A DNA stretch of 55,183 bases, taken from assembly GCA_016213895.1 (NCBI GenBank), contig JACQZJ010000073.1, forward strand, positions 1 through 55,183, given 5' to 3'. Below are positions 1-55,183 of this stretch, one piece after another. Position numbers and translations under genes: made by a program. Every line of letters begins with the position of its first letter. Position 1 is the first letter of the stretch. The notes under the pieces were generated by a model. The model worked only from the letters and a program-made list of their open reading frames with translations. It was not told the DNA's origin and searched no databases. Origin of the DNA: Planctomycetota bacterium. Its GTDB lineage: Bacteria; Planctomycetota; B15-G4; JADJEK01.

Positions 1-1927
1 CGAGCAGTCGGAATGAGCCGTCGGCGGCGCTGATAGTCTTCGGCCCGTCGCCAAGCGGGGCGGCGCCGAACAGGGCCGAGAACTCCGTCTCCGCCTCCTC
101 CTCCCGAGGATCGCGCGCACCGGAGGCGATGCCGACGCGCGCGCCGAGGATCGGCGTGCCGTCGCGGGCGTCGACCACAATTCCCTCGCAAGTGAACGGG
201 GGCGCCAGGCGCAGCACGAGGTCCGCTCGCGTCGCGCCGGCGGCCACGTCGAGAGGCAGGGTTGTCGCCATGGCGTCGTCGTCGGCGCACGCGATCACCG
301 TGACCCGACCCGGATGCAATCCCTCGAAGAAGAACCCGCCCGAGGCATCAGTCTCGACGACCTCTCGCCGGTCGAACAAGATCGGGTGCTGAAACGCCGG
401 TCTCCTTGACGAGGACACGGGCGAACGACACTCGACCCGGCACGCCGCGACGGACGTTCCGTCCGGGCGGAACACAACGCCCGCGACGCGCGCGCCCGGC
501 GCGAGTTCGACGTCGATCGGCGCCGACGGCAGAACGAGGTTGCTCGTTGCAGGCAGGTATCCCGCCGCCGAAACGTCGACCGTGCACGGCCCCTCCGGCA
601 GCCCCTCCAGGAGGAAAGCGCCCGAGGCGTCGGTCTCGGCGCCGCGGGGCGCGCCGCGGGATGCGGCCGGCATGCGTAAGACCACCTTCGCCGCAGGCAC
701 GGGCGCCCCGGCGAGCGAGCGCACCGCGCCGCGCAGCGAGACACCGGCCTGCAGGTCCGCGTCGACCGCGCGGTGCTCTCCCGCGCCGAGATCCTCCACC
801 CGGATGCGCGCGGGAGCGAATCCCGCCACGTCGAGCGTCAAGACGAGGCTGCCCGCGGCCAGCCCGTCGATCGCGTGCTCGCCTGGCGCGACGTCCGCGA
901 AGCCCGCGCGCACGGCGCCGAAAGCGGACCCGTTCTCCGACTTGATCGTCCAGCGCAGCGGCAGGGACGGAGGCGGACCACACACGCGCACGTGCAGCGA
1001 CGCGCCGCTCTCGAGGACCAGCGTGCCGACATCCGTCTCCGCGAACGCCTCGACTGCGACGTTCTGGCGCTGCAACGGCGGGTACGCCGGGTGCAGGACA
1101 TCAACGCCCCGATCCCCGCCAGGGAGCACGCCGCGCAACACGAAGCCGCCGTCGGCGCCAGTGGTCGCGCCGACGAAATTCGAGGGATCATAGAACGGCG
1201 GCCGCGCGCAGGGCATCTCGTCGCGGGTCATCGACGAGAAGGCGGGGTTCTGCAAGAGGAGCACCCGAGCGCCTGGCAGCGGCCTCCCGGCGGGATCCAC
1301 CACGCGGCCGACGATGGAGCCCGCGGCGCGCACGAAGACTTCGTGCAGTCCGCCGCGGTCCGGGCCGAGCAACGTGGATGAGACGAGCGCGGACTGGGTC
1401 GCATCGACCTCGATGCGCAGCGGGCCGGCCGGAGCGTCCTCGAACGTCGCAACGCCGAGGCTCCCGGTGACGGCGTGCGCGCGCTCACCCGACCCGCCGA
1501 TTGCATCGAGTGAGCCGTCGGTAGCCTGCCCGGCGCCCGTCGCCAGCCCGCGCGACAGCGCCGTCTCGAGCAGCCCGTTCCAGAACGCCTCCTCGTCGGG
1601 CGGCGACGCAGAGGTCGTGGCGCCGATTCCGGGGTCGAGCAGGGCGACGCGCGCTCCAGCGACGGGTGAACCGTCCTCCGCGCGGATCACTCGGACACGC
1701 AGCGTCGCGTCGGGAACGGCGCCAGGATCGGCGGCCACCTCCCGACGCGCGGGCATCGCCGGCGCGGTGGCGCGCAGGGAGTCCGTGTCCGGCGCCCCGC
1801 CGCTGCCGTTCGTGCGCGCGTGTCCGTCCGGGCGCGCAAGGTCTCGAGGACCTGTGGGAAGGCAGAGGATCGCGACGATCGCTAATCCGGCGGCGACCGC
1901 GACCGCGAGCAGTCTCCTGCATACCAT
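1..1927 (-). CDS. Carboxypeptidase-regulatory-like repeat protein, membrane-anchored or secreted (C-terminus off the left edge)
   Basis: An open minus-strand frame runs from the ATG at 1927 to the window edge without a stop (642 codons visible). The N-terminus has an Arg pair and a hydrophobic stretch (about residues 5-23), so it is a signal peptide or anchor. The rest is a string of beta-sandwich modules of the carboxypeptidase-regulatory-like/Cna-B type. The modules repeat patterns such as 'GRVVDPAGRPLPGARV' (about residue 200) and 'TDASGAFLLEGLPEGP' (about 430), again near 480 and 525. Such modules form stalks in surface or secreted proteins and rarely show catalysis; no enzyme domain is visible in the part seen. 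A related architecture occurs at 20790-23387. The small gene at 2002-2319 lies just upstream on the same strand. The family assignment is firm; the cellular role is unknown. Confidence 0.85.
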   Translation of the reverse strand, partial: MVCRRLLAVAVAAGLAIVAILCLPTGPRDLARPDGHARTNGSGGAPDTDSLRATAPAMPARREVAADPGAVPDATLRVRVIRAEDGSPVAGARVALLDPGIGATTSASPPDEEAFWNGLLETALSRGLATGAGQATDGSLDAIGGSGERAHAVTGSLGVATFEDAPAGPLRIEVDATQSALVSSTLLGPDRGGLHEVFVRAAGSIVGRVVDPAGRPLPGARVLLLQNPAFSSMTRDEMPCARPPFYDPSNFVGATTGADGGFVLRGVLPGGDRGVDVLHPAYPPLQRQNVAVEAFAETDVGTLVLESGASLHVRVCGPPPSLPLRWTIKSENGSAFGAVRAGFADVAPGEHAIDGLAAGSLVLTLDVAGFAPARIRVEDLGAGEHRAVDADLQAGVSLRGAVRSLAGAPVPAAKVVLRMPAASRGAPRGAETDASGAFLLEGLPEGPCTVDVSAAGYLPATSNLVLPSAPIDVELAPGARVAGVVFRPDGTSVAACRVECRSPVSSSRRPAFQHPILFDRREVVETDASGGFFFEGLHPGRVTVIACADDDAMATTLPLDVAAGATRADLVLRLAPPFTCEGIVVDARDGTPILGARVGIASGARDPREEEAETEFSALFGAAPLGDGPKTISAADGSFRLL

Positions 1928-2001
1928 ATGTTGCGTTCCCGGCTGGGAAGAGGGCGCGCCCCGGCGCGACCGAGACGTCACGGCTGCATTGCGACCCAGT
2001 C

Positions 2002-2319
2002 CTACAGCATTTGCACCACCATGTCCGCGAGTTCCCGCGCCCAGGTGGGTCGGAAGACCCGGCCCGGCAACACATCCGGTTCGGGACCGCTCGGTACGGG
2101 ACCGTTCCCTGCGAGGTGTTCCCCGTTGAAGAACGCCTTGAGCAAGTCGGTTCCGTATTCGATCCGCTCATCGACCAGGTATTCGAAGATCGCACATCGC
2201 GGCGGCGCCGGCCGGACTCGACCAGCGAGCGCGAACTCGTTTGGTGCGGCGCCGCCGCGACGTGCCGTTACCCACACGAGAGGTTGAAGCCGCATCTTGT
2301 TTTTGGGGTCCTCTGACAT
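2002..2319 (-). CDS. Small hypothetical protein (105 aa)
   Basis: This ORF starts at ATG 2319 with an AGGGG stretch about 9 bases upstream as a possible ribosome site, and ends 75 bases before the start of the large surface-protein gene on the same strand. The protein has a mixed, plausible composition, with aromatic and acidic residues in a segment like 'EYLVDERIEYGTDLLKAF', unlike the Arg/Ala/Pro-rich shadow frames around it. I recognise no domain, signal peptide or membrane segment. It could be co-transcribed with the downstream gene. It may also be a chance ORF in a poorly coding interval, so confidence is moderate. Confidence 0.45.
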   Translation of the reverse strand: MSEDPKNKMRLQPLVWVTARRGGAAPNEFALAGRVRPAPPRCAIFEYLVDERIEYGTDLLKAFFNGEHLAGNGPVPSGPEPDVLPGRVFRPTWARELADMVVQML

Positions 2320-2680
2320 GATCCGACGCCCCTATCGGCATCGGCGGGGCGGACGTGGCGCATCCGCAGGCGGGAGTCGGCGGTTGCAGGTGGACGCATT
2401 CGTGACCTGGGGTCGGGCGTCGCGTGCAGGCTGGTGCCGGCGGACCGCCGCAGCGCGCTCCTTGCCCACGCAGAGCGCCAGCTCCCGAGGTTCTCGCGCT
2501 CCGCCCCCCGCCGTCGCCGTCGCCCAGAGCGTTCGAACGTAGTGAGTTGCCGACGGCCACGGCGAGGGGCAGGGAGGCCCTGCTCCGAGTCCCGAGCCCG
2601 AGCCTGCATGTCGCCCTGGTCACCTACCGCTTTCTGCGCCGGCTCGGCGCGCCGGCGTCGGACGTGGTCAGGAGAACCAA
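2320..2680. other. Intergenic stretch without a recognisable gene
   Basis: Both strands carry only Arg/Pro/Ala-rich open frames with no recognisable domain and no convincing ribosome site. The stretch lies between the small ORF at 2002-2319 and the terminator of the permease gene. I see no RNA gene or repeat in it. Confidence 0.4.
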
Positions 2681-2681
2681 T

Positions 2682-2717
2682 AAAAAACCACCCACCATCG
2701 CGAACGACCGTGGGTGG
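2682..2717 (-). terminator. Rho-independent terminator downstream of the permease gene
   Basis: A perfect 8-bp stem (2688-2695 pairing with 2710-2717, CCACCCAC/GTGGGTGG) is followed on the minus strand by a run of six T (complement of A2682-A2687). This is the classical layout of an intrinsic terminator for minus-strand transcription, and it lies about 180 bases downstream of the permease stop codon. It is the clearest intrinsic terminator in the window. Confidence 0.75.
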
Positions 2718-2895
2718 CAGCTTCCTCTCTCGGGACTGGAGGATCGGCGGAATCCTGCCCCTCCCGCGAGAGGTTTCACGTTCCTGAGGAAGAGGCCAGA
2801 ACGGCCGGCCGCTGGCGCGGCTGGGCGATCGGGTCAGCAGTGAGACGCAGGGGCGGCGGCGAGGTTCGCTCTAAATCGGACGCGGGGGCAGGACG

Positions 2896-4141
2896 TCAGG
2901 CGAGGAAGGCGTAGCGCAGCAGGAACGCGATCGCCAGGAGGTGCAGCAGGGGATGCCGGCGCCGCGCCCGGCCCGTCACCACGCTGGCGAGCGACAGGCC
3001 GATGAAGCCGAACGCGATCCCCTCCGTGATCGAGAAGCTCACCGGGATGATGAACATCGCCAGGAAGCACGGGGTGGCCTCGGCCGGGTCGTCCCAGTCG
3101 ATGTACGTCGCGCTCTTCGCCATGAGCGCCCCGACCGCGACCAGGGCCGGCGCCAGGACCGGGTAGAACGAGCGCCCGCCGGCCACGACCGGACTGCCCA
3201 CTGCCGCGATGAGCGGCGCGAACGGCAGGGCGAGGAGGAAGAGGCCGGCGGTGAAGAGGTTGGCCAGACCGGTGCGCCCGCCCGCCTGGACGCCCGCCGC
3301 GCTCTCCACGTAGCTCGTGACCGTGGAGGTGCCGAGGGAGGCGCCGACCACGGTAGCCGCCGCGTCGCAGAAGAGCGCGCGGCCCGCGCGCGGCAGCTCG
3401 CCGTTCTTCAGGAAGCCGGCGCGCGCGCCCACGCCGACGAGCGTGCCCACCGTGTCGAACACGTCGAGGAAGAAAAGGACGAACACCACCTCCACCACCT
3501 TGCTCGAGCGGAGCAGCCCGGCGAAGTCGAGCTGCGCGAGCACGGTGGAGAACGCCATGTCGCCGGCGACGATCCCCTCCGGCAGCGGCATCTGCCGCGT
3601 CGCCAGGCCGGCGGCCAGGGTGGCGAGCATTCCCAGGAAGAGGGCGGCGCGCACGCGCAGCGCCAGGAGCACGATGGTCAGCGCGATGCCGAAGAGCGCC
3701 AGCAGGGTCAGCGGCGCGGAGAGGTCCCCGAGCTTGACCAGGGTCGTGGCGTCGTCCTGCACCAGCCCGCCGAACTCCAGGCCGACCATGGCGATCATCA
3801 ACCCGATGCCGGCGGCGATCGCGTGCTTGAGCGAGTCGGGCAGGGCGCGCAGCACCTGCTCGCGGAACTTCACCAGCGCCAGCAGGATGAAAAGCGACCC
3901 CGACAGGAAGCACGCGGCCAGCCCCTGCTGCCAGGTGAGGCCGAGGCCGCCGCCCGCGAGCGGCGCGCAGGCGATGAACGAGAAGAACAGGTTGTGCGAT
4001 CCCGGCCACGTTCATGATGGCCGGCTGCACGAAGAGGATGTAGCTGAGAGTGAGGAAGGTCGTGGCCCCGGCAAGCGCCTCGGTCCGCGGCGAAGTGCCG
4101 GCGCTCTTCAGCCCGAAGCGCCGTTCCAGGATTCCAGCCAT
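2896..4141 (-). pseudogene. NCS2 family (AzgA/GhxP-like) purine permease with internal deletion and frameshift
   Basis: The N-terminal 46 codons from ATG 4141 (RTEALAGATTFLTLSYILF, ending in NVAG) match the start of AzgA-type nucleobase permeases, which import hypoxanthine, guanine or adenine across the inner membrane. Homology then resumes in another frame near 3999 (HNLFFSFIAC) and continues to the stop at 2896 through some ten hydrophobic segments, including 'FFLDVFDTVGTLVGVG'. Compared with E. coli GhxP-type proteins, about 35 residues are missing at the junction, covering the second membrane span and the ALAPxMG signature. The flanks that would meet are both GC-rich 'GCCGGGAT'-like, so a short-homology deletion is plausible. 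A terminator follows at 2682-2717. The gene is either a recent pseudogene or an assembly error; the family call is firm. Confidence 0.85.
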
Positions 4142-4281
4142 CGCGAGCTCCCCGGCGCAGCGCGCGCCCGCGCGGAGATCGTAGAGGCCGGCGCGCGCTC
4201 GAGGCCGCGCGAAATCGGCGGCCCGCGCGCCCCGGCGCGTGCGGGGTTTAAATGCCCCGGCGCCTGGTATAGAAAGGACTC

Positions 4282-5220
4282 ATGAACGCCGCCGACATGA
4301 AGTGCTGGCGCGCGGCCGGCGCGATCGCCGCCCGCGTGCGCGATTATGTCGTCTCCCTGATGCGGCCGGGCGCCAGCCTGCTCGAGGTCTCCCTGGAGGG
4401 GCACCGGCTCATGGAGGAGCTCGGCGGGCGGCCGGCCTTTCCCCTGCAGATCTCGCGCAACAGCATCGCGGCGCACTACTGCGCCCACGCCGGCGACCAG
4501 ACCGTCTTCGCGGAGGGAGACCTGGCCAAGGTCGATTGCGGCGTCCACGTGGACGGCTTCGTGGCTGACACGGCCGCGTCCGCCGACCTCTCGCGCGACG
4601 GGCGGCACGCCGGGCTCCTGGCCGCGGCCCGGGAGGCGCTGGACGCGGCAGTGGCCGCGGCCGGGCCGGGAGTCGAGGTGGTCGAGATCGGCCGCGCCGT
4701 GGAGCGGGCGATACAGGCCAGAGGCTACCAGCCGATCAGGAACCTCACCGGCCACGGCGTGGCGCGCTGGACCGTGCACGAGGCGCCGCAGATCCCGAAC
4801 GTCTCCTCGGGCAAGGGCCGCCTGCGGGCCGGCTCGTGCGTCGCGCTCGAGCCCTTCGCCACGGACGGCGGCGGCTCGGTGAGCGAACGCGGCGAGGCGC
4901 ACGTCTTCATGGCCAAGAAGGTGAACCGCAGGATCCGCGGCGCCGACCCGCGCGTGGTGGAGGCCATCCGCGCCTATAACGGCCTGCCTTTTGGCAGCCG
5001 TGACCTGGTCCAGCGCTTCCCCTACAAGCTCGTGGCCGAGACGCTGAACGCCCTGGCCCGCGCCAACCGGCTGGTCGCGTTCCCTCCGCTGTGCGAGAAG
5101 GAGGGGCGTTTCGTGTCGCAGTTCGAGCACACCATCCACGTGTCCGCGGACGGCGTGGAGATCCTGACGCTCGGCGCGGAGGTCTGCGGCAGGACGCAGG
5201 CCGCCGCGACGGCGCGCTGA
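4282..5220 (+). CDS. Type II (archaeal/eukaryotic-type) methionine aminopeptidase
   Basis: This cytosolic metalloenzyme removes the initiator methionine from nascent proteins. The 312-residue protein carries the whole pita-bread active site of class II enzymes: H65 in 'AAHYCAHAGD', metal ligands D85 (KVDCG), D96 (VADTA), H158 (LTGHG), E190 (ALEPF) and E282 (QFEHT). The 'AFPLQISRNSIAAHY' segment and the insertion between H158 and E282 are typical of archaeal and eukaryotic MetAP2, while nearly all bacteria rely on type I. The start is ATG 4282 with AAGGA at proper spacing. The gene is divergent from the broken permease and lies 18 bases before the HtrA gene, so the three plus-strand genes may form an operon. 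All catalytic ligands are present, so it should be active. Confidence 0.9.
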   Translation: MNAADMKCWRAAGAIAARVRDYVVSLMRPGASLLEVSLEGHRLMEELGGRPAFPLQISRNSIAAHYCAHAGDQTVFAEGDLAKVDCGVHVDGFVADTAASADLSRDGRHAGLLAAAREALDAAVAAAGPGVEVVEIGRAVERAIQARGYQPIRNLTGHGVARWTVHEAPQIPNVSSGKGRLRAGSCVALEPFATDGGGSVSERGEAHVFMAKKVNRRIRGADPRVVEAIRAYNGLPFGSRDLVQRFPYKLVAETLNALARANRLVAFPPLCEKEGRFVSQFEHTIHVSADGVEILTLGAEVCGRTQAAATAR

Positions 5221-5238
5221 AGGCGAAGGAGAGGTCCC

Positions 5239-6297
5239 ATGCGCCTGGCCGGCGGAGCCGCCTCCTGGCTGCTGCTCGCCCTGCTGCTCGAGACGGGCGG
5301 CGCGCGCGCGGCGCGCGCGCAGGACGCGGCCGAGGAAGAGGCCATCTTGCGCGACGCCGAGAAGATCGAGCGTTCCCTGGTCAGCCTGGTCAGCCGGATC
5401 AGGGAGTCGACCGTGGCCGTGGTGCGCTACGTCGCAGAGGACAAGGACGGCCTGGCCACGGAGGTCGGCGGCGGCATGGGCTCGGGCGTGGTCGTCTCGA
5501 ACGACGGGAAGGTGTTCACCAACGTCCACGTCATCGAGGACGCCGTGCGCATCGAGGTGGTGTTCAGCGACGGGCTGACCGCGCAGGCCGAGCTGTTCAA
5601 CAAGATGCCGCTCTACGACTTCGCCCTGCTGCGCGTGCGCCGCGCCGACCTGCGCCCGGCGGACTTCGCCAAGACCAGCCTGGTCGAGCCGGGGCAGTGG
5701 GTCCTGGCGGCCGGCAATCCCCGCGGCCTCGGCATGGACGGCGAGCCCATCGTCACGCTCGGCATCGTCTCCGGCAAGGGGCGCGTCGCCGGCGGCAAGT
5801 ACCAGTACCACAACGCGGTGCAGACCGACGCCGAGATCAACCCGGGCAACTCCGGAGGGCCGCTCTTCGACCTGAACGGCCGCGTCATCGGCATCAACGG
5901 CCTGATCTCGACGGTGAACAACGCCAGCGCGAACATCGGCGTCGGCTTCACCATCCCGGCCGACCAGATCGCCAGCTTCCTGCCGAGCATGCTCTCGGGC
6001 GAGACGGTGGAGCCGGGCTACAGCGGCATCCAGATCGAGCCGCGCACGGACGAGAAGGGGGGAGTCATGGTGAGGAGCGTCGAGCGCCGGTCGCCCGCGG
6101 ACAAGGTGGGCATCCGGCCGGGCGACCGCATCACCGGCCTGAACGGCAAGCCCATCGACGGCATCACCGCCTGGGCGAACGAGGTGGCGATGCTGCCGGG
6201 CGGCAGGACCGTGACGCTGCGCCTGGTGCGCGAGAACCGCTCCCTGGTGAAGAAGCTCACGCTGGAAACGCAGGCCAAGGACGAGACGCCGAAATGA
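5239..6297 (+). CDS. HtrA/Deg-like trypsin-fold serine protease with one PDZ domain, exported
   Basis: This is a 352-residue envelope protease of the HtrA family. A Sec signal peptide (residues 1 to about 27) precedes a trypsin-like domain with a complete triad: H97 in 'TNVHVIED', D127 in 'YDFALLRV' and S205 in 'NPGNSGGP'. A single PDZ domain follows (about 262-345, with 'SPADKVGIRPGDRITGLNG'). HtrA proteins degrade or refold misfolded envelope proteins and use the PDZ domain to sense exposed C-termini. The start is ATG 5239 behind GGAGAGG. Its stop codon overlaps the start of the next gene (ATGA at 6294-6297), so the two products should be made together, which suggests a complex with the pseudoprotease. 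HtrA-like is certain; the subclass is not. Confidence 0.92.
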   Translation: MRLAGGAASWLLLALLLETGGARAARAQDAAEEEAILRDAEKIERSLVSLVSRIRESTVAVVRYVAEDKDGLATEVGGGMGSGVVVSNDGKVFTNVHVIEDAVRIEVVFSDGLTAQAELFNKMPLYDFALLRVRRADLRPADFAKTSLVEPGQWVLAAGNPRGLGMDGEPIVTLGIVSGKGRVAGGKYQYHNAVQTDAEINPGNSGGPLFDLNGRVIGINGLISTVNNASANIGVGFTIPADQIASFLPSMLSGETVEPGYSGIQIEPRTDEKGGVMVRSVERRSPADKVGIRPGDRITGLNGKPIDGITAWANEVAMLPGGRTVTLRLVRENRSLVKKLTLETQAKDETPK

Positions 6298-8027
6298 CGC
6301 CCCGCCGCGCCGGCCCCCTGCTCGTGCTCCTGCTCGCGGCCCGCGCGGCCGGACAGATGGGCTCGCTCTCCAGCCTGGACGAGGAGTTCACCAGGGTCGT
6401 GCGCGAGATCGCGCCGGCGGTGGTCCAGGTCCAGCCGGGCATCTCTGGCGTGTGCCTGACGGACGACGGCTACGTGCTGACGAACCGCATCGTCCTCGAG
6501 GCCCTCGAGAAGACCGGGTCGCGCACGGTCAAGGTGACGTTCCCCGCGCAGCTCGCCTACGACGCCGTCGTGCACGCCGCGGACGCCGAGACGAACACGG
6601 TCATCCTCAAGATCGACGCGCGCGCGAGCTTGCCCTGCGTCCGGCCGGGCGAGCCCGGGGAACTCGCGGTCGGCCACCTCCTGATGACCGTCGGGAACGC
6701 CTTCGGCACGGCCACGGAGAGCGAGCCCGCGGTCACGCTCGGCGTGGTCTCCTCGATCCGGCGCGACCTGCAGGGCCGCCCGGCCGTCATCGAGACCTCG
6801 GCCGCGACCAACCCCGGGCAGCACGGCGGGCCGTACTTCGACACCGACGGCAAGCTGGTGGGAGTGTTCCGGGCGCTGCCCGACGGCCAGGACCTGGCGA
6901 CGGTGACGCCCATCGATCTGATCCGCGCGGCCTACTCCTCGATCCCGGCAGCGACGCGCATCTTCTCCGACCCGTCGAAGCTGCGCCCGCCGCGCAGCAA
7001 GGCGGGCGTTCTCTCCCGCGCCTTCCACATCGCGGCGAGCCGGGCGCGCCAGGGCGTCGTCACCATCGCCATCACGCGCGCGCCCCGGGAGGAGCCGGCG
7101 CAGGCGGAGACCGCGGCCGAGCAGGAGCCGGAGCGCGGGGACGGAGGCGGCGAAGGGCGGCGCAACGAAGGAAGGAAGGACAAGGAACGCGAAGAGGCCG
7201 CGGTGCCGGCGCGGGAAGGCTCCGTCACGGGCACCATCATCGACCCGCGCGGCTTCGTGCTCGCGCCCGAGCCGGCCTTTGGCGCCGACGTCAGCGCGAT
7301 CGAGGTGTTCCTCGCGGATGGGCGCAGCTTCCGCGCCACGGTGCACGCGCGCGACCGCAAGTCGCGGCTCGCCCTGCTCCTCCTGGACCGGAAGCCGGAG
7401 GACGTGCTCGAAGTGCTCGGCGACGTACCGCAGGACGCGCTGCAGGTCGGGCAGTTCGCCGTGGCGGTGGCCGCGCCGCACGGCCCGCCGGCCGAACAGG
7501 AGCCGTTCGTGACGGTCGGCCTGCTCTCGGGCCGGCACCGGCTCGACGCCTACCGGGACGCCCTCCAGACCGACGCGGGCGTCAACGTGAAGAACGCCGG
7601 AGGCGTGCTCGTCGACCTGCGGGGCAGGATGTGCGGCGTCATCCTGCCGCCGGAGATGCCCTTCGGCCAGAACTCCGGGCTGGGCTTCGCCATGCCGGTC
7701 GACGCCCTGCGCGCCGTGCTGCCGCGCATGATGGAGGGACGCGACGTCGAGCCGGCCTACATCGGCGTCGTGCTCGGGGACGCTCCCGGCGGCCGCGCCG
7801 GCGTGCTGGTCAACGAGGTGACCGAGGGCTTCCCGGGCGCCGCGGCCGGTCTCAAGCCCGGGGACGTCATCACCCACCTGGACGGCGTGCTGGTCGCGAA
7901 CCGGCGCGCCTTCACCGACCACCTGTGGAAGCACAAGGGCCCCGGCGATCCCTTGACCGTGACGGTCGAACGCCTCGGCGAGAAGCTCGATCTCGCGGTC
8001 ACGCTCACGCGCCGGCCCGAGGAGTGA
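6294..8027 (+). CDS. Exported tandem pseudoprotease: two degenerate HtrA-type trypsin folds plus a PDZ domain
   Basis: This 577-residue protein has a signal peptide (1 to about 20), a trypsin-like fold (about 25-215), a charged low-complexity linker (about 264-305), a second trypsin-like fold (about 308-480) and a C-terminal PDZ domain (about 487-573). In fold 1 the catalytic His motif reads 'LTNRIVLE' (63-70), the Asp position reads 'ETNTVILKID', and the GNSGGP motif reads 'NPGQHGGP' (173-180), so all three catalytic residues are gone. In fold 2 the Ser motif reads 'VKNAGGVLV' (432-440) and no His motif remains. It therefore cannot be a classical serine protease. The four-base overlap with the active HtrA gene suggests a regulatory, scaffolding or substrate-delivery partner; this role is inferred. 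Confidence 0.88.
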   Translation: MTPRRAGPLLVLLLAARAAGQMGSLSSLDEEFTRVVREIAPAVVQVQPGISGVCLTDDGYVLTNRIVLEALEKTGSRTVKVTFPAQLAYDAVVHAADAETNTVILKIDARASLPCVRPGEPGELAVGHLLMTVGNAFGTATESEPAVTLGVVSSIRRDLQGRPAVIETSAATNPGQHGGPYFDTDGKLVGVFRALPDGQDLATVTPIDLIRAAYSSIPAATRIFSDPSKLRPPRSKAGVLSRAFHIAASRARQGVVTIAITRAPREEPAQAETAAEQEPERGDGGGEGRRNEGRKDKEREEAAVPAREGSVTGTIIDPRGFVLAPEPAFGADVSAIEVFLADGRSFRATVHARDRKSRLALLLLDRKPEDVLEVLGDVPQDALQVGQFAVAVAAPHGPPAEQEPFVTVGLLSGRHRLDAYRDALQTDAGVNVKNAGGVLVDLRGRMCGVILPPEMPFGQNSGLGFAMPVDALRAVLPRMMEGRDVEPAYIGVVLGDAPGGRAGVLVNEVTEGFPGAAAGLKPGDVITHLDGVLVANRRAFTDHLWKHKGPGDPLTVTVERLGEKLDLAVTLTRRPEE

Positions 8028-8034
8028 GCGGCTG

Positions 8035-8916
8035 CTACGCGCCGGGGCCGACCAGGCGGTGCACGCCTTCGCGGTAGCGCCGCAGCAGGTCCTGCGTCAC
8101 CGCTCCGGGACGGCCGTCCCCCACCTTCTGGCCGGACACCGAGCGCACGGGCATGACCTCCTTCAGGCTGCTCGTGAGGAACACCTCGTCGGCGCCGAAC
8201 ACGTCGGCAGGCAGGATCTTGTCCTCCTCGACCCGATAGCCGGCCTCGGCCGCGATCTCGAAGATGAAGGAACGCGTGATGCCGTCGAGCAGCCCGCAGT
8301 CGAGGGACGGAGTGCGCAGCACGCCCTTCTTCACCAGGAAGACGTTCGATGTCGAGCCCTCGGTGACGCAGCCCTCCTGGTTCGGCATCAGGCACTCGAA
8401 GGCCCCCTGACGGCGCGCCTCGTGCAGGGCGATGATGTTGTTCAGGTAGTTGCCGCTCTTGATCTTGGGATCGAGGGAGCGCTTCCCCATGCGCGTCACG
8501 CCGACGAGCGCCACGTCGACTCCGTTCTCGTAGCAGGCCGGGTCGAAGGCCTCGAACGGGCGGACGATGATGACCACCAGTCCGTCGCCGGCCGTCTCCG
8601 CGTCGAGATTGACGAAGCCGGGGCGCGCGCCGCGGGTCACCATGATCCGCAGGCAGGAATCGACGTTCCCGGCGGCGGCGAGCGAGCGCAGGATCTCCCT
8701 CTCCAGGCCGTCCAGGCCGCCCGGGATCGGCATCCACAGCCGGGAAGCGGAGCGTCCCAGGCGCGCCAGGTGCCGGTCCAACAGAAAGGGCCTCCCGAAG
8801 TAGGTCCTGACCGTCTCGTAGACGCCGTCGCCGAAGAGGAATCCCCGGTCGAAGACCGAGACACGCGCCTCCTCGGGAGGGAAGAGCTCGCCGTTGATGT
8901 TCACGAGGACAGGCAT
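8035..8916 (-). CDS. Class IV PLP aminotransferase (branched-chain/D-amino acid aminotransferase or aminodeoxychorismate lyase type)
   Basis: This 293-residue cytosolic enzyme of the PLP fold-type IV family has the N-terminal 'SVFDRGFLFGDGVYETVR' motif (20-37), the PLP lysine K153 (or K151) in 'DPKIKSGNYLNN', and the cofactor-phosphate motif 'TEGSTSNVFLV' (185-195). Members transfer the amino group of branched-chain or D-amino acids, or eliminate pyruvate from aminodeoxychorismate. The 'KSGNYLNNIIALHEA' segment looks closest to IlvE-like transaminases, but substrate specificity cannot be fixed from sequence alone. The start is ATG 8916, and 'GELFPPEEARVSVFDRG' shows no missing N-terminus. The gene faces the pseudoprotease gene tail to tail with a 7-base gap, so it is a separate transcript. 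Confidence 0.88.
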   Translation of the reverse strand: MPVLVNINGELFPPEEARVSVFDRGFLFGDGVYETVRTYFGRPFLLDRHLARLGRSASRLWMPIPGGLDGLEREILRSLAAAGNVDSCLRIMVTRGARPGFVNLDAETAGDGLVVIIVRPFEAFDPACYENGVDVALVGVTRMGKRSLDPKIKSGNYLNNIIALHEARRQGAFECLMPNQEGCVTEGSTSNVFLVKKGVLRTPSLDCGLLDGITRSFIFEIAAEAGYRVEEDKILPADVFGADEVFLTSSLKEVMPVRSVSGQKVGDGRPGAVTQDLLRRYREGVHRLVGPGA

Positions 8917-9164
8917 TCCGGCATGTTAGCAGCCTGCGCGCGGCCCCGGCAGACCTCAGGCGCCCGCCTCAGGAGCCCACCGCGCGCGCCTCGGGAGGAC
9001 GGCACGATTCGGCTGCGGAGACGCGTTACCGGCGGGCCCTTCCCCGACTAGAGAAGGCCGCGAGCCCCGAGCTTGCCCGCGCGCGCCGCCCGGTTTCTGG
9101 CGGCTCGCTTCGTTTCAACAAAGCAACCTGGAACCGGAAACCTGCTGACCGGAGCTTGAACAGC

Positions 9165-10118
9165 ATGGCCTGCCATCACGACCGCACATCCAGCTTCTCC
9201 TTCAAAGACCTGGTGAACACCCTGGTGACCTCGGCGAATGGTGCGAGTCAGCGCGAGCGGCTCGGCCGCCTTCTGGCGCGCCTCGATTCGGTCGCCGTGA
9301 ACGGCATCGTGAGCCCCGATGACCGGGTCCAGGCCAGGACGCTGCTCTCGGAGGCCATGCTCGTGGCGCTCGGTCCCGATGCCGCGTACAAGACCCTCGC
9401 CCGCGCACTCGACGACAGCGACGCGATCCCTGACACCAACGGCAAGGCCTCCGTGCTGGCGGAGGCCGCGGCCAGCATCGGGTCGCTCGGCTCCCTTGGT
9501 GTCGACCTGCTGAGCCGCATCGAAGGCCACGCCGCGGCGCTCGAGCCCTCCGCCGACCGCTCGCGCCTGTTCGCCACCCTGGCCGTGGCCTACGCGCGCG
9601 CCAAGGACGAGCAGCGGGCGGTCAAGATGACCGTGCGCGCCATGAACAGCGCCGAGAAGATCGCCTGCGACGAGGAGCGCGTGCTGGCGTTCGCCAAGAT
9701 CGCCGCGGTCCTCCACCCGGCGCGCATGGCGGACGAGACCGCTGCCGCGCTGGAGCGCGCGCGCGCGGTCGCGGCCCGCATCGTTGACCCGGCCGCGCGC
9801 AGCCGCGCGCTGCTCCAGGTCGCGACCGCGCTCGGCCGCACGGGCCGCGCGGACGAGAGCCTCGAGGTTCTCGCGCAGGCTCTGGAGGAGGATGCGAGCC
9901 CGGCACAGACTCCGGTCAGCGCGACCGAGGCGCCCGCCAGCTCGGTCGTCATCGACGATGTGCCTCCAGTTTCGTCGCAGGCCGCGGCCCCCGAGGCCCA
10001 TGGCAACCCGGCGGCTCCTGCGGGCTACGTCGTGGGCGAGGACGGCGTGCTCTACAAGGACCCGACCGCGGGGCACAAGTTCCCCTCCTTCACGGGTTCT
10101 CGCCACCGCCACCGCTGA
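9165..10118 (+). CDS. Helical-repeat (TPR-like) protein of unknown function
   Basis: This 317-residue soluble protein has no signal peptide. Residues from about 20 to 250 are predicted helix after helix, with repeating Ala/Leu-rich patterns such as 'LFATLAVAYARAKDEQRAV' and 'LLQVATALGRTGRADESL', which look like TPR or related scaffold repeats. A Pro/Ala-rich linker follows, and the C-terminus ends in 'VLYKDPTAGHKFPSF' and a His/Arg tail. The ATG at 9165 is preferred because GGAG lies about 10 bases upstream; the TTG at 9156 sits too close to it. It is divergent from the aminotransferase gene. Scaffolding or regulation by protein contacts is the usual role of this fold, but no partner is evident. 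Confidence 0.75.
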   Translation: MACHHDRTSSFSFKDLVNTLVTSANGASQRERLGRLLARLDSVAVNGIVSPDDRVQARTLLSEAMLVALGPDAAYKTLARALDDSDAIPDTNGKASVLAEAAASIGSLGSLGVDLLSRIEGHAAALEPSADRSRLFATLAVAYARAKDEQRAVKMTVRAMNSAEKIACDEERVLAFAKIAAVLHPARMADETAAALERARAVAARIVDPAARSRALLQVATALGRTGRADESLEVLAQALEEDASPAQTPVSATEAPASSVVIDDVPPVSSQAAAPEAHGNPAAPAGYVVGEDGVLYKDPTAGHKFPSFTGSRHRHR

Positions 10119-10210
10119 CAGCACGGGCTTTCCGCCTGCCGGCCGCGCTTCGTCGCCGCGTCAGCCAGGGCTCCGCTCTGCAGCTGGCGCGATGTCTCGC
10201 CGCCAGAGAG

Positions 10211-10241
10211 GGCCCGCGTCGGGCCGGAGGGGGCGCTTTTT
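10211..10241 (+). terminator. Possible weak terminator after the helical-repeat gene
   Basis: A 6-bp GC stem with a 3-base loop (10211-10216/10220-10225) lies about 90 bases downstream of the stop codon. A run of five T follows at 10237-10241, farther away than usual. Only weak support. Confidence 0.3.
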
Positions 10242-10349
10242 CCCGCGCTGCGGAGCGTCCTCGGGTTATCCTGTAGTCACCCAGCGCCCGCGCGCCGGGG
10301 TGGTAATCCGCCCCCATCGACCTCCTCGAAGCGACGACGGGAGACAGAC

Positions 10350-10700
10350 TTGGTCATCCGCACGGCAAGCATCAAGGACCCGCTTCCGGCCCAGGGAGGG
10401 CTGCGAATCCTCGTCACGCGCAAGTGGCCGCGAGGACTCCCGAGGGAGTCGATTGATCTCTGGGTCAAGGAACTGGGCGGAACCGCCGAGCTGATGCGGG
10501 ACTACAAGAAGAAGAAGATTTCGGCCTCCTCCTTCCATGCCCGCTACCTCGCCGAGGCATCCGACCCTGGGCGCCATGCCGCGATTCAGGATCTCCAACG
10601 TCGCGCGATGAACGGAAAAGACCTCATCCTCCTCTGTGACGGAGAAGACGAGGCAGAGTCCGTGCGCGGCGTGCTCAAGGAAATCCTCGAGACACACTGA
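10350..10700 (+). CDS. DUF488 family protein
   Basis: This 116-residue protein belongs to DUF488 (YeaO-like). It shows the family pattern 'ILVTRKWPRGLPRESIDLWV', where most members have a variant of RVLVDRLWPRG followed by a D-x-W-x-K-E-L segment, and it ends in the 'LILLCDGEDEAESV' strand-helix close to the usual LLyacKDe motif, with Cys kept. The biochemical function of DUF488 is unsettled. Translation appears to start at TTG 10350 (GGGAG 7 bases upstream); no ATG fits. It is a single gene flanked by a hairpin at 10718 and lies upstream of the two heat-shock genes, probably in its own transcript. Confidence 0.8.
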   Translation: MVIRTASIKDPLPAQGGLRILVTRKWPRGLPRESIDLWVKELGGTAELMRDYKKKKISASSFHARYLAEASDPGRHAAIQDLQRRAMNGKDLILLCDGEDEAESVRGVLKEILETH

Positions 10701-10717
10701 CACACCTGACATAAGAA

Positions 10718-10756
10718 ACGCCAACCTGGCGTCCAAGAACGTCAAGTTGGCGTCTT
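10718..10756. terminator. Hairpin terminator after the DUF488 gene
   Basis: Inverted repeat ACGCCAAC (10718-10725) and GTTGGCGT (10746-10753), perfect over 8 bp, with a CTTT tail on the plus strand and a TTTCTTAT-like tail on the minus strand. It lies 18 bases past the DUF488 stop and separates it from the heat-shock genes. Confidence 0.5.
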
Positions 10757-10907
10757 TCGTCATTGCAGCCCCACGTCATCTCGCCGCGACCGATCCCTAA
10801 ACATCTGTCTTCGAACAACTTGAAGCGAAGCGCCTTCTCTGGAACAGCGCTTGCTTTCGCCCTGGCACGTCCCGAATGCTCCGCCAGACTCGATGGAGAC
10901 AAAGACG

Positions 10908-11345
10908 ATGAACAGCAACTGGTTCGGTCGGTTCCCGGCCATGGTCGACATGCATCCAGCGTTCGACCGCATCTTCGATGAGTTGTTCCGCGACGTCTCG
11001 CGCTTCAGCGCCGCGCCCTACCCGCCCATGAACGTGCGCGAGGAAGAGGACTCTCTGGTCGTCACGGCCGAGGTTCCGGGCGTCGATCCGGAGTCCCTCG
11101 ATGTGAAGGTCCAGGGCGACGTGCTGGTCCTCGCTGGCACTCGCCGGCCGGTGGTCGAGGACGGGTCGACCGCCCGCCTGCTCCGCCAGGAGCGCGGCTT
11201 CGGCCAGTTCACCCGTGAGATCAACCTTCCGGTGAAGGTCGACGGCGGCGGCGTCGAGGCTCGCTGCGACCTGGGCGTGCTCACGATCACCCTGCCCAAG
11301 GCGCCCGAGGCCAGGCCGCGCCTGATCAAGGTCAGGGCGAACTGA
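10908..11345 (+). CDS. Small heat-shock protein, Hsp20/alpha-crystallin family (first of a tandem pair)
   Basis: This 145-residue ATP-independent chaperone binds unfolding proteins in the cytoplasm and hands them to DnaK/ClpB. An N-terminal arm ('FDRIFDELFRDVSRF') precedes the alpha-crystallin domain (about 38-135), which contains 'VTAEVPGVDPESLDVKV' and the closing 'CDLGVLTITLPKA' motif. A short C-terminal tail with 'RLIKV' supplies the I/V-x-I/V-type anchor. The ATG at 10908 is chosen because GGAG lies about 9 bases upstream; earlier in-frame codons (10851 TTG, 10893 ATG) lack a suitable site. The second sHsp follows after 19 bases, so the two should be co-transcribed and may form mixed oligomers. 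No CIRCE element or clear sigma-32 box is visible upstream. Confidence 0.92.
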   Translation: MNSNWFGRFPAMVDMHPAFDRIFDELFRDVSRFSAAPYPPMNVREEEDSLVVTAEVPGVDPESLDVKVQGDVLVLAGTRRPVVEDGSTARLLRQERGFGQFTREINLPVKVDGGGVEARCDLGVLTITLPKAPEARPRLIKVRAN

Positions 11346-11364
11346 AAGCGAGAAGGAGCAAAGC

Positions 11365-11754
11365 ATGAACCCGATCGAAGCCAGGGACGCGACGGTGGCC
11401 GCCTTTTCCCGCGTGGAAAGCCGCCAGACGACGATCTACTCGCCGCGCACGGACGTGCTCGAGTTCGACGACCGCATGGAGATCAAGCTCGACGTGCCGG
11501 GCGTGGCGGCGGACGCGATCGACGTCAAGTTCGAAGAGAACACCCTGTTGATCCGCGCCATCCGCGAGGAGAACGCGAGCGGGGGCTACCTGCACCGCGA
11601 GTTCGGAGACGCCCAGTTCCGGCGGGCCTTCACCCTGCCGAAGGGGCTGGACCCGACCTGCATCGAGGCGTCGCTCCGGAACGGCATCCTCACCCTCTCC
11701 CTGCCCAAGGCCGAGGAGATGAAGCCGCGCCAGATCAAGGTGAGCGGCCGCTGA
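11365..11754 (+). CDS. Small heat-shock protein, Hsp20/alpha-crystallin family (second of the pair)
   Basis: This 129-residue Hsp20 has a shorter N-terminal arm than its neighbour. The alpha-crystallin domain (about 28-122) includes 'EIKLDVPGVAADAIDVKF', the hairpin segment 'YLHREFGDAQFRRAFTLP' and the signature 'NGILTLSLPKAEE', followed by 'RQIKV'. It starts at ATG 11365 with AAGGAG 7 bases upstream and lies 19 bases behind the first sHsp gene, so the two genes form an operon. The two proteins are only distantly similar to each other, which suggests an old duplication or separate origins, as seen in bacteria with class A and class B sHsps acting together. Directly downstream begins a repeat-rich stretch. 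Confidence 0.92.
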   Translation: MNPIEARDATVAAFSRVESRQTTIYSPRTDVLEFDDRMEIKLDVPGVAADAIDVKFEENTLLIRAIREENASGGYLHREFGDAQFRRAFTLPKGLDPTCIEASLRNGILTLSLPKAEEMKPRQIKVSGR

Positions 11755-11817
11755 GCGGCAGCAGCCGGAGTGCGCCCTCCCCACGATGTCGCAGCGGCTC
11801 GTGCTTCCCCCTGATAC

Positions 11818-12189
11818 GCCACGGCCGAGCCGCGTACACGGCGGCAGGCCTCTTCGCCACGGCTGAGCCGCGGTTGCTGCGGCGAGTCCGCGCGCCGCAG
11901 TTGAGCCGCGCCCATGGCGGCAGGCTTCTTCGCCACGGCTGGGCCGCGGTTGCTGCGCGCGCCGCAGTTGAGCCGCGCCCATGGCCGCGTGTCCCTTCGC
12001 CACCGCTGAGCCGCGGTTGCTGCGGCACGGCTGGGCCGCGGTTGCTGCGGCGAGTCCGCGCGCCGCAGTTGAGCCGCGCCCATGGCCGCGTGTCCCTTCG
12101 CCCCGGCCGAGCCGCGTACATGGCGGCAGACCTCTTCGCCACGGCTGAGCCGCGGTCGCTTCGGCAAGCTTGCTTGCCGGAGCGACCGT
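11818..12189. repeat. Mosaic array of GC-rich palindromic repeats
   Basis: About five to seven imperfect units start with a variant of 'CACGGCTGAGCCGCGG'. Several continue through a palindromic core (TGCGGCGAGTCC then GCGCGCCGCA) and 'GTTGAGCCGCGCCCATGG' to 'CCTTCGC'. Full units are about 75 bases; others are shortened. The array ends in a 36-base palindrome at 12153-12188: arms CGGTCGCT and CGGCAAGC around a central TT, with one mismatch. Related AAGCTT-centred palindromes recur at 15650, 15784 and 15880. The array fills the whole interval between the sHsp operon and the 3' end of the first giant secreted protein gene. Confidence 0.75.
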
Positions 12190-12208
12190 CGGATCAAGCC
12201 GGGGCAGA

Positions 12209-12234
12209 TGGCGCGGCGCGCAGCGTCCGCGCCA
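12209..12234 (-). terminator. Hairpin directly after the stop codon of the first giant secreted protein gene
   Basis: TGGCGCGG (12209-12216) pairs with CCGCGCCA (12227-12234); the loop itself is GC-rich and can pair further. It abuts the stop codon and lacks a T-run. The same hairpin, base for base, follows the paralogue at 16030-16055. It may terminate transcription or protect the mRNA end. Confidence 0.5.
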
Positions 12235-15200
12235 TCAGTATTTGAACGGCACCCTCAAGAAGTTCATCTGCGGCCGCGGCGTGTCCGGCTGCGCCGGGAA
12301 GGCCGGGTTGGTGGCGATGTCGAAGCGCACCGCCCAGCGGATGAAGCGCCTGCCGTTTAGAAGCGTGATGTCGCTGACGAAGCCCGAAGCGGTCGCGAGG
12401 TCGGGCATGCCCGGATTCGCCGGGTCCTCGTCCGCGCCCTGGAAGTACACGGCCACGCTCTGGTAGTAGAGCGGCCCCTCGGGGATGAAGTCCGCGAGCA
12501 GCACCTTCTCGTCGGGCGCGTCCACATCGAAGTCGTTCGTCCCCGGATCGAGGACGCAGCCAAAGCCGTCGGTAAGCACCTTGCCGGTGGTGGTGCTCGT
12601 GCCGTGGAAAAACGGCCCCACGCCCGGCACGCCGAAGATCGGTCCGTCAAGAGGGCCGGCCGAGGTCGGCAGCGGCGGCCGGAACGTCCTGGTCACCGCG
12701 CCCAGGTCATACCAGGTCGAACGCGCCGACGACTTCGAGGTGAGCGGCGTGGGCGTGCTCTCCATGGGCACCAGCGGATTGAAGTCGGAGAGACCGCCGC
12801 TGGCGCAGGTGATGTTGAAGACCGAGGCATTGATCTTGGCGTTGATCTTGGATCCGGTGATGAGGTTCGGCGCCCCTGGCGGTTTGTGGATCTGGACGAT
12901 CCCCGGACCGCCCGGGCCGCCGTCGAAGCACTGCAGCACGTTGCTGTCGCCGCCCGTGACGCCGGTGGTCGCGCCGCTCGAGATCACCGAGGCGTTGTGG
13001 CCGCAGCCGCCGGAGACGTCGATCACGACCGCGACCAGCGCCGGGTCGTTCATCTTCACGTTGACCGCGGACTGCAGGATCACGGCCCCGCCGCTGCCGC
13101 CGCCGCCGCTGCCGCCGCGGCTTCCCATCCCGATCTCCTCGCCGCCCTTGCCGCGGCCGCCCTTGGCCTCAATCTTGGCCGCGTTGCCGCGGATCTCGAT
13201 GGTCCCGAGCGCTTGCACGAGCAGCGCTCCGCCCCCGCCCCCGCCCCCGCCGCCGCGCGCGTCGAGCACCGTGAAGGGCAGGCCCGAGTTATCGAAAACC
13301 GGGACCTTGCACTGCTGGGAGAGCCCCTCGGTACGGCTTCCGGCCCCGCCCCCGCCCTGCCCGCCGATCACGGTCTGGACCTCGCCGCCCGGGCCGATGA
13401 AGTTGTTGTCCGGGTCCTCGTCCACGAACACGCCCGGTCCGGCCGACCCGTACATCGTGACCCGCTTGGTCGTTGGCCAGGTCTTGGTGATGTCCATGAG
13501 CGGGGGGCTATCCCAGATCCATCCCTGCTGATAGGCCTGGGCGAACGTGGGATTCAGGTTGACCCGCGCCACGGCGTTCGTCGGGTTTCCAGGCTTGGCC
13601 ATGTACGCGTCGGGCGGCGGCGGGATGGGATCGCCGGGCTTGAAGGGCATGGGCAGGTGGTTGCCGATGCCGATGGCGCCGCGGCGGCCGCTCACCGGGA
13701 TTCCGGCCGTCTCGGGCGTGTTCGGGAAGAAGACGTTCAAAGACCCGCCGCCGCCGCCTGAGCCCCGGCTGCCGTCGCCCGCGGAGTAGTAGTTGCTGAA
13801 GCAGTTGGACGCCGCGCCGTTGAACGGCTCCCAGGGCAGGGTGCAGCCGCACTGGCCGCCGCCGCCGCCTCCGGGGCCCTTGTTCCCCGGCCCGTAGCCG
13901 CTCTGGCCAAAGGCCGGCGTCTGGATGTACTTGAGCGACGCGGCGCCCGCCGGGCTCGTGACCGGGTGGCTGTCCCCACCCTTGCCAGCGCCCGGCCCGG
14001 GCGAGCCGCCCGGCATAGGCGTCATGGAGGAGTCGAACGTGTCGTCCTCCGTGCCGTCGCTGCCGTTCAGGTCGATCCTCCCTTCGATCAGCACATTGCC
14101 CGTGGCCGTGATGATCAGCGGGTTGCTCCCCTCGGCGATCAGCTTCACGTTCTCCGGCAGCGTGAAGTCGGTGAAGTTGAACACGCCGCCAACCACGACC
14201 GTTCCCGGCTCCACATCCGGAGTGGCGCCCGAGAACAGCGGGAACGTCTGGTAGTTGGTATCGAGGTGGACGACGATCTCCTGGGTCGTGGGAGGAGCGA
14301 AGCGCCCGAGAGACCCGTCGCCGCCGAAGCCGAAGGACGCGCGCAGCGTGTTGGAGTTGGCCGCGTCCCAGCCCGCCGCCTGCTGGCCCTCGGCGGCGAG
14401 CGACGCGTCCTGGTGGACCACGTCGTCGAAGTCCTCGTACAGGTAGTCATCCACCGCTGTCCCGGGGTACGGGTCGAGCGCCACGCCGTAGTGCGCGATC
14501 TGCGCGTACTCCTCGGGTCCCTTGCTGTCCATCGGCACGCCGCCCAGCGACTCGAAGTTGTCCGCGATCTCGAGCGCGATGGTGTGCCCGAGCGGCAGGA
14601 TCCCCATCGGGTAGAGCAGGACGTCCGCCCTCTTCACCGTGTTCTTCGTGAGGAGCGCGGTCGAGCCGAGGACCACGTCCTCCGGCGCCCCCTCGGGCGT
14701 GCGGATCGCGCGCAGGCGCAGGAGCCCGCCCGCGATGTTCTCGGTCGCGGTGTCCACCGGGCCGTCGAACACGACCCGGAAGGGCGGCCGCCGCGCGGCC
14801 TCGATCCCGGAGAACAGCCCGGCCGGGTCGTGGAACACGTTGGGGTGGATGCCCGTCGCCCCAGCCGCGGGCGCCAGCTTGTTCGTCTTGACGTGCAGCG
14901 GCTTCGGCGAAGCGTTGGCGAAGAACGCCACCCTGATCGCCGTGGTGCGGAACGTCTGCGGCACCGCTGCCCCCTTGGCGATGCCCGTCAGGTTCTTCAC
15001 CGAGTTCGCCGTGCCGACCGTCACGCTGATCTCGTAAATCGTGTCCGGCAGGAGCCCGGGCAGCGAGCTGTCGCCCGCGACGTCGGAGGCGGGCGTGAAG
15101 GAGGTCGTGAGCGCGACCACGGGCAGCCGCGGCGTGAAGAGCACGCTGTTCCCCGAGACCGAGTACTTGCCGTAGGCCAGCCCGCCGATGGGCTGGCCCG

Positions 15201-15447
15201 CGCCGTTCCCGGCGGCCACGCGGATGCGGAGCCCCTCCGCGATCCCGGGGCCGATCTCCGGCTTGCCGTCGAACTCGAAGACCACGCGCTGCGAAAGGGG
15301 CGCGTCCTCGGGCGCCGCCTGCGTCCCCTTCGTGCCGTCGATGCTGCTCGGGTAGCGCACGGCGATCAGCTTGACCCCTCCCGCAAGCGCCGGCGACGAG
15401 AACACGCACACGCACGCGAGCAAGCCGGCACGGACGCGAAACGTCAT
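12235..15447 (-). CDS. Giant secreted glycine-rich protein with Ig-like domains (paralogue 1)
   Basis: This 1,070-residue protein has a Sec signal peptide (1-22, cut near 'PALA/GG'). Its N-terminal half contains beta-sandwich domains resembling bacterial Ig-like/SbsA domains, recognisable by 'VVFEFDGKPEIGPGIAEGLR', 'VLFTPRLPV' and the repeat 'RVVFDGPVDTATENI'. The middle and C-terminal parts carry very glycine-rich stretches such as 'GPGNKGPGGGGGGQCGC' and 'LDARGGGGGGGGGALLV' alternating with strands like 'LIITATGNVLIEGRIDLNG', which suggest a beta-helix or beta-roll. Several Cys residues could form disulfides outside the cell. No catalytic motif is seen. ATG 15447 has a strong GGAGG site. 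Its paralogue lies upstream on the same strand (16056-19313), separated by a repeat array. It is probably an outer-surface or matrix protein; the function is unknown. Confidence 0.85.
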   Translation of the reverse strand: MTFRVRAGLLACVCVFSSPALAGGVKLIAVRYPSSIDGTKGTQAAPEDAPLSQRVVFEFDGKPEIGPGIAEGLRIRVAAGNGAGQPIGGLAYGKYSVSGNSVLFTPRLPVVALTTSFTPASDVAGDSSLPGLLPDTIYEISVTVGTANSVKNLTGIAKGAAVPQTFRTTAIRVAFFANASPKPLHVKTNKLAPAAGATGIHPNVFHDPAGLFSGIEAARRPPFRVVFDGPVDTATENIAGGLLRLRAIRTPEGAPEDVVLGSTALLTKNTVKRADVLLYPMGILPLGHTIALEIADNFESLGGVPMDSKGPEEYAQIAHYGVALDPYPGTAVDDYLYEDFDDVVHQDASLAAEGQQAAGWDAANSNTLRASFGFGGDGSLGRFAPPTTQEIVVHLDTNYQTFPLFSGATPDVEPGTVVVGGVFNFTDFTLPENVKLIAEGSNPLIITATGNVLIEGRIDLNGSDGTEDDTFDSSMTPMPGGSPGPGAGKGGDSHPVTSPAGAASLKYIQTPAFGQSGYGPGNKGPGGGGGGQCGCTLPWEPFNGAASNCFSNYYSAGDGSRGSGGGGGSLNVFFPNTPETAGIPVSGRRGAIGIGNHLPMPFKPGDPIPPPPDAYMAKPGNPTNAVARVNLNPTFAQAYQQGWIWDSPPLMDITKTWPTTKRVTMYGSAGPGVFVDEDPDNNFIGPGGEVQTVIGGQGGGGAGSRTEGLSQQCKVPVFDNSGLPFTVLDARGGGGGGGGGALLVQALGTIEIRGNAAKIEAKGGRGKGGEEIGMGSRGGSGGGGSGGAVILQSAVNVKMNDPALVAVVIDVSGGCGHNASVISSGATTGVTGGDSNVLQCFDGGPGGPGIVQIHKPPGAPNLITGSKINAKINASVFNITCASGGLSDFNPLVPMESTPTPLTSKSSARSTWYDLGAVTRTFRPPLPTSAGPLDGPIFGVPGVGPFFHGTSTTTGKVLTDGFGCVLDPGTNDFDVDAPDEKVLLADFIPEGPLYYQSVAVYFQGADEDPANPGMPDLATASGFVSDITLLNGRRFIRWAVRFDIATNPAFPAQPDTPRPQMNFLRVPFKY

Positions 15448-15566
15448 GGCGAACCTCCGGGCGGCTCAGGCTTGACCAGACCAGCAGACGATTCCGACGC
15501 TGCTACGGCGCCGCTCTCCGCCTGTTTGTACCAGAAGAGTAGCACGCGGCAACACGCGACGGGCAC

Positions 15567-16029
15567 GCCTTTCTTGCCGCAGCGACCGCCGGTGGCACGC
15601 GCGAGGTACGGTCTCCGTGGCGGGCTTCCTTGCCGCCGCCGTTGAGCTGCGGTTGCGAGGCAAGCTTGCTTGCCGCAGCGACCGCCGGTGGCACGCGCCA
15701 GGATGCCGCCGGGCCTTCCTTCTCCCCGCCGCGACTGAGGTACGGTCTCCGTGGCGGGCTTCCTTGCCGCCGCCGTTGAGCCGCGGTCGCGAGGCAAGCT
15801 TGCTCGCCGCAGAGACCGCCGGATGCACGCGCGAGGTACGGTCTCCGTGGCGGGCTTCCCTGCCGCCGCCGTTGAGCCGCGGTCGCAAGGCAAGCTTGCT
15901 CGCCGCAGCGACCGCCGGTGGCACACGCCAGGATGCCGCGGGGCCTTCCTTCTCCCGGCCGCGACTGAGCAGCGGCCGCTGCGGCGAGTCCGCTCGCCGC
16001 GGCGAGCCGTCGGCTCCAGTCGCGGCAGA
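15567..16029. repeat. Direct-repeat array with palindromic cores between the two giant secreted protein genes
   Basis: Three long units begin 'GAGGTACGGTCTCCGTGG' at 15603, 15737 and 15833. Each continues through 'CGGGCTTCC' and 'GCCGCCGCCGTTGAG' into an AAGCTT-centred palindrome (15650-15684, 15784-15818, 15880-15914). The first and third units are followed by a 'CAGGATGCCGC...CTTCCTTCTCCC' segment that the second lacks. A partial palindrome half lies at about 15571, and another palindrome (GCGGCGAG/CTCGCCGC) near 15977. The AAGCTT palindrome is shared with the array at 11818-12189. The whole 600-base interval is made of this material; no gene is evident. Confidence 0.8.
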
Positions 16030-16055
16030 TGGCGCGGCGCGCAGCGTCCGCGCCA
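16030..16055 (-). terminator. Hairpin directly after the stop codon of the second giant secreted protein gene
   Basis: The same 8-bp GC stem (16030-16037/16048-16055) and loop as at 12209-12234, again abutting the stop codon. The identical block reaches from the last codons of the gene through the hairpin, so the duplication or a conversion tract included the 3' flank. Confidence 0.5.
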
Positions 16056-19000
16056 TCAGTATTTGAACGGCACCCTCAAAAAGTTCACCTGCGGCCGAGG
16101 AGTTTCCGGCTGCGGCGGGAAGCTGGGGTTGGTCGCGATATCGAAGCGGATCTCCCAGCGCACGAAGCGCCTGCCGTTCAGCAGCGAGATGTCGCTGACG
16201 AAGCCGGTCGCGGTCGTCAGGTCCGGCGCTCCCGGGTTCTGCGGGTCCGCGTCCGCCCCCTCGAACAACACCGCCACGCTCTGGAAGTAGCTTGGCCCGT
16301 TGGGAATGAAGTCCGGGAGGAGGAGCTTGCTGTCCGGCGCGTCGACCGCGATGTCGTTCAGGAAGGGCTCGACCACGTAGCCCAGGGAATCGGTCAGCAC
16401 CTCGCCCGCGTTGGGATCCGTGCCCTTGAAGAAGGGCCCCACTCCCGGGATGCCGAAGAGCGGGCCCTCGAGCGCGCCGGCGCCGGTGATGACCGGCGGG
16501 CGGAAGTCGGAGGTCACTGCGCCGAGGTCGTACCAGACGGAACGCGCCATCGACCCGGGAGTGAGCGGCGTGGGCGTCCGCTCCATCGGCACGAGCGGGT
16601 CGATCTTCTTCTGGACCGCGATCGAGCACGCCATGTTCTGCACCGACGCGCTCACGCGGGCGATAATCTTCGCCGTGTCGATCATGTTGGGCGCGCCCGC
16701 TGGAACGTGGATCTGCACGATCCCGGGCCCGCCCGGCCCGCCGTCGAAGCACTGCAGGACGTTCGAATCCGCGCCGGCCACGCCGCCGGTCGTGGACGTG
16801 GACATGTTGATCGCGTCATCCCCGCAGCCGCCGGACACGTCGATCACCTCGCCCTGGAGAGACGTGTCGTTCATGATCACGTTCGCCGCGGACTGCAGGA
16901 TCACGGCCCCGCCGGAGCCGCCGCCGCCGCCGCCCCCGCGGCTCGAGTCCTGAGTGCCCTCGCCGCCGCCGCCGTCGCCGCCCTTGGCCTCGATCTTGGC
17001 CTTCGAGCCGCGGATCTCGATGGTCCCGAGCGCCTGGATGAGCATCGCGCCGCCGCCGGCGCCGCCCCCGCCCCCGCGCGCGTCGAGCACGGTGAACGGG
17101 TACCCGGCGTTGTTGAAGATCACGACCTTGCAGTCCTGGTCCAGACCCTCGGTGCGCGAGCCTGCGCCGCCGCCCCCCTGCCCGCCGATCACGGAGCTGA
17201 CCTCGCCGCCCGATCCGATGAAGTTGTTGTCCGGATCCTCGTCGACGAACACGCCTGGACCGGCGTTGCCGTAGAGCGTGATCTTGTGGGTCTTCGGCCA
17301 GTCCAGATCGATCTTGAACGCGATGTCTGTTCCGGTCGAAGTCTTGACGATGTCGTAGATCATCCCCTGCTGGTAGGCCTGGGTGAAGGTCGGGTTCGGG
17401 TTGGCCATGGCCACGGCGTTCGTGGGGTTGCCCGGCTGGGCCTGGTAGGCTCCGGGCTCCGAAGGGATGGGCTGGCTCGGCTTGAAGGCCACCGGCAGGT
17501 GGTTGCCGATCCCGATGGTGCCGCGCCGCCCGCTCACCGCCACTCCAGGAGGTTCGGGCACCGCGGGGAACATCGGCAGGGTCGGTTGGTCGGGATAGAA
17601 CACGCCGAACGACCCTCCGCCCCCTCCCGAGCCGCGGCTGCCGTCTCCCGTGCCCGCGTAGCCCGTGCAGGTGTTGGGGGTGAAGCTGATCCACGGCAGG
17701 GTGCACCCGCACTGCCCGCCGCCGCCGCCGCCCGGCCCCTTGTTCCCCGGGCCGTAGCCGCTCTGCGCGTACTGCGGAGTCTGCATGAACTTGAGGGACG
17801 AGGCGCCCGCCAGGCTCTTCACCGGATGGCCGTCGCCTCCCTTGCCGCCGCCCGGCCCGGGCGATCCGCCCGGCATGGGCGTGATGGCGGAGTCGAACGT
17901 GTCGTCTCCGGTGCCGAACGAGCCGTTCAGGTCGATCTCGCCCTCGATGACCACGTTGCCCGTGGCGGTGATGATCAGCGGGTTGCTGCCGCGCGCCACG
18001 ATCGTGGCCAGCGAAGGCAGGTGGAAGTCGGTGAAGTTGAACACGCCGCCGACCACCGCGGTCCCCGGCTCCACGTCCGGCGTCGAGCCCGAGAACAGCG
18101 GAAACGCCTGGTAGTTGGTGTCGAGGTAGATGGTCACGGGCTGGGTCGTGGGCGGAAGGAAGCGGCCGAGCGATCCGTCGCCGCCGAAGCCGAAGGAGGC
18201 CTTGAGCACGTTCGAGTCGGCCGCGTCCCAGCTCGCGAGCTGCTCGCCCGCCGCGGCGATCGACGTGTCCTGGCGGCTGGTGGTGTCGAAGTCCTCGTAC
18301 AGGTAGTCGTCCACCGCCGTGCCGGGCTGCGGGTCGAGCGCCACGCGGTACTCCGCCAGCCTCTGGAAGTCGTCCGGCGCCGTGGAGTCGATCTGCACGC
18401 CGCCCAACGACTCGAACGTATTCGAGACCTCCAGCGCGATCGTGTGTCCCAGGGGCAGGATGCCGCTCGGGTAGAGCAGCACCTCGGCGCGCTTCACCTT
18501 GTTCTTGACCAGGAGGGGCGTGCCGCCGATGACGATGTCCTCGGCCGCTCCGTCCGGCGTGAGGATCGCGCGCAGCCGGATGCGCTCGGCCGCGATGTTG
18601 TCCGCGGCGCTGTTCACGGGCGCGTCGAACACGATCTTGAAGGGCGGGTGCTTGCTCGCGTCGATCGCGGTGAAGAGCCCGGCGGGATCGTGGAAGACGT
18701 TGGGATGGATGCCCGTCGCGCCCGCCGCGGGCGTGAGCTTGTCCTTCTTCGCCTCCACCGGATCGGGAGACGCGTTGTAGAAGAGCGGCGCGGAGGCGAT
18801 GGTCTTGAACTTGACGGGCAGCCCGACCGTCTTGCTGATGTTCTTCAGGTTCTTGACCGAGTTCGGCGCGTCGATCGTCACGCTGATCGCGTAGGTCGTG
18901 TCGGGCAAGAGGCCGGGGAGCGAGACGTTTCCGGCCACGTCCGTGGTCGTGCCGAACGAGGTAGTGATCGGCGCCACGGGCAGGCGCGGCGTGAAGAGGA

Positions 19001-19313
19001 CCTTGTTGCCGGAGACCGCGTAGGTCCCGAAGGCCAGTCCACCGATCGGCTGGCCCGCCGTGTTGGAGCTGTCCACGCGGATGCGCAGACCCTCGGCGAT
19101 CCCCGGTCCCATCTGCGGCACGCCGTCGAACTCGAAGACGATGCGCTGCGACAGCGGCGCGTCGGTCGGTGGTTCCTGCGTGCCGGCCTTGCCGTCGATC
19201 TGGGCCGGGAAGCGCACGGCGATCAGCTTGATGCCGTCGGCCAGAGCCGGGCTGGAAAGCAGGAACAGCAGGGCAAGGCGTCCTCGAGGAAGCCGCCTGT
19301 GCACACGATTCAT
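16056..19313 (-). CDS. Giant secreted glycine-rich protein with Ig-like domains (paralogue 2)
   Basis: This 1,085-residue protein is collinear with the product of 12235-15447 over its whole length, including the Ig-like repeats ('VLFTPRLPVAPI', 'IVFDAPVNSAADNI'), the shared 'ATGIHPNVFHDPAGLF' and 'PGTAVDDYLYEDFD' segments, the Gly-rich stretches ('GPGGGGGGQCGC', 'LDARGGGGGAGGGAML') and the same C-terminus 'NFLRVPFKY'. Differences concentrate in insertions around residues 590-690. The signal peptide fits a start at ATG 19313 (MNRVHRRLPRGRLALLFLLS); a GTG at 19337 would add eight residues but gives a poorer leader. No enzyme motif is visible. The two genes are best read as a tandem duplication of an envelope or matrix protein whose copies have diverged under selection to stay intact. 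Confidence 0.85.
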   Translation of the reverse strand: MNRVHRRLPRGRLALLFLLSSPALADGIKLIAVRFPAQIDGKAGTQEPPTDAPLSQRIVFEFDGVPQMGPGIAEGLRIRVDSSNTAGQPIGGLAFGTYAVSGNKVLFTPRLPVAPITTSFGTTTDVAGNVSLPGLLPDTTYAISVTIDAPNSVKNLKNISKTVGLPVKFKTIASAPLFYNASPDPVEAKKDKLTPAAGATGIHPNVFHDPAGLFTAIDASKHPPFKIVFDAPVNSAADNIAAERIRLRAILTPDGAAEDIVIGGTPLLVKNKVKRAEVLLYPSGILPLGHTIALEVSNTFESLGGVQIDSTAPDDFQRLAEYRVALDPQPGTAVDDYLYEDFDTTSRQDTSIAAAGEQLASWDAADSNVLKASFGFGGDGSLGRFLPPTTQPVTIYLDTNYQAFPLFSGSTPDVEPGTAVVGGVFNFTDFHLPSLATIVARGSNPLIITATGNVVIEGEIDLNGSFGTGDDTFDSAITPMPGGSPGPGGGKGGDGHPVKSLAGASSLKFMQTPQYAQSGYGPGNKGPGGGGGGQCGCTLPWISFTPNTCTGYAGTGDGSRGSGGGGGSFGVFYPDQPTLPMFPAVPEPPGVAVSGRRGTIGIGNHLPVAFKPSQPIPSEPGAYQAQPGNPTNAVAMANPNPTFTQAYQQGMIYDIVKTSTGTDIAFKIDLDWPKTHKITLYGNAGPGVFVDEDPDNNFIGSGGEVSSVIGGQGGGGAGSRTEGLDQDCKVVIFNNAGYPFTVLDARGGGGGAGGGAMLIQALGTIEIRGSKAKIEAKGGDGGGGEGTQDSSRGGGGGGGSGGAVILQSAANVIMNDTSLQGEVIDVSGGCGDDAINMSTSTTGGVAGADSNVLQCFDGGPGGPGIVQIHVPAGAPNMIDTAKIIARVSASVQNMACSIAVQKKIDPLVPMERTPTPLTPGSMARSVWYDLGAVTSDFRPPVITGAGALEGPLFGIPGVGPFFKGTDPNAGEVLTDSLGYVVEPFLNDIAVDAPDSKLLLPDFIPNGPSYFQSVAVLFEGADADPQNPGAPDLTTATGFVSDISLLNGRRFVRWEIRFDIATNPSFPPQPETPRPQVNFLRVPFKY

Positions 19314-19441
19314 AGTCCGGAGAGCGGGCCGGGTCACGCCGTTTCCAGCGTCCCAACTCCATTATTGAAGCCAGAAGACAGCGACCGCGGCGAGAACCGG
19401 CCGCCAGGACCCGCGCGAACCGCGGCGTCTCCTGCCGGAAG

Positions 19442-19693
19442 TCAGCGGCCGCACACCCCGGGATTGAATCGGTCGCACTGCTGGCACTGCGGCATCGAGG
19501 GCGCCCCGCGCGAGGAGGAAGCCGAGGAGCTGCCCACGTTCGCCACGGACAGGAGCCGGAACACCTTGCCCGTCCCGTCCTTGGGCTCGGCCACGCATTC
19601 CTCGCCGCAGACATCGAGGGGTTCGGCCCGCATCGGCTGCATCGCCTCGAAGCGGCGCCCGCACTTCCTGCATTCGTACTCGTAGATGGCCAT
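19442..19693 (-). CDS. FmdB/CxxC_CxxC_SSSS-family zinc ribbon protein
   Basis: This 83-residue protein opens with the family hallmark 'MAIYEYECRKCGRRFE': C8 and C11 form the first zinc knuckle, C29 and C33 the second ('VCGEEC'). It then carries a Ser-rich stretch (55-61) and an extra C-terminal Cys cluster (C70, C73, C81) that many members lack. Proteins of this group are named after FmdB, a putative regulator in methylotrophs, but most have no proven function. The ATG at 19693 is chosen because the family motif begins there and GGTGGAAAA precedes it; an upstream in-frame start would only add non-conserved sequence. It stands alone between the giant protein genes and a divergent lipoprotein gene. 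Confidence 0.85.
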   Translation of the reverse strand: MAIYEYECRKCGRRFEAMQPMRAEPLDVCGEECVAEPKDGTGKVFRLLSVANVGSSSASSSRGAPSMPQCQQCDRFNPGVCGR

Positions 19694-19854
19694 TTTTCCA
19701 CCGTTGGCTCTCGGAATCCGGAGCGTGCGACTCGATCCCCGCTGCGGAGGACGCGCGGCGACGTTCCAGCGGGAAGAATAGCGCCCAGGGCCGTAGAATC
19801 GCACGCTTCCCGGGCGATCCCGGCCCCTTCGCCCGCGGCGGAACGGAGGATCGT

Positions 19855-20793
19855 GTGCTTTCAGGCCGGCTCCGGAGGCCTTTCTCCGCCCTGGCAGCGT
19901 GCGCTCTCGCCGGCCTCGCCCTGGCCTGCGCCGCGGCGCCGGGACCGCCGCCGATCCTGCGAGTGGAGCCGCTCGGGTCAGTGCGCGCCGAGAAGCCGGC
20001 CTGCTTCCGCCTGTCGCGGCGCGTGCGCGGCGAATCGGGCCTCGCGGACCTCGCTTGCGGCGAGGACGTGCTGGTCGTCGCGCAGGCGCGCGGAGAATGC
20101 GCGCCGGGGGGGATCTTCCTGCTCGACCCCTGGCAGCTCGCGACCCTGGGCCAGGCGCCGCGGGCGGATGCGCGCCTCGTGGCCGTGGCGGGCGCGACCA
20201 TCTGCGGCCTCTCCGCGGGCGGCGAGCTGGCCTGTTTCGACGCCGCGGACCGCGCGGCGCCCGTGCTCGGCGCCTCGCTGCGCGCGGGCGCGGCGACCGC
20301 GCTCGCCGTCGATGAGGCAGACCTCGTGCTCGGCTGGCCGGAAGGCGGCATCACGGTCCTCTCCCTGCCGTTCGAGCCCGCCGCTGCGCCGCGCGCCGCT
20401 CTCGCCCTCGGCTCGGCCCCGGTCATGGCCCTGGCGCTCGGTTCCGGCGCGGCCGGCCGCTTCCTCTACGCCGCCCTCGACGACGGCGAGGAGCTGATCG
20501 TGATCGACATGGACAACCCCTCGGGTCCCGCCGTGGTGCGCCGCGTCGCGGCGCCGGCCGCGGTTCACCTGGCCGCGAGCGGCGAGACGCTGCTCCTCAC
20601 GGCTCGCGGCGCCAAGCCCGGCGGGCTGTATCTTTTCGACCTCCTCGACCCGGCCGCGCCGCGGCTCGACGCCAGGATCCCGCTGCAAGGCTGCCGGGCA
20701 GCGGCGCTGCTCGGCAGGAGGCTCTTCGCGCTCACGGCGGACGAGGAAGGATCGGATCAGGCCATGCTCAGGGTCTGGAGCCGCGACTCGTGA
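19855..20793 (+). CDS. Lipoprotein, probable beta-propeller (LVIVD-like repeats)
   Basis: This 312-residue protein has a lipoprotein signal peptide with lipobox LALAC, so C25 should be lipidated and the protein anchored in a membrane facing the periplasm or outside. The mature part shows repeated strand patterns ending in 'FLLDPWQLATLG', 'LACFDAADRAAPVLG', 'IVIDMDNPSGPAVV' and 'YLFDLLDPAAPRLD', typical of LVIVD-type propeller blades. No catalytic residues are evident. Translation starts at GTG 19855 behind GGAGGATC. The stop overlaps the next gene's GTG by four bases (GTGA at 20790-20793), so the product is probably made with, and may bind, the large carboxypeptidase-regulatory-like protein. 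Confidence 0.75.
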   Translation: MLSGRLRRPFSALAACALAGLALACAAAPGPPPILRVEPLGSVRAEKPACFRLSRRVRGESGLADLACGEDVLVVAQARGECAPGGIFLLDPWQLATLGQAPRADARLVAVAGATICGLSAGGELACFDAADRAAPVLGASLRAGAATALAVDEADLVLGWPEGGITVLSLPFEPAAAPRAALALGSAPVMALALGSGAAGRFLYAALDDGEELIVIDMDNPSGPAVVRRVAAPAAVHLAASGETLLLTARGAKPGGLYLFDLLDPAAPRLDARIPLQGCRAAALLGRRLFALTADEEGSDQAMLRVWSRDS

Positions 20794-23387
20794 ATGCGTT
20801 CGCGACCTCCGGCCGGCGCGGCGCGCGCGTGCGGCTCCTCGCCGCCGCGGCGCTGGCTCTCGGCGCGGCGCCGCTCCCGGAACCGGCCGATCCGCCCGCG
20901 CCCTTCTTGGTGCGCGGGTTCGTGCTCGACTCGAGCCTGCGGCCGGTCGCGGGCGCCTCGGTCACGGCCACGCCCCTCCAGGCCGGCGCGCGCGCCTGCC
21001 GGGAGAGCGCGGCCGCGGCGCCGGTCGCGAGCGACGGACGCTTCTCCATCGCGCTCGGCGCCATGCCGCCCCTCTTGCGCCTGGAGGCGCTCGCGCCCGG
21101 GCTCGCTCCCGGCGTGATCGACGGTTTCGCGCCTGCGGCCTCGCCGGCAGACGCCGGCGTGCTCTTCCTGCTCCCGGCCGTGGAGCTGACCGGCCGCGTG
21201 ACCAACCGTCACGGGGCGCCACTCGGCGGAGCCTCGCTGTTCGTGATGGCGGCGTCGGACCCCCTGCCCGAGGCAGCGCTCGAACCGGCGGCGGTCTCGG
21301 CGCCGGACGGGACCTTCTGCATCGACGGCCTGCCGCCGGCGGTCGTCTGGATCGGCGCAACGCTCGCGGACCACGCCGACCTGGCGCGCCGCGAAGCAGA
21401 TCTGAACGACCCGGCGCGCCGCGACGTCGACCTCGTGCTCGACGATGGACGGAGCGTGCGGGGCGTGGTGCTGGGCGAGCATGGCCAGCCGCTGCCTGGT
21501 GCGAAGGTCGAGCCGCTCTGGCCGCGAGGCGAGGCGCCGTTCTTCCGGCGGCCGGTCACGACCAGCGCGGACGGCCGCTTCCTCCTCGAGGGACTGCCCG
21601 CCGCGCGCGGCGGCATCGAGGTCCGCTTCGCTGCGGCGGGTCTCCAGGAGGCCCTGCGGCCCGGCGCCTCGCTCGAGGAGGACAGCGTCGTGACGCTCGC
21701 GCGCGCGCCGCTCCTCAGGCTCTCCGCGGCCGCGGCCGACCCGCCGGTCGCGATCTCCCTGGTGCGCCTCGACGCCTACGCGCGCGCGGGCGAGGGCTGG
21801 CGGCGCGAGGAACGCGCCTGCGCCGCAGCCGAGGCGGAGGTCGAGCGGCCGGACTGCTGGACCGTCTCCGCCCCGCCCGGGGAGAGGATCCGCGTGTTCG
21901 TGGAAGCCGAGGACGGCCGGACCGCCGTTGCCGAGGTCGCGCCTCCCGCGGCGGGCGAGACCGTGGACGTGCGGCTCGAGTTCGCCCCGCTCCGGGAGAT
22001 CGCGGGCCGCGTCCTTGCGCCGGACGGAGCGCCGCCTGCCGGCCCGCTCGACGTGGAGCTGGGGCGCGCGCACGGCGCCTCCTGGCTGCTCCTCTGCACG
22101 GCGCGCTGCGCGCAGGACGGCGGCTTCTCCTGCGCCGGCCTGCCCGATGGCGCCTACGGCGTGCGCGCCCGCTCGGCGAGCTGGATCTCGGACTGGGTTC
22201 CCGCGGGCGAGGGAAGCGCGCCCGTCCCCTTGGCCATCACCGCCCGCCCGGCCGCCCGCCTCTCGGGCACGCTGACCGTGAACGGCAAACGGCCGCCGCT
22301 GCCGATCGTCGTGGCCGCGCTCGCGTTCGACCGCGGTCACCGCGCCTTCCGCGCCGTGGCCACGGCCGCAACCGACCCCGAGGGGCGCTTCCTGCTCGCG
22401 CCGCTTCCCGCGGGCGCGGTCGCGCTCGTGCCAGAGCAGCCGCCTGATCCAGGCGAAGGCGCGTGCGCCTGGCGCAAGGAGCCGGCCCTGCCGGAGGGTG
22501 CGCGCGGCTGGCCCTGGCTCGCGCGCCTCGGTGAGGGAGAGGAGGCGGTCCTCGACATCGACCTGCTCCAGCCTGCCCGCTCCTGGCTCTCGGGCACGTT
22601 CGAGGTCAACGGGCGCAGGCGGCCGGGGGCCCTTCTTGCGCTCTCCCGGGCGGACGGAGACGGGCGCGGGACGGTTCTGACCGACGAGGAAGGTCGTTTC
22701 CGCTGCCGCGTGGAGGGGGGCGGAGGATTCGTGCTCGAGGTCGAGGCGGGCGGCCCGCGGGCGGCCCTGCCCGTCGACGTTCAGGCCGGGATCGACCGCT
22801 CGATCGCATGGGACGTCGCCGCCGGCTCGATCGGCGGCCGCCTGCTCGCGGCGGAAGGGACGCCCGGCCTGCGCGTGCTCCTGCAGGCGGAGCGAGCGCC
22901 AACGCAGGACGATCCGAGCCCCTGGGCGACCTGCGAGCAGGCCCTCGCCTCGCCGGACGGCCGTTACGCCTTCCCCGAGGCCGCGGCGCGCCGCCTGCGC
23001 GTGGCCGCTGAGGACCCGAGCGGCCGGCTGGCCATGGCCGTGACTGGCCCGTTTCCGCTGGGCGCCGGGGAGTCGGCGACCGCCCCCGACCTCGTCCTGC
23101 CCCTGGCCGCCGCGCTCGAGGCCGTCATGCGGCTCCCGGCCGGCGGCAAGCCGCCCTTTGCCAGGCTCGAGGTCGAGGCGGCGGCCGGGCTGCCCGACCT
23201 GCCCAGGCCCTTCACCGGCTGGTTCGTGGCGGAGAAGGCGCGCGTGGCGGGCCTGCCGCCCGGCCGCGTGCGCGCGCGCCTCCTGCCCTACGGTCCCTTC
23301 GAGGCCTCTCCGGACCAGGAGGTCGACCTGCCGGCCGATGGCTCGTGCGTGACGATCGAGTTCACGGTGCGGCCCGCGGGCCGGTAG
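20790..23387 (+). CDS. Large exported protein made of carboxypeptidase-regulatory-like (Cna-B type) domains
   Basis: This 865-residue protein has an N-terminal hydrophobic segment (about 13-30) serving as signal peptide. It then carries some seven or eight beta-sandwich modules of the carboxypeptidase-regulatory-like class. Typical lines are 'VRGFVLDSSLRPVAGASVTA' (about 41-60), 'LTGRVTNRHGAPLGGASLFV', 'VRGVVLGEHGQPLPGAKVEP' and 'GRFLLAPLPAGAVALVP'. There is no peptidase domain, so the name reflects the fold only. Start GTG 20790 overlaps the stop of the upstream lipoprotein gene, which indicates translational coupling. A similar but separate protein is encoded at the left edge. It is probably a structural surface or periplasmic stalk; the ligand is unknown. 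Confidence 0.83.
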   Translation: MNAFATSGRRGARVRLLAAAALALGAAPLPEPADPPAPFLVRGFVLDSSLRPVAGASVTATPLQAGARACRESAAAAPVASDGRFSIALGAMPPLLRLEALAPGLAPGVIDGFAPAASPADAGVLFLLPAVELTGRVTNRHGAPLGGASLFVMAASDPLPEAALEPAAVSAPDGTFCIDGLPPAVVWIGATLADHADLARREADLNDPARRDVDLVLDDGRSVRGVVLGEHGQPLPGAKVEPLWPRGEAPFFRRPVTTSADGRFLLEGLPAARGGIEVRFAAAGLQEALRPGASLEEDSVVTLARAPLLRLSAAAADPPVAISLVRLDAYARAGEGWRREERACAAAEAEVERPDCWTVSAPPGERIRVFVEAEDGRTAVAEVAPPAAGETVDVRLEFAPLREIAGRVLAPDGAPPAGPLDVELGRAHGASWLLLCTARCAQDGGFSCAGLPDGAYGVRARSASWISDWVPAGEGSAPVPLAITARPAARLSGTLTVNGKRPPLPIVVAALAFDRGHRAFRAVATAATDPEGRFLLAPLPAGAVALVPEQPPDPGEGACAWRKEPALPEGARGWPWLARLGEGEEAVLDIDLLQPARSWLSGTFEVNGRRRPGALLALSRADGDGRGTVLTDEEGRFRCRVEGGGGFVLEVEAGGPRAALPVDVQAGIDRSIAWDVAAGSIGGRLLAAEGTPGLRVLLQAERAPTQDDPSPWATCEQALASPDGRYAFPEAAARRLRVAAEDPSGRLAMAVTGPFPLGAGESATAPDLVLPLAAALEAVMRLPAGGKPPFARLEVEAAAGLPDLPRPFTGWFVAEKARVAGLPPGRVRARLLPYGPFEASPDQEVDLPADGSCVTIEFTVRPAGR

Positions 23388-23494
23388 CGGGAACGCGGCA
23401 GCCGGGTACGCGTCGCGAGCGGGATGCGCGCGTTTCGAACTTGCCCATTTACCGGAACGTGCGCGCGGCTACGATCCCGGGCGGGAGGGCTCAC

Positions 23495-24706
23495 ATGAGC
23501 GCACAGATCCGTTTCGCAGCAGTCCTTCTACTCCTGCCCGTGCTCGCTGGGTGCGAGCTGCTCGTCGTTTCGCCGACCGGCGCCGGAGGCGAGCCCGACT
23601 ACGGGCGCCCGCTGGGGCCCGGCGAGCTCGCGCTGGAGAAGGTCACCGATCCCGCGCTCTACCCGGACTTCGGCAAGGGCTTCGGCGAGCGCGCGTCACT
23701 CATCAAGGCGATCGACGGCACGCTCAACTACTTCGGCAAGCCGTCCTCCGAGCAGTGGTTCCCCTACCTCGACATCACGCACGAGCGCTCGATTCGCAGC
23801 CTGGAGCGCTTCCGCGAGATCCTCGAGGAAGCGAAGTCGGGCGAGGAACTGCGCCAGAAGATCGTCGCCGAGTTCGACGTCTACCGCTCCAAGGGCTGGG
23901 ACGGCTCCGGGGACATGCTCTTCACCGGCTACTGCCAGCCGATCTACAAGGCCTCGCCGCAGCGGACCGGAGAGTTCCAGTATCCGCTCTACGGCCTGCC
24001 GCCCGAACTCGTGAAGGACAAGGTCGGCACGCCGCTCGGCTGGAAGGACGCGGCCGGCAACCTGGGCCGGTCGCCCACGCGCCGCGAGTTCAGCGAGGGC
24101 AAGCTCGCCGGGCGCGGCCTGGAGCTGTTCTGGCTGAAGAGCCCGCTCGAGTCGTACATCGTCCACGTGCAGGGCTCGGCCAAGCTGGAGCTGCCGGACG
24201 AGTCCATGAAGTCGATCGGCTACGCGGGCAAGACCGAGCACGAGTACACCGGTCTCGGCCAGTCGCTGGTCGAGGACGGCAAGATCCCGCGCGGCAAGCT
24301 CAACCTGTTCGCCATCAAGGACTACTTCGCCGCCCACCCGGAGGAGCTGGACGAGTACCTGAACCGCAACGAGTCCTACGTCTTCTTCCTGCCGATCGAG
24401 GGCGGGCCCTACGGCAGCCTCAACATCGAGGTGACGCCGTACCGGACCCTCGCCACGGACAAGAAGGTGTTCCCGCGTGGCGGCATCGGCTACGTGGAAA
24501 CGCGCGTGCCCAACAAGGAAGGCAGGATCGCGCCCTTCCGCCAGTTCGTGCTCGACCAGGACACGGGCGGCGCGATCCGCTCGGCGGGGAGGGCGGACAT
24601 CTTCCTCGGCACCGGCCCGGAAGCGGAGCGCATCGCCGGCGGCACCCACGAGGTGGGCAGGCTCTGGTACATCTACGTGCGGGGAGAGCCCGGGTCGGAT
24701 CAGTAG
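23495..24706 (+). CDS. mltA: Membrane-bound lytic murein transglycosylase A (MltA), lipoprotein
   Basis: This lipoprotein cleaves the glycan strands of peptidoglycan with formation of 1,6-anhydromuramic acid. Of the 403 residues, the first 20 form a lipoprotein signal peptide (LAGC, C20). The MltA core follows ('MLFTGYCQPIYKAS', 'YPLYGLPPELV', 'LFWLKSPLESYIVHVQGSAK'), then the C-terminal 3D domain with its conserved Asp residues in 'VLDQDTGGAIRSAGRADIFLG'. The length and order match the family, so the enzyme should be active at the outer membrane. The ATG at 23495 has GGAGGG at good spacing and gives the signal peptide directly; the longer frame upstream is non-coding. It overlaps the convergent cheW gene by seven bases at the 3' end. 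Confidence 0.93.
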   Translation: MSAQIRFAAVLLLLPVLAGCELLVVSPTGAGGEPDYGRPLGPGELALEKVTDPALYPDFGKGFGERASLIKAIDGTLNYFGKPSSEQWFPYLDITHERSIRSLERFREILEEAKSGEELRQKIVAEFDVYRSKGWDGSGDMLFTGYCQPIYKASPQRTGEFQYPLYGLPPELVKDKVGTPLGWKDAAGNLGRSPTRREFSEGKLAGRGLELFWLKSPLESYIVHVQGSAKLELPDESMKSIGYAGKTEHEYTGLGQSLVEDGKIPRGKLNLFAIKDYFAAHPEELDEYLNRNESYVFFLPIEGGPYGSLNIEVTPYRTLATDKKVFPRGGIGYVETRVPNKEGRIAPFRQFVLDQDTGGAIRSAGRADIFLGTGPEAERIAGGTHEVGRLWYIYVRGEPGSDQ

Positions 24707-25185
24707 CAGCCGGCGAAGTCCACGAGCTTGGCCTCGTCGAGCAGCACCAGCAGGCGTTCGCTGACCTTGGCCATGCCCTTGACGAAGCGGTTGTCCGCGC
24801 TGGTGCCCATGTCCGGCGGCGCGCGCATGGCGTCGCCCGGAATGTCCACTACGTCCGAGACCGAATCGACGATCAGCCCGGTCACCTTGTCGCCGATGGT
24901 GACGACGATGATCACGGTGAAGCGGTTGTACTCCGCTTCCTCCATGGAGAGGCGGGCGCGCAGGTCGACGACCGGAACGATCGTGCCGCGCAGGTTCATC
25001 ACGCCCTTCACGTAGTGCGGCGTGCTCGGGATCGGCGTGACCGGGGAGTAGCCCTTGATCTCCTGCACCTTGAGGATCTCGACGGCGTAGTGCTCCTGGC
25101 CCAGGGAGAAGGTCAGGTACTGGCTGCCCTCGATGGTGAAGCCGATCTGGTTCTGCTGCGTCTCGTTTGCGGTCGTGCTGTTCAT
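24700..25185 (-). CDS. cheW: CheW-like chemotaxis coupling protein
   Basis: This 161-residue cytosolic adaptor couples chemoreceptors to the histidine kinase CheA. It shows the CheW fold from about residue 20: 'YLTFSLGQEHYAVEILKVQE', the conserved 'VKGVMNLRGTIVPVVDLR' (59-76) and 'GLIVDSVSDVVDIP'. No kinase, receptor or flagellar gene is in the window, so it acts with partners encoded elsewhere or in a non-chemotaxis signalling array. The N-terminus (about 15 residues, Gln/Asn/Thr-rich) is an extension of no known role. The ATG at 25185 is the natural start. The gene ends inside the 3' end of the convergent mltA. Confidence 0.92.
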   Translation of the reverse strand: MNSTTANETQQNQIGFTIEGSQYLTFSLGQEHYAVEILKVQEIKGYSPVTPIPSTPHYVKGVMNLRGTIVPVVDLRARLSMEEAEYNRFTVIIVVTIGDKVTGLIVDSVSDVVDIPGDAMRAPPDMGTSADNRFVKGMAKVSERLLVLLDEAKLVDFAGCY

Positions 25186-25282
25186 CGCCGGTCCTCTGCG
25201 GCCAGCGCCGGCCAGTTCGGCGCGACGCTTCCTGCCTGGTGCGCCGTACTACTTCGGCCTCGACGCGGTCCCGGCTTGAGGC

Positions 25283-26368
25283 TCACGGAGCGGCTGCGCC
25301 CAGCCTCTCCACCAGCCCCGCGACCTCGGCGGAGAGCGGGGGGATCGCGGCGTGGCGCCCGCAGACCTCGCGATAGGCCAGAACCAACGCGCCCGGGCCC
25401 TGCGCGAGCGCCTCGCGCATCCTGCCCGGCCGGCCGAAGCGCACCACCGCGTCCACCATGAGCGCTCCCGCGTACGTCCCCCAGCGCTCCCGGCGCGGCC
25501 CGTTCGAGAAGGAGAAGGCGAGCTGCGCGCGCCGCTCTAGGCTGGTCGCCGGATCGAGCAGCTCGAGGAAGAGGTCCTCGAAGCGCCTGAGCGCGCGCCT
25601 TGCGATGGCGTCGGCAAGCGGCGTGCGCCGGCCCTGGTCGTCGAAGCGCTCCTCGGGCGGCAGGCTCAGGAAGTCCGCGGCCCCCTCGTTCGTGAGCACG
25701 AAGAGCAGGCGCGGGATGCCGGAAGGCGCCAGCCAGCGCCACGCGGGCGCGACCGCGGCGTACGCCTCGAAGCGCACGTGGAACAGCTCCGGAGCGATCA
25801 GACGCTCGACGCGCTCGCCAGCGCCGTCCCGGCCGGCGCGGCTGCGAGAGTCCTGAGCCTCCGAGAAGAGCTGGCGCGCGTCGATCAGCAGGGCGCGCTC
25901 CTCCCCCAGGGGAGCGAGGCTGGCGGCGCTGCCCGCGGGCAAGCCCGGCCCGGCGCACGCGGCTTCCGGCAGCAGGCGCTCCACGCGCGCGCGGATCGCG
26001 TCCGCCCGGGCAAGGAAGGCCTGCAGGAGAGCCGACACGCGCGCGCGCGACCGGGCCAGGTCGCCCGCCGCCTCGTGAAAGGTGAGCGCGGTCTCGACGC
26101 GCGCCTCGCGCCGCGCCGCCCGCTGAAGCTCGGCCTCGACGCGCGCGACGTCGAGGTCGGCGCAGAAGGCGATCTGCGGCAGGATGCGCGCGATCTCGGC
26201 CGCGCCCGCGGCGTCCTCGGCGCCCGTTGCCAGGCGCTCGAGCAAGGCCTCGGCCGGCGCCGCGGACAGGATCAGGCAGGAAGAGAGCGGCGCGGGCGCG
26301 GCGGCCTCCTGCCGCGCGGCGCACCCCAGCCAGGGCAGGCACAGCAGCAGGAGGGCGCTGCTCCTCAT
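25283..26368 (-). CDS. Helical lipoprotein of unknown function
   Basis: This 361-residue protein has a lipoprotein-type leader (MRSSALLLLCLPWLGCAA, lipidation at C16 likely although Trp at -3 is uncommon). The mature part is mostly helical and rich in Ala, Arg and Leu, with segments such as 'ALLQAFLARADAIRARVERL' and the better-conserved-looking 'RLLFVLTNEGAADFLSLPPE' and 'AFSFSNGPRRERWGTYAG'. I recognise no family. Its ATG overlaps the stop of the upstream gene (ATGA, 26365-26368), so both are translated from one message; cheW follows about 100 bases later on the same strand. Confidence 0.7.
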   Translation of the reverse strand: MRSSALLLLCLPWLGCAARQEAAAPAPLSSCLILSAAPAEALLERLATGAEDAAGAAEIARILPQIAFCADLDVARVEAELQRAARREARVETALTFHEAAGDLARSRARVSALLQAFLARADAIRARVERLLPEAACAGPGLPAGSAASLAPLGEERALLIDARQLFSEAQDSRSRAGRDGAGERVERLIAPELFHVRFEAYAAVAPAWRWLAPSGIPRLLFVLTNEGAADFLSLPPEERFDDQGRRTPLADAIARRALRRFEDLFLELLDPATSLERRAQLAFSFSNGPRRERWGTYAGALMVDAVVRFGRPGRMREALAQGPGALVLAYREVCGRHAAIPPLSAEVAGLVERLGAAAP

Positions 26369-27450
26369 GTCCGGCGGATCACGATCTCGCGCTCGAGCGC
26401 TTCCTGGCCAGGGATGGTCAGCACCACGAGCACGCGGTCGCTCTCGGGCGGAAGCTCGGCGCGCGCCGCGCGCCCGGCCGGGCCGCCCGGCAGGGTGCGG
26501 TCGAGGATCCGCTCGCGCGCCGCGTCCCAGATGGTCAGCGCCGGCCAGTCGCCGCAGGTCCCGACCAGGGCGTCGGCCTCGACGATGACCTTCGCGCCGG
26601 TCGCGACGAAGGGACCGGACTCGCCGAGAGCCTGGGCAGGCGCCTCCTCGTCGCCCAGAAGCACCCGGACCTTGAGGTAGGGGCGGATGCGCAGCAGGGC
26701 GAGCGCCTGCTCGAGGAGCGGCACGTCCTCCGCCGTGCGGCGCACGCCACAGATGCGCGCCACGAGCGGCTCCTCCTCGCCCGCCACGGCCACGCGGAAC
26801 TCCGGGTCGATGCGCGAAGGGAGCGGCGCGAGCAGGGAAAAGCGCTCGAGCGGCTGGCCGGCGAGAGCCGCGGCGCGCGCCGCGGTCTCCCCGGGAAGCT
26901 CCACGCCGTCCCGCCAGGGCAGGCGGCGCACGGCGATCTCGTCGAGCGCGGCCCGGCCGCCGCGGATCGCCACGCGGATCGGGCCGCCGGCGAAGGGGTC
27001 CTCCCGCACGTACGCCACGAGCGGCGCGCCGTCGAGCGAGGCTTCCACCGCCCCGCCGCGAGCCACGAGGGAGAGGCAGAGCGCGCCCGCGTGCGGCGCG
27101 GGGAGCCCGGCCCGGGCCAGGGTCTCCTCGCCGCGGCGAAGCGCGATCTCCGCCTCGGGGCCGCGGCGGAGCGCCACCTCGATCGGATCCGCGCCGAAGC
27201 CGAGCACGACCTCGCCGTCTTCCGCGCAGGAGGCGAGCGCGAGGTCCACCTCCAGGTCGCCGCAGAGGACGCGGTTGCTCTGGAGCTCGAGCGCCTCGCC
27301 GACCGCGCAGCCGTTCTCGAAATGCGCCGCTCCCGCGTATCTTGTTCGGTTCGGCGCCGCGCGCGCGGCGTCTGCCCACTTATAGCGAAACTCCTGCGCC
27401 GGCCCGCGTCCTTGCGGCGCGCGGCGCGCGGCGAGGTCTGGCGAATCCAT
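26365..27450 (-). CDS. Protein with a concanavalin/LamG-like N-terminal domain, function unknown (start uncertain)
   Basis: The 361-residue frame contains an N-terminal beta-sandwich that resembles LamG or DUF1080-type domains. It shows 'LQSNRVLCGDLEVDLALA', then 'LSLVARGGAVEASLDGAPLV' and 'GGPIRVAIRGGRAALDEIAV', the usual '...DG...GGPIG...GG...LDDV' progression. The second half ('LLAPLPSRIDPEFRVAVAG' onward) looks like another beta-rich domain ending in 'DRVLVVLTIPGQEALEREIV'. There is no signal peptide from the ATG at 27450, and the first 40 residues look non-conserved, so the true start may be an unrecognised codon inside. The ATG sits in the same CATG as the start of the divergent rhomboid gene. 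The stop overlaps the start of the downstream lipoprotein gene. Confidence 0.62.
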   Translation of the reverse strand: MDSPDLAARRAPQGRGPAQEFRYKWADAARAAPNRTRYAGAAHFENGCAVGEALELQSNRVLCGDLEVDLALASCAEDGEVVLGFGADPIEVALRRGPEAEIALRRGEETLARAGLPAPHAGALCLSLVARGGAVEASLDGAPLVAYVREDPFAGGPIRVAIRGGRAALDEIAVRRLPWRDGVELPGETAARAAALAGQPLERFSLLAPLPSRIDPEFRVAVAGEEEPLVARICGVRRTAEDVPLLEQALALLRIRPYLKVRVLLGDEEAPAQALGESGPFVATGAKVIVEADALVGTCGDWPALTIWDAARERILDRTLPGGPAGRAARAELPPESDRVLVVLTIPGQEALEREIVIRRT

Positions 27451-28270
27451 GACGGCGTACGTCTGCGGCCGCTGCGGATCCCTGGTGGAGCAGGACGCCA
27501 GACGCTGCGTCTCCTGCGGGCGCCTCTGGCCCGCGCTCTTCGGGCTGCGTCCCGTGCTCGACCGCGTCTTCTCGCCGCACGTGTCCTTCTCCAAGACCCT
27601 GGCGCTGGCGCTGGTCATCATCTACCTGGCGATGACGCTCGTGGCGCAGAAGACCGGCGACGTGGCGGGAGCGGGGTTCGACAAGTTCACGGCCGGACCG
27701 CTCACGCTGGTGCGCTTCGGGGCGATGTACAACGATCTCTTTTTCGCCGGCGACTGGTGGCGCCCGATCACCGCCTGCCTGCTGCACGCCGGCGTCCTGC
27801 ACGTCCTCTTCAACGTCGCGGCGCTCTTCCAGATCGGCCCGCTCATCGAGCACATCTACGGCCCGGCGCGCTTCACGATCATGTTCCTGGCGAGCGGCGT
27901 CGTGGGCTATGTCGCCGGCCTGCCCTTCGTCGCGTTCACCATGGGCGCGTCGGGCGCCATCTGCGGCATGATCGGCGCGCTCATCGGCTACGGCTACCAG
28001 CGCGGCGGCGCCTACGGCGAGGCCGCGCGCCGCCAGGGGATCCAGTGGCTGATCTACGTGGCCCTGTTCGGCTTCCTCGTGCCGGGCGTCAACAACTACG
28101 CCCACTTCGGCGGGGCCGCCGCCGGCTACGTGCTTGGCCGCCTGTTCGACATCCGCCAGATGAACCGCGGCCGCGAGTCGGATGGAGCGCGCCTCGCCGC
28201 CCTGGTGTGCCTGGCCCTGGTGCTGGCGGCCTGCGGCCTGGCGGCGCACTCAAACCTAGCTGACAGCTGA
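27449..28270 (+). CDS. Rhomboid-family intramembrane serine protease with N-terminal zinc ribbon
   Basis: This 273-residue membrane protein starts with a Cys4 zinc ribbon (C6, C9, C20, C23; 'CGRCG' and 'CVSCG') in the cytoplasm. Six or seven membrane spans follow. The rhomboid hallmarks are present: 'WWRPITACLLHAGVLHVLFN' (103-122), nucleophile S168 in 'GASGAICGM' and catalytic H219 in 'NNYAHFGGAAAGYVLG'. Rhomboids cut substrates within the membrane and regulate signalling or quality control. All catalytic residues are in place, so it should be active. The zinc-ribbon fusion occurs in several bacterial lineages. The start ATG 27449 shares bases with the divergent gene's start. Confidence 0.92.
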   Translation: MTAYVCGRCGSLVEQDARRCVSCGRLWPALFGLRPVLDRVFSPHVSFSKTLALALVIIYLAMTLVAQKTGDVAGAGFDKFTAGPLTLVRFGAMYNDLFFAGDWWRPITACLLHAGVLHVLFNVAALFQIGPLIEHIYGPARFTIMFLASGVVGYVAGLPFVAFTMGASGAICGMIGALIGYGYQRGGAYGEAARRQGIQWLIYVALFGFLVPGVNNYAHFGGAAAGYVLGRLFDIRQMNRGRESDGARLAALVCLALVLAACGLAAHSNLADS

Positions 28271-28378
28271 CCGCTTCCCAGCTCAGAGCGTGAGCGAGAA
28301 TCCACTGAGCCCGACCCGCGTGCGGCACGCGCGGACGAGGCGGCGACCCTGAGCGCCGCCCCTTGGGACGGTCGACCC

Positions 28379-28636
28379 GTGCGGAACGCGCTGTGCTACG
28401 TGCTGAACAACGCGCGGCGGCACGCGGCGCGGCTTTACCGGGCGTTGCTCGACCCATTCAGCACGGGCTTCTGGTTCGATGGCTGGAAGGAGACGGGCGG
28501 CCGGATGCCCGAGGCTCTCGCCGGCAGGGAGGAGGAGCCGCCGCTGCCGCGTGCACGCACCTGGCTGCTAACCGTCGGCTGGCGGAGGCGGGGACTGGTG
28601 GGGATGGCAGAAGTTCCGGCTGCCGTGAGGATCTGA
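28379..28636 (+). pseudogene. 3' remnant of a REP-associated (IS200/IS605-like) tyrosine transposase
   Basis: The 85-codon frame matches only the C-terminal end of REP-associated Y1 transposases: 'ALCYVLNNARRHAARLYR', then 'DPFSTGFWFDGWKE' and 'RTWLLTVGWRRRGLVG'. The catalytic HUH motif and the Tyr helix that should lie upstream are absent: the frame begins at 28379 without any relevant sequence before it, and the preceding 100 bases are unlike the family. It is a dead remnant of about half the gene. It lies in a gap of about 600 bases between the rhomboid gene and the DUF4139 gene; the rest of that gap holds only small GC hairpins (for instance around 28658-28680). Confidence 0.7.
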
Positions 28637-28869
28637 GCGGGTTCACGCCAGAGGAAACGCCGCCGGCGGACCGGCGGCGGCCGCGGGCGAAGCGTGATAT
28701 CCGGTCAGGCCGCTCTTCCCCCAGCCCTCCCCTTCCGGCCACCGACTAGAATGTCAGGAGAGCCGCGAAAAACTCCGTAGGTGCGACACACGGGAGCCGG
28801 CCTTCGCTCGGCGATTCGCGCACTCGGCCGCGCCCAGGCGACGCGGCTGGACGATTGGCGCTCACGGTC

Positions 28870-30906
28870 TCACGGCGAATACTCCAGCGCGAAGCTCTGG
28901 AGCAGCGCGTCCAGCTCGGCCTCGCGCGAGAGCGCTTGGCGCTGCAGCTCCTTCACCTCGCCGGCCAGCGCCTTGACCGCCTGTTCGTCCGCGGCGAGCT
29001 GTTCGACGTAGGCTTTGCGCAGATCCTTCTCCTCGACGCTGGCGCCGAGCGCCTCGAGGTTCTTGCGGATGCGCGCCTGGTTCTTGTCGATGTCGGCGAG
29101 CCGCTGCTGGCGCTCGGCCAGGCTCTGCTTGGCCTCCTGCACGCGCGCCTTCATCTCGACCACCTGGCGCAGCGCCTTCTCGGCCGCCTCGTTGAGAACG
29201 CGGCTCTCCAGGAACACGGCGATCGTGTCCGCGTCGATGTCCGTCAGCTCATACATGTAGGCCTGCTCGCGCGTCTCGATGACGCTCAGCGCCGTGGTCT
29301 GCCCGCCGCCTACATCCAGGCGGAAGCGGTAGCAGTCGATCTCGCTGTCCGCGGCGTTCTCCGGCCGGCGCAGCTCGTACCCAGGGCGGCGCGAGTGCTC
29401 GATGACGACGGTGCGCGCCTCGGGGTTCTTGTTGTCGAAGGTGTAGGTCTTCTGCTCCACCTGCTGGTAGTGGGTGAGCATGGTGCCGCGCAGGATGGTG
29501 ACCTTGTGCACGCGCTCGGTCTCCGTGTCGAACTTGGTGCTCGCCTTGAGGCCGAGGTCCACGGCGTAGGGCACGTAGCGCTTTTCGTCGGGCTTGATCG
29601 AGCCGAGCAGCGCCTCGCCGGCGTAGGTTTCCTCCTCGAGCACGGTCACCGGCCCGCCCTCGAGCGTCAGGCCGGTGGTGTTGTGGAGGTGCACCGCGGC
29701 CATGGGGTTCGCGGCGCGCGCGGCTTCGTTGTACAGGGCCACCTTGCCCCCCTCCACGCTGGCGCTGACGATGGGCAGGAGCGCCGAGCGGTTGCGCGGG
29801 ATGGTCACCGCGTGGTCGATGCGGTACTCGAGCAGGTCGCCGATCTCGCGCGTCACGGCCTCGGCCTCCTGGTGTTCCATCAGGTCCAGGCCGCCCCCTG
29901 GACTCGACGGGCCCCCGGTACCAGGCCCGCTGCTGCCGGGTCCCCTGTAGACCCTCCCCCCCGCACCAGTTATCGGCCCGCGCGGTGCCTTGGCGTACTC
30001 GGCGCCAGCGAACTCGTCGACCGATACCGCCGCCTTCTCGTCGACCTCGAGCAGAGGCCGCTCGCGATACTGGGGCGTGTAGAGATCCTGGCGGAAGGAG
30101 ATCGGCAGGCCGGCCACGAGGGAGAGCGTCACCTCGTTCCAGTCCTCGTCCGAGGCGTTGTCCACCACCGCCCAGCCCTGCAGGAAGGGTAACTTTTCCG
30201 TGCCAAGCAGCACCAGCCGGTAACTGGCCTTCCACACCGGCTGCTCGACCGCGTAGGACACGAAGACCTCGCGCTCGCCCTCCCCCTCGCACACGAGACT
30301 CACCGACTTCTCGTCGCGGCGGTGCATGGAGCGCAGCACGTCGAGACAGCGCTGCATCTCCTTGACGAGCGCCTCGTCCTCGAACCGCATGACATGCAGA
30401 TCGAAGAGGTCCGCGCTCACGATCTCGCCCTCGTCGGTCAGAACGGCGAGGCGCGGCGTCTGCACCTGGACGCCGTCCCGCTGCTCGACGCGCATGTCCA
30501 GGCCGAGCACGGCGCCGCGCACTTCGCCGCGGCCGGCCACATCCGCACGGATGCGCGCGCCCCGGAGCTGCTGCACGAGCGACTGCTGGACGTTGTCGCA
30601 CCTCAGGACGAAGGCGAACTCGGCCAGCAGGCGCTCCGGCGGCTTCTGCGAGTCGTAGGCGATGGCGCCGATGCGGCCGCCGCCGCGGTCGAGGACGGTC
30701 AGGGTCTTCAGCACGTCGCTCATCTGGTCCTGGCGGAAGCGCAGCGACACCTCGGCGCGTCCGGAGACCGGGCCCTGGCGCTCGAAGTAGCCGATGCCGT
30801 GCTTGTAGAGCACGACGCGCCGGATCGGCAGAGAGGCGTCCTCGGCGCGCGTGCCGGGCGGGATGGCGAGCAAGACGACGCCGAGAAGGACCGACAGGCG
30901 CAGCAT
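28870..30906 (-). CDS. Exported DUF4139 domain protein with C-terminal coiled coil
   Basis: This 678-residue protein has a Sec signal peptide (1 to about 20). The following domain contains the DUF4139 core, recognised by 'PVWKASYRLVLLGTEKLPFL' then 'GWAVVDNASDEDWNEVTLSL' and 'PISFRQDLYTPQYRERP'. A Gly/Pro/Ser-rich linker interrupts it (about 315-340, 'GPGSSGPGTGGPSSPGGG'), and it ends with a coiled coil (about 575-668, 'EMKARVQEAKQSLAERQQRL'). DUF4139 proteins are periplasmic or surface proteins, some called mucoidy inhibitors, with no known biochemistry. The ATG 30906 is chosen for its signal peptide and GGAGG site; the upstream in-frame extension is non-coding. It is divergent from the HtrA gene at 31161. 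Confidence 0.82.
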   Translation of the reverse strand: MLRLSVLLGVVLLAIPPGTRAEDASLPIRRVVLYKHGIGYFERQGPVSGRAEVSLRFRQDQMSDVLKTLTVLDRGGGRIGAIAYDSQKPPERLLAEFAFVLRCDNVQQSLVQQLRGARIRADVAGRGEVRGAVLGLDMRVEQRDGVQVQTPRLAVLTDEGEIVSADLFDLHVMRFEDEALVKEMQRCLDVLRSMHRRDEKSVSLVCEGEGEREVFVSYAVEQPVWKASYRLVLLGTEKLPFLQGWAVVDNASDEDWNEVTLSLVAGLPISFRQDLYTPQYRERPLLEVDEKAAVSVDEFAGAEYAKAPRGPITGAGGRVYRGPGSSGPGTGGPSSPGGGLDLMEHQEAEAVTREIGDLLEYRIDHAVTIPRNRSALLPIVSASVEGGKVALYNEAARAANPMAAVHLHNTTGLTLEGGPVTVLEEETYAGEALLGSIKPDEKRYVPYAVDLGLKASTKFDTETERVHKVTILRGTMLTHYQQVEQKTYTFDNKNPEARTVVIEHSRRPGYELRRPENAADSEIDCYRFRLDVGGGQTTALSVIETREQAYMYELTDIDADTIAVFLESRVLNEAAEKALRQVVEMKARVQEAKQSLAERQQRLADIDKNQARIRKNLEALGASVEEKDLRKAYVEQLAADEQAVKALAGEVKELQRQALSREAELDALLQSFALEYSP

Positions 30907-31160
30907 GACGACCTCCGTCTTCCAGCAGGCCTGGACGAACCCAGGCACGGCGTTACCCGAGGACCAACGGCAGCCTAGAGAGCCCCAGCAAAGCCGGGGC
31001 CAGCGGCGAAGGTCCACGCCGTGGCTGGGAATGGTTTCCCAGCAGGTAGCGACCCCGGGACGTTCCTGCCCGCCGGGATTCCCGCGTCCCGTGCGCTCCG
31101 CGCCGTGAAATCGGTTACCCTGATGGCAGCGGGGATGGGCACCCCGATGACGAGGTCTCC

Positions 31161-32471
31161 ATGAGGAAGCGGTCGCTTCCCTACGGGCTCCTGGCGGCCG
31201 TGGGGGTGATCTGTTTCGCGGCAGGCTCGATTCTCGCCCCGGACTTCTCGCGCCTCGGCACCCTGTTCGCGAAGTCCGCGGCCAGCCCCAGGCCCGTGGT
31301 GGAGCGCAGCATCCCCCTGGCGCAGGGCGAACAGGCCGCGGTCGAGCTGTTCGAACGGGCCTCCCCCTCGGTCGTGTTCATCGCCACCAGCCACATGAAG
31401 AAGGAGGTCCGCATCCCGGGCGAGCGCTGGCCGGTTCCCATCGCTGAAGACGTGCACCGCGACCTGCGCCGGCGCTGGCACGACGCGCCCGGTCCGATCG
31501 CGGTGCCGGCCGGCGAGGACGGCAGGCTCGCGACCTTCGACCCGCTCGCCACGCCGGAGAACTTCGCCTGGGACAGCGGCTCGGGCATCGTGTGGGACGA
31601 AACCGGGAACATCGTGACCAACTACCACGTGGTCGAGGAAGCCTGGGACATGGTCGTGCGCCTCCCCGACCTGAGCGACTGGCCGGCGCGGCTCGTCGGC
31701 TACGACGAAGACAAGGACCTCGCGGTGCTGCACATCGCCGCGCCGCAAGAGCGCCTGTTTCCGATCCTGGTCGGCAGCTCGGCCCGCCTGCGCGTCGGGC
31801 AGAAGGCCTACTCCATCGGCAACCCCTTCGGCCTGTCGAGCACGCTCACCGAGGGGATCATCTCGGCTCTCGGCCGCACCATCCGCTCCGGCACGGGCGC
31901 GGGACGCATCATCCAGGACGTCATCCAGACGGACGCCGCCATCAATCCCGGCAACTCGGGCGGGCCGCTGCTCGATTCGGCCGGGCGGCTGATCGGCGTC
32001 ACCACCGCGATCGTCTCGGAGGACGCGGCCGACCCCGCCCACGGCCTGGCCATCGGCATCGGCTTCGCCGTGCCGGTGGACACCATGAACCGCATCGTCC
32101 CGGACCTGATCAACTTCGGCAGGCCCTCGCGCGCCGGCCTGGGCGTGCGCGTGCAGAGCGAACTCGACAACAGGATCGACGGCGTGATGATCGCCTTCGT
32201 GGTGCCGGACAGCCCGGCCGACAGCGCCGGCCTGCGCGGCGGCATGGACGCGGACACGCTGCGCTTCGACCGCCTGGGCGACATCATCACCGCCATCGAC
32301 GGCGAGCCGGTGTCGAACTTCGACGACCTCTACCGCCTCCTCGACAGCCGCTCCCCGGGCGACATGGTCGAGGTGACCTACCGCCGCGGCGCCGAGACCC
32401 TGGCGGCCGAGATCGAGCTCAGGCTCCTGCCGCCGGAGGACGGCGGCGCGGACGAGGCGGGCCGGCCATAG
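31161..32471 (+). CDS. HtrA/DegS-like serine protease with PDZ domain, N-terminally anchored
   Basis: This 436-residue envelope protease has an N-terminal membrane anchor (about 8-26) rather than an obvious cleavage site. Its trypsin fold (about 60-320) has a complete triad: H156 in 'TNYHVVEE', D186 in 'DKDLAVLHI' and S266 in 'INPGNSGGP'. It also has the activation-loop region 'IGNPFGLSSTLTEGIISALG' and one PDZ domain (about 330-425, 'SPADSAGLRGG'). The architecture recalls DegS or HhoA, anchored in the inner membrane with the domains in the periplasm. An insertion between residues 80 and 130 is longer than in the classical enzymes. ATG 31161 follows GAGG. It is independent from the HtrA at 5239 and differs in having all catalytic parts in one chain. 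Confidence 0.93.
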   Translation: MRKRSLPYGLLAAVGVICFAAGSILAPDFSRLGTLFAKSAASPRPVVERSIPLAQGEQAAVELFERASPSVVFIATSHMKKEVRIPGERWPVPIAEDVHRDLRRRWHDAPGPIAVPAGEDGRLATFDPLATPENFAWDSGSGIVWDETGNIVTNYHVVEEAWDMVVRLPDLSDWPARLVGYDEDKDLAVLHIAAPQERLFPILVGSSARLRVGQKAYSIGNPFGLSSTLTEGIISALGRTIRSGTGAGRIIQDVIQTDAAINPGNSGGPLLDSAGRLIGVTTAIVSEDAADPAHGLAIGIGFAVPVDTMNRIVPDLINFGRPSRAGLGVRVQSELDNRIDGVMIAFVVPDSPADSAGLRGGMDADTLRFDRLGDIITAIDGEPVSNFDDLYRLLDSRSPGDMVEVTYRRGAETLAAEIELRLLPPEDGGADEAGRP

Positions 32472-32486
32472 CGGCCGCGCCGCCGC

Positions 32487-33707
32487 TCAGGCGAGCGCTT
32501 CGAGCGGGACGAGCTGGCCGAGTTCCAGCGACGAGATCTGCGTGTTGCCCGTGAGGCGGCGCACGGCGGCGAGCGCGCGCGGCCGGCGCAGGCGCTCGAC
32601 GATGCGCCGCACCTGCGCCTCGCTCGCTCCCGCGGGCGGCAGGACCACGTTCACGTGGTTCTCCCCCACGAACTCCATGCCGGCCGGGACGAGCGCGGCC
32701 TTCAACACCGCCGTGGCGGCGCTCCCGGTGACGCGGTTCACGGCGATGGCCGGACCGCGGAGCGGCTCCTTGCCGCGGACGTACCCCGGCTTCCCGCGGC
32801 GTGGCGTGAAGTCCAGGCGGCCCGCCCCGATGTTGCGCGCCCACACCAGGCGCACGGCGCCGCGCGGATCGTCGGTCAGGCGGTCCTTCACCTGGTTCCA
32901 CACCACCGTGCCGGTGCGCACCTCGCAGCCGAGGCCGGTGAGCGTCTCGCACCCCTCGTACAGCGCGTGCAGCTCTGCCGGGGCCTCGGCGAGAAGGGTG
33001 AACGGCCCGCGCCGGAACACGTGCCTGCCGTCGTCCCGCTCCCCCTTCCGGAGGCGCAGCAGCATGACGCTCTGGCTCGCGCCGCTGAAGATCTCGGTCG
33101 AGGAGAGCACGCGCAAGCTCTCAACGCGGCAGCGCGCCAGCAGGTAGCGCCGCAGGGCGGAGAAGAAGGCGCCGTTGTTCATCGAGGGCGGCAGGACGTA
33201 GGCCAGCACGCCGCCCTCCTTCAAGAGCTCGATCCCGAGCTGCACGAAGAGCGCGTAGGAGTTCGGCCTGCCCGAGATCGCGTTCGCGTAGCGGCGCCTG
33301 ACCTCGAGGGGCGGCTTGAACTCGAAATACGGCGGGTTGCCGATGACCGCGTCGAACGCGGGCAGAAAGGGCTCCGCCAAGGCGTCGCACACGCGCACGT
33401 CCGCGCCGGGCACCAGGCGCCCTGCGATCGCGGCCAGCTCCGCGTCCACCTCGAAGCCGAAGAGCTCGGCGTCTGGCCAGCGCCGCCCTGCGCTCAGCAG
33501 GAACTCGCCCGTGCCGCAGCCGGGATCGAGCACGCGCGCCGCGCGCGGCAGGCGCAGGCCGTCGAGCAGCTCGCGGCGCAGCGCCTCCGGCGTGAAGAAC
33601 TGCCCGAGGCTCTTGCGCCGCGCGAGCGGCGCGCGCGCCATGTACTCGAGCGTCTCGCGCGTCAGGCCCGCATCCGCCGCGGCCGCGGCCTTCAACGCAC
33701 GCGCCAT
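32487..33707 (-). CDS. N6-adenine DNA methyltransferase (TaqI-like, gamma class), without a restriction partner
   Basis: This 406-residue SAM-dependent methyltransferase shows the conserved order of a gamma-class N6-adenine enzyme: 'RKSLGQFFTP' (31-40), motif I 'VLDPGCGTGEFLLS' (59-72) for SAM binding, and motif IV 'NPPY' (124-127) that flips and binds the target base. The C-terminal third lacks Rossmann motifs and probably recognises the DNA sequence. No restriction endonuclease is adjacent; neighbours are HtrA and a glycosidase, so it is an orphan that may act in gene regulation or be a relic of a restriction system. ATG 33707 lies inside the last 16 bases of the upstream glycosidase gene, so both may be read from the same message. 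Its target site cannot be predicted. Confidence 0.87.
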   Translation of the reverse strand: MARALKAAAAADAGLTRETLEYMARAPLARRKSLGQFFTPEALRRELLDGLRLPRAARVLDPGCGTGEFLLSAGRRWPDAELFGFEVDAELAAIAGRLVPGADVRVCDALAEPFLPAFDAVIGNPPYFEFKPPLEVRRRYANAISGRPNSYALFVQLGIELLKEGGVLAYVLPPSMNNGAFFSALRRYLLARCRVESLRVLSSTEIFSGASQSVMLLRLRKGERDDGRHVFRRGPFTLLAEAPAELHALYEGCETLTGLGCEVRTGTVVWNQVKDRLTDDPRGAVRLVWARNIGAGRLDFTPRRGKPGYVRGKEPLRGPAIAVNRVTGSAATAVLKAALVPAGMEFVGENHVNVVLPPAGASEAQVRRIVERLRRPRALAAVRRLTGNTQISSLELGQLVPLEALA

Positions 33708-36700
33708 TCGAGCACGCCGCCGGAGAAGCCCTCTTGCAGGCGCACGACCAGGCGGAGCGCATGTGCCTCGACCGGGAGGAAGGTCGCCCGGTTGAAGCCA
33801 TCGCGCTGCAGCCCGCGCGGCGAGGGCCCCTTGACCGGCCGGAAGCCGTCGCCGGCGTCGTAGAGGATCTCCCAGCTCGCCGGCACGCGGCACGCGCCGC
33901 GGCCGCTGTCGTCGAACCAGTAGACCTCGACGTGCGAGACCCGCGCCGGCTCGGCGAAGTCGAGCTGCACCCACTCCTCGCCGCCGAGGTGGTCGTAGAA
34001 CGTATGGCGTGGGACGTCCTCATCGCCCGAGCTCTGCGGCTCGATCTGGTCGTTGAGCGCGAGGACCGTGTCGCTGGCATGGCAATGCGAGGCGCTGGCG
34101 CGCGCGCGGGACGCGAGAGTCGGCGCAGGCGGCACGCTCGCGCCCGCGGCGTCGCGCGGCAGCCACACCGCCAGGGCGCCGGCGCCGCGGTGCGCCCAGA
34201 CGTGGTAGGGCACGAGGAACAGCTCGGCAGGCCGCGTCTCGAGCGACCCGTCCGCGGCGCGGCTCGCGCGCAGGCCCTGGCCGCGGAGCACGGTGACGCC
34301 GCCGAGCAGGTCGGGCGCGTGCTCCGCCACGAGCGGCGCTTCGTCTGGCAGCACGAGGTCCGCCACCCCGCCCTCGTGATCCACGCCCTCGGCGCAGTAG
34401 ACGATGGGCCCGCGCTCGAGCGCGACGCGCCCGCGGTCCGCGGCCACGGCCGGGTTGGCGACCACGCGCCGCGGAAGAAGCGGCAGGTCAAGCTCGACCA
34501 CGTCCCCGTCCTGCCACTCCCGCCGCAGGCAGGCGAAGCCCAGCTCCAGGCGCGGCTCGACGGGCTCGCCGTTCACGGCGAGGCGCGCCGCCGCGGCCGC
34601 GCCGTCGAGGTCGCGGTAGAGGTCGCTCGGCACGGGCTCGCCGCGCGCCCAGCCCGGAACGCGCAGGCGCAGCTCGAAGGCGAGGGGCCGCGCCAGGCGC
34701 GTCTGGAGGCGCACGCGGCCGTCCCACGGGTAGCCGGTCGCCACCGCGAGGAGCAGCTCCTCCTCCCCGACCCGCAGGCGCGCGGCGCCGCCGAGGTAGA
34801 GGCTGACGAACACCTGGTCCCCGCGCGCGGCATAGGCGAAGCCGGGGATGGCCGGCAGGAAGCGCACCACGTTCACTGGGCAGCAGGCGCAGCCGAACCA
34901 GGGGCTGCGGCCGGTCGCGCCGTGGTTGAAGGCCTCGCGCCCGTCGGCCGCGAGCGGGTTCACGTAGAAGAACTCGTCCCCGGAGAGCGACACGCCGGAG
35001 AGAAAGCCGTTGTAGAGCACGCGCTCCAGCACGTCGATGTAGCGCGCGTCGCCGCTCGCGAGGAACATGCGCTCGTTCCAGAGCGCGAAGGCGATGGCCG
35101 CGCAGGTCTCGCAGTAGGCCGAGGCGTTCGGCAGGTCGTAGGCCGCGCCGAAGGCCTCGCCCGCGCCGCTCGCCCCCACCCCGCCGGTCAAGTACATCTT
35201 GCGCGCCACCACGTCCTGCCAGATGCGGTCGAGAGCGCGCGCGTAGGCCTCGTCCTGGAGCAGCGCGGCCACGTCGGCCATGCCGCTGTACATGTAGCCG
35301 GCGCGCACCGCGTGGCCCACGGCCTCGCTCTGCTCCACCACCGGCAGGTGGTCCTGGCAGTACTCGCCCCAGGCGGCGCGCAGGTCGGCGCGGCCGCGCA
35401 TGTCGAGGAAGAACTTCGCCAGGTCGAGGCAGCGCCGCTCGCCCGTGAGGCGGAAGAGCTTCACCAGGCCGATCTCGACCTCCTGGTGGCCCGGCACGTC
35501 GCACCGGAGGTCCTTGCCGAACGTCCTGCACAGCAGGTCGGCGTTCCTCAGTGCCACGGCGAGCAGCGTGTCCTTGCCCGTGGCCAGGCGGTGCGCGACC
35601 GCCGCCTCGTAGAGGTGGCCGGCGTTGTACAGCTCGTGGCTCGAGGCGAGGTTCGACCAGCGCTCCGCGCCCGAGCCCTCGGGCGGGTCATCCGGCCGCA
35701 GCGTGCGCGCGGTGTAGAGGTAGCCGTCCTCCTCCTGAGCGGCCGCGATCTTCGCGATCAGCTCGTCGAGGTAGCTCTCCAGGCGCTCGTCCCGCTGCAG
35801 AGCGAGCGCGCAGCTCGCGCCCTCGACGACCTTGAAGACGTCGGAGTCGTTGAAGAAGATGCCCTCGAACTCCCCGGGCAGCAGGCCGCCGGCCTTGGCG
35901 AAGTTGTCGATGCGGCCGGTCTCCTCGCACTTCTTGAAGTCGTACCACACGGTGACGTCGCGGTTCGTCTTCAAGCGCGGCAGCCAGAAGGAGTCCGCGA
36001 CCTCCACGCCGGTGAAGGGCACGGGATGCACCGGGTAGTCGGGCGGAGAAGCGGCCGCGCCCTGCTCGGAGACGAGCACCAGGCCGGCGTCGATGTACTG
36101 GCCGCCGCGAGTCTGGCGGCAGTGGATGGCGAGGGTGTTCGCGCCCGCCACAAGCGCGGCGCGCGCCGCGCCGGCAAGCGCGACGTTCACGTAGCCCGTG
36201 GTGTAGCCGGCAAGCGAGGCGGCGGCGCAGCCGTTCAGGAAGACGTCGGCGTCCTCGTCGTGGTGGATCGCGAGGTGCAGGCCGTCCTCGGCCGGAACGC
36301 GCTCCAGCGTGAACGCGCGGCGCAGCCAGATGTCGCCCGTCGCCCAGGCGGTGCGCACGACCGCGCCGGGAGTGCCTTCCCTGCCGAAGCCGCCCTCGCC
36401 CACGCTCCAGCCCGAGTCGTCGAATCCTGGCTCGCTCCAGCCATCGGGCGGCTGCTCGATCGTGTAGCGCCAGACGCAGGCCTCGCTGCGCCCGTCCGCG
36501 ACCAGGGTGGAAACACGCGGCGGTGGCAGGAAGGCGCGCTCGTTCGCCGCGCGCACGCGCTCCTCGTCCGGCTTGATGAGCGCGCGGTCGTAGGTCATGA
36601 GCCCGTTGACCTCGATCTCGACGTCGGTCGTCTGGGTGTAGACCGCCGCGGCCAGGCCATCGGCGATGAGCGGCCGCAAGGCGGCGAGGAGCTGGACGTA

Positions 36701-38302
36701 GGCGTCGGTCAGCGCCGCGCGGTCCGGAAACGAGCGGTAGCCCCAGTTGTTCTCGGCCTGCCAGGTGTGCGCCGCGAGCGGCAGCCCCAGCCCGCCAAAC
36801 TCGCCGAGCACCGCGGCGCGGCGCTCCTCCAGGACGGGCGCCGCCGGGCCGGGATAGGCGTGCAGATCCATTACGTCGCCGCAGCCGCGATCCGTCCAGC
36901 CCGAGGCGGCGTTCACCAGGCGCGTGGGATCGCGCGCCCGGATCAGCTCGCAGATGCGCGCGCTGTCGTACTGCCCCCAGCCCTCGTTGAACGGCACCCA
37001 CATGACCACGCAGGGGTGGTTGATGAGCGCGTCGATCACGCGCCCGAGTTCCGTCTCGAACTGCGCGGCCGACTCCGCGCTGCGCGCGAGGTCCGGGTCG
37101 GCCGGACCGATGTAGCCGTCGCCGCTCGGCATGTCCTGCCACACCAGCAGGCCCAGGCGGTCGCAGTGGTGGTACCAGCGCCGCGGCTCCACCTTGACGT
37201 GCTTGCGCACCATGTTGAAGCCGAGGCGCTTGGTCACCTCCAGGTCATGAAGCAGCGCCGCGTCGTTCGGCGCGGTATACAGGCCGTCCGGCCAGAAGCC
37301 CTGGTCGAGGGTGCCGAGCTGGAAGAGCGGGGCACCGTTCAGGAAGAGGCGCGGCACGCCTTGCGCGTCCTTCTGCAGCGCAATGCTGCGCATCCCGAAG
37401 TAGCTCTCCACGACGTCCACCATGACCGGAGGCAGGCCGTCCTGGACGATCCCGACCTGCAGGTCGTAGAGGAAGGGATCGTCCGGCGACCAGGGGCGCG
37501 GATCCGGGATGTCGATCCACTGCAGCGCGCCGCCCGAGGCGCGCGCCACCTCGTCACCGCCCGCGGAGACCGAGACCTGCACCGAGTAGCCGGGCGGAAC
37601 CATGGCCGGGTCGATGGACACGCGCAGCCGGCCGCGCGCCAGGTCAGGGGTGAGGCGCAGGCGCTCGACGCGCTGCTCCGGCACGGGCTCGAGCCAGACC
37701 GTGCGCCAGATCCCGCTCGAGGGCGTGTACCAGATGCCCTCGGGCTGCAGCACCTGCTTGCCGCGCGGCTGCACGCCGCGGTCGGTCGGATCGTTGACGG
37801 CGACGAGCAGCTCCTGCTCCCCGGAAGGCAAGAGGGCCGCGCTGACGTCGCAGGTGAATGGATCGTAGCCGCCGCGATGCTCCCCCACTTCCCTGCCGTT
37901 CACCAGCACGCGCGCCTCCCAGTCCACGCCCTCGAAGTTGAGCAGCACCGAGCGCCCGGCCCACTCGCGCGGCACGGTGAAGGAGCGCCGGTACCAGAGC
38001 GTCTGCTCGGGCGAAACGCGGCGCGCCACGCCGGAGAGGGCCGACTCGACCGGGAAGGGCACGAGGATGCGCTCCGGGAACTCGGCGGGCTCTGCGTCGC
38101 CGCGCGGCAGGATGGCGAGGTCCCAGAGGCCGTTCAGGTTCAGCCACTCTGCGCGCACCAGCTGCGGCCTGGGGTACTCGCAGTGCGCGTTCTCGGGCGT
38201 GACGCCGGCGGCAAAGCGCGACATGAGAGGGCCCTGCTGCGGCCGCCACGCCTCCGAGCCGGTGAGGAGAAGAAACGCGAGGAGGAGGGGCGCCGTGCTC
38301 AT
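33692..38302 (-). CDS. GH2-GH127 fusion glycosidase with a C-terminal discoidin-like domain, secreted
   Basis: This 1,536-residue protein starts with a signal peptide (1 to about 18). A complete GH2 unit follows: sugar-binding jelly roll ('NLNGLWDLAILPRG'), Ig-like domain, and TIM barrel with acid/base E440 in 'FNEGWGQYD' and nucleophile E501 in 'VLGEFGGLG'. A galactose-binding-like jelly roll (about 600-745) leads to a GH127-type (DUF1680) beta-L-arabinofuranosidase (about 765-1290). Its zinc site is intact: E1065 and C1067 in 'YCETC', C1140 and C1141 in 'FGCACCPVN', of which C1140 aligns with the catalytic Cys of HypBA1. A discoidin-like domain ends the chain (about 1395-1536). The two catalytic modules suggest breakdown of arabinose-containing plant or algal glycans. 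ATG 38302 gives the signal peptide. Confidence 0.9.
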   Translation of the reverse strand: MSTAPLLLAFLLLTGSEAWRPQQGPLMSRFAAGVTPENAHCEYPRPQLVRAEWLNLNGLWDLAILPRGDAEPAEFPERILVPFPVESALSGVARRVSPEQTLWYRRSFTVPREWAGRSVLLNFEGVDWEARVLVNGREVGEHRGGYDPFTCDVSAALLPSGEQELLVAVNDPTDRGVQPRGKQVLQPEGIWYTPSSGIWRTVWLEPVPEQRVERLRLTPDLARGRLRVSIDPAMVPPGYSVQVSVSAGGDEVARASGGALQWIDIPDPRPWSPDDPFLYDLQVGIVQDGLPPVMVDVVESYFGMRSIALQKDAQGVPRLFLNGAPLFQLGTLDQGFWPDGLYTAPNDAALLHDLEVTKRLGFNMVRKHVKVEPRRWYHHCDRLGLLVWQDMPSGDGYIGPADPDLARSAESAAQFETELGRVIDALINHPCVVMWVPFNEGWGQYDSARICELIRARDPTRLVNAASGWTDRGCGDVMDLHAYPGPAAPVLEERRAAVLGEFGGLGLPLAAHTWQAENNWGYRSFPDRAALTDAYVQLLAALRPLIADGLAAAVYTQTTDVEIEVNGLMTYDRALIKPDEERVRAANERAFLPPPRVSTLVADGRSEACVWRYTIEQPPDGWSEPGFDDSGWSVGEGGFGREGTPGAVVRTAWATGDIWLRRAFTLERVPAEDGLHLAIHHDEDADVFLNGCAAASLAGYTTGYVNVALAGAARAALVAGANTLAIHCRQTRGGQYIDAGLVLVSEQGAAASPPDYPVHPVPFTGVEVADSFWLPRLKTNRDVTVWYDFKKCEETGRIDNFAKAGGLLPGEFEGIFFNDSDVFKVVEGASCALALQRDERLESYLDELIAKIAAAQEEDGYLYTARTLRPDDPPEGSGAERWSNLASSHELYNAGHLYEAAVAHRLATGKDTLLAVALRNADLLCRTFGKDLRCDVPGHQEVEIGLVKLFRLTGERRCLDLAKFFLDMRGRADLRAAWGEYCQDHLPVVEQSEAVGHAVRAGYMYSGMADVAALLQDEAYARALDRIWQDVVARKMYLTGGVGASGAGEAFGAAYDLPNASAYCETCAAIAFALWNERMFLASGDARYIDVLERVLYNGFLSGVSLSGDEFFYVNPLAADGREAFNHGATGRSPWFGCACCPVNVVRFLPAIPGFAYAARGDQVFVSLYLGGAARLRVGEEELLLAVATGYPWDGRVRLQTRLARPLAFELRLRVPGWARGEPVPSDLYRDLDGAAAAARLAVNGEPVEPRLELGFACLRREWQDGDVVELDLPLLPRRVVANPAVAADRGRVALERGPIVYCAEGVDHEGGVADLVLPDEAPLVAEHAPDLLGGVTVLRGQGLRASRAADGSLETRPAELFLVPYHVWAHRGAGALAVWLPRDAAGASVPPAPTLASRARASASHCHASDTVLALNDQIEPQSSGDEDVPRHTFYDHLGGEEWVQLDFAEPARVSHVEVYWFDDSGRGACRVPASWEILYDAGDGFRPVKGPSPRGLQRDGFNRATFLPVEAHALRLVVRLQEGFSGGVLEWRVR

Positions 38303-38408
38303 GCGGATGCCGTCCTTGCGAGGGAGTGGTCTCGCCGCCAGTCTAGCTTCAGCCCCGCGAAGCGTTAGAAAGGAGCGCGACCGGCTCGATTCCAAGGAGA
38401 CGCAGGCC

Positions 38409-39662
38409 ATGCGCCGTGCCATCGCCCGCCTCGCCGCGACCACGCGGCTCGTGCTTCCCGCCTGCGCCCTGCTGTGCGCCTGCGCCGCGCCCCCGCCCGC
38501 GACCGCGGAGAAGCCCGACCCGACGCAGCAGGAGGTGCGCCTGCCCGCGCTCTCCGGCTGGCGCGCCTCGCTCGTGCTCGAGGGCGACGCGGGCATCTGG
38601 ACCGCGGGCGCCGCCAAGCTCCTGCCGCGCTACGGCTGCCCGGAGGTGTTCGCCCTCGACGACCGCGGGCGCCTCACCGTGCTCGTGTCGGACAGCGGCA
38701 AGTGGACGCCGCTCTCGGTGCTCTCGGACCGGGCCTGGCTCGGCGCCTTCGCGCACCTCGACCTCGATCCGCGCCGGCCCGGGCCCGAGATGTACACCGG
38801 CGGCCAGGCGGGCAACCTGTTCCAGGCGGTGGCCCACGATCTCGGCGGCTTCGACGTCGCGCTCATCGCCCGCCTGCCGGGAGAGGAGATCCACACGCTC
38901 CTGGGCGGCGACCTCTTGCCGGCGCGGCCCGGCCTCGAGCTGCTCGCCTTCACGGGCAGCGGCGCGGTGTACGACGTGCGGCCCGGCGCGGAGCCGGGCG
39001 CAGGATTCCACGCGACCCTCTTGGCCAGGCTCGAGGGGCGCGTGCGCCAGGCCGTGCTCCTGCCGGCTGAAGACGGCAGCGCGCCGTGGATCGCGGCCGC
39101 GTGCCGCACCGGCCGCTTCCTGCTCCTGCGCATGCGCGAGGACGGCTTCGAGCGCCGCGACCTCCTCGAGGAGCCGATGGGGCTCGGGCGCGTGGCTCTG
39201 CGGCCGGCCTGCGCCCCCGGCGCCGCGGTGCTCTACGTCACGCGCGACGACGGCGTGCTCCTGCGCCTCGAGGAGCGGCCGGAGGGCTGGCGGCGCGAGG
39301 CCATCTACGCCGGGGCGCAGGGCCTGCGCGGCGTGGCCGCGGGCCGCTTCGCCGCGGATCCGGCACTCGAGACGGTCGCGGTCTTCGGCTACTGCGGCCG
39401 GGTGCAGCTCCTTGCGCCCGGGCCGGACGGCCGCTGGCGCGCCGAGAGCCTCTTCGTCGACCGAGACAAGGGGCACTGGCTCGCCGCCCTGGAGATCGAC
39501 GGCAGGAACGCCACGGATGAACTCATCGGCTGCGGCTACGGGCAGCGCGTATTCGCCCTGGCACGCCCGCCCGGCTACGGCCTGGAGGGCGTGCCGCTGG
39601 ATCCGGACGAGGGCGGCCCCGCCTCACTCCAGCCCGAGCTTCCGGGCGATCTTCCCCCATGA
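38409..39662 (+). CDS. Lipoprotein, probable beta-propeller (FG-GAP-like)
   Basis: This 417-residue exported protein has a lipoprotein-like leader rich in Cys (about 19-25, 'ACALLCAC'); which Cys is lipidated is unclear. The mature part has repeating strands of the propeller type, such as 'VFALDDRGRLTVLVSDSG', 'LELLAFTGSGAVYDVRPG' and 'LETVAVFGYCGRVQLLAPG', each with D-x-D/G turns as in FG-GAP or VCBS-like blades that often bind calcium. No enzyme motif is recognised. ATG 38409 is preceded by AAGGAG. It is divergent from the glycosidase fusion and overlaps the phytase-like gene tail to tail by 39 bases, so its message would be antisense to the phytase 3' end. Confidence 0.75.
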   Translation: MRRAIARLAATTRLVLPACALLCACAAPPPATAEKPDPTQQEVRLPALSGWRASLVLEGDAGIWTAGAAKLLPRYGCPEVFALDDRGRLTVLVSDSGKWTPLSVLSDRAWLGAFAHLDLDPRRPGPEMYTGGQAGNLFQAVAHDLGGFDVALIARLPGEEIHTLLGGDLLPARPGLELLAFTGSGAVYDVRPGAEPGAGFHATLLARLEGRVRQAVLLPAEDGSAPWIAAACRTGRFLLLRMREDGFERRDLLEEPMGLGRVALRPACAPGAAVLYVTRDDGVLLRLEERPEGWRREAIYAGAQGLRGVAAGRFAADPALETVAVFGYCGRVQLLAPGPDGRWRAESLFVDRDKGHWLAALEIDGRNATDELIGCGYGQRVFALARPPGYGLEGVPLDPDEGGPASLQPELPGDLPP

Positions 39663-40619
39663 CACCAGCTTGAAGTTCTGGTTCCCGGCGTCGTCCTTGT
39701 CGTCCTGGCACACGAACAGGCCGTCCGGGAAGCGCGGCCCCACGCTGCCGGCGATGACCTCGATGCCGTCCGTGTGCGTGACCGCGTCCTCGCCGAGATC
39801 GGCGACGATCTCGAACCGGCCGGCGTAGGCCGGGGGCTCGGTGCCGCTCAAGCGATAGACCACGAAGTCGTCGCTCCCCTGGCTCGAGGCAATGAGCAAG
39901 CGCTTGCCCTCCGGGCCGTCGTGGATCGCGAGACCCTCGACGTCGTGCCGGAGCTGCCCGTCCATGCCGGTGCGATCGACCAGGATGCGCTCCTCGCCCG
40001 CGTCCGGTTCGGCGTTGTAGCGCCAGATCCCCTGGTTCTCCTCGGACACGTAGAGATGGCCGAACCGATCGTCGGCGACCAGTCCCTCGGCCTGGCCGCC
40101 GACCAGGAAGCGGCGTGCGAACCGGCCGGAAGCGCCCGCCTCGGGCAGCAGCTCCCACTGCTCGACCCAGTAGCCCTCCCTGGTCGCGATGTCCTTGCCC
40201 AGCACGAAGACGTGGCAGCGGCCGCTCGTCGCGCTGCGGTAGAGAGCCACGCCCTCGGGCTCGACGCCGGTGTTGATGCGCACGTCCGGGATCTCACGCA
40301 GGCTGCGCTCGGCCGGGTCGATGACGAAGAGCACGAGCTGATTGGCCTTCTTCTCCCCGGAGGCCACGAGCGGCACGAGGCCGCCCGCGAGCGGGAAGTC
40401 CGGCCGGACGTCGACGTTGTTGAAGCGCCCGCCCCCCACGTACTGGAGCTGGCGGCCGTCCACGTCGTACACGCCGAGGCCGCCCTTCTTGTCCGTGCCG
40501 ATGATCAGGCTCAAGGCCGGATCGGCGGCAGCGGCGCGCCTTCTGCGGGTGGCGGATTCTCCCGCTAGCCGACCGATCCCGGGCCGCGCCGTCAAGCGGC
40601 AAGCGCAGCGGCGCTGCAC
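39624..40619 (-). CDS. Beta-propeller phytase-like protein with an unrecognisable N-terminus
   Basis: From residue 36 on, the 331-residue frame matches beta-propeller phytases closely. The signatures are 'LSLIIGTDKKGGLGVYDVDG', 'GRFNNVDVR', 'GVEPEGVALYRSATSG', 'QAEGLVADDRFGHLYVSEE', 'DVEGLAIHDGPEGKRLLIAS' and the end 'NQNFKLVSW'. These enzymes release phosphate from phytate with calcium. The first 35 residues are Arg-rich and do not match: the signal peptide and the usual 'GDAADDPAIW' segment of the first blade are missing, and no ATG exists (GTG 40619 is the best start). The gene lies 7 bases after the broken gene upstream, so the 5' end may have been lost. Without export it is unlikely to work as secreted phytase. 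Confidence 0.8.
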   Translation of the reverse strand: MQRRCACRLTARPGIGRLAGESATRRRRAAAADPALSLIIGTDKKGGLGVYDVDGRQLQYVGGGRFNNVDVRPDFPLAGGLVPLVASGEKKANQLVLFVIDPAERSLREIPDVRINTGVEPEGVALYRSATSGRCHVFVLGKDIATREGYWVEQWELLPEAGASGRFARRFLVGGQAEGLVADDRFGHLYVSEENQGIWRYNAEPDAGEERILVDRTGMDGQLRHDVEGLAIHDGPEGKRLLIASSQGSDDFVVYRLSGTEPPAYAGRFEIVADLGEDAVTHTDGIEVIAGSVGPRFPDGLFVCQDDKDDAGNQNFKLVSWGKIARKLGLE

Positions 40620-40626
40620 GCGGCGC

Positions 40627-41014
40627 TCAGTCGTACTCCTCGACGATCACCTGGAAGTCGTCGAACTCCGGCCGCAGCCCGGCGAGTTCCGCGACGAACC
40701 GCTCGCGCTCCGCCGCGCACAGGCTCCCGGCGCGCCGCCGCGGCGCCGCGCCGCCTGGCCGCTCCTCGCGCGCGATCCACTCGACGCGCACCGTGGACTC
40801 GACTCCGGACTCCGGCCGCCAGGAATCGGACCCCGCGCGCGCCGGACAGCGAGCCACGAATGCGGATCGAGGACGTGCCCAGGAACAGCCACAGGCCGCC
40901 GCCGTGCGGCGCGATCAGGATCTCCTCCTCGCCGCCCACCTGCTGCCCGCTCGCCATCAGGCCGCGGACGGCCCGCCCGAGTTCCTGGCGCGTCGTGCTC
41001 AACCGGATCTCCAT
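40627..41014 (-). pseudogene. Hypothetical protein gene with a frameshift
   Basis: The frame from ATG 41014 (GGAGG at 5 bases) reads sensibly as 'MEIRLSTTRQELGRAVRGLM' to 'GGLWLFLGTSSIRI'. It then turns into Arg/Ala-rich nonsense near 40862, while another frame continues plausibly from 'FVARCPARAGSDSW' to 'FDDFQVIVEEYD' with a stop at 40627. A one-base shift near 40860 would join them into a protein of about 128 residues. I recognise no family. It is either decayed or the result of a sequencing indel; the next gene on the strand, the phytase-like gene, is also damaged at its 5' end. Confidence 0.5.
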
Positions 41015-41096
41015 CAGGCCTCCGCCGCCCATCTTGGCCGCGCCGCGCCCGGTGCGTCAAGCCGCGGGGCAGCGGGGAAACCGCGCAATGCTCCTG

Positions 41097-41120
41097 TTCG
41101 TCATTTCGCCAAATGACGAA
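41097..41120. promoter_or_regulatory. Perfect 10-bp inverted repeat, possible operator
   Basis: TTCGTCATTT (41097-41106) and AAATGACGAA (41111-41120) form a perfect palindrome with a 4-base centre (CGCC). It is AT-richer than its surroundings, as is usual for binding sites. A weak promoter-like pair, GTGACT (41121) and CATGAT (41143), follows. The site lies some 400 bases upstream of the ttr-type operon and could serve a dimeric regulator. A stem-loop is the other reading. I cannot name the regulator. Confidence 0.45.
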
Positions 41121-41433
41121 GTGACTTTTCCCGTTCGTGTGGCATGATCGAGTGCCTCGCGGCGGGCCCGTCCCTCGGGCGGGCCGTCGGCGGTCCGTTC
41201 CCCGCCAGCGCCGTCCGGAAAAAGAGAGGTGTGCGCGATGCGCCCGCAACCGCCTGCCCCCAGCCGCTGCGCGAGACCCGCCGGCGCGCACACTTCGCGC
41301 CCACCGTCCCGCGGGCGCCCCGCCGCAAGACGCGACCCGGACCACGTCATCTCGCATCGCGGCTGGGCTGCAACCGGCACCCGCGCCGCGAGTCCGGAGT
41401 CTCCTGCCGCTGCCCCTGCGGCAGGCGATCCGT
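41121..41433. other. Non-coding leader region upstream of the respiratory operon
   Basis: Short frames here are Arg/Pro-rich and without domains. Nothing recognisable lies between the palindrome at 41097 and the 72-bp repeat at 41434; it may be leader or spacer DNA. Confidence 0.35.
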
Positions 41434-41505
41434 TCCTCCAAGCTCAAGCAATCCGCCTGAGAATCGTGAATTCCAGATGAGCCTCTCCTGCGGATAGGCT
41501 CAGCG
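41434..41505 (+). repeat. 72-bp repeat, left copy of an inward-facing inverted pair
   Basis: Matches the complement of 49282-49353 at 67 of 72 positions. It contains an invariant core 'TGAGAATCGTGAATTCCAG' and a 7-bp stem-loop (TGAGCCT 41478-41484, AGGCTCA 41496-41502). It ends 14 bases before the ATG of the Tat/FeS subunit gene, so in this copy it forms the 5' leader of the ttr-type operon. Confidence 0.75.
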
Positions 41506-41519
41506 GAGATCCACCGCAC

Positions 41520-42440
41520 ATGAACGACGCCCGCCACCGCACGGACGAGCCTCCGGCCGAGACCTCCTCGACCGACAACCGCCGAGCCTTCCTCAAGGCC
41601 GCAGCGCTGCTCGGCGGAGCGGCCGCCGCCGGCACCGCCGCTCTCGTCCACGCCAAGCGGACCACCGTCGGCAACGAACCCACGGGCGCGGCATCGGTGC
41701 GCGAGTTGCCGCCGCTCAAGTCGATCGCGATCGAGCGGCGCTCCGATCCGCTCCTGCGCATGCAGGAGGCGCTGCGCCGCGCGCTGGCCAAGCCCGTGGA
41801 AGAGCGGCGCTGGCTGATGGTGATCGACACGCGCAAGTGCGTGGGCTGCCACGCGTGCACTATCGCCTGCGTGGCCGAGAACAGGCTGCCGCCGGGCGTC
41901 GTCTACCGGCCCGTGGTCACCGAGGAGCTCGGCGTCTTCCCGAACGTCGCCCTGCGCTTCACGCCGCGGCCCTGCATGCACTGCGACCAGCCGCCCTGCA
42001 CGCCGGTCTGCCCGGTGAAGGCGACGTGGAAGCGACCGGACGGCATCGTCGTGATCGACTACGACAAGTGCATCGGCTGCGGCTACTGCGTGACCGCCTG
42101 TCCCTACAACGCGCGCACGCGCAACCTCGGCGAGTACTACACGGACGGCACGCCGGCGCGCCAGCCCTACGAGAGCCGGCCGAGCTTCGAGTACGGCAAG
42201 CTCTGGGACCGCGAGGGACACCGCTCGCCGGTCGGCAACGCCCGCAAGTGCCATTTCTGCCTGCACCGCCTGGAGGAAGGCATGCTGCCCGAGTGCGTCA
42301 CCTCGTGCATCGGCCGCGCGACCTTCTTCGGCGACGCCGCCGACCCGGACGCTCTCGTCGCCGAGCTTTGCGCCAGGCCGAACGCCCGGCGCCTGCTGGA
42401 GGAGAAGGGCACCGCACCCCGCGTCGTGTATCTCGTGTGA
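41520..42440 (+). CDS. ttrB: Tat-exported four-cluster ferredoxin subunit (TtrB-like) of a molybdopterin oxidoreductase
   Basis: This 306-residue electron-transfer subunit carries a Tat signal (R21-R22 in '[14 protein letters not shown]'). It holds 16 Cys in four groups (C107/110/113/117, C152/155/160/164, C184/187/190/194, C244/247/259/263), so four [4Fe-4S] clusters. This is the pattern of the TtrB/NrfC/PsrB group, which passes electrons from the membrane subunit to the catalytic subunit on the periplasmic side. The following genes encode an NrfD-like membrane anchor and a TtrA-like catalytic protein, the same B-C-A order as in the Salmonella tetrathionate reductase operon. The start is ATG 41520 with GGAG about 10 bases upstream. 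The acceptor (tetrathionate or another sulfur or metalloid oxyanion) is inferred. Confidence 0.87.
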
Positions 42441-42457
42441 CCGAGGAGCAAGAGACC

Positions 42458-43702
42458 GTGAGACTCCACTGGAGAATCCCGCTCTGGATCGCCTGGCTCG
42501 CCGCGGCCGCGTGGGGCAGCCTGGGCTTCATCGAGCGCCTGTCCGGCGGCCACGCCGCGGGCAACTACGGCAGCTACGTCGTCTGGGGCCTGTGGGTCTC
42601 GGCCTACATCTACTTCGTCGGCATCTCCGCGGGCTCGTTCCTGCTGTCCTCGCTGATCTACGTCTTCGGCGAGCGGCGGTTCGAGAGGATCGGCCGCCTG
42701 GCGCTGTTCACCGCCATCGTCTCCCTGTGCATGGCGTTGTTCTCGATCTGGTGCGACCTCGGCCAGATGTCCCGTTTCCACCGGATCTTCACCAGCCCGA
42801 ACTTCGGCTCGATGATGGCGTGGATGGTGTGGCTCTACAGCATCTACCTGCTGCTCATGCTCATCGAGCTGTGGCTCGCCACGCGCGCCGACCTCGGCCG
42901 CTGGCAAGCCTCGGCTCGCGGCGCGTGCGGCGTGATCGGTCGGCTGCTCGCCTGCAGTCGCGGTCCGCTCGATGCGCGCCAAGAGCGCAGCTGCCGCCAC
43001 TGGCTGAAGGTGCTGCTGCTCACCGGCATTCCCCTGGCGATCGCGTTCAGCGGCGGCGTGGGCGCGCTGTTCAGCACCCTCTCGGCGCGCGCCTTCTGGC
43101 ACACGCCGCTCATGCCGATCCTCTTCCTGACCGGCGCCCTGGTGTCGGGCGTCGGGCTCGTGGCCTTCCTGGCGGCGGTGTTCTCCCCGCAGCGCGGAGA
43201 AGACCAGCGCGACACGGTCCTGCTGCTCGGCCGCGCGCTCCTCGGTCTCCTGGTCTTCGACGTGATCCTCGAATGGGCGGAGTTCTCCGTGCCCATGTGG
43301 TACGGCGTCGGCCCGGAGTACAGCCTGCTCATGCGCGTCCTCTTCGGCGAGTTCTGGTGGGTGTTCTGGGTGCTGCACGTGGGGCTGGGCTGCGTCGTCC
43401 CGATCCTGCTCCTCACCGTGCGCTGGCGCGCCTGGTCGGTGGGGCTCGCCGGCCTCCTGGTCGCGGTCACCTTCATGACGGTGCGCCTCAACATCGTCAT
43501 TCCCGGCCTGCTCGATCCTCATTTCCAGGGCCTGCAGACGGCCTTCACCGACCATCGTCTGGTCTTCTGGTACGTGCCGAGCGTCTTCGAGTGGCAGGTC
43601 ACCTGCTTCATCCTGGCGGTGGGAGCTGCCCTCTTCTACCTGGGCTTCCGCTTCCTGCCGCTGGTCCCGCGCGACGAAGGCGCGGCCGGCTGCAAGGCGT
43701 GA
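42458..43702 (+). CDS. ttrC: NrfD/PsrC-family membrane subunit (TtrC-like), quinol-oxidising anchor
   Basis: This 414-residue integral membrane protein has about eight or nine hydrophobic helices and the NrfD/PsrC features 'GNYGSYVVWGLWVSAYIYFV' and 'FVGISAGSFLLSSLIYVFG' at the N-terminus. It should oxidise quinol and pass electrons to the four-cluster subunit. GTG 42458 is preferred because GAGGAG lies at good distance; an earlier GTG at 42437 overlaps the upstream stop and would add seven residues. The gene belongs to the B-C-A operon. It is longer than Salmonella TtrC, largely by an inter-helix segment around residues 145-180 ('RQERSCRHW'). Confidence 0.85.
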   Translation: MRLHWRIPLWIAWLAAAAWGSLGFIERLSGGHAAGNYGSYVVWGLWVSAYIYFVGISAGSFLLSSLIYVFGERRFERIGRLALFTAIVSLCMALFSIWCDLGQMSRFHRIFTSPNFGSMMAWMVWLYSIYLLLMLIELWLATRADLGRWQASARGACGVIGRLLACSRGPLDARQERSCRHWLKVLLLTGIPLAIAFSGGVGALFSTLSARAFWHTPLMPILFLTGALVSGVGLVAFLAAVFSPQRGEDQRDTVLLLGRALLGLLVFDVILEWAEFSVPMWYGVGPEYSLLMRVLFGEFWWVFWVLHVGLGCVVPILLLTVRWRAWSVGLAGLLVAVTFMTVRLNIVIPGLLDPHFQGLQTAFTDHRLVFWYVPSVFEWQVTCFILAVGAALFYLGFRFLPLVPRDEGAAGCKA

Positions 43703-43718
43703 CAGGGAGATGGTGCGC

Positions 43719-45071
43719 ATGACTCCGAGAGAACAGCGAGACGTTCCGGATCCCGGCCGCCGCGCCCTGCTGGCGGGCAGCGCTCTGCTCGGCGGCGCGT
43801 TCGCAGCGCAGGCTTTCGGCGCCGCCGAGGGCGCCGCCTCCCGCGGCCGCATCCTCGAGAGCGACCGGCCGGACGCGCCCTACCCGTTCGGCGCGGCCGA
43901 GAACTGCCTGTACACGGTCTGCCTGAACTGCAACACCGGCTGCGGCATCAAGGCGAAGGTCCAGGACGGGGTGCTCACCAAGATCGACGGCAATCCCTAC
44001 AACCCTTGGACCCTCTACCCGCACCTGCCCGCGTCGGCCGCGCCGGCCGACGCGGCGCGCGTGGACGGCAGCATCTGCCCGAAGGGCCAGGCCGGCCTGC
44101 AGACCGCCTACGATCCCTACCGCATCCGCAAGGTGCTGAAGCGCGCGGGCGCGCGCGGCGAGAACAAGTGGACCACGATCGACTTCACCGCGGCGCTGCG
44201 CGAGATCGCCGCCGGCGGCAGGCTCTTCGCCCACGTCCGGGGCGAGGAGACGCGCGAGGTCGAGGGCCTGCGCTCCATCCTGGCGCTCCGCGACGCCAAG
44301 GCCGCCGCGGCCATGGCCGGCGACGTCGAGCGTATCTGGAAGGAGAAGGACCCGGGGAAGAAGCAGGCGCTCGTCGAGGAGTTCAAGAGGAAGCACGCCG
44401 CCCACCTCGCGGCGCTCATCGACCCGGACCATCCGGACCTCGGCCCGCGCAACAACCAGTTCGCCATCGCCTGGGGACGCCTCAAGGGCGGCCGCAGCGA
44501 CCTCATCAAGCGCTTCGGCGCGGCCTGCGGCACGACCAACCAGCACGGCCACACGACCGTCTGCCAGGGTTCGCTCTACTTCACCAGCAAGGCGTTGAGC
44601 GAGCAGTACGAGGGCGGCTCGTTCGGCGGCGGGCAGAAGTTCTACTGGCAGGCGGACACCGAGAACGCGCGCTTCATCCTCTTCGTCGGCGCCAACCTCT
44701 TCGAAGCGAACTACGGTCCCCCCAACCGGGCCGTGCGCCTGACCGAGAACATCGCGCAGGGCAAAACGCGCATCGCCGTGGTCGATCCGCGCTTCTCCAA
44801 GCTGGCGAGCAAGGCCTGGAAGTGGCTGCCCATCAAGCCGGGCGAGGACGGAGCGCTCGCCATGGCCTTCCTGCGCTGGATGATCGACAACGAGCGCTAC
44901 GACCGCGCCTTCCTGGAGAACGCCAACCCGGTCGCCGCGAAGGCGGCCGGGGAAACCACTTGGTGCAACGCCTCGTGGCTGGTCGAGATCAAAGACGGCG
45001 AGCCCGGCGCGTTCGCGCGCGCCGCCGATCACGGCCTCGCGGAGGCTGAGGCGCGCACGGCCAAGACCTAG
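43719..45071 (+). CDS. ttrA: Molybdopterin oxidoreductase catalytic subunit, N-terminal half (TtrA-like, split gene)
   Basis: This 450-residue product has a Tat signal (R14-R15 in 'PGRRALLAGSALLGG') and a [4Fe-4S] site (C68, C71, C75, C120: 'VCLNCNTGCGI' and 'ICPKG'). It also has the first half of the molybdenum pterin-binding fold, including 'ACGTTNQHGHTTVCQGS' with C282 as likely Mo ligand and 'NARFILFVGANLFEANYGPP'. These match tetrathionate-reductase-type TtrA. The protein ends at a TAG (45069) in the middle of what is one chain of about 1,000 residues in relatives; the rest follows in another frame from 45091. ATG 43719 is preferred (GGGAG upstream); the ATG at 43710 touches the ribosome site. 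Whether it acts as one half of a two-chain enzyme or is an artefact is discussed in the findings. Confidence 0.85.
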   Translation: MTPREQRDVPDPGRRALLAGSALLGGAFAAQAFGAAEGAASRGRILESDRPDAPYPFGAAENCLYTVCLNCNTGCGIKAKVQDGVLTKIDGNPYNPWTLYPHLPASAAPADAARVDGSICPKGQAGLQTAYDPYRIRKVLKRAGARGENKWTTIDFTAALREIAAGGRLFAHVRGEETREVEGLRSILALRDAKAAAAMAGDVERIWKEKDPGKKQALVEEFKRKHAAHLAALIDPDHPDLGPRNNQFAIAWGRLKGGRSDLIKRFGAACGTTNQHGHTTVCQGSLYFTSKALSEQYEGGSFGGGQKFYWQADTENARFILFVGANLFEANYGPPNRAVRLTENIAQGKTRIAVVDPRFSKLASKAWKWLPIKPGEDGALAMAFLRWMIDNERYDRAFLENANPVAAKAAGETTWCNASWLVEIKDGEPGAFARAADHGLAEAEARTAKT

Positions 45072-45090
45072 AAGGGGGAGGTCAGCGGCC

Positions 45091-46932
45091 GTGACCGGCG
45101 ACCTCTTCGTCGACGCGACGCTCCCGGACGGCACGCGCGTCAAGTCCAGTCTCCAGCTCATCTACGAGGCCGCGTCCGAGAAGACCTTCGACGCCTGGTG
45201 CGCCCAATGCGGACTCGACCCCCTGGCCGTGGGCGACGTGGTCGCCGAGCTGTGCAGCCACGGCAAGCGCGCCGCGGTCGACCTGCACCGCGGGGTCGCC
45301 CAGCACACGAACGGCTTCTACAACGTCCTCGCCTGGTACACGGTCAACGCCCTGCTCGGCAACTTCGACTGGCAGGGAGGCCTGTCGGCGCTCAAGACCT
45401 ACGGCTACGACGGGTCGAAAGGCGGTCCCTTCGACCTCTCCGGCACGCCCGGCAAGCTCACGGCCTTCGGCATCAGCATGATCCGGCACGGCGTGGACTA
45501 CGCCGCCACCACGCTCTTCTCGGGCTACCCCGCGAGGCGCAACTGGTACCCGCTGGCGAGCGACGTCTACGAGGAGATCGTCCCCTCGCTCGGCGACGCC
45601 TATCCCTACCCGATCAAGGCGCTCTTCCTCTACATGGGCGCGCCCACCTACTCCCTGCCGGCCGGCCACACCAACATCGAGATCCTGCGCGACGTCGAGA
45701 AGCTGCCGCTCTTCATCGCCAGCGACATCCTCGTCGGCCCCACCTCGCTCTACGCGGACTACATCTTCCCCGACCTCAGCTACCTCGAACGCTGGGAGTT
45801 CCAGGGCTCGCACCCGAACATGAACCTCAAGGTCGAGCCGGTGCGGCAGCCCGTCATCGCGCCGATCCCCGAGTCATGCGCCGTGTTCGGCGAGAAGCAG
45901 CCGATCAGCCTCGAGTCGCTGCTCCTGGGACTGGCGGAGGAGCTCGGGCTTCCCGCGTTCGGCCCGGACGGTTTCGGGCCGGGCGCGCCGCTCGTCAGGA
46001 TGGACGACTTCTACCTGCGCTGCGTGGCGAACGTCGCCGCCGGGGCCGCGCCGGATGGCTCGGCCTCCGCGCCCGCGGCCGATGCCAGTGAGCTCGCCCT
46101 CTTCAGCCGGGCGCGCCGCCACCTGCCGGCGACGGTCTACGACGAGGTGCGCTGGCGGCGCATTGTTGGCGAGGACCTGTGGCCCAAGGTCGTCCACGTG
46201 CTCAACCGCGGCGGCCGCTACCAGGACTTCTCGGCCATGGAGAAGGCCGCCCCGCGCCTGCCCAATCCCTACGGCAAGCTGCTCTGCCTCTACCAGGAGA
46301 AGACCGCCAAGCAGCGCTACTCCGGCACCGGCAAGCACTATCGCGGCCACGCCTGCTGCGCGGCGCTCGCCGACTACCACGGCCACCCGCTCGACGACCT
46401 CGCCCGGGGCGCTGACCTGCACCTCATCACCCACCGCGTGATCAGCGCCACCAAGAGCCGCACCATCTCGAACTACTGGCTGCGCCCCCTCATGCCGGAG
46501 AACGCCGTCCTCATCAACCCGCAGGACGCGCGCCGCCTCGACCTGCGGGACGGCGACGCCGTCAAGGTGGTGAGCAGCACCAACCCGGCGGGCGCGTGGC
46601 CCCTCGGGAAAGACCGCGACAAGCCGATGATCGGCCGCGTCCAGCTCACCGAGACCATCCGCCCGGGCGTGGTCAGCTTCGCGCTCGGCTTCGGCCACTG
46701 GGCCACTGGCTCAGAGGACGCGGTGATCGACGGCGAGGTCATCCCCGGCGATCCGCGGCGCGCCTCCGGCCTCCACGCCAACGCCGCCATGTGGGTGGAC
46801 CCCGCACTCAAGAACACCTGTCTGCTCGACCCGGTCGGCGGCAGCGTGAGCTTCTACGACACCAGGATCCGCCTCGAGAAGGCGCCCGCCGGCTCGCTGC
46901 CTCCCTTGCGCGGCCGCCCCGCGCGCGCGTGA
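45091..46932 (+). CDS. ttrA: Molybdopterin oxidoreductase catalytic subunit, C-terminal half (TtrA-like, split gene)
   Basis: This 613-residue frame begins with 'TGDLFVDATLPDGTRVKSSL', exactly where TtrA-type proteins continue after the point at which the first half stops. It holds the second part of the pterin-binding region ('AVDLHRGVAQHTNGFYNVLA', 'PIKALFLYMGAPTYSLPAGH', 'DYIFPDLSYLERWEFQG') and the C-terminal molydopterin-dinucleotide-binding domain ('PENAVLINPQDARRLDLRDG'). A strong ribosome site (GGGGAGG, 45075-45081) lies 9 bases before GTG 45091, so it can be translated on its own. It has no signal peptide of its own and would have to be exported with the Tat-tagged first half. Both halves together have about 1,063 residues, close to the family length. 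Confidence 0.85.
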   Translation: MTGDLFVDATLPDGTRVKSSLQLIYEAASEKTFDAWCAQCGLDPLAVGDVVAELCSHGKRAAVDLHRGVAQHTNGFYNVLAWYTVNALLGNFDWQGGLSALKTYGYDGSKGGPFDLSGTPGKLTAFGISMIRHGVDYAATTLFSGYPARRNWYPLASDVYEEIVPSLGDAYPYPIKALFLYMGAPTYSLPAGHTNIEILRDVEKLPLFIASDILVGPTSLYADYIFPDLSYLERWEFQGSHPNMNLKVEPVRQPVIAPIPESCAVFGEKQPISLESLLLGLAEELGLPAFGPDGFGPGAPLVRMDDFYLRCVANVAAGAAPDGSASAPAADASELALFSRARRHLPATVYDEVRWRRIVGEDLWPKVVHVLNRGGRYQDFSAMEKAAPRLPNPYGKLLCLYQEKTAKQRYSGTGKHYRGHACCAALADYHGHPLDDLARGADLHLITHRVISATKSRTISNYWLRPLMPENAVLINPQDARRLDLRDGDAVKVVSSTNPAGAWPLGKDRDKPMIGRVQLTETIRPGVVSFALGFGHWATGSEDAVIDGEVIPGDPRRASGLHANAAMWVDPALKNTCLLDPVGGSVSFYDTRIRLEKAPAGSLPPLRGRPARA

Positions 46933-47587
46933 GGGCGGGGAGGGCCCGCAGAAGACCGTCCGAGCAGGCCCGGCCCGCTCCGCCAGCCGCGCGACAAGCC
47001 CTGTCCGGACGGCAACTACCTGGACACCTACCGCCCCGCGCTGTGGACTATACACAGCAAGGGGCCCGGCGGCGGCTGGCCGCCTCCGCGCGCGCTCTCG
47101 GGTAGATCGAGGCGAGGTTCCCATCCACCCACCGTGCGAAGATGCGTCCGCATGACACCACACGGGGACATGATCCCCCGCTCACCCCCAACGCGCCCTC
47201 CCGCGCGGAAGCCATCGCCCGCGCGGATCCCCGCCCCGCGAACCCAGGCCCGCTCCCGCAGCCCCGCCATTCACCCTCTCCCGCTCGCCGACACCGCCCC
47301 GGCTCCCTCGCCCCGCCACGCCCAGCTCCGCCCTGCGTTCTGCCCAGGACCCCCGCGGCCGCCCCGATGCCCGCCCGGAGCCCCCCACAACCCCGCCGGC
47401 GGGCGCACGCCCTAACCCCACCCCCGCCACGCTCCACGTCCACGAACCTCCAAGGCGGCCGCCCCACCACCCACACCACCCTCCGCACCACGTACACCCG
47501 CGGTCCAACATCCCGAGCCCCTCCCCTTCCCCCCGTCCGGCCCCCCCCCCCCCTCCCCCCCCCCCCCCCGGCGGCCCCCCCTACCAC
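46933..47587. other. Low-complexity, extremely C-rich block with C13 and C15 runs
   Basis: From about 47160 to 47590 the plus strand is dominated by C, with proline-rich frames. It contains C13 (47541-47553), one T, then C15 (47555-47569), and C7 (47575-47581). The frame of the SGNH gene stays open back to 47174 but without an ATG, GTG or TTG. Before 47160 no gene is recognised, though a short piece near 47008 ('DGNYLDTYRPALWTI') looks coding-like. The complement is G-rich and could fold into quadruplexes; damaged sequence is the other explanation. Confidence 0.6.
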
Positions 47588-48907
47588 CTGTACGACCGAT
47601 ATGAACACCACCTTCTCTTCTTTGACAGTCCCCTCTACAAGGTCATCCCCTACAGCCGCACGGCGTATCGCCTCATCCCCAATTCGTGGCGGACGCAATC
47701 CATACCTCCTCCAGGCCAGTCGCACTGGACGTACAGAATCAACGCCCGCGGCTTTCGCGGCCCCGATCTCGCACCTCCCGATGACCCGCGGACGCTGAGC
47801 GTGCTCGTACTAGGAGACTCCTATACATTCGGCTGGGCAGTCAACGACGTCGAGACCTACTCGGCGCGCCTGGAGGCCACCCTCAACTCCCCTGGGGCCC
47901 ACCTCATGTGTCGCGTCATCAACCTCGGCGTCCCCGGATACAATACACTCCAGGAGTATGAGGTCCTTCGGGCCGAGGCGGCCCTGCATCGCCCTAGCCT
48001 CGTCCTCTTGGCATACACCGTCAATGATGCCGAGCCGCAATGGACCGTGCCGGCCAATCCCGCCCATACCTATGCAGCCAGCTGTCTCTGGCTCCTTGAT
48101 TACTTCATAGACCGCCTCAACCGCAGCCTCTTCCCGGAGAGGCCACTCTTCCACGGTCGCGCTCAGGAACACAGCTCGCGCTACATGCAGGGCTTTGCCG
48201 CGCAGAGCCCCAAGTGGCGAACATCAAGGGCTTCCCTCTGCGACATCGGGGCTTTCTGCAGGAGCGAGGGCGTAGCCCTGCTCGTCGTCATGCTGCCTGA
48301 CTTCACTCAGCGCTTTGATTCCTCCTACTGCTACACCACCATTCACCATACGGTCGGTCAGTGGTGTGGTGAGCTCGAGATACCCTTCATCGATCTACTA
48401 CCTTGCTTCCTCGGATGTGACCATGAGGAGTACTGGGTTGCGGGCGACGGACATCCCAACCAGGGCGCCCACGAGAAGGTGGCGGCGCACTTGCTGGAGC
48501 CCGTTCGGCGCGCCATTCTGGCCTCCGTCATGGGTCTCATTGAGGAGATGCCTCTCGGCAGCATTCCCTGCGGCGGTGCCTGTTTGGGGTGTATCGACGC
48601 CTATGACGGCCGGGCCGTACAGGGCTGGGCGGCCCTCGAGGATACAGACAGCGCGCAGTCCCGCATCGTCGTCCTGCTTGCTGGCGTGGATCGGACATAC
48701 AGGGTGGCGGTCAAGAGACGGCTGGCGAGGCCAGACGTGTCTCGTCATTATGGTGTTGATGGCCTGTATGACCATGCAGGGTTCTGGGTATGCCTCGCAC
48801 TGTACGCGGAGGCCATCAAGCCTGGCATCTACAAGATTGGCGTGCAGGTTGAGAGCGGCGACCGGATGGGGACGATGTGGAGCAGTCATGGCTACGCCGC
48901 CGAGTGA
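47588..48907 (+). CDS. SGNH/GDSL-family hydrolase with C-terminal beta-sandwich domain (5' end unclear)
   Basis: Clear coding sequence begins at about 47588 ('LYDRYEHHLLFFDSPLYKVI'), continues through 'YRINARGFRGPDL' and the nucleophile block 'VLVLGDSYTFGWAV' (Ser after 47801), then 'INLGVPGYNTLQEYEV', 'LVLLAYTVNDAEP' and the catalytic Asp-x-x-His at 'VAGDGHPNQGAHEKVA'. These are the blocks of an SGNH esterase or acyltransferase-like hydrolase. A C-terminal domain ('GRAVQGWAALED', 'RRLARPDVSRHYGV') resembles a beta-sandwich found on glycan-related enzymes. The first usable start codon is GTG 47801, inside the domain, so the real start is lost in the C-rich block upstream. Codon use is less GC-rich than in neighbours, with many T and A endings, which suggests acquisition from elsewhere. 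Confidence 0.8.
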   Translation: MYDRYEHHLLFFDSPLYKVIPYSRTAYRLIPNSWRTQSIPPPGQSHWTYRINARGFRGPDLAPPDDPRTLSVLVLGDSYTFGWAVNDVETYSARLEATLNSPGAHLMCRVINLGVPGYNTLQEYEVLRAEAALHRPSLVLLAYTVNDAEPQWTVPANPAHTYAASCLWLLDYFIDRLNRSLFPERPLFHGRAQEHSSRYMQGFAAQSPKWRTSRASLCDIGAFCRSEGVALLVVMLPDFTQRFDSSYCYTTIHHTVGQWCGELEIPFIDLLPCFLGCDHEEYWVAGDGHPNQGAHEKVAAHLLEPVRRAILASVMGLIEEMPLGSIPCGGACLGCIDAYDGRAVQGWAALEDTDSAQSRIVVLLAGVDRTYRVAVKRRLARPDVSRHYGVDGLYDHAGFWVCLALYAEAIKPGIYKIGVQVESGDRMGTMWSSHGYAAE

Positions 48908-48910
48908 GGG

Positions 48911-48946
48911 GGGGCCCTGGGTCCGCGCCAGACCCGGGCGGGCCCC
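48911..48946 (+). terminator. GC-rich hairpin after the SGNH hydrolase gene
   Basis: GGGGCCC (48911-48917) pairs with GGGCCCC (48940-48946), and inside it GGGTC (48919-48923) with GACCC (48931-48935). It lies 4 bases past the stop, followed by GTTCCTTG rather than a clean T-run. Confidence 0.45.
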
Positions 48947-49015
48947 GTTCCTTGCCGCTCGTGTGGATTGCCAAGGCCTCGGTATTCGCCAGGTCGCGGC
49001 TCTCCTCAGTCCTGG

Positions 49016-49306
49016 TCACCGTCGACCGGGCGAGGTGGCCCACCTCTGACGAGCACGCCCCTGGAGGATCTCGCAAGCGTTCGAGCGATCGAGCTCGAGG
49101 AACCACCAATCGGAGGTCCAGGCCGCACCGAGTTTCCCCGCGCCCCGCGTGACGTGCACGGCGCCGCAGTAGTAGGGCAGCAGGCGCAGCTCTCCCTGAG
49201 CGTCGAGCACGCGCCCCAGCTCGAGGACGCGCGCGGCGGGAATGCGCGCGAGCGCGAGCGGCCCGAGCCCGTACCGGGGGGCGCTGAGCCTTTCCGCAGG
49301 AGAGGC
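49016..49306 (-). pseudogene. Fragment of an unidentified protein gene next to the right repeat
   Basis: A minus-strand frame open from 49306 to the stop at 49016 reads like real protein in 'GLGPLALARIPAARVLELGR', 'LRLLPYYCGAVHVTRG' and 'AWTSDWWFLELDRSN', then degenerates after 'EILQ'. It has no start codon at its 5' end: it enters directly from the 72-bp repeat, just after an in-frame TGA. A Trp-rich segment like this is unusual for a shadow frame in DNA of this GC content. I recognise no family. The most likely reading is a gene remnant cut off by the repeat. Confidence 0.45.
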
Positions 49307-49353
49307 TCATCTGGAATTCACGATTCTCAAGCGGATTGCTTGGACTCGGAGGA
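49282..49353 (-). repeat. 72-bp repeat, right copy of the inward-facing inverted pair
   Basis: Complement matches 41434-41505 at 67 of 72 positions, including the 7-bp stem-loop (49285-49291/49303-49309). Both copies point inward, so they frame 7.9 kb holding the ttr-type operon and the SGNH gene. No target-site duplication is evident outside them. Confidence 0.75.
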
Positions 49354-49417
49354 CCAGAGACTCCGCCGGCGTGACGGCATGAGAACCTGGGCACGGCGTC
49401 CGCCCTGAAGTTGGGTT

Positions 49418-49433
49418 GCGGGCGTTAGCCCGC
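49418..49433. repeat. REP-like small hairpin in the gap before the HEAT-like gene
   Basis: GCGGGC (49418-49423) and GCCCGC (49428-49433) with loop GTTA. The remaining bases from 49354 to 49669 hold no recognisable gene; a weak promoter pair, TTACCC (49621) and TATGCT (49643) 16 bases apart, may serve the gene at 49670. Confidence 0.4.
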
Positions 49434-49669
49434 GATGCGTTGCCGAAGGGATCGTCGATCGCCAGCGCCCGCGCGGCGATCGGGTCGACCTGCCCCCTGT
49501 TGCGTGGCGCGCCCGGCGGCACGGGATCAGCGGCGGGACCGGGTAGCCCCTCGGTCCGAGGGCCATCAACAAGTGAAGCCTGCGGTGGACCAACGCCGAG
49601 GGCTGCTCGATGACCGCGCGTTACCCTGACGGCATGATCTGGTATGCTGGGATAAAGGAGGCTGCGGCC

Positions 49670-50836
49670 ATGGGAAGGATGTTCCCTCTCGTCACGTTCG
49701 TCGCCGGTGCCGCCTGCGGCGCGCTGGTCACCTGGTGGGCGCTCCGCTCGGACCAGCCGCCCGCGGGGACGTCGACGATCACCGAGAAGGCGGCAGACGC
49801 CGCCCGGGTCGAGCGCGCGGAGCCCTCGGTCATTGCGCCGGCCGGCGAAGCGCCGCCGGTTCGCGAGGCCGCGATGCCAGCGAGGAGCGCGCCGCCGGCA
49901 CCTGCGCCCGGATTCGCCGAGCTGTCGGCGCAGCTCGCGCAGATGAAGGATGCCGGCGCGTCGGGGCGTGACATCCGTCTGATTCTCGAGCAACTGGCGG
50001 CTCTGGGGACGCCCGAGGCCGTCGGCCGGATCCTCGAGGCGATGGAGGATCCGGACCTCGTCTTCCCCCACCGCGCGATGGACTTCTGCGAAGTGCTCTC
50101 GGGCATCGACGACGCCCGGATCCAGCCCGCGGCCATGCGGGTGCTGGACCGAAACCTGGCGAACGGATTGGACTCCGGACCCTACACCAATGGCTACGTC
50201 AACCTGATCGCCGCCAAGGGAGGGCGGGTCGCGTCGGAGAAGATGCTCGAACTCCTGCAGGTCGGAGGCGGCGCCGCGCACGATGCCGCCAGAGCCGTGG
50301 CGGCATTGGACGATCGCACCCTGGGACCCGAGTTCCTGAACATCGTCCGAAGCAGCCAGCACCATGTCGACTCGCAGCTCGTGGCCGGCCTGGCGGAATG
50401 GAAGGACCCCGCGACAACGGCCGCCCTGCGCGCCATCGCCGCGGACCCGGCCGTGGCGGAGATGGTGCGGCAGGACACCATCGAAGCCCTGGGCAGGAAC
50501 GCCGGCGCCGCCTACATCTCCGCGTTCGTCAACGACTACTCCAGCCGGCTCGAGGGCGATCGCGCGCTGGCCATGCGCGGCATCTACGGCCTCGCCTCCA
50601 ACGACGGGATCGATGCGGCAGCGCGTCGCGCAGAGCTTGGCCCGATCCTCCAGGAAGCGCTCCGGAGCACGGACGCCTCCGTCTTCACCGATGCCCGCTA
50701 CTCCGTCGAGTACAACGACGCGTTCCACACCGAGGAGTATCTCCAGTACGTCCAGGGCCTGCTGGCCCAGGAGACCGACGTCGAGCGCAAGGGCGGCCTG
50801 ATCCAGATCATCGAAAAGATCAAGGCCGACCTGTGA
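49670..50836 (+). CDS. Membrane-anchored HEAT-like repeat protein, unknown function
   Basis: This 388-residue protein has an N-terminal membrane anchor (about 4-23, 'FPLVTFVAGAACGALVTWWA'), then a Pro/Ala-rich linker to about 92. Its body consists of helical pairs of HEAT-like type: 'RDIRLILEQLAALGTPEAVG', 'LVAGLAEWKDPATTAALRAI', 'RQDTIEALGRNAGAAYISAF' and so on to the end. Such arrays are contact scaffolds; no enzymatic residues are apparent. The start ATG 49670 has AAGGAGG 8 bases upstream; the in-frame ATGs before it lack a ribosome site. It stands alone, followed by a strong hairpin and tRNA-Pro on the other strand. Confidence 0.8.
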   Translation: MGRMFPLVTFVAGAACGALVTWWALRSDQPPAGTSTITEKAADAARVERAEPSVIAPAGEAPPVREAAMPARSAPPAPAPGFAELSAQLAQMKDAGASGRDIRLILEQLAALGTPEAVGRILEAMEDPDLVFPHRAMDFCEVLSGIDDARIQPAAMRVLDRNLANGLDSGPYTNGYVNLIAAKGGRVASEKMLELLQVGGGAAHDAARAVAALDDRTLGPEFLNIVRSSQHHVDSQLVAGLAEWKDPATTAALRAIAADPAVAEMVRQDTIEALGRNAGAAYISAFVNDYSSRLEGDRALAMRGIYGLASNDGIDAAARRAELGPILQEALRSTDASVFTDARYSVEYNDAFHTEEYLQYVQGLLAQETDVERKGGLIQIIEKIKADL

Positions 50837-50886
50837 CGTGAGCACGCGCTTCGCGTGCCAGGCGCTGGATCGTGTGTTGCAGAAGA

Positions 50887-50935
50887 CGTGGAAGGGGGTC
50901 CGGCAGCCTCGGCAGAGGACCGACCCCCTCCCACG
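50887..50935. terminator. Strong hairpin between the HEAT-like gene and tRNA-Pro
   Basis: CGTGG (50887-50891) and GGGGGTC (50894-50900) pair with GACCCCC (50922-50928) and CCACG (50931-50935). It follows both convergent transcripts (51 bases after the protein gene, 10 after the tRNA), so it can end either. There is no clear T-run. Confidence 0.5.
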
Positions 50936-50945
50936 TTCACATGAC

Positions 50946-51023
50946 TGGTCGGGCCGAGCGGATTTGAACCGCCGACCTCTTGCACCCCAAGCAAGCGCGC
51001 TAGCCAAGCTGCGCTACGGCCCG
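50946..51023 (-). tRNA. tRNA-Pro, anticodon GGG, CCA encoded
   Basis: The minus-strand sequence folds as a full cloverleaf. The acceptor stem is CGGGCCG/CGGCCCG with C1-G72 as usual in bacterial tRNA-Pro, the D stem is GCGC/GCGC, and the anticodon stem CTTGC/GCAAG carries loop TTGGGGT, giving anticodon GGG (50986-50988). The T stem is GGCGG/CCGCT with loop TTCAAAT. The discriminator A (50949) is followed by an encoded CCA (50946-50948). It reads CCC and CCU proline codons, which suits the high GC content. It lies between the hairpin at 50887 and gpsA on the same strand. Confidence 0.96.
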
Positions 51024-51165
51024 GTTTATGTCCGTTGAGCCGGCCTCGGGTCCGCCGATCGGGCCCGCGCCGGCGCGCTGGATGACGCTCACGCTACGCC
51101 ATCGGCCGGGGCGCGGCAAGGGCCGGAAGGAGTTTCGCCGGCGCGGAGAAGGCCGCGCCCCCTCC

Positions 51166-52167
51166 CTACCACTCCACCTCGTCCTTGAGCTGGCGCGTCA
51201 TGAGGTCGCGCACGGCGCGCGCCGGGTCCTTGTCCTCGAACAGGACCTGGTGCACCTCGTGGCAGATCGGCATCTCCACGCGCGTCTCCTCCTCGATGCG
51301 CCGCACGGAGATGGAGGTCTTGACCCCCTCGGCCACGGCATGCATGCCGGCAAGGATGTGCTCGAGCTTCTCGCCGCGGCCGATGCGCTCCCCAACGGCG
51401 CGGTTCCGGCCGTGGCGCGAGATGCACGAGGTGATGAGATCGCCGATCCCGGAAAGGCCGAAGAAGGTGACGCGCTGCCCGCCCAGCTTCTCGCCGAGGC
51501 GGCTCATCTCGACGATGCCGCGCGTGAGCAGCGCCGCCTTGGTGTTGTCGCCGAAGCCGAGGCCGTCGACGATGCCGCCCGCGATCGAGATGACGTTCTT
51601 CAGCGCCCCGCCCAGCTCCACGCCGACCGCGTCGCCCGAGGTGTAGACGCGGAAGCGCTCGGTGGCGAGCAGGTCCTGGACGCGCCGCGCCATGCCCATG
51701 TCATGGGAGGCGGAGACGACCGTGGTCGGCATGCGCCGCGCGACCTCCTCGGCGTGGCTCGGCCCGCTCAGCACGGCCAAGGGCACCTCGCCGAGGCAGG
51801 AGCGGATGATCTCGGTGGGCCGCTGCAGCGTGCCGGTGTCGATGCCTTTGGTAGCCGAGACGACGGGCACGCCCGCCGGGTAGAAAGGTGCGAGCCGCTC
51901 CAGCACCTGCCGCAGGAACGGCGTCGGCACCACGGAGAAGAGGATGTCCCGGCCCTCGACCGCGCCCTCCATGTCGAACACGATCTCGATCGCGTCCGGG
52001 ATGAGGACGCCCGGCAGGAACTTGGGGTTGCGGCGCGTGCGCGCCATCTCCAGGGCGTAGTCGCGGTCGTGGCTCCAGAGCGTCACGTCGGCGCCGTGGT
52101 CCGCCAGCACGATGGAAAGCGCAGTTCCAAAACCGCCGTCGCCCAGCACGGTCACGCGTTCGTTCAT
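51166..52167 (-). CDS. gpsA: Glycerol-3-phosphate dehydrogenase [NAD(P)+]
   Basis: This 333-residue cytosolic enzyme reduces dihydroxyacetone phosphate to sn-glycerol 3-phosphate, the backbone of phospholipids. It shows the nucleotide-binding 'VTVLGDGGFGTALSI' (5-19), K107 in 'VSATKGID', 'AVLSGPSHAEEVA' (131-143) and catalytic K190 in 'GGALKNVISIAGG'. The C-terminal helical substrate domain is complete ('LSGIGDLITSC'). The start ATG 52167 overlaps the stop of plsY by four bases (ATGA), so synthesis of the substrate and its acylation are coupled in one operon; the tRNA-Pro lies just downstream on the same strand. Nothing unusual in length or residues. Confidence 0.97.
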   Translation of the reverse strand: MNERVTVLGDGGFGTALSIVLADHGADVTLWSHDRDYALEMARTRRNPKFLPGVLIPDAIEIVFDMEGAVEGRDILFSVVPTPFLRQVLERLAPFYPAGVPVVSATKGIDTGTLQRPTEIIRSCLGEVPLAVLSGPSHAEEVARRMPTTVVSASHDMGMARRVQDLLATERFRVYTSGDAVGVELGGALKNVISIAGGIVDGLGFGDNTKAALLTRGIVEMSRLGEKLGGQRVTFFGLSGIGDLITSCISRHGRNRAVGERIGRGEKLEHILAGMHAVAEGVKTSISVRRIEEETRVEMPICHEVHQVLFEDKDPARAVRDLMTRQLKDEVEW

Positions 52168-52823
52168 TCTCGCTTCTCTCCGGGCCGCTTCTCTCCCACG
52201 CGGTGCTCCGCGCCGCGCAGCAGGCGACCGATGTTCGCACGATGCAGGATGAGGATGGCGGCGGCCAGCAGCACGCCGAGCGCCGTCACCGGCAGGCGTT
52301 CGCCGAAGGCGGCGCGCGCGCCCGCGTAGAGCACGAAGACCACGGGAAACGCCACGGCGGCCAGCATCGAGGAGAGCGACACGTAGCGGGTGCTCTTCAA
52401 CGCCACGAACCAGACGCCGCCCGAGATGAGGACCGCCGGCCAGCAGACTCCGGCGAGGAAGCCCGCCGAGGTCGCCACTCCCTTGCCGCCGCGGAAACCG
52501 AGCCAAACCGGGAAGACGTGGCCGGCGACCGCGGCCGCGCCGAGGGCCACCGCGACCGCGTCGCGCGACCAGGGTACGAGCCCGCCGTCCACGAGCAAAA
52601 GCCCCCCCAGCACGACCGGCAGGAGCCCCTTCAGGAAGTCCAGCGTGAAGACGGCCACGCCCCAGCCCTTGCCGAGAGCGCGCCCCACGTTCGTCGCGCC
52701 CAGGTTGCCGCTCCCCACCGCGCGCAGATCGACTCCCTTGGCCCGGGCGGCGAGGTAGCCGCACGGGATGGATCCCACCAGGTAGGAAACGCACAGGGCG
52801 GCGACGAAGGTGAGCGCGGCCAA
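52164..52823 (-). CDS. plsY: Acyl-phosphate:glycerol-3-phosphate acyltransferase
   Basis: This 219-residue inner-membrane enzyme transfers the acyl group of acyl phosphate to glycerol 3-phosphate, the first step of phospholipid synthesis. It has about six or seven hydrophobic segments and the three PlsY motifs: 'GSIPCGYL' (17-24) with 'GSGNLGATNVGR' (37-48), the segment 'LDFLKGLLPV', and 'GHVFPVWLGFRGGKGVAT' (about 101-118). Translation starts at TTG 52823 with AGGGA upstream; no ATG fits the N-terminal helix. It precedes gpsA with a four-base overlap, so donor and acceptor steps are coordinated. The C-terminal tail is short and charged. Confidence 0.95.
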   Translation of the reverse strand: MAALTFVAALCVSYLVGSIPCGYLAARAKGVDLRAVGSGNLGATNVGRALGKGWGVAVFTLDFLKGLLPVVLGGLLLVDGGLVPWSRDAVAVALGAAAVAGHVFPVWLGFRGGKGVATSAGFLAGVCWPAVLISGGVWFVALKSTRYVSLSSMLAAVAFPVVFVLYAGARAAFGERLPVTALGVLLAAAILILHRANIGRLLRGAEHRVGEKRPGEKRE

Positions 52824-52908
52824 CGGAGGCGGTCCCTTGCTCCAGGCGACGGCGAAACCGCGCAGCGTAGCGGCGCGCCGCGCGCTTGTGGAGCAGCAAG
52901 ACCCGGGA

Positions 52909-54555
52909 CTAGGCGTCCACCAGGAGGTTCTGGATCCCGGGGAGGACGCGGGCGTAGCGCGGCGCGCGCGCGGCGAAGAGGGCCGCTGCCTCTCCGCTCG
53001 GCGAGCGCAGCAGCTCGCCCAGCACGCCGACGAGTTGAGCCGTCACGCCCTCCCGTTCCAAGGCGGGATCCAGGCTGGCGTCACGGCCCGCGACCACGGC
53101 CACGACCAGGCGGCAGGCCGCGCTGAACAGGTCCCGCGCCACGAGCCGGGGGTGGAGAACCGCGGCGCCCTCGATGTCTCCTTGGCCAAGCAGCCCGATC
53201 GCGAGCAGGCAGCGCGCCTCCAGGCCGGCGTCCGAGTCGCCTCGCGCCGCGCGCCGCCACAAGCTCATGGCCGTGGCGCGTTCGTTCTCCGACCAGGCAA
53301 GCCGGGCGGCGATCACCAGGACCTCGGGCTCGGCCGGACGCTCGGCGATGAGCCGCTCCAGCGCCGCGATCCCCTCGGCCAGAGTCTCCGCGCGCGCGAG
53401 CTTCACCTCGACGTCGAGCAGGCGCGCGGACGTGTCCCGCGGGTCGAGCGCGAGGGCGTGGCTCAGCAGCAGGCGCGCCTCGTCGAGCCGCTCCGCCTCG
53501 AAGGCCGGGCGCACCAGGCCGAGCAGCGGCTTGACCCCGCGCGCCGCCGCGGCCCCGGCGTCAAGCAGGCTCCTTCCCCCGGCGCCCAGGCACGAGCCGA
53601 GCCACTTGCGGGCCGCGTTGTCCTGACCCGCGCGCCGCGCCAGGTCGCCGCGGCGGTAGCGCAGCTCCGGCGCGCGCGGGAACAGCGCGAGCCCCTCTTC
53701 GCACACCTGGACGGCCCGCGCGAGACGGCCTTCGCCGCAGAGCGCGTCCGCCAGGCCGCCGTAGACGAGCGGCAGGCAGGGGTGCGAAGCGCGCTCGGCG
53801 CGGCTCATGGCGCGCGCCAGGGCGCGAGCACGTTCCAGCACGCGCACGCGCTCCGCCCGCTGCTCGGGAGCGCTCAGGGCCGAGCCCAGCTTGTGCAGCG
53901 CGAACACGTCGCGCGGATCCTCGCGGCAGCACCTCTGCAGCAGCTCGAGGTTGCGGCGCCGCTTGTCGCGCGCTCCCACCGCGGCCGGCAGGTAGCCGTG
54001 ATGCAGCAGGTGGACCCCCGAGTGGCGGAGATCGGTCTCGCCGAGAGCAATGAGGCTGTCCATGACCGACTCGTGCACCCGCCTGCGAAAGCGGATCTCC
54101 GGCCGGTTGCGGAACAGCCGCGGAACGGCCAGGGGCTCGATTCGATCCGGGCCGACCAAGTTGTCCTGATCGACCAGCCAGACCTGGCGCCCGCGCGCCG
54201 CGATCGCACTCCTCAGGGCCGCGCCGCTGCCGGGCGCAAGCTCCTCGTCCGCGTCGATCACGAGCACCCAGGGCTGGGTCGCCATGCGCAGGGCGACGTT
54301 GCGGGCAGCGGAGAAGTCGTCCTGCCAGACCGCGTGCCCGACGATCGCGCCCGCGCGCCGCGCCACGTCCACCGTGCGGTCGCTGGAGCCCGTGTCCAGC
54401 ACGCAGATCTCCTCGACCCACTCCCGCAGCGACGCAAGGCAGGCCTGCAGCCGCTCCTCCTCGTCGCGCACGATCAAGCACGCGCTGACTCCCGGCGCGG
54501 GCTCGGGCTCGATCGCTCGGACGCTCTCAGAAGCGGTCGCTCTGCTCAAGGCCAT
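52909..54555 (-). CDS. Family 2 glycosyltransferase with C-terminal TPR-like repeats
   Basis: This 548-residue protein begins with a GT-A glycosyltransferase domain: 'ACLIVRDEEERLQACLASL' (25-43), 'CVLDTGSSDRTVDVAR' (51-66) for the nucleotide sugar, and a DxD-type 'VIDADEEL' (99-106) binding the metal. From about residue 210 it turns into helical pairs of TPR type ('LPLVYGGLADALCGEGRLAR', 'LFPRAPELRYRRGDLARRAG'), as in the SunS-like and related GT2-TPR proteins that modify peptides or build surface glycans. No membrane segment is seen, so it works in the cytoplasm on a soluble or membrane-delivered acceptor. ATG 54555 is the start; the longer upstream frame is non-coding. It lies 85 bases upstream of plsY on the same strand, so read-through is possible. 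Confidence 0.88.
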   Translation of the reverse strand: MALSRATASESVRAIEPEPAPGVSACLIVRDEEERLQACLASLREWVEEICVLDTGSSDRTVDVARRAGAIVGHAVWQDDFSAARNVALRMATQPWVLVIDADEELAPGSGAALRSAIAARGRQVWLVDQDNLVGPDRIEPLAVPRLFRNRPEIRFRRRVHESVMDSLIALGETDLRHSGVHLLHHGYLPAAVGARDKRRRNLELLQRCCREDPRDVFALHKLGSALSAPEQRAERVRVLERARALARAMSRAERASHPCLPLVYGGLADALCGEGRLARAVQVCEEGLALFPRAPELRYRRGDLARRAGQDNAARKWLGSCLGAGGRSLLDAGAAAARGVKPLLGLVRPAFEAERLDEARLLLSHALALDPRDTSARLLDVEVKLARAETLAEGIAALERLIAERPAEPEVLVIAARLAWSENERATAMSLWRRAARGDSDAGLEARCLLAIGLLGQGDIEGAAVLHPRLVARDLFSAACRLVVAVVAGRDASLDPALEREGVTAQLVGVLGELLRSPSGEAAALFAARAPRYARVLPGIQNLLVDA

Positions 54556-54701
54556 GTCTCGCCCGCTGCTTCCGCCTCTGTCCTGGACCTTCCCCTTCTC
54601 GGATCGCCCTCCGGCCTTCTTTAGCCCATTCGAGGGAAAACGGAGGCGCTCCCAAGGCCGCGACGCGCCCGCGGCATGCACGGCGCGTCCCCGCGAGGCC
54701 G

Positions 54702-54768
54702 GCACGGCCTGCACCGGAAGTCGCGCTGCCGCTCCCGATCCCGCAGAAACGGCTGCGACGCTCCTCCC
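54702..54768. repeat. 67-bp direct repeat, copy 1
   Basis: Identical over 67 bases to 55022-55088, 320 bases apart in the same direction. The copy starts 'GCACGGCCTGCACCGG' and ends 'GCGACGCTCCTCCC'. It lies in the non-coding stretch upstream of the glycosyltransferase gene. Confidence 0.85.
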
Positions 54769-54792
54769 ACCGCGCCGTCCCCGGCGCATACA

Positions 54793-54830
54793 TGGGCGGC
54801 TTTCGAGGGCCGCAGGCCCGCGAAAGCCCA
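54793..54830. repeat. REP-like palindrome between the two 67-bp repeats
   Basis: Stem blocks GCTTTCG (54799-54805)/CGAAAGC (54821-54827) and GGGCC (54807-54811)/GGCCC (54815-54819) with a GCA loop and an outer TGG/CCA pair. A typical bacterial interspersed palindrome; the surrounding 54556-55183 has no recognisable gene. Confidence 0.6.
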
Positions 54831-55021
54831 CCTCGCTCTTTGGCCCAAGAGAAGCGCCCGCCTTGACCGCGCGCTGCGAGGCATGACGCCTGCGGGGCGG
54901 AGCAGCGTTTCTGCGCGAGAGGGTGCGGCCGCGACGGCGTTCCACTCGCGCCTGCCGTTCCTCAACCACACCCGGCGCCCGCATCGCCTCCGCCAGAAGC
55001 GAGCCCCTGCGCGTTCCTCGC

Positions 55022-55088
55022 GCACGGCCTGCACCGGAAGTCGCGCTGCCGCTCCCGATCCCGCAGAAACGGCTGCGACGCTCCTCCC
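55022..55088. repeat. 67-bp direct repeat, copy 2
   Basis: Perfect copy of 54702-54768. Downstream to the window end only C/T-rich non-coding sequence is visible. Confidence 0.85.
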
Positions 55089-55183
55089 CCTTCCCTCGTC
55101 CCCGTCCCCGTCCCGTGCCCGGAAAGAGCTTTGACCCCGCCCCTTTCCCGGGATACTCGTAATGATGGACGACGGCCCCGAAC

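Follow-up and report, generated by a model that had tools for sequence, protein, structure and literature searches.

An HtrA protease gene overlapping a gene for a double-headed pseudoprotease in Planctomycetota, and a proposed protease trimer with one live and two dead heads

The gene pair and its surroundings

The window (the whole stretch of 55,183 nucleotides that was analysed) corresponds to contig C67. The draft genome to which it belongs measures 5.5 Mb and is related to metagenome-assembled genomes of Planctomycetota. The window contains two overlapping genes (Table 1). The first encodes an HtrA protease with a complete catalytic triad (P0001, or A), and the second encodes a protein with two degenerate trypsin folds and a PDZ domain (P0002, or D1-D2-PDZ). 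The open reading frames, their coordinates and the ATGA overlap were all exactly as described in the initial annotation, and the overlap suggests that translation of the two genes may be coupled.

Table 1. Features of the gene pair and of its surroundings in the window
Feature	Position	Strand	Basis or remark
Xanthine/uracil-type permease	2834-4141	-	split over two overlapping frames
Body of the permease (325-aa frame)	2896-3873	-
Type II methionine aminopeptidase	4282-5220	+	above NCBIfam cut-off; 18 nt upstream of the HtrA gene
Ribosome-binding-like AAGGAGAGG ahead of A gene	5226-5234	+	read from sequence
Active HtrA (A, P0001), 352 aa	5239-6297	+	signal-like N-terminus, trypsin fold, one PDZ
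A catalytic trypsin fold	5479-5895	+	Pfam Trypsin_2, residues 81-219
A triad codons	H97 5527-5529, D127 5617-5619, S205 5851-5853	+	triad sites in their motifs
A PDZ domain	6025-6243	+	Pfam PDZ_2, residues 263-335
ATGA stop/start overlap of the two genes	6294-6297	+	read directly
Double-headed pseudoprotease (D1-D2-PDZ, P0002), 577 aa	6294-8027	+	signal-like N-terminus, Pfam, AlphaFold2
D1, first dead trypsin fold	6444-6866	+	Pfam Trypsin_2, residues 51-191
Charged, probably disordered insertion, loop LA position of D2	7095-7199	+	AlphaFold2 pLDDT < 50
D2, second dead trypsin fold	7218-7733	+	Pfam, profile alignment
Pseudoprotease PDZ	7758-8006	+	Pfam PDZ_2, residues 489-571
HSP20 small heat-shock gene	10851-11345	+
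HSP20 small heat-shock gene	11365-11754	+
Direct-repeat cluster	11736-12477
Gly-rich protein, 1070 aa	12235-15447	-	probably exported
Direct-repeat cluster	15563-16298
Second, ordinary HtrA	31050-32468	+	intact HDS, one PDZ

In P0001, Pfam detected Trypsin_2 with an E value of 8e-32 and a PDZ domain besides. Residues 97, 127 and 205 are His, Asp and Ser, as had been claimed for the upstream gene, and the serine lies in a GNSGGP motif. The Trypsin_2 fold, the His-Asp-Ser triad and the C-terminal PDZ that define HtrA/Deg proteins are all present. The score against the NCBIfam Do family model (TIGR02037) was 236 bits, below the curated cut-off of 416. On fold and triad, P0001 is classified as an HtrA outside the curated Do subfamily.

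P0002 gave two Trypsin_2 stretches (whole-protein E value 4e-32) and PDZ_2 (E value 1e-13) in Pfam, and thus has the fold and the PDZ of HtrA/Deg proteins but not the catalytic triad. In the profile alignment, the triad sites are occupied by I66, N101 and H177 (GQHGGP) in D1 and by P327, R358 and A435 (KNAGGV) in D2. Judged from its sequence, P0002 is a pseudoprotease paralogue of HtrA/Deg and is probably exported. The AlphaFold2 model of P0002 minus the signal peptide had a pLDDT of 84.8 and a pTM of 0.82, and its best PDB matches were DegP, DegS and DegQ (E value about 1e-24), indicating that both dead heads are true HtrA-type trypsin folds. Pfam, profile alignment and AlphaFold2 agree with the initial annotation, which had described two trypsin folds with erased triads plus a PDZ and had named structure prediction as a check on the folds. 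A charged hinge had also been described. The charged stretch exists (residues 268-302, low confidence in AlphaFold2), but it lies inside D2, between strands 1 and 2 (235-242 and 291-297 in the numbering of the folded query), and not between the folds. Among the NCBIfam and Pfam matches listed, none was a model for the dead-dead-PDZ layout in particular.

The gene neighbourhood was rejected as a guide to function. The aminopeptidase upstream, whose type is typical of archaea and eukaryotes, was found beside the pair in no family but that of the window, the aminotransferase downstream in no genus but the window's, and the remaining recurrent neighbours are mostly antisense ORFs. The permease gene, with its start in a 435-aa frame and its body in another, is either frameshifted or an assembly error. 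The second HtrA of the window lies outside the paired unit by its layout. Two tandem HSP20 genes lie a few kilobases away from the pair of protease genes and possibly form a proteostasis neighbourhood with it. The two clusters of degenerate G+C-rich direct repeats lie on either side of the gene for the Gly-rich protein, for which no Pfam match was found. A 30-nt unit, GGCAAGCTTGCTTGCCGGAGCGACCGTCGG, recurs in both clusters, and so does a 292-nt stretch, its copies being 85% identical.

Conservation and packaging of the unit in Planctomycetota

The dead-dead protein or its profile was searched against 148 and then 392 Planctomycetota genomes, and the flanks were fetched. At least 71 further full dead-dead units were found beyond that of the window. 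With the window's unit and the three-gene loci counted, the spread is at least 65 genomes and at least 24 families. His, Asp and Ser occurred together in none of 71 D1 folds and in none of 71 D2 folds; some D2 folds retain Asp or Ser at single triad sites. In a restricted-pattern scan of 84,980 species, double-dead loci appeared only in Planctomycetota-type records, one of them labelled PVC group.

Loci were picked for their resemblance to the dead-dead protein, and 68 of them, the window included, had enough flank. An HtrA with its triad complete was adjacent or fused in 64 of these; L159, L171 and L203 run to the contig edge and were left out of the 68. Since the window's genome has about 10 HtrA-like genes, the chance of such adjacency is roughly estimated at less than one percent per gene. 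Conserved adjacency in related genomes had been named beforehand as a check on the pairing, and the active HtrA was beside the second gene in nearly all of them. The four exceptions (L155, L170, L173 and L194) are not assembly gaps, and each of their genomes has an active HtrA elsewhere, which groups with the partner clade and not with the ordinary HtrAs. At L165, two active genes surround one dead-dead gene.

Two further kinds of locus were observed. Lone D2-like dead genes with FRY or FQY at the triad sites and two PDZs are present at L204 and L208 (both family f26) and at L214, and neither an active nor a first dead gene was detected in their surroundings. Contig C636 of genome G224 (L148 and L078) carries two dead-dead genes with an active gene between them. 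The row is truncated at the contig ends and may represent two copies of the A+D1+D2 unit in tandem.

One active and two dead folds were packaged in six arrangements among the loci read. The active gene precedes the dead-dead gene at 24 loci and in the window, and follows it at 32 loci and at L215. The folds are joined in one A-D-D-PDZ chain in four genomes (L057, L151, L154 and L156, with L057 paired with L084 and L154 with L085), and in one dead-dead-active-PDZ-PDZ chain of 957 aa at L193. These opposite-order fusions are independent events. Three consecutive genes occur in the order active, dead, dead at 11 loci (L061, L066, L205-L207, L209-L213 and L217) and in the order dead, dead, active at L216. 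The genomes are mostly draft metagenome-assembled genomes, and three-gene loci are also present in the single-contig genomes G059, G079, G184, G290, G384 and G388, of which G059, G184 and G290 belong to family f26. The ratio is almost always one live fold to two dead folds. Because a two-domain query favours dead-dead proteins, this count is unbiased for the three-gene and fused loci alone.

Selection was estimated as dN/dS by the Nei-Gojobori method (own script) between the window and one genome of the same genus. The values were 0.15 for D1, 0.24 for D2, 0.22 for the PDZ and 0.29 for the trypsin fold of A; that of the charged insertion was 0.57. The dead folds are constrained at least as strictly as the live fold and are under purifying selection, and their structural glycines are invariant. 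The identity of 88% to the same-genus counterpart and the co-inheritance across the phylum indicate that the observation is not due to chance.

A tree was built from 134 trypsin folds (quick IQ-TREE run with SH-aLRT). All 38 D1 folds fell into one group (support 83) and all 38 D2 folds into another (support 96), the latter with a dead gene from each of two loci of the three-gene type; the partner HtrAs were set apart from the ordinary HtrAs (support 93). D1, D2 and A each divide into the same two subgroups, active-first and dead-first. Subject to the caveats of a short alignment, some long branches, the quick method and an unplaced first dead gene of L066, the separate groups with congruent splits fit one ancient A+D1+D2 set passed on as a unit. 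The partnership of the two proteins, which the initial annotation had drawn from the ATGA overlap and shared export, is backed by the fusions in both orders, the three-gene versions and the congruent trees.

A proposed heterotrimer and its alternatives

HtrA proteases are homotrimers in which control passes between adjacent subunits. Their functional unit is a trimer of protease domains (PMC3640471). In HTRA1, loop L3 is contributed by the adjacent protomer, and a monomeric inactive variant (R274Q) together with a trimeric inactive variant (D174R-S328A) gives active heterotrimers (PMC11252331). The degenerate protease domain of Arabidopsis Deg7 is involved in trimerization (PMC3473262). One active and two dead folds make exactly three under every packaging, which fits a trimer. 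The natural one-chain fusion L084 (829 aa) was modelled by AlphaFold2 with a pLDDT of 87.1 and a pTM of 0.89, and its four domains are predicted, judging by the confidence scores, to take one defined arrangement. Such a pTM would be unexpected if the three folds were loosely strung together, although homologous folds in tandem can also score high because the predictor has learned trimers of HtrA.

Based on the trimeric HtrA units, the fold of this fusion, the HTRA1 heterotrimers and the role of the dead Deg7 domain, we propose with a probability of about 0.6 that the two genes encode one exported protease. It would be an A:D1:D2 heterotrimer with a single active site, in which two pseudocatalytic subunits assemble and control A. 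A, D1 and D2 would associate as the usual HtrA trimer, with D1 and D2 joined in one chain in the window, and each trimer would have one working active site, that of A. The dead heads would complete the trimer interface. They would also provide the contacts on which HtrA active sites depend, in which loop L3 of a protomer touches loop LD of the next one. The PDZs on A and D2 would set when the active site is on, the dead heads relaying their signals to the live head. It is in this sense that we infer the assembly, stoichiometry, L3-LD relay, allostery, activity, substrate and biological role of A:D1:D2. The initial annotation had left the second protein as an allosteric partner, substrate receptor or inhibitor; the present data narrow these roles towards co-subunits of one mixed trimer. 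Counted against the heterotrimer are the four dead-dead genes unlinked from their partner, the lone genes at L204, L208 and L214, and L165 with its two active genes. Known trimer-site aromatics are not clearly retained; at the column that we assigned as equivalent to F278 of HtrA1, aromatics were found in 55% of A, 31% of D1, 57% of D2 and 50% of ordinary HtrAs, a comparison that speaks neither for nor against assembly.

Alternatively, A may form an ordinary A3 homotrimer to which the dead-dead protein binds as a separate accessory, for instance as substrate receptor, adaptor or inhibitor. This would agree with each two-gene A being recognisably an HtrA with its own PDZ and complete triad, and the PDZ of the dead protein could serve in substrate or peptide binding. 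An accessory is considered unlikely, because the fused proteins L084 and L193 tie A 1:1:1 to D1 and D2, the fusion is predicted to fold at high pTM, the fused A of family f59 has no PDZ of its own, and the dead heads keep full trypsin folds where an adaptor would need the PDZ alone. The heterotrimer is the preferred reading because HtrAs work as trimers.

Retention of catalysis in one of the dead heads through another set of residues is very improbable; single Asp or Ser sites kept in some D2 folds would allow for it, but the full triad is absent from every D1 and D2 fold counted, and the window's folds lack all three residues. HtrA paralogues in tandem and losses of catalytic residues are frequent, and P0002 might be the relic, or a weakly used paralogue, of a plain duplication. 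Such decay hardly comes into consideration, given the long open frames throughout the phylum, the low dN/dS on both dead folds, the fact that D1 and D2 each form a single deep group, and the invariant glycines; the selection and age data rule it out as the main explanation. It is improbable, if less so, that the two proteins are inherited together without contact and that the dead protein has its own task in the same compartment, for example metal or ligand binding as in MamO. MamO has been repurposed for metal binding, a physical interaction between MamE and MamO was undetected (PMC4794232), and some dead-dead genes here are unlinked from an active gene. The two independent fusions of opposite order and the adjacency retained across many families argue against such separateness, and the genomes with unlinked dead-dead genes still carry a partner-clade A.

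Comparison with known systems

The nearest natural pair is MamE/MamO of magnetotactic bacteria, an active HtrA and a catalytically dead protein with a trypsin fold, both encoded in one gene island. MamO is needed for MamE proteolysis without use of its own triad, and MamE activation depends on the TauE domain of MamO (PMC4794232). P0002 differs in having two dead folds and a C-terminal PDZ, whereas MamO combines a single trypsin fold with a TauE-like transporter domain and binds metal; Pfam found no TauE domain in P0002, and its score against the NCBIfam MamO model was 43.8 bits (cut-off 800). Plant Deg7 also combines an active and a degenerate trypsin fold with PDZs (PMC3473262), but it has one dead fold per chain in the layout PD-PDZ-PDZ-PDia-PDZ-PDZ. 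Here there are two dead folds per active fold, usually in a separate gene, and P0002 has one PDZ instead of the four of Deg7; the fusions (A-d-d-PDZ or d-d-A-PDZ-PDZ) also differ from it. The engineered HTRA1 heterotrimers resemble the proposed complex in that a dead subunit and a second inactive monomer yield an active enzyme (PMC11252331), but they are man-made point mutants of one gene, whereas the planctomycete slots are three, evolved and separately conserved. P0001 and the D2-PDZ half of P0002 have the same fold and domain order as DegS, DegP and DegQ, but the latter form homotrimers or multiples of them with every active site intact. In ClpP/ClpR, inactive paralogues replace some active subunits of a protease ring; its fold is unrelated to HtrA, and it is AAA+-driven and cytosolic or plastid. 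In the open-access literature, to which the search was confined with subscription journals outside its scope, no description of a dead-dead-PDZ protein with an active HtrA was found.

These results suggest that a quality-control protease whose three parts are normally identical has been rebuilt, with one part working and two regulatory. With almost the same confidence as the complex itself, we consider it to be a heterotrimeric HtrA of ancient origin, widespread in Planctomycetota and encoded by a single gene, by two or by three. Two of its three slots would be permanently without catalysis and serve as dedicated assembly and sensing subunits. If so, catalysis would be split from control into three distinct subunits, which would make the direction of cross-talk and the need for three active sites testable, and the natural one-chain versions let any single head be altered. 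The planctomycete protease would then be a natural counterpart of the engineered dead-subunit rescue in HTRA1, a human disease protease.
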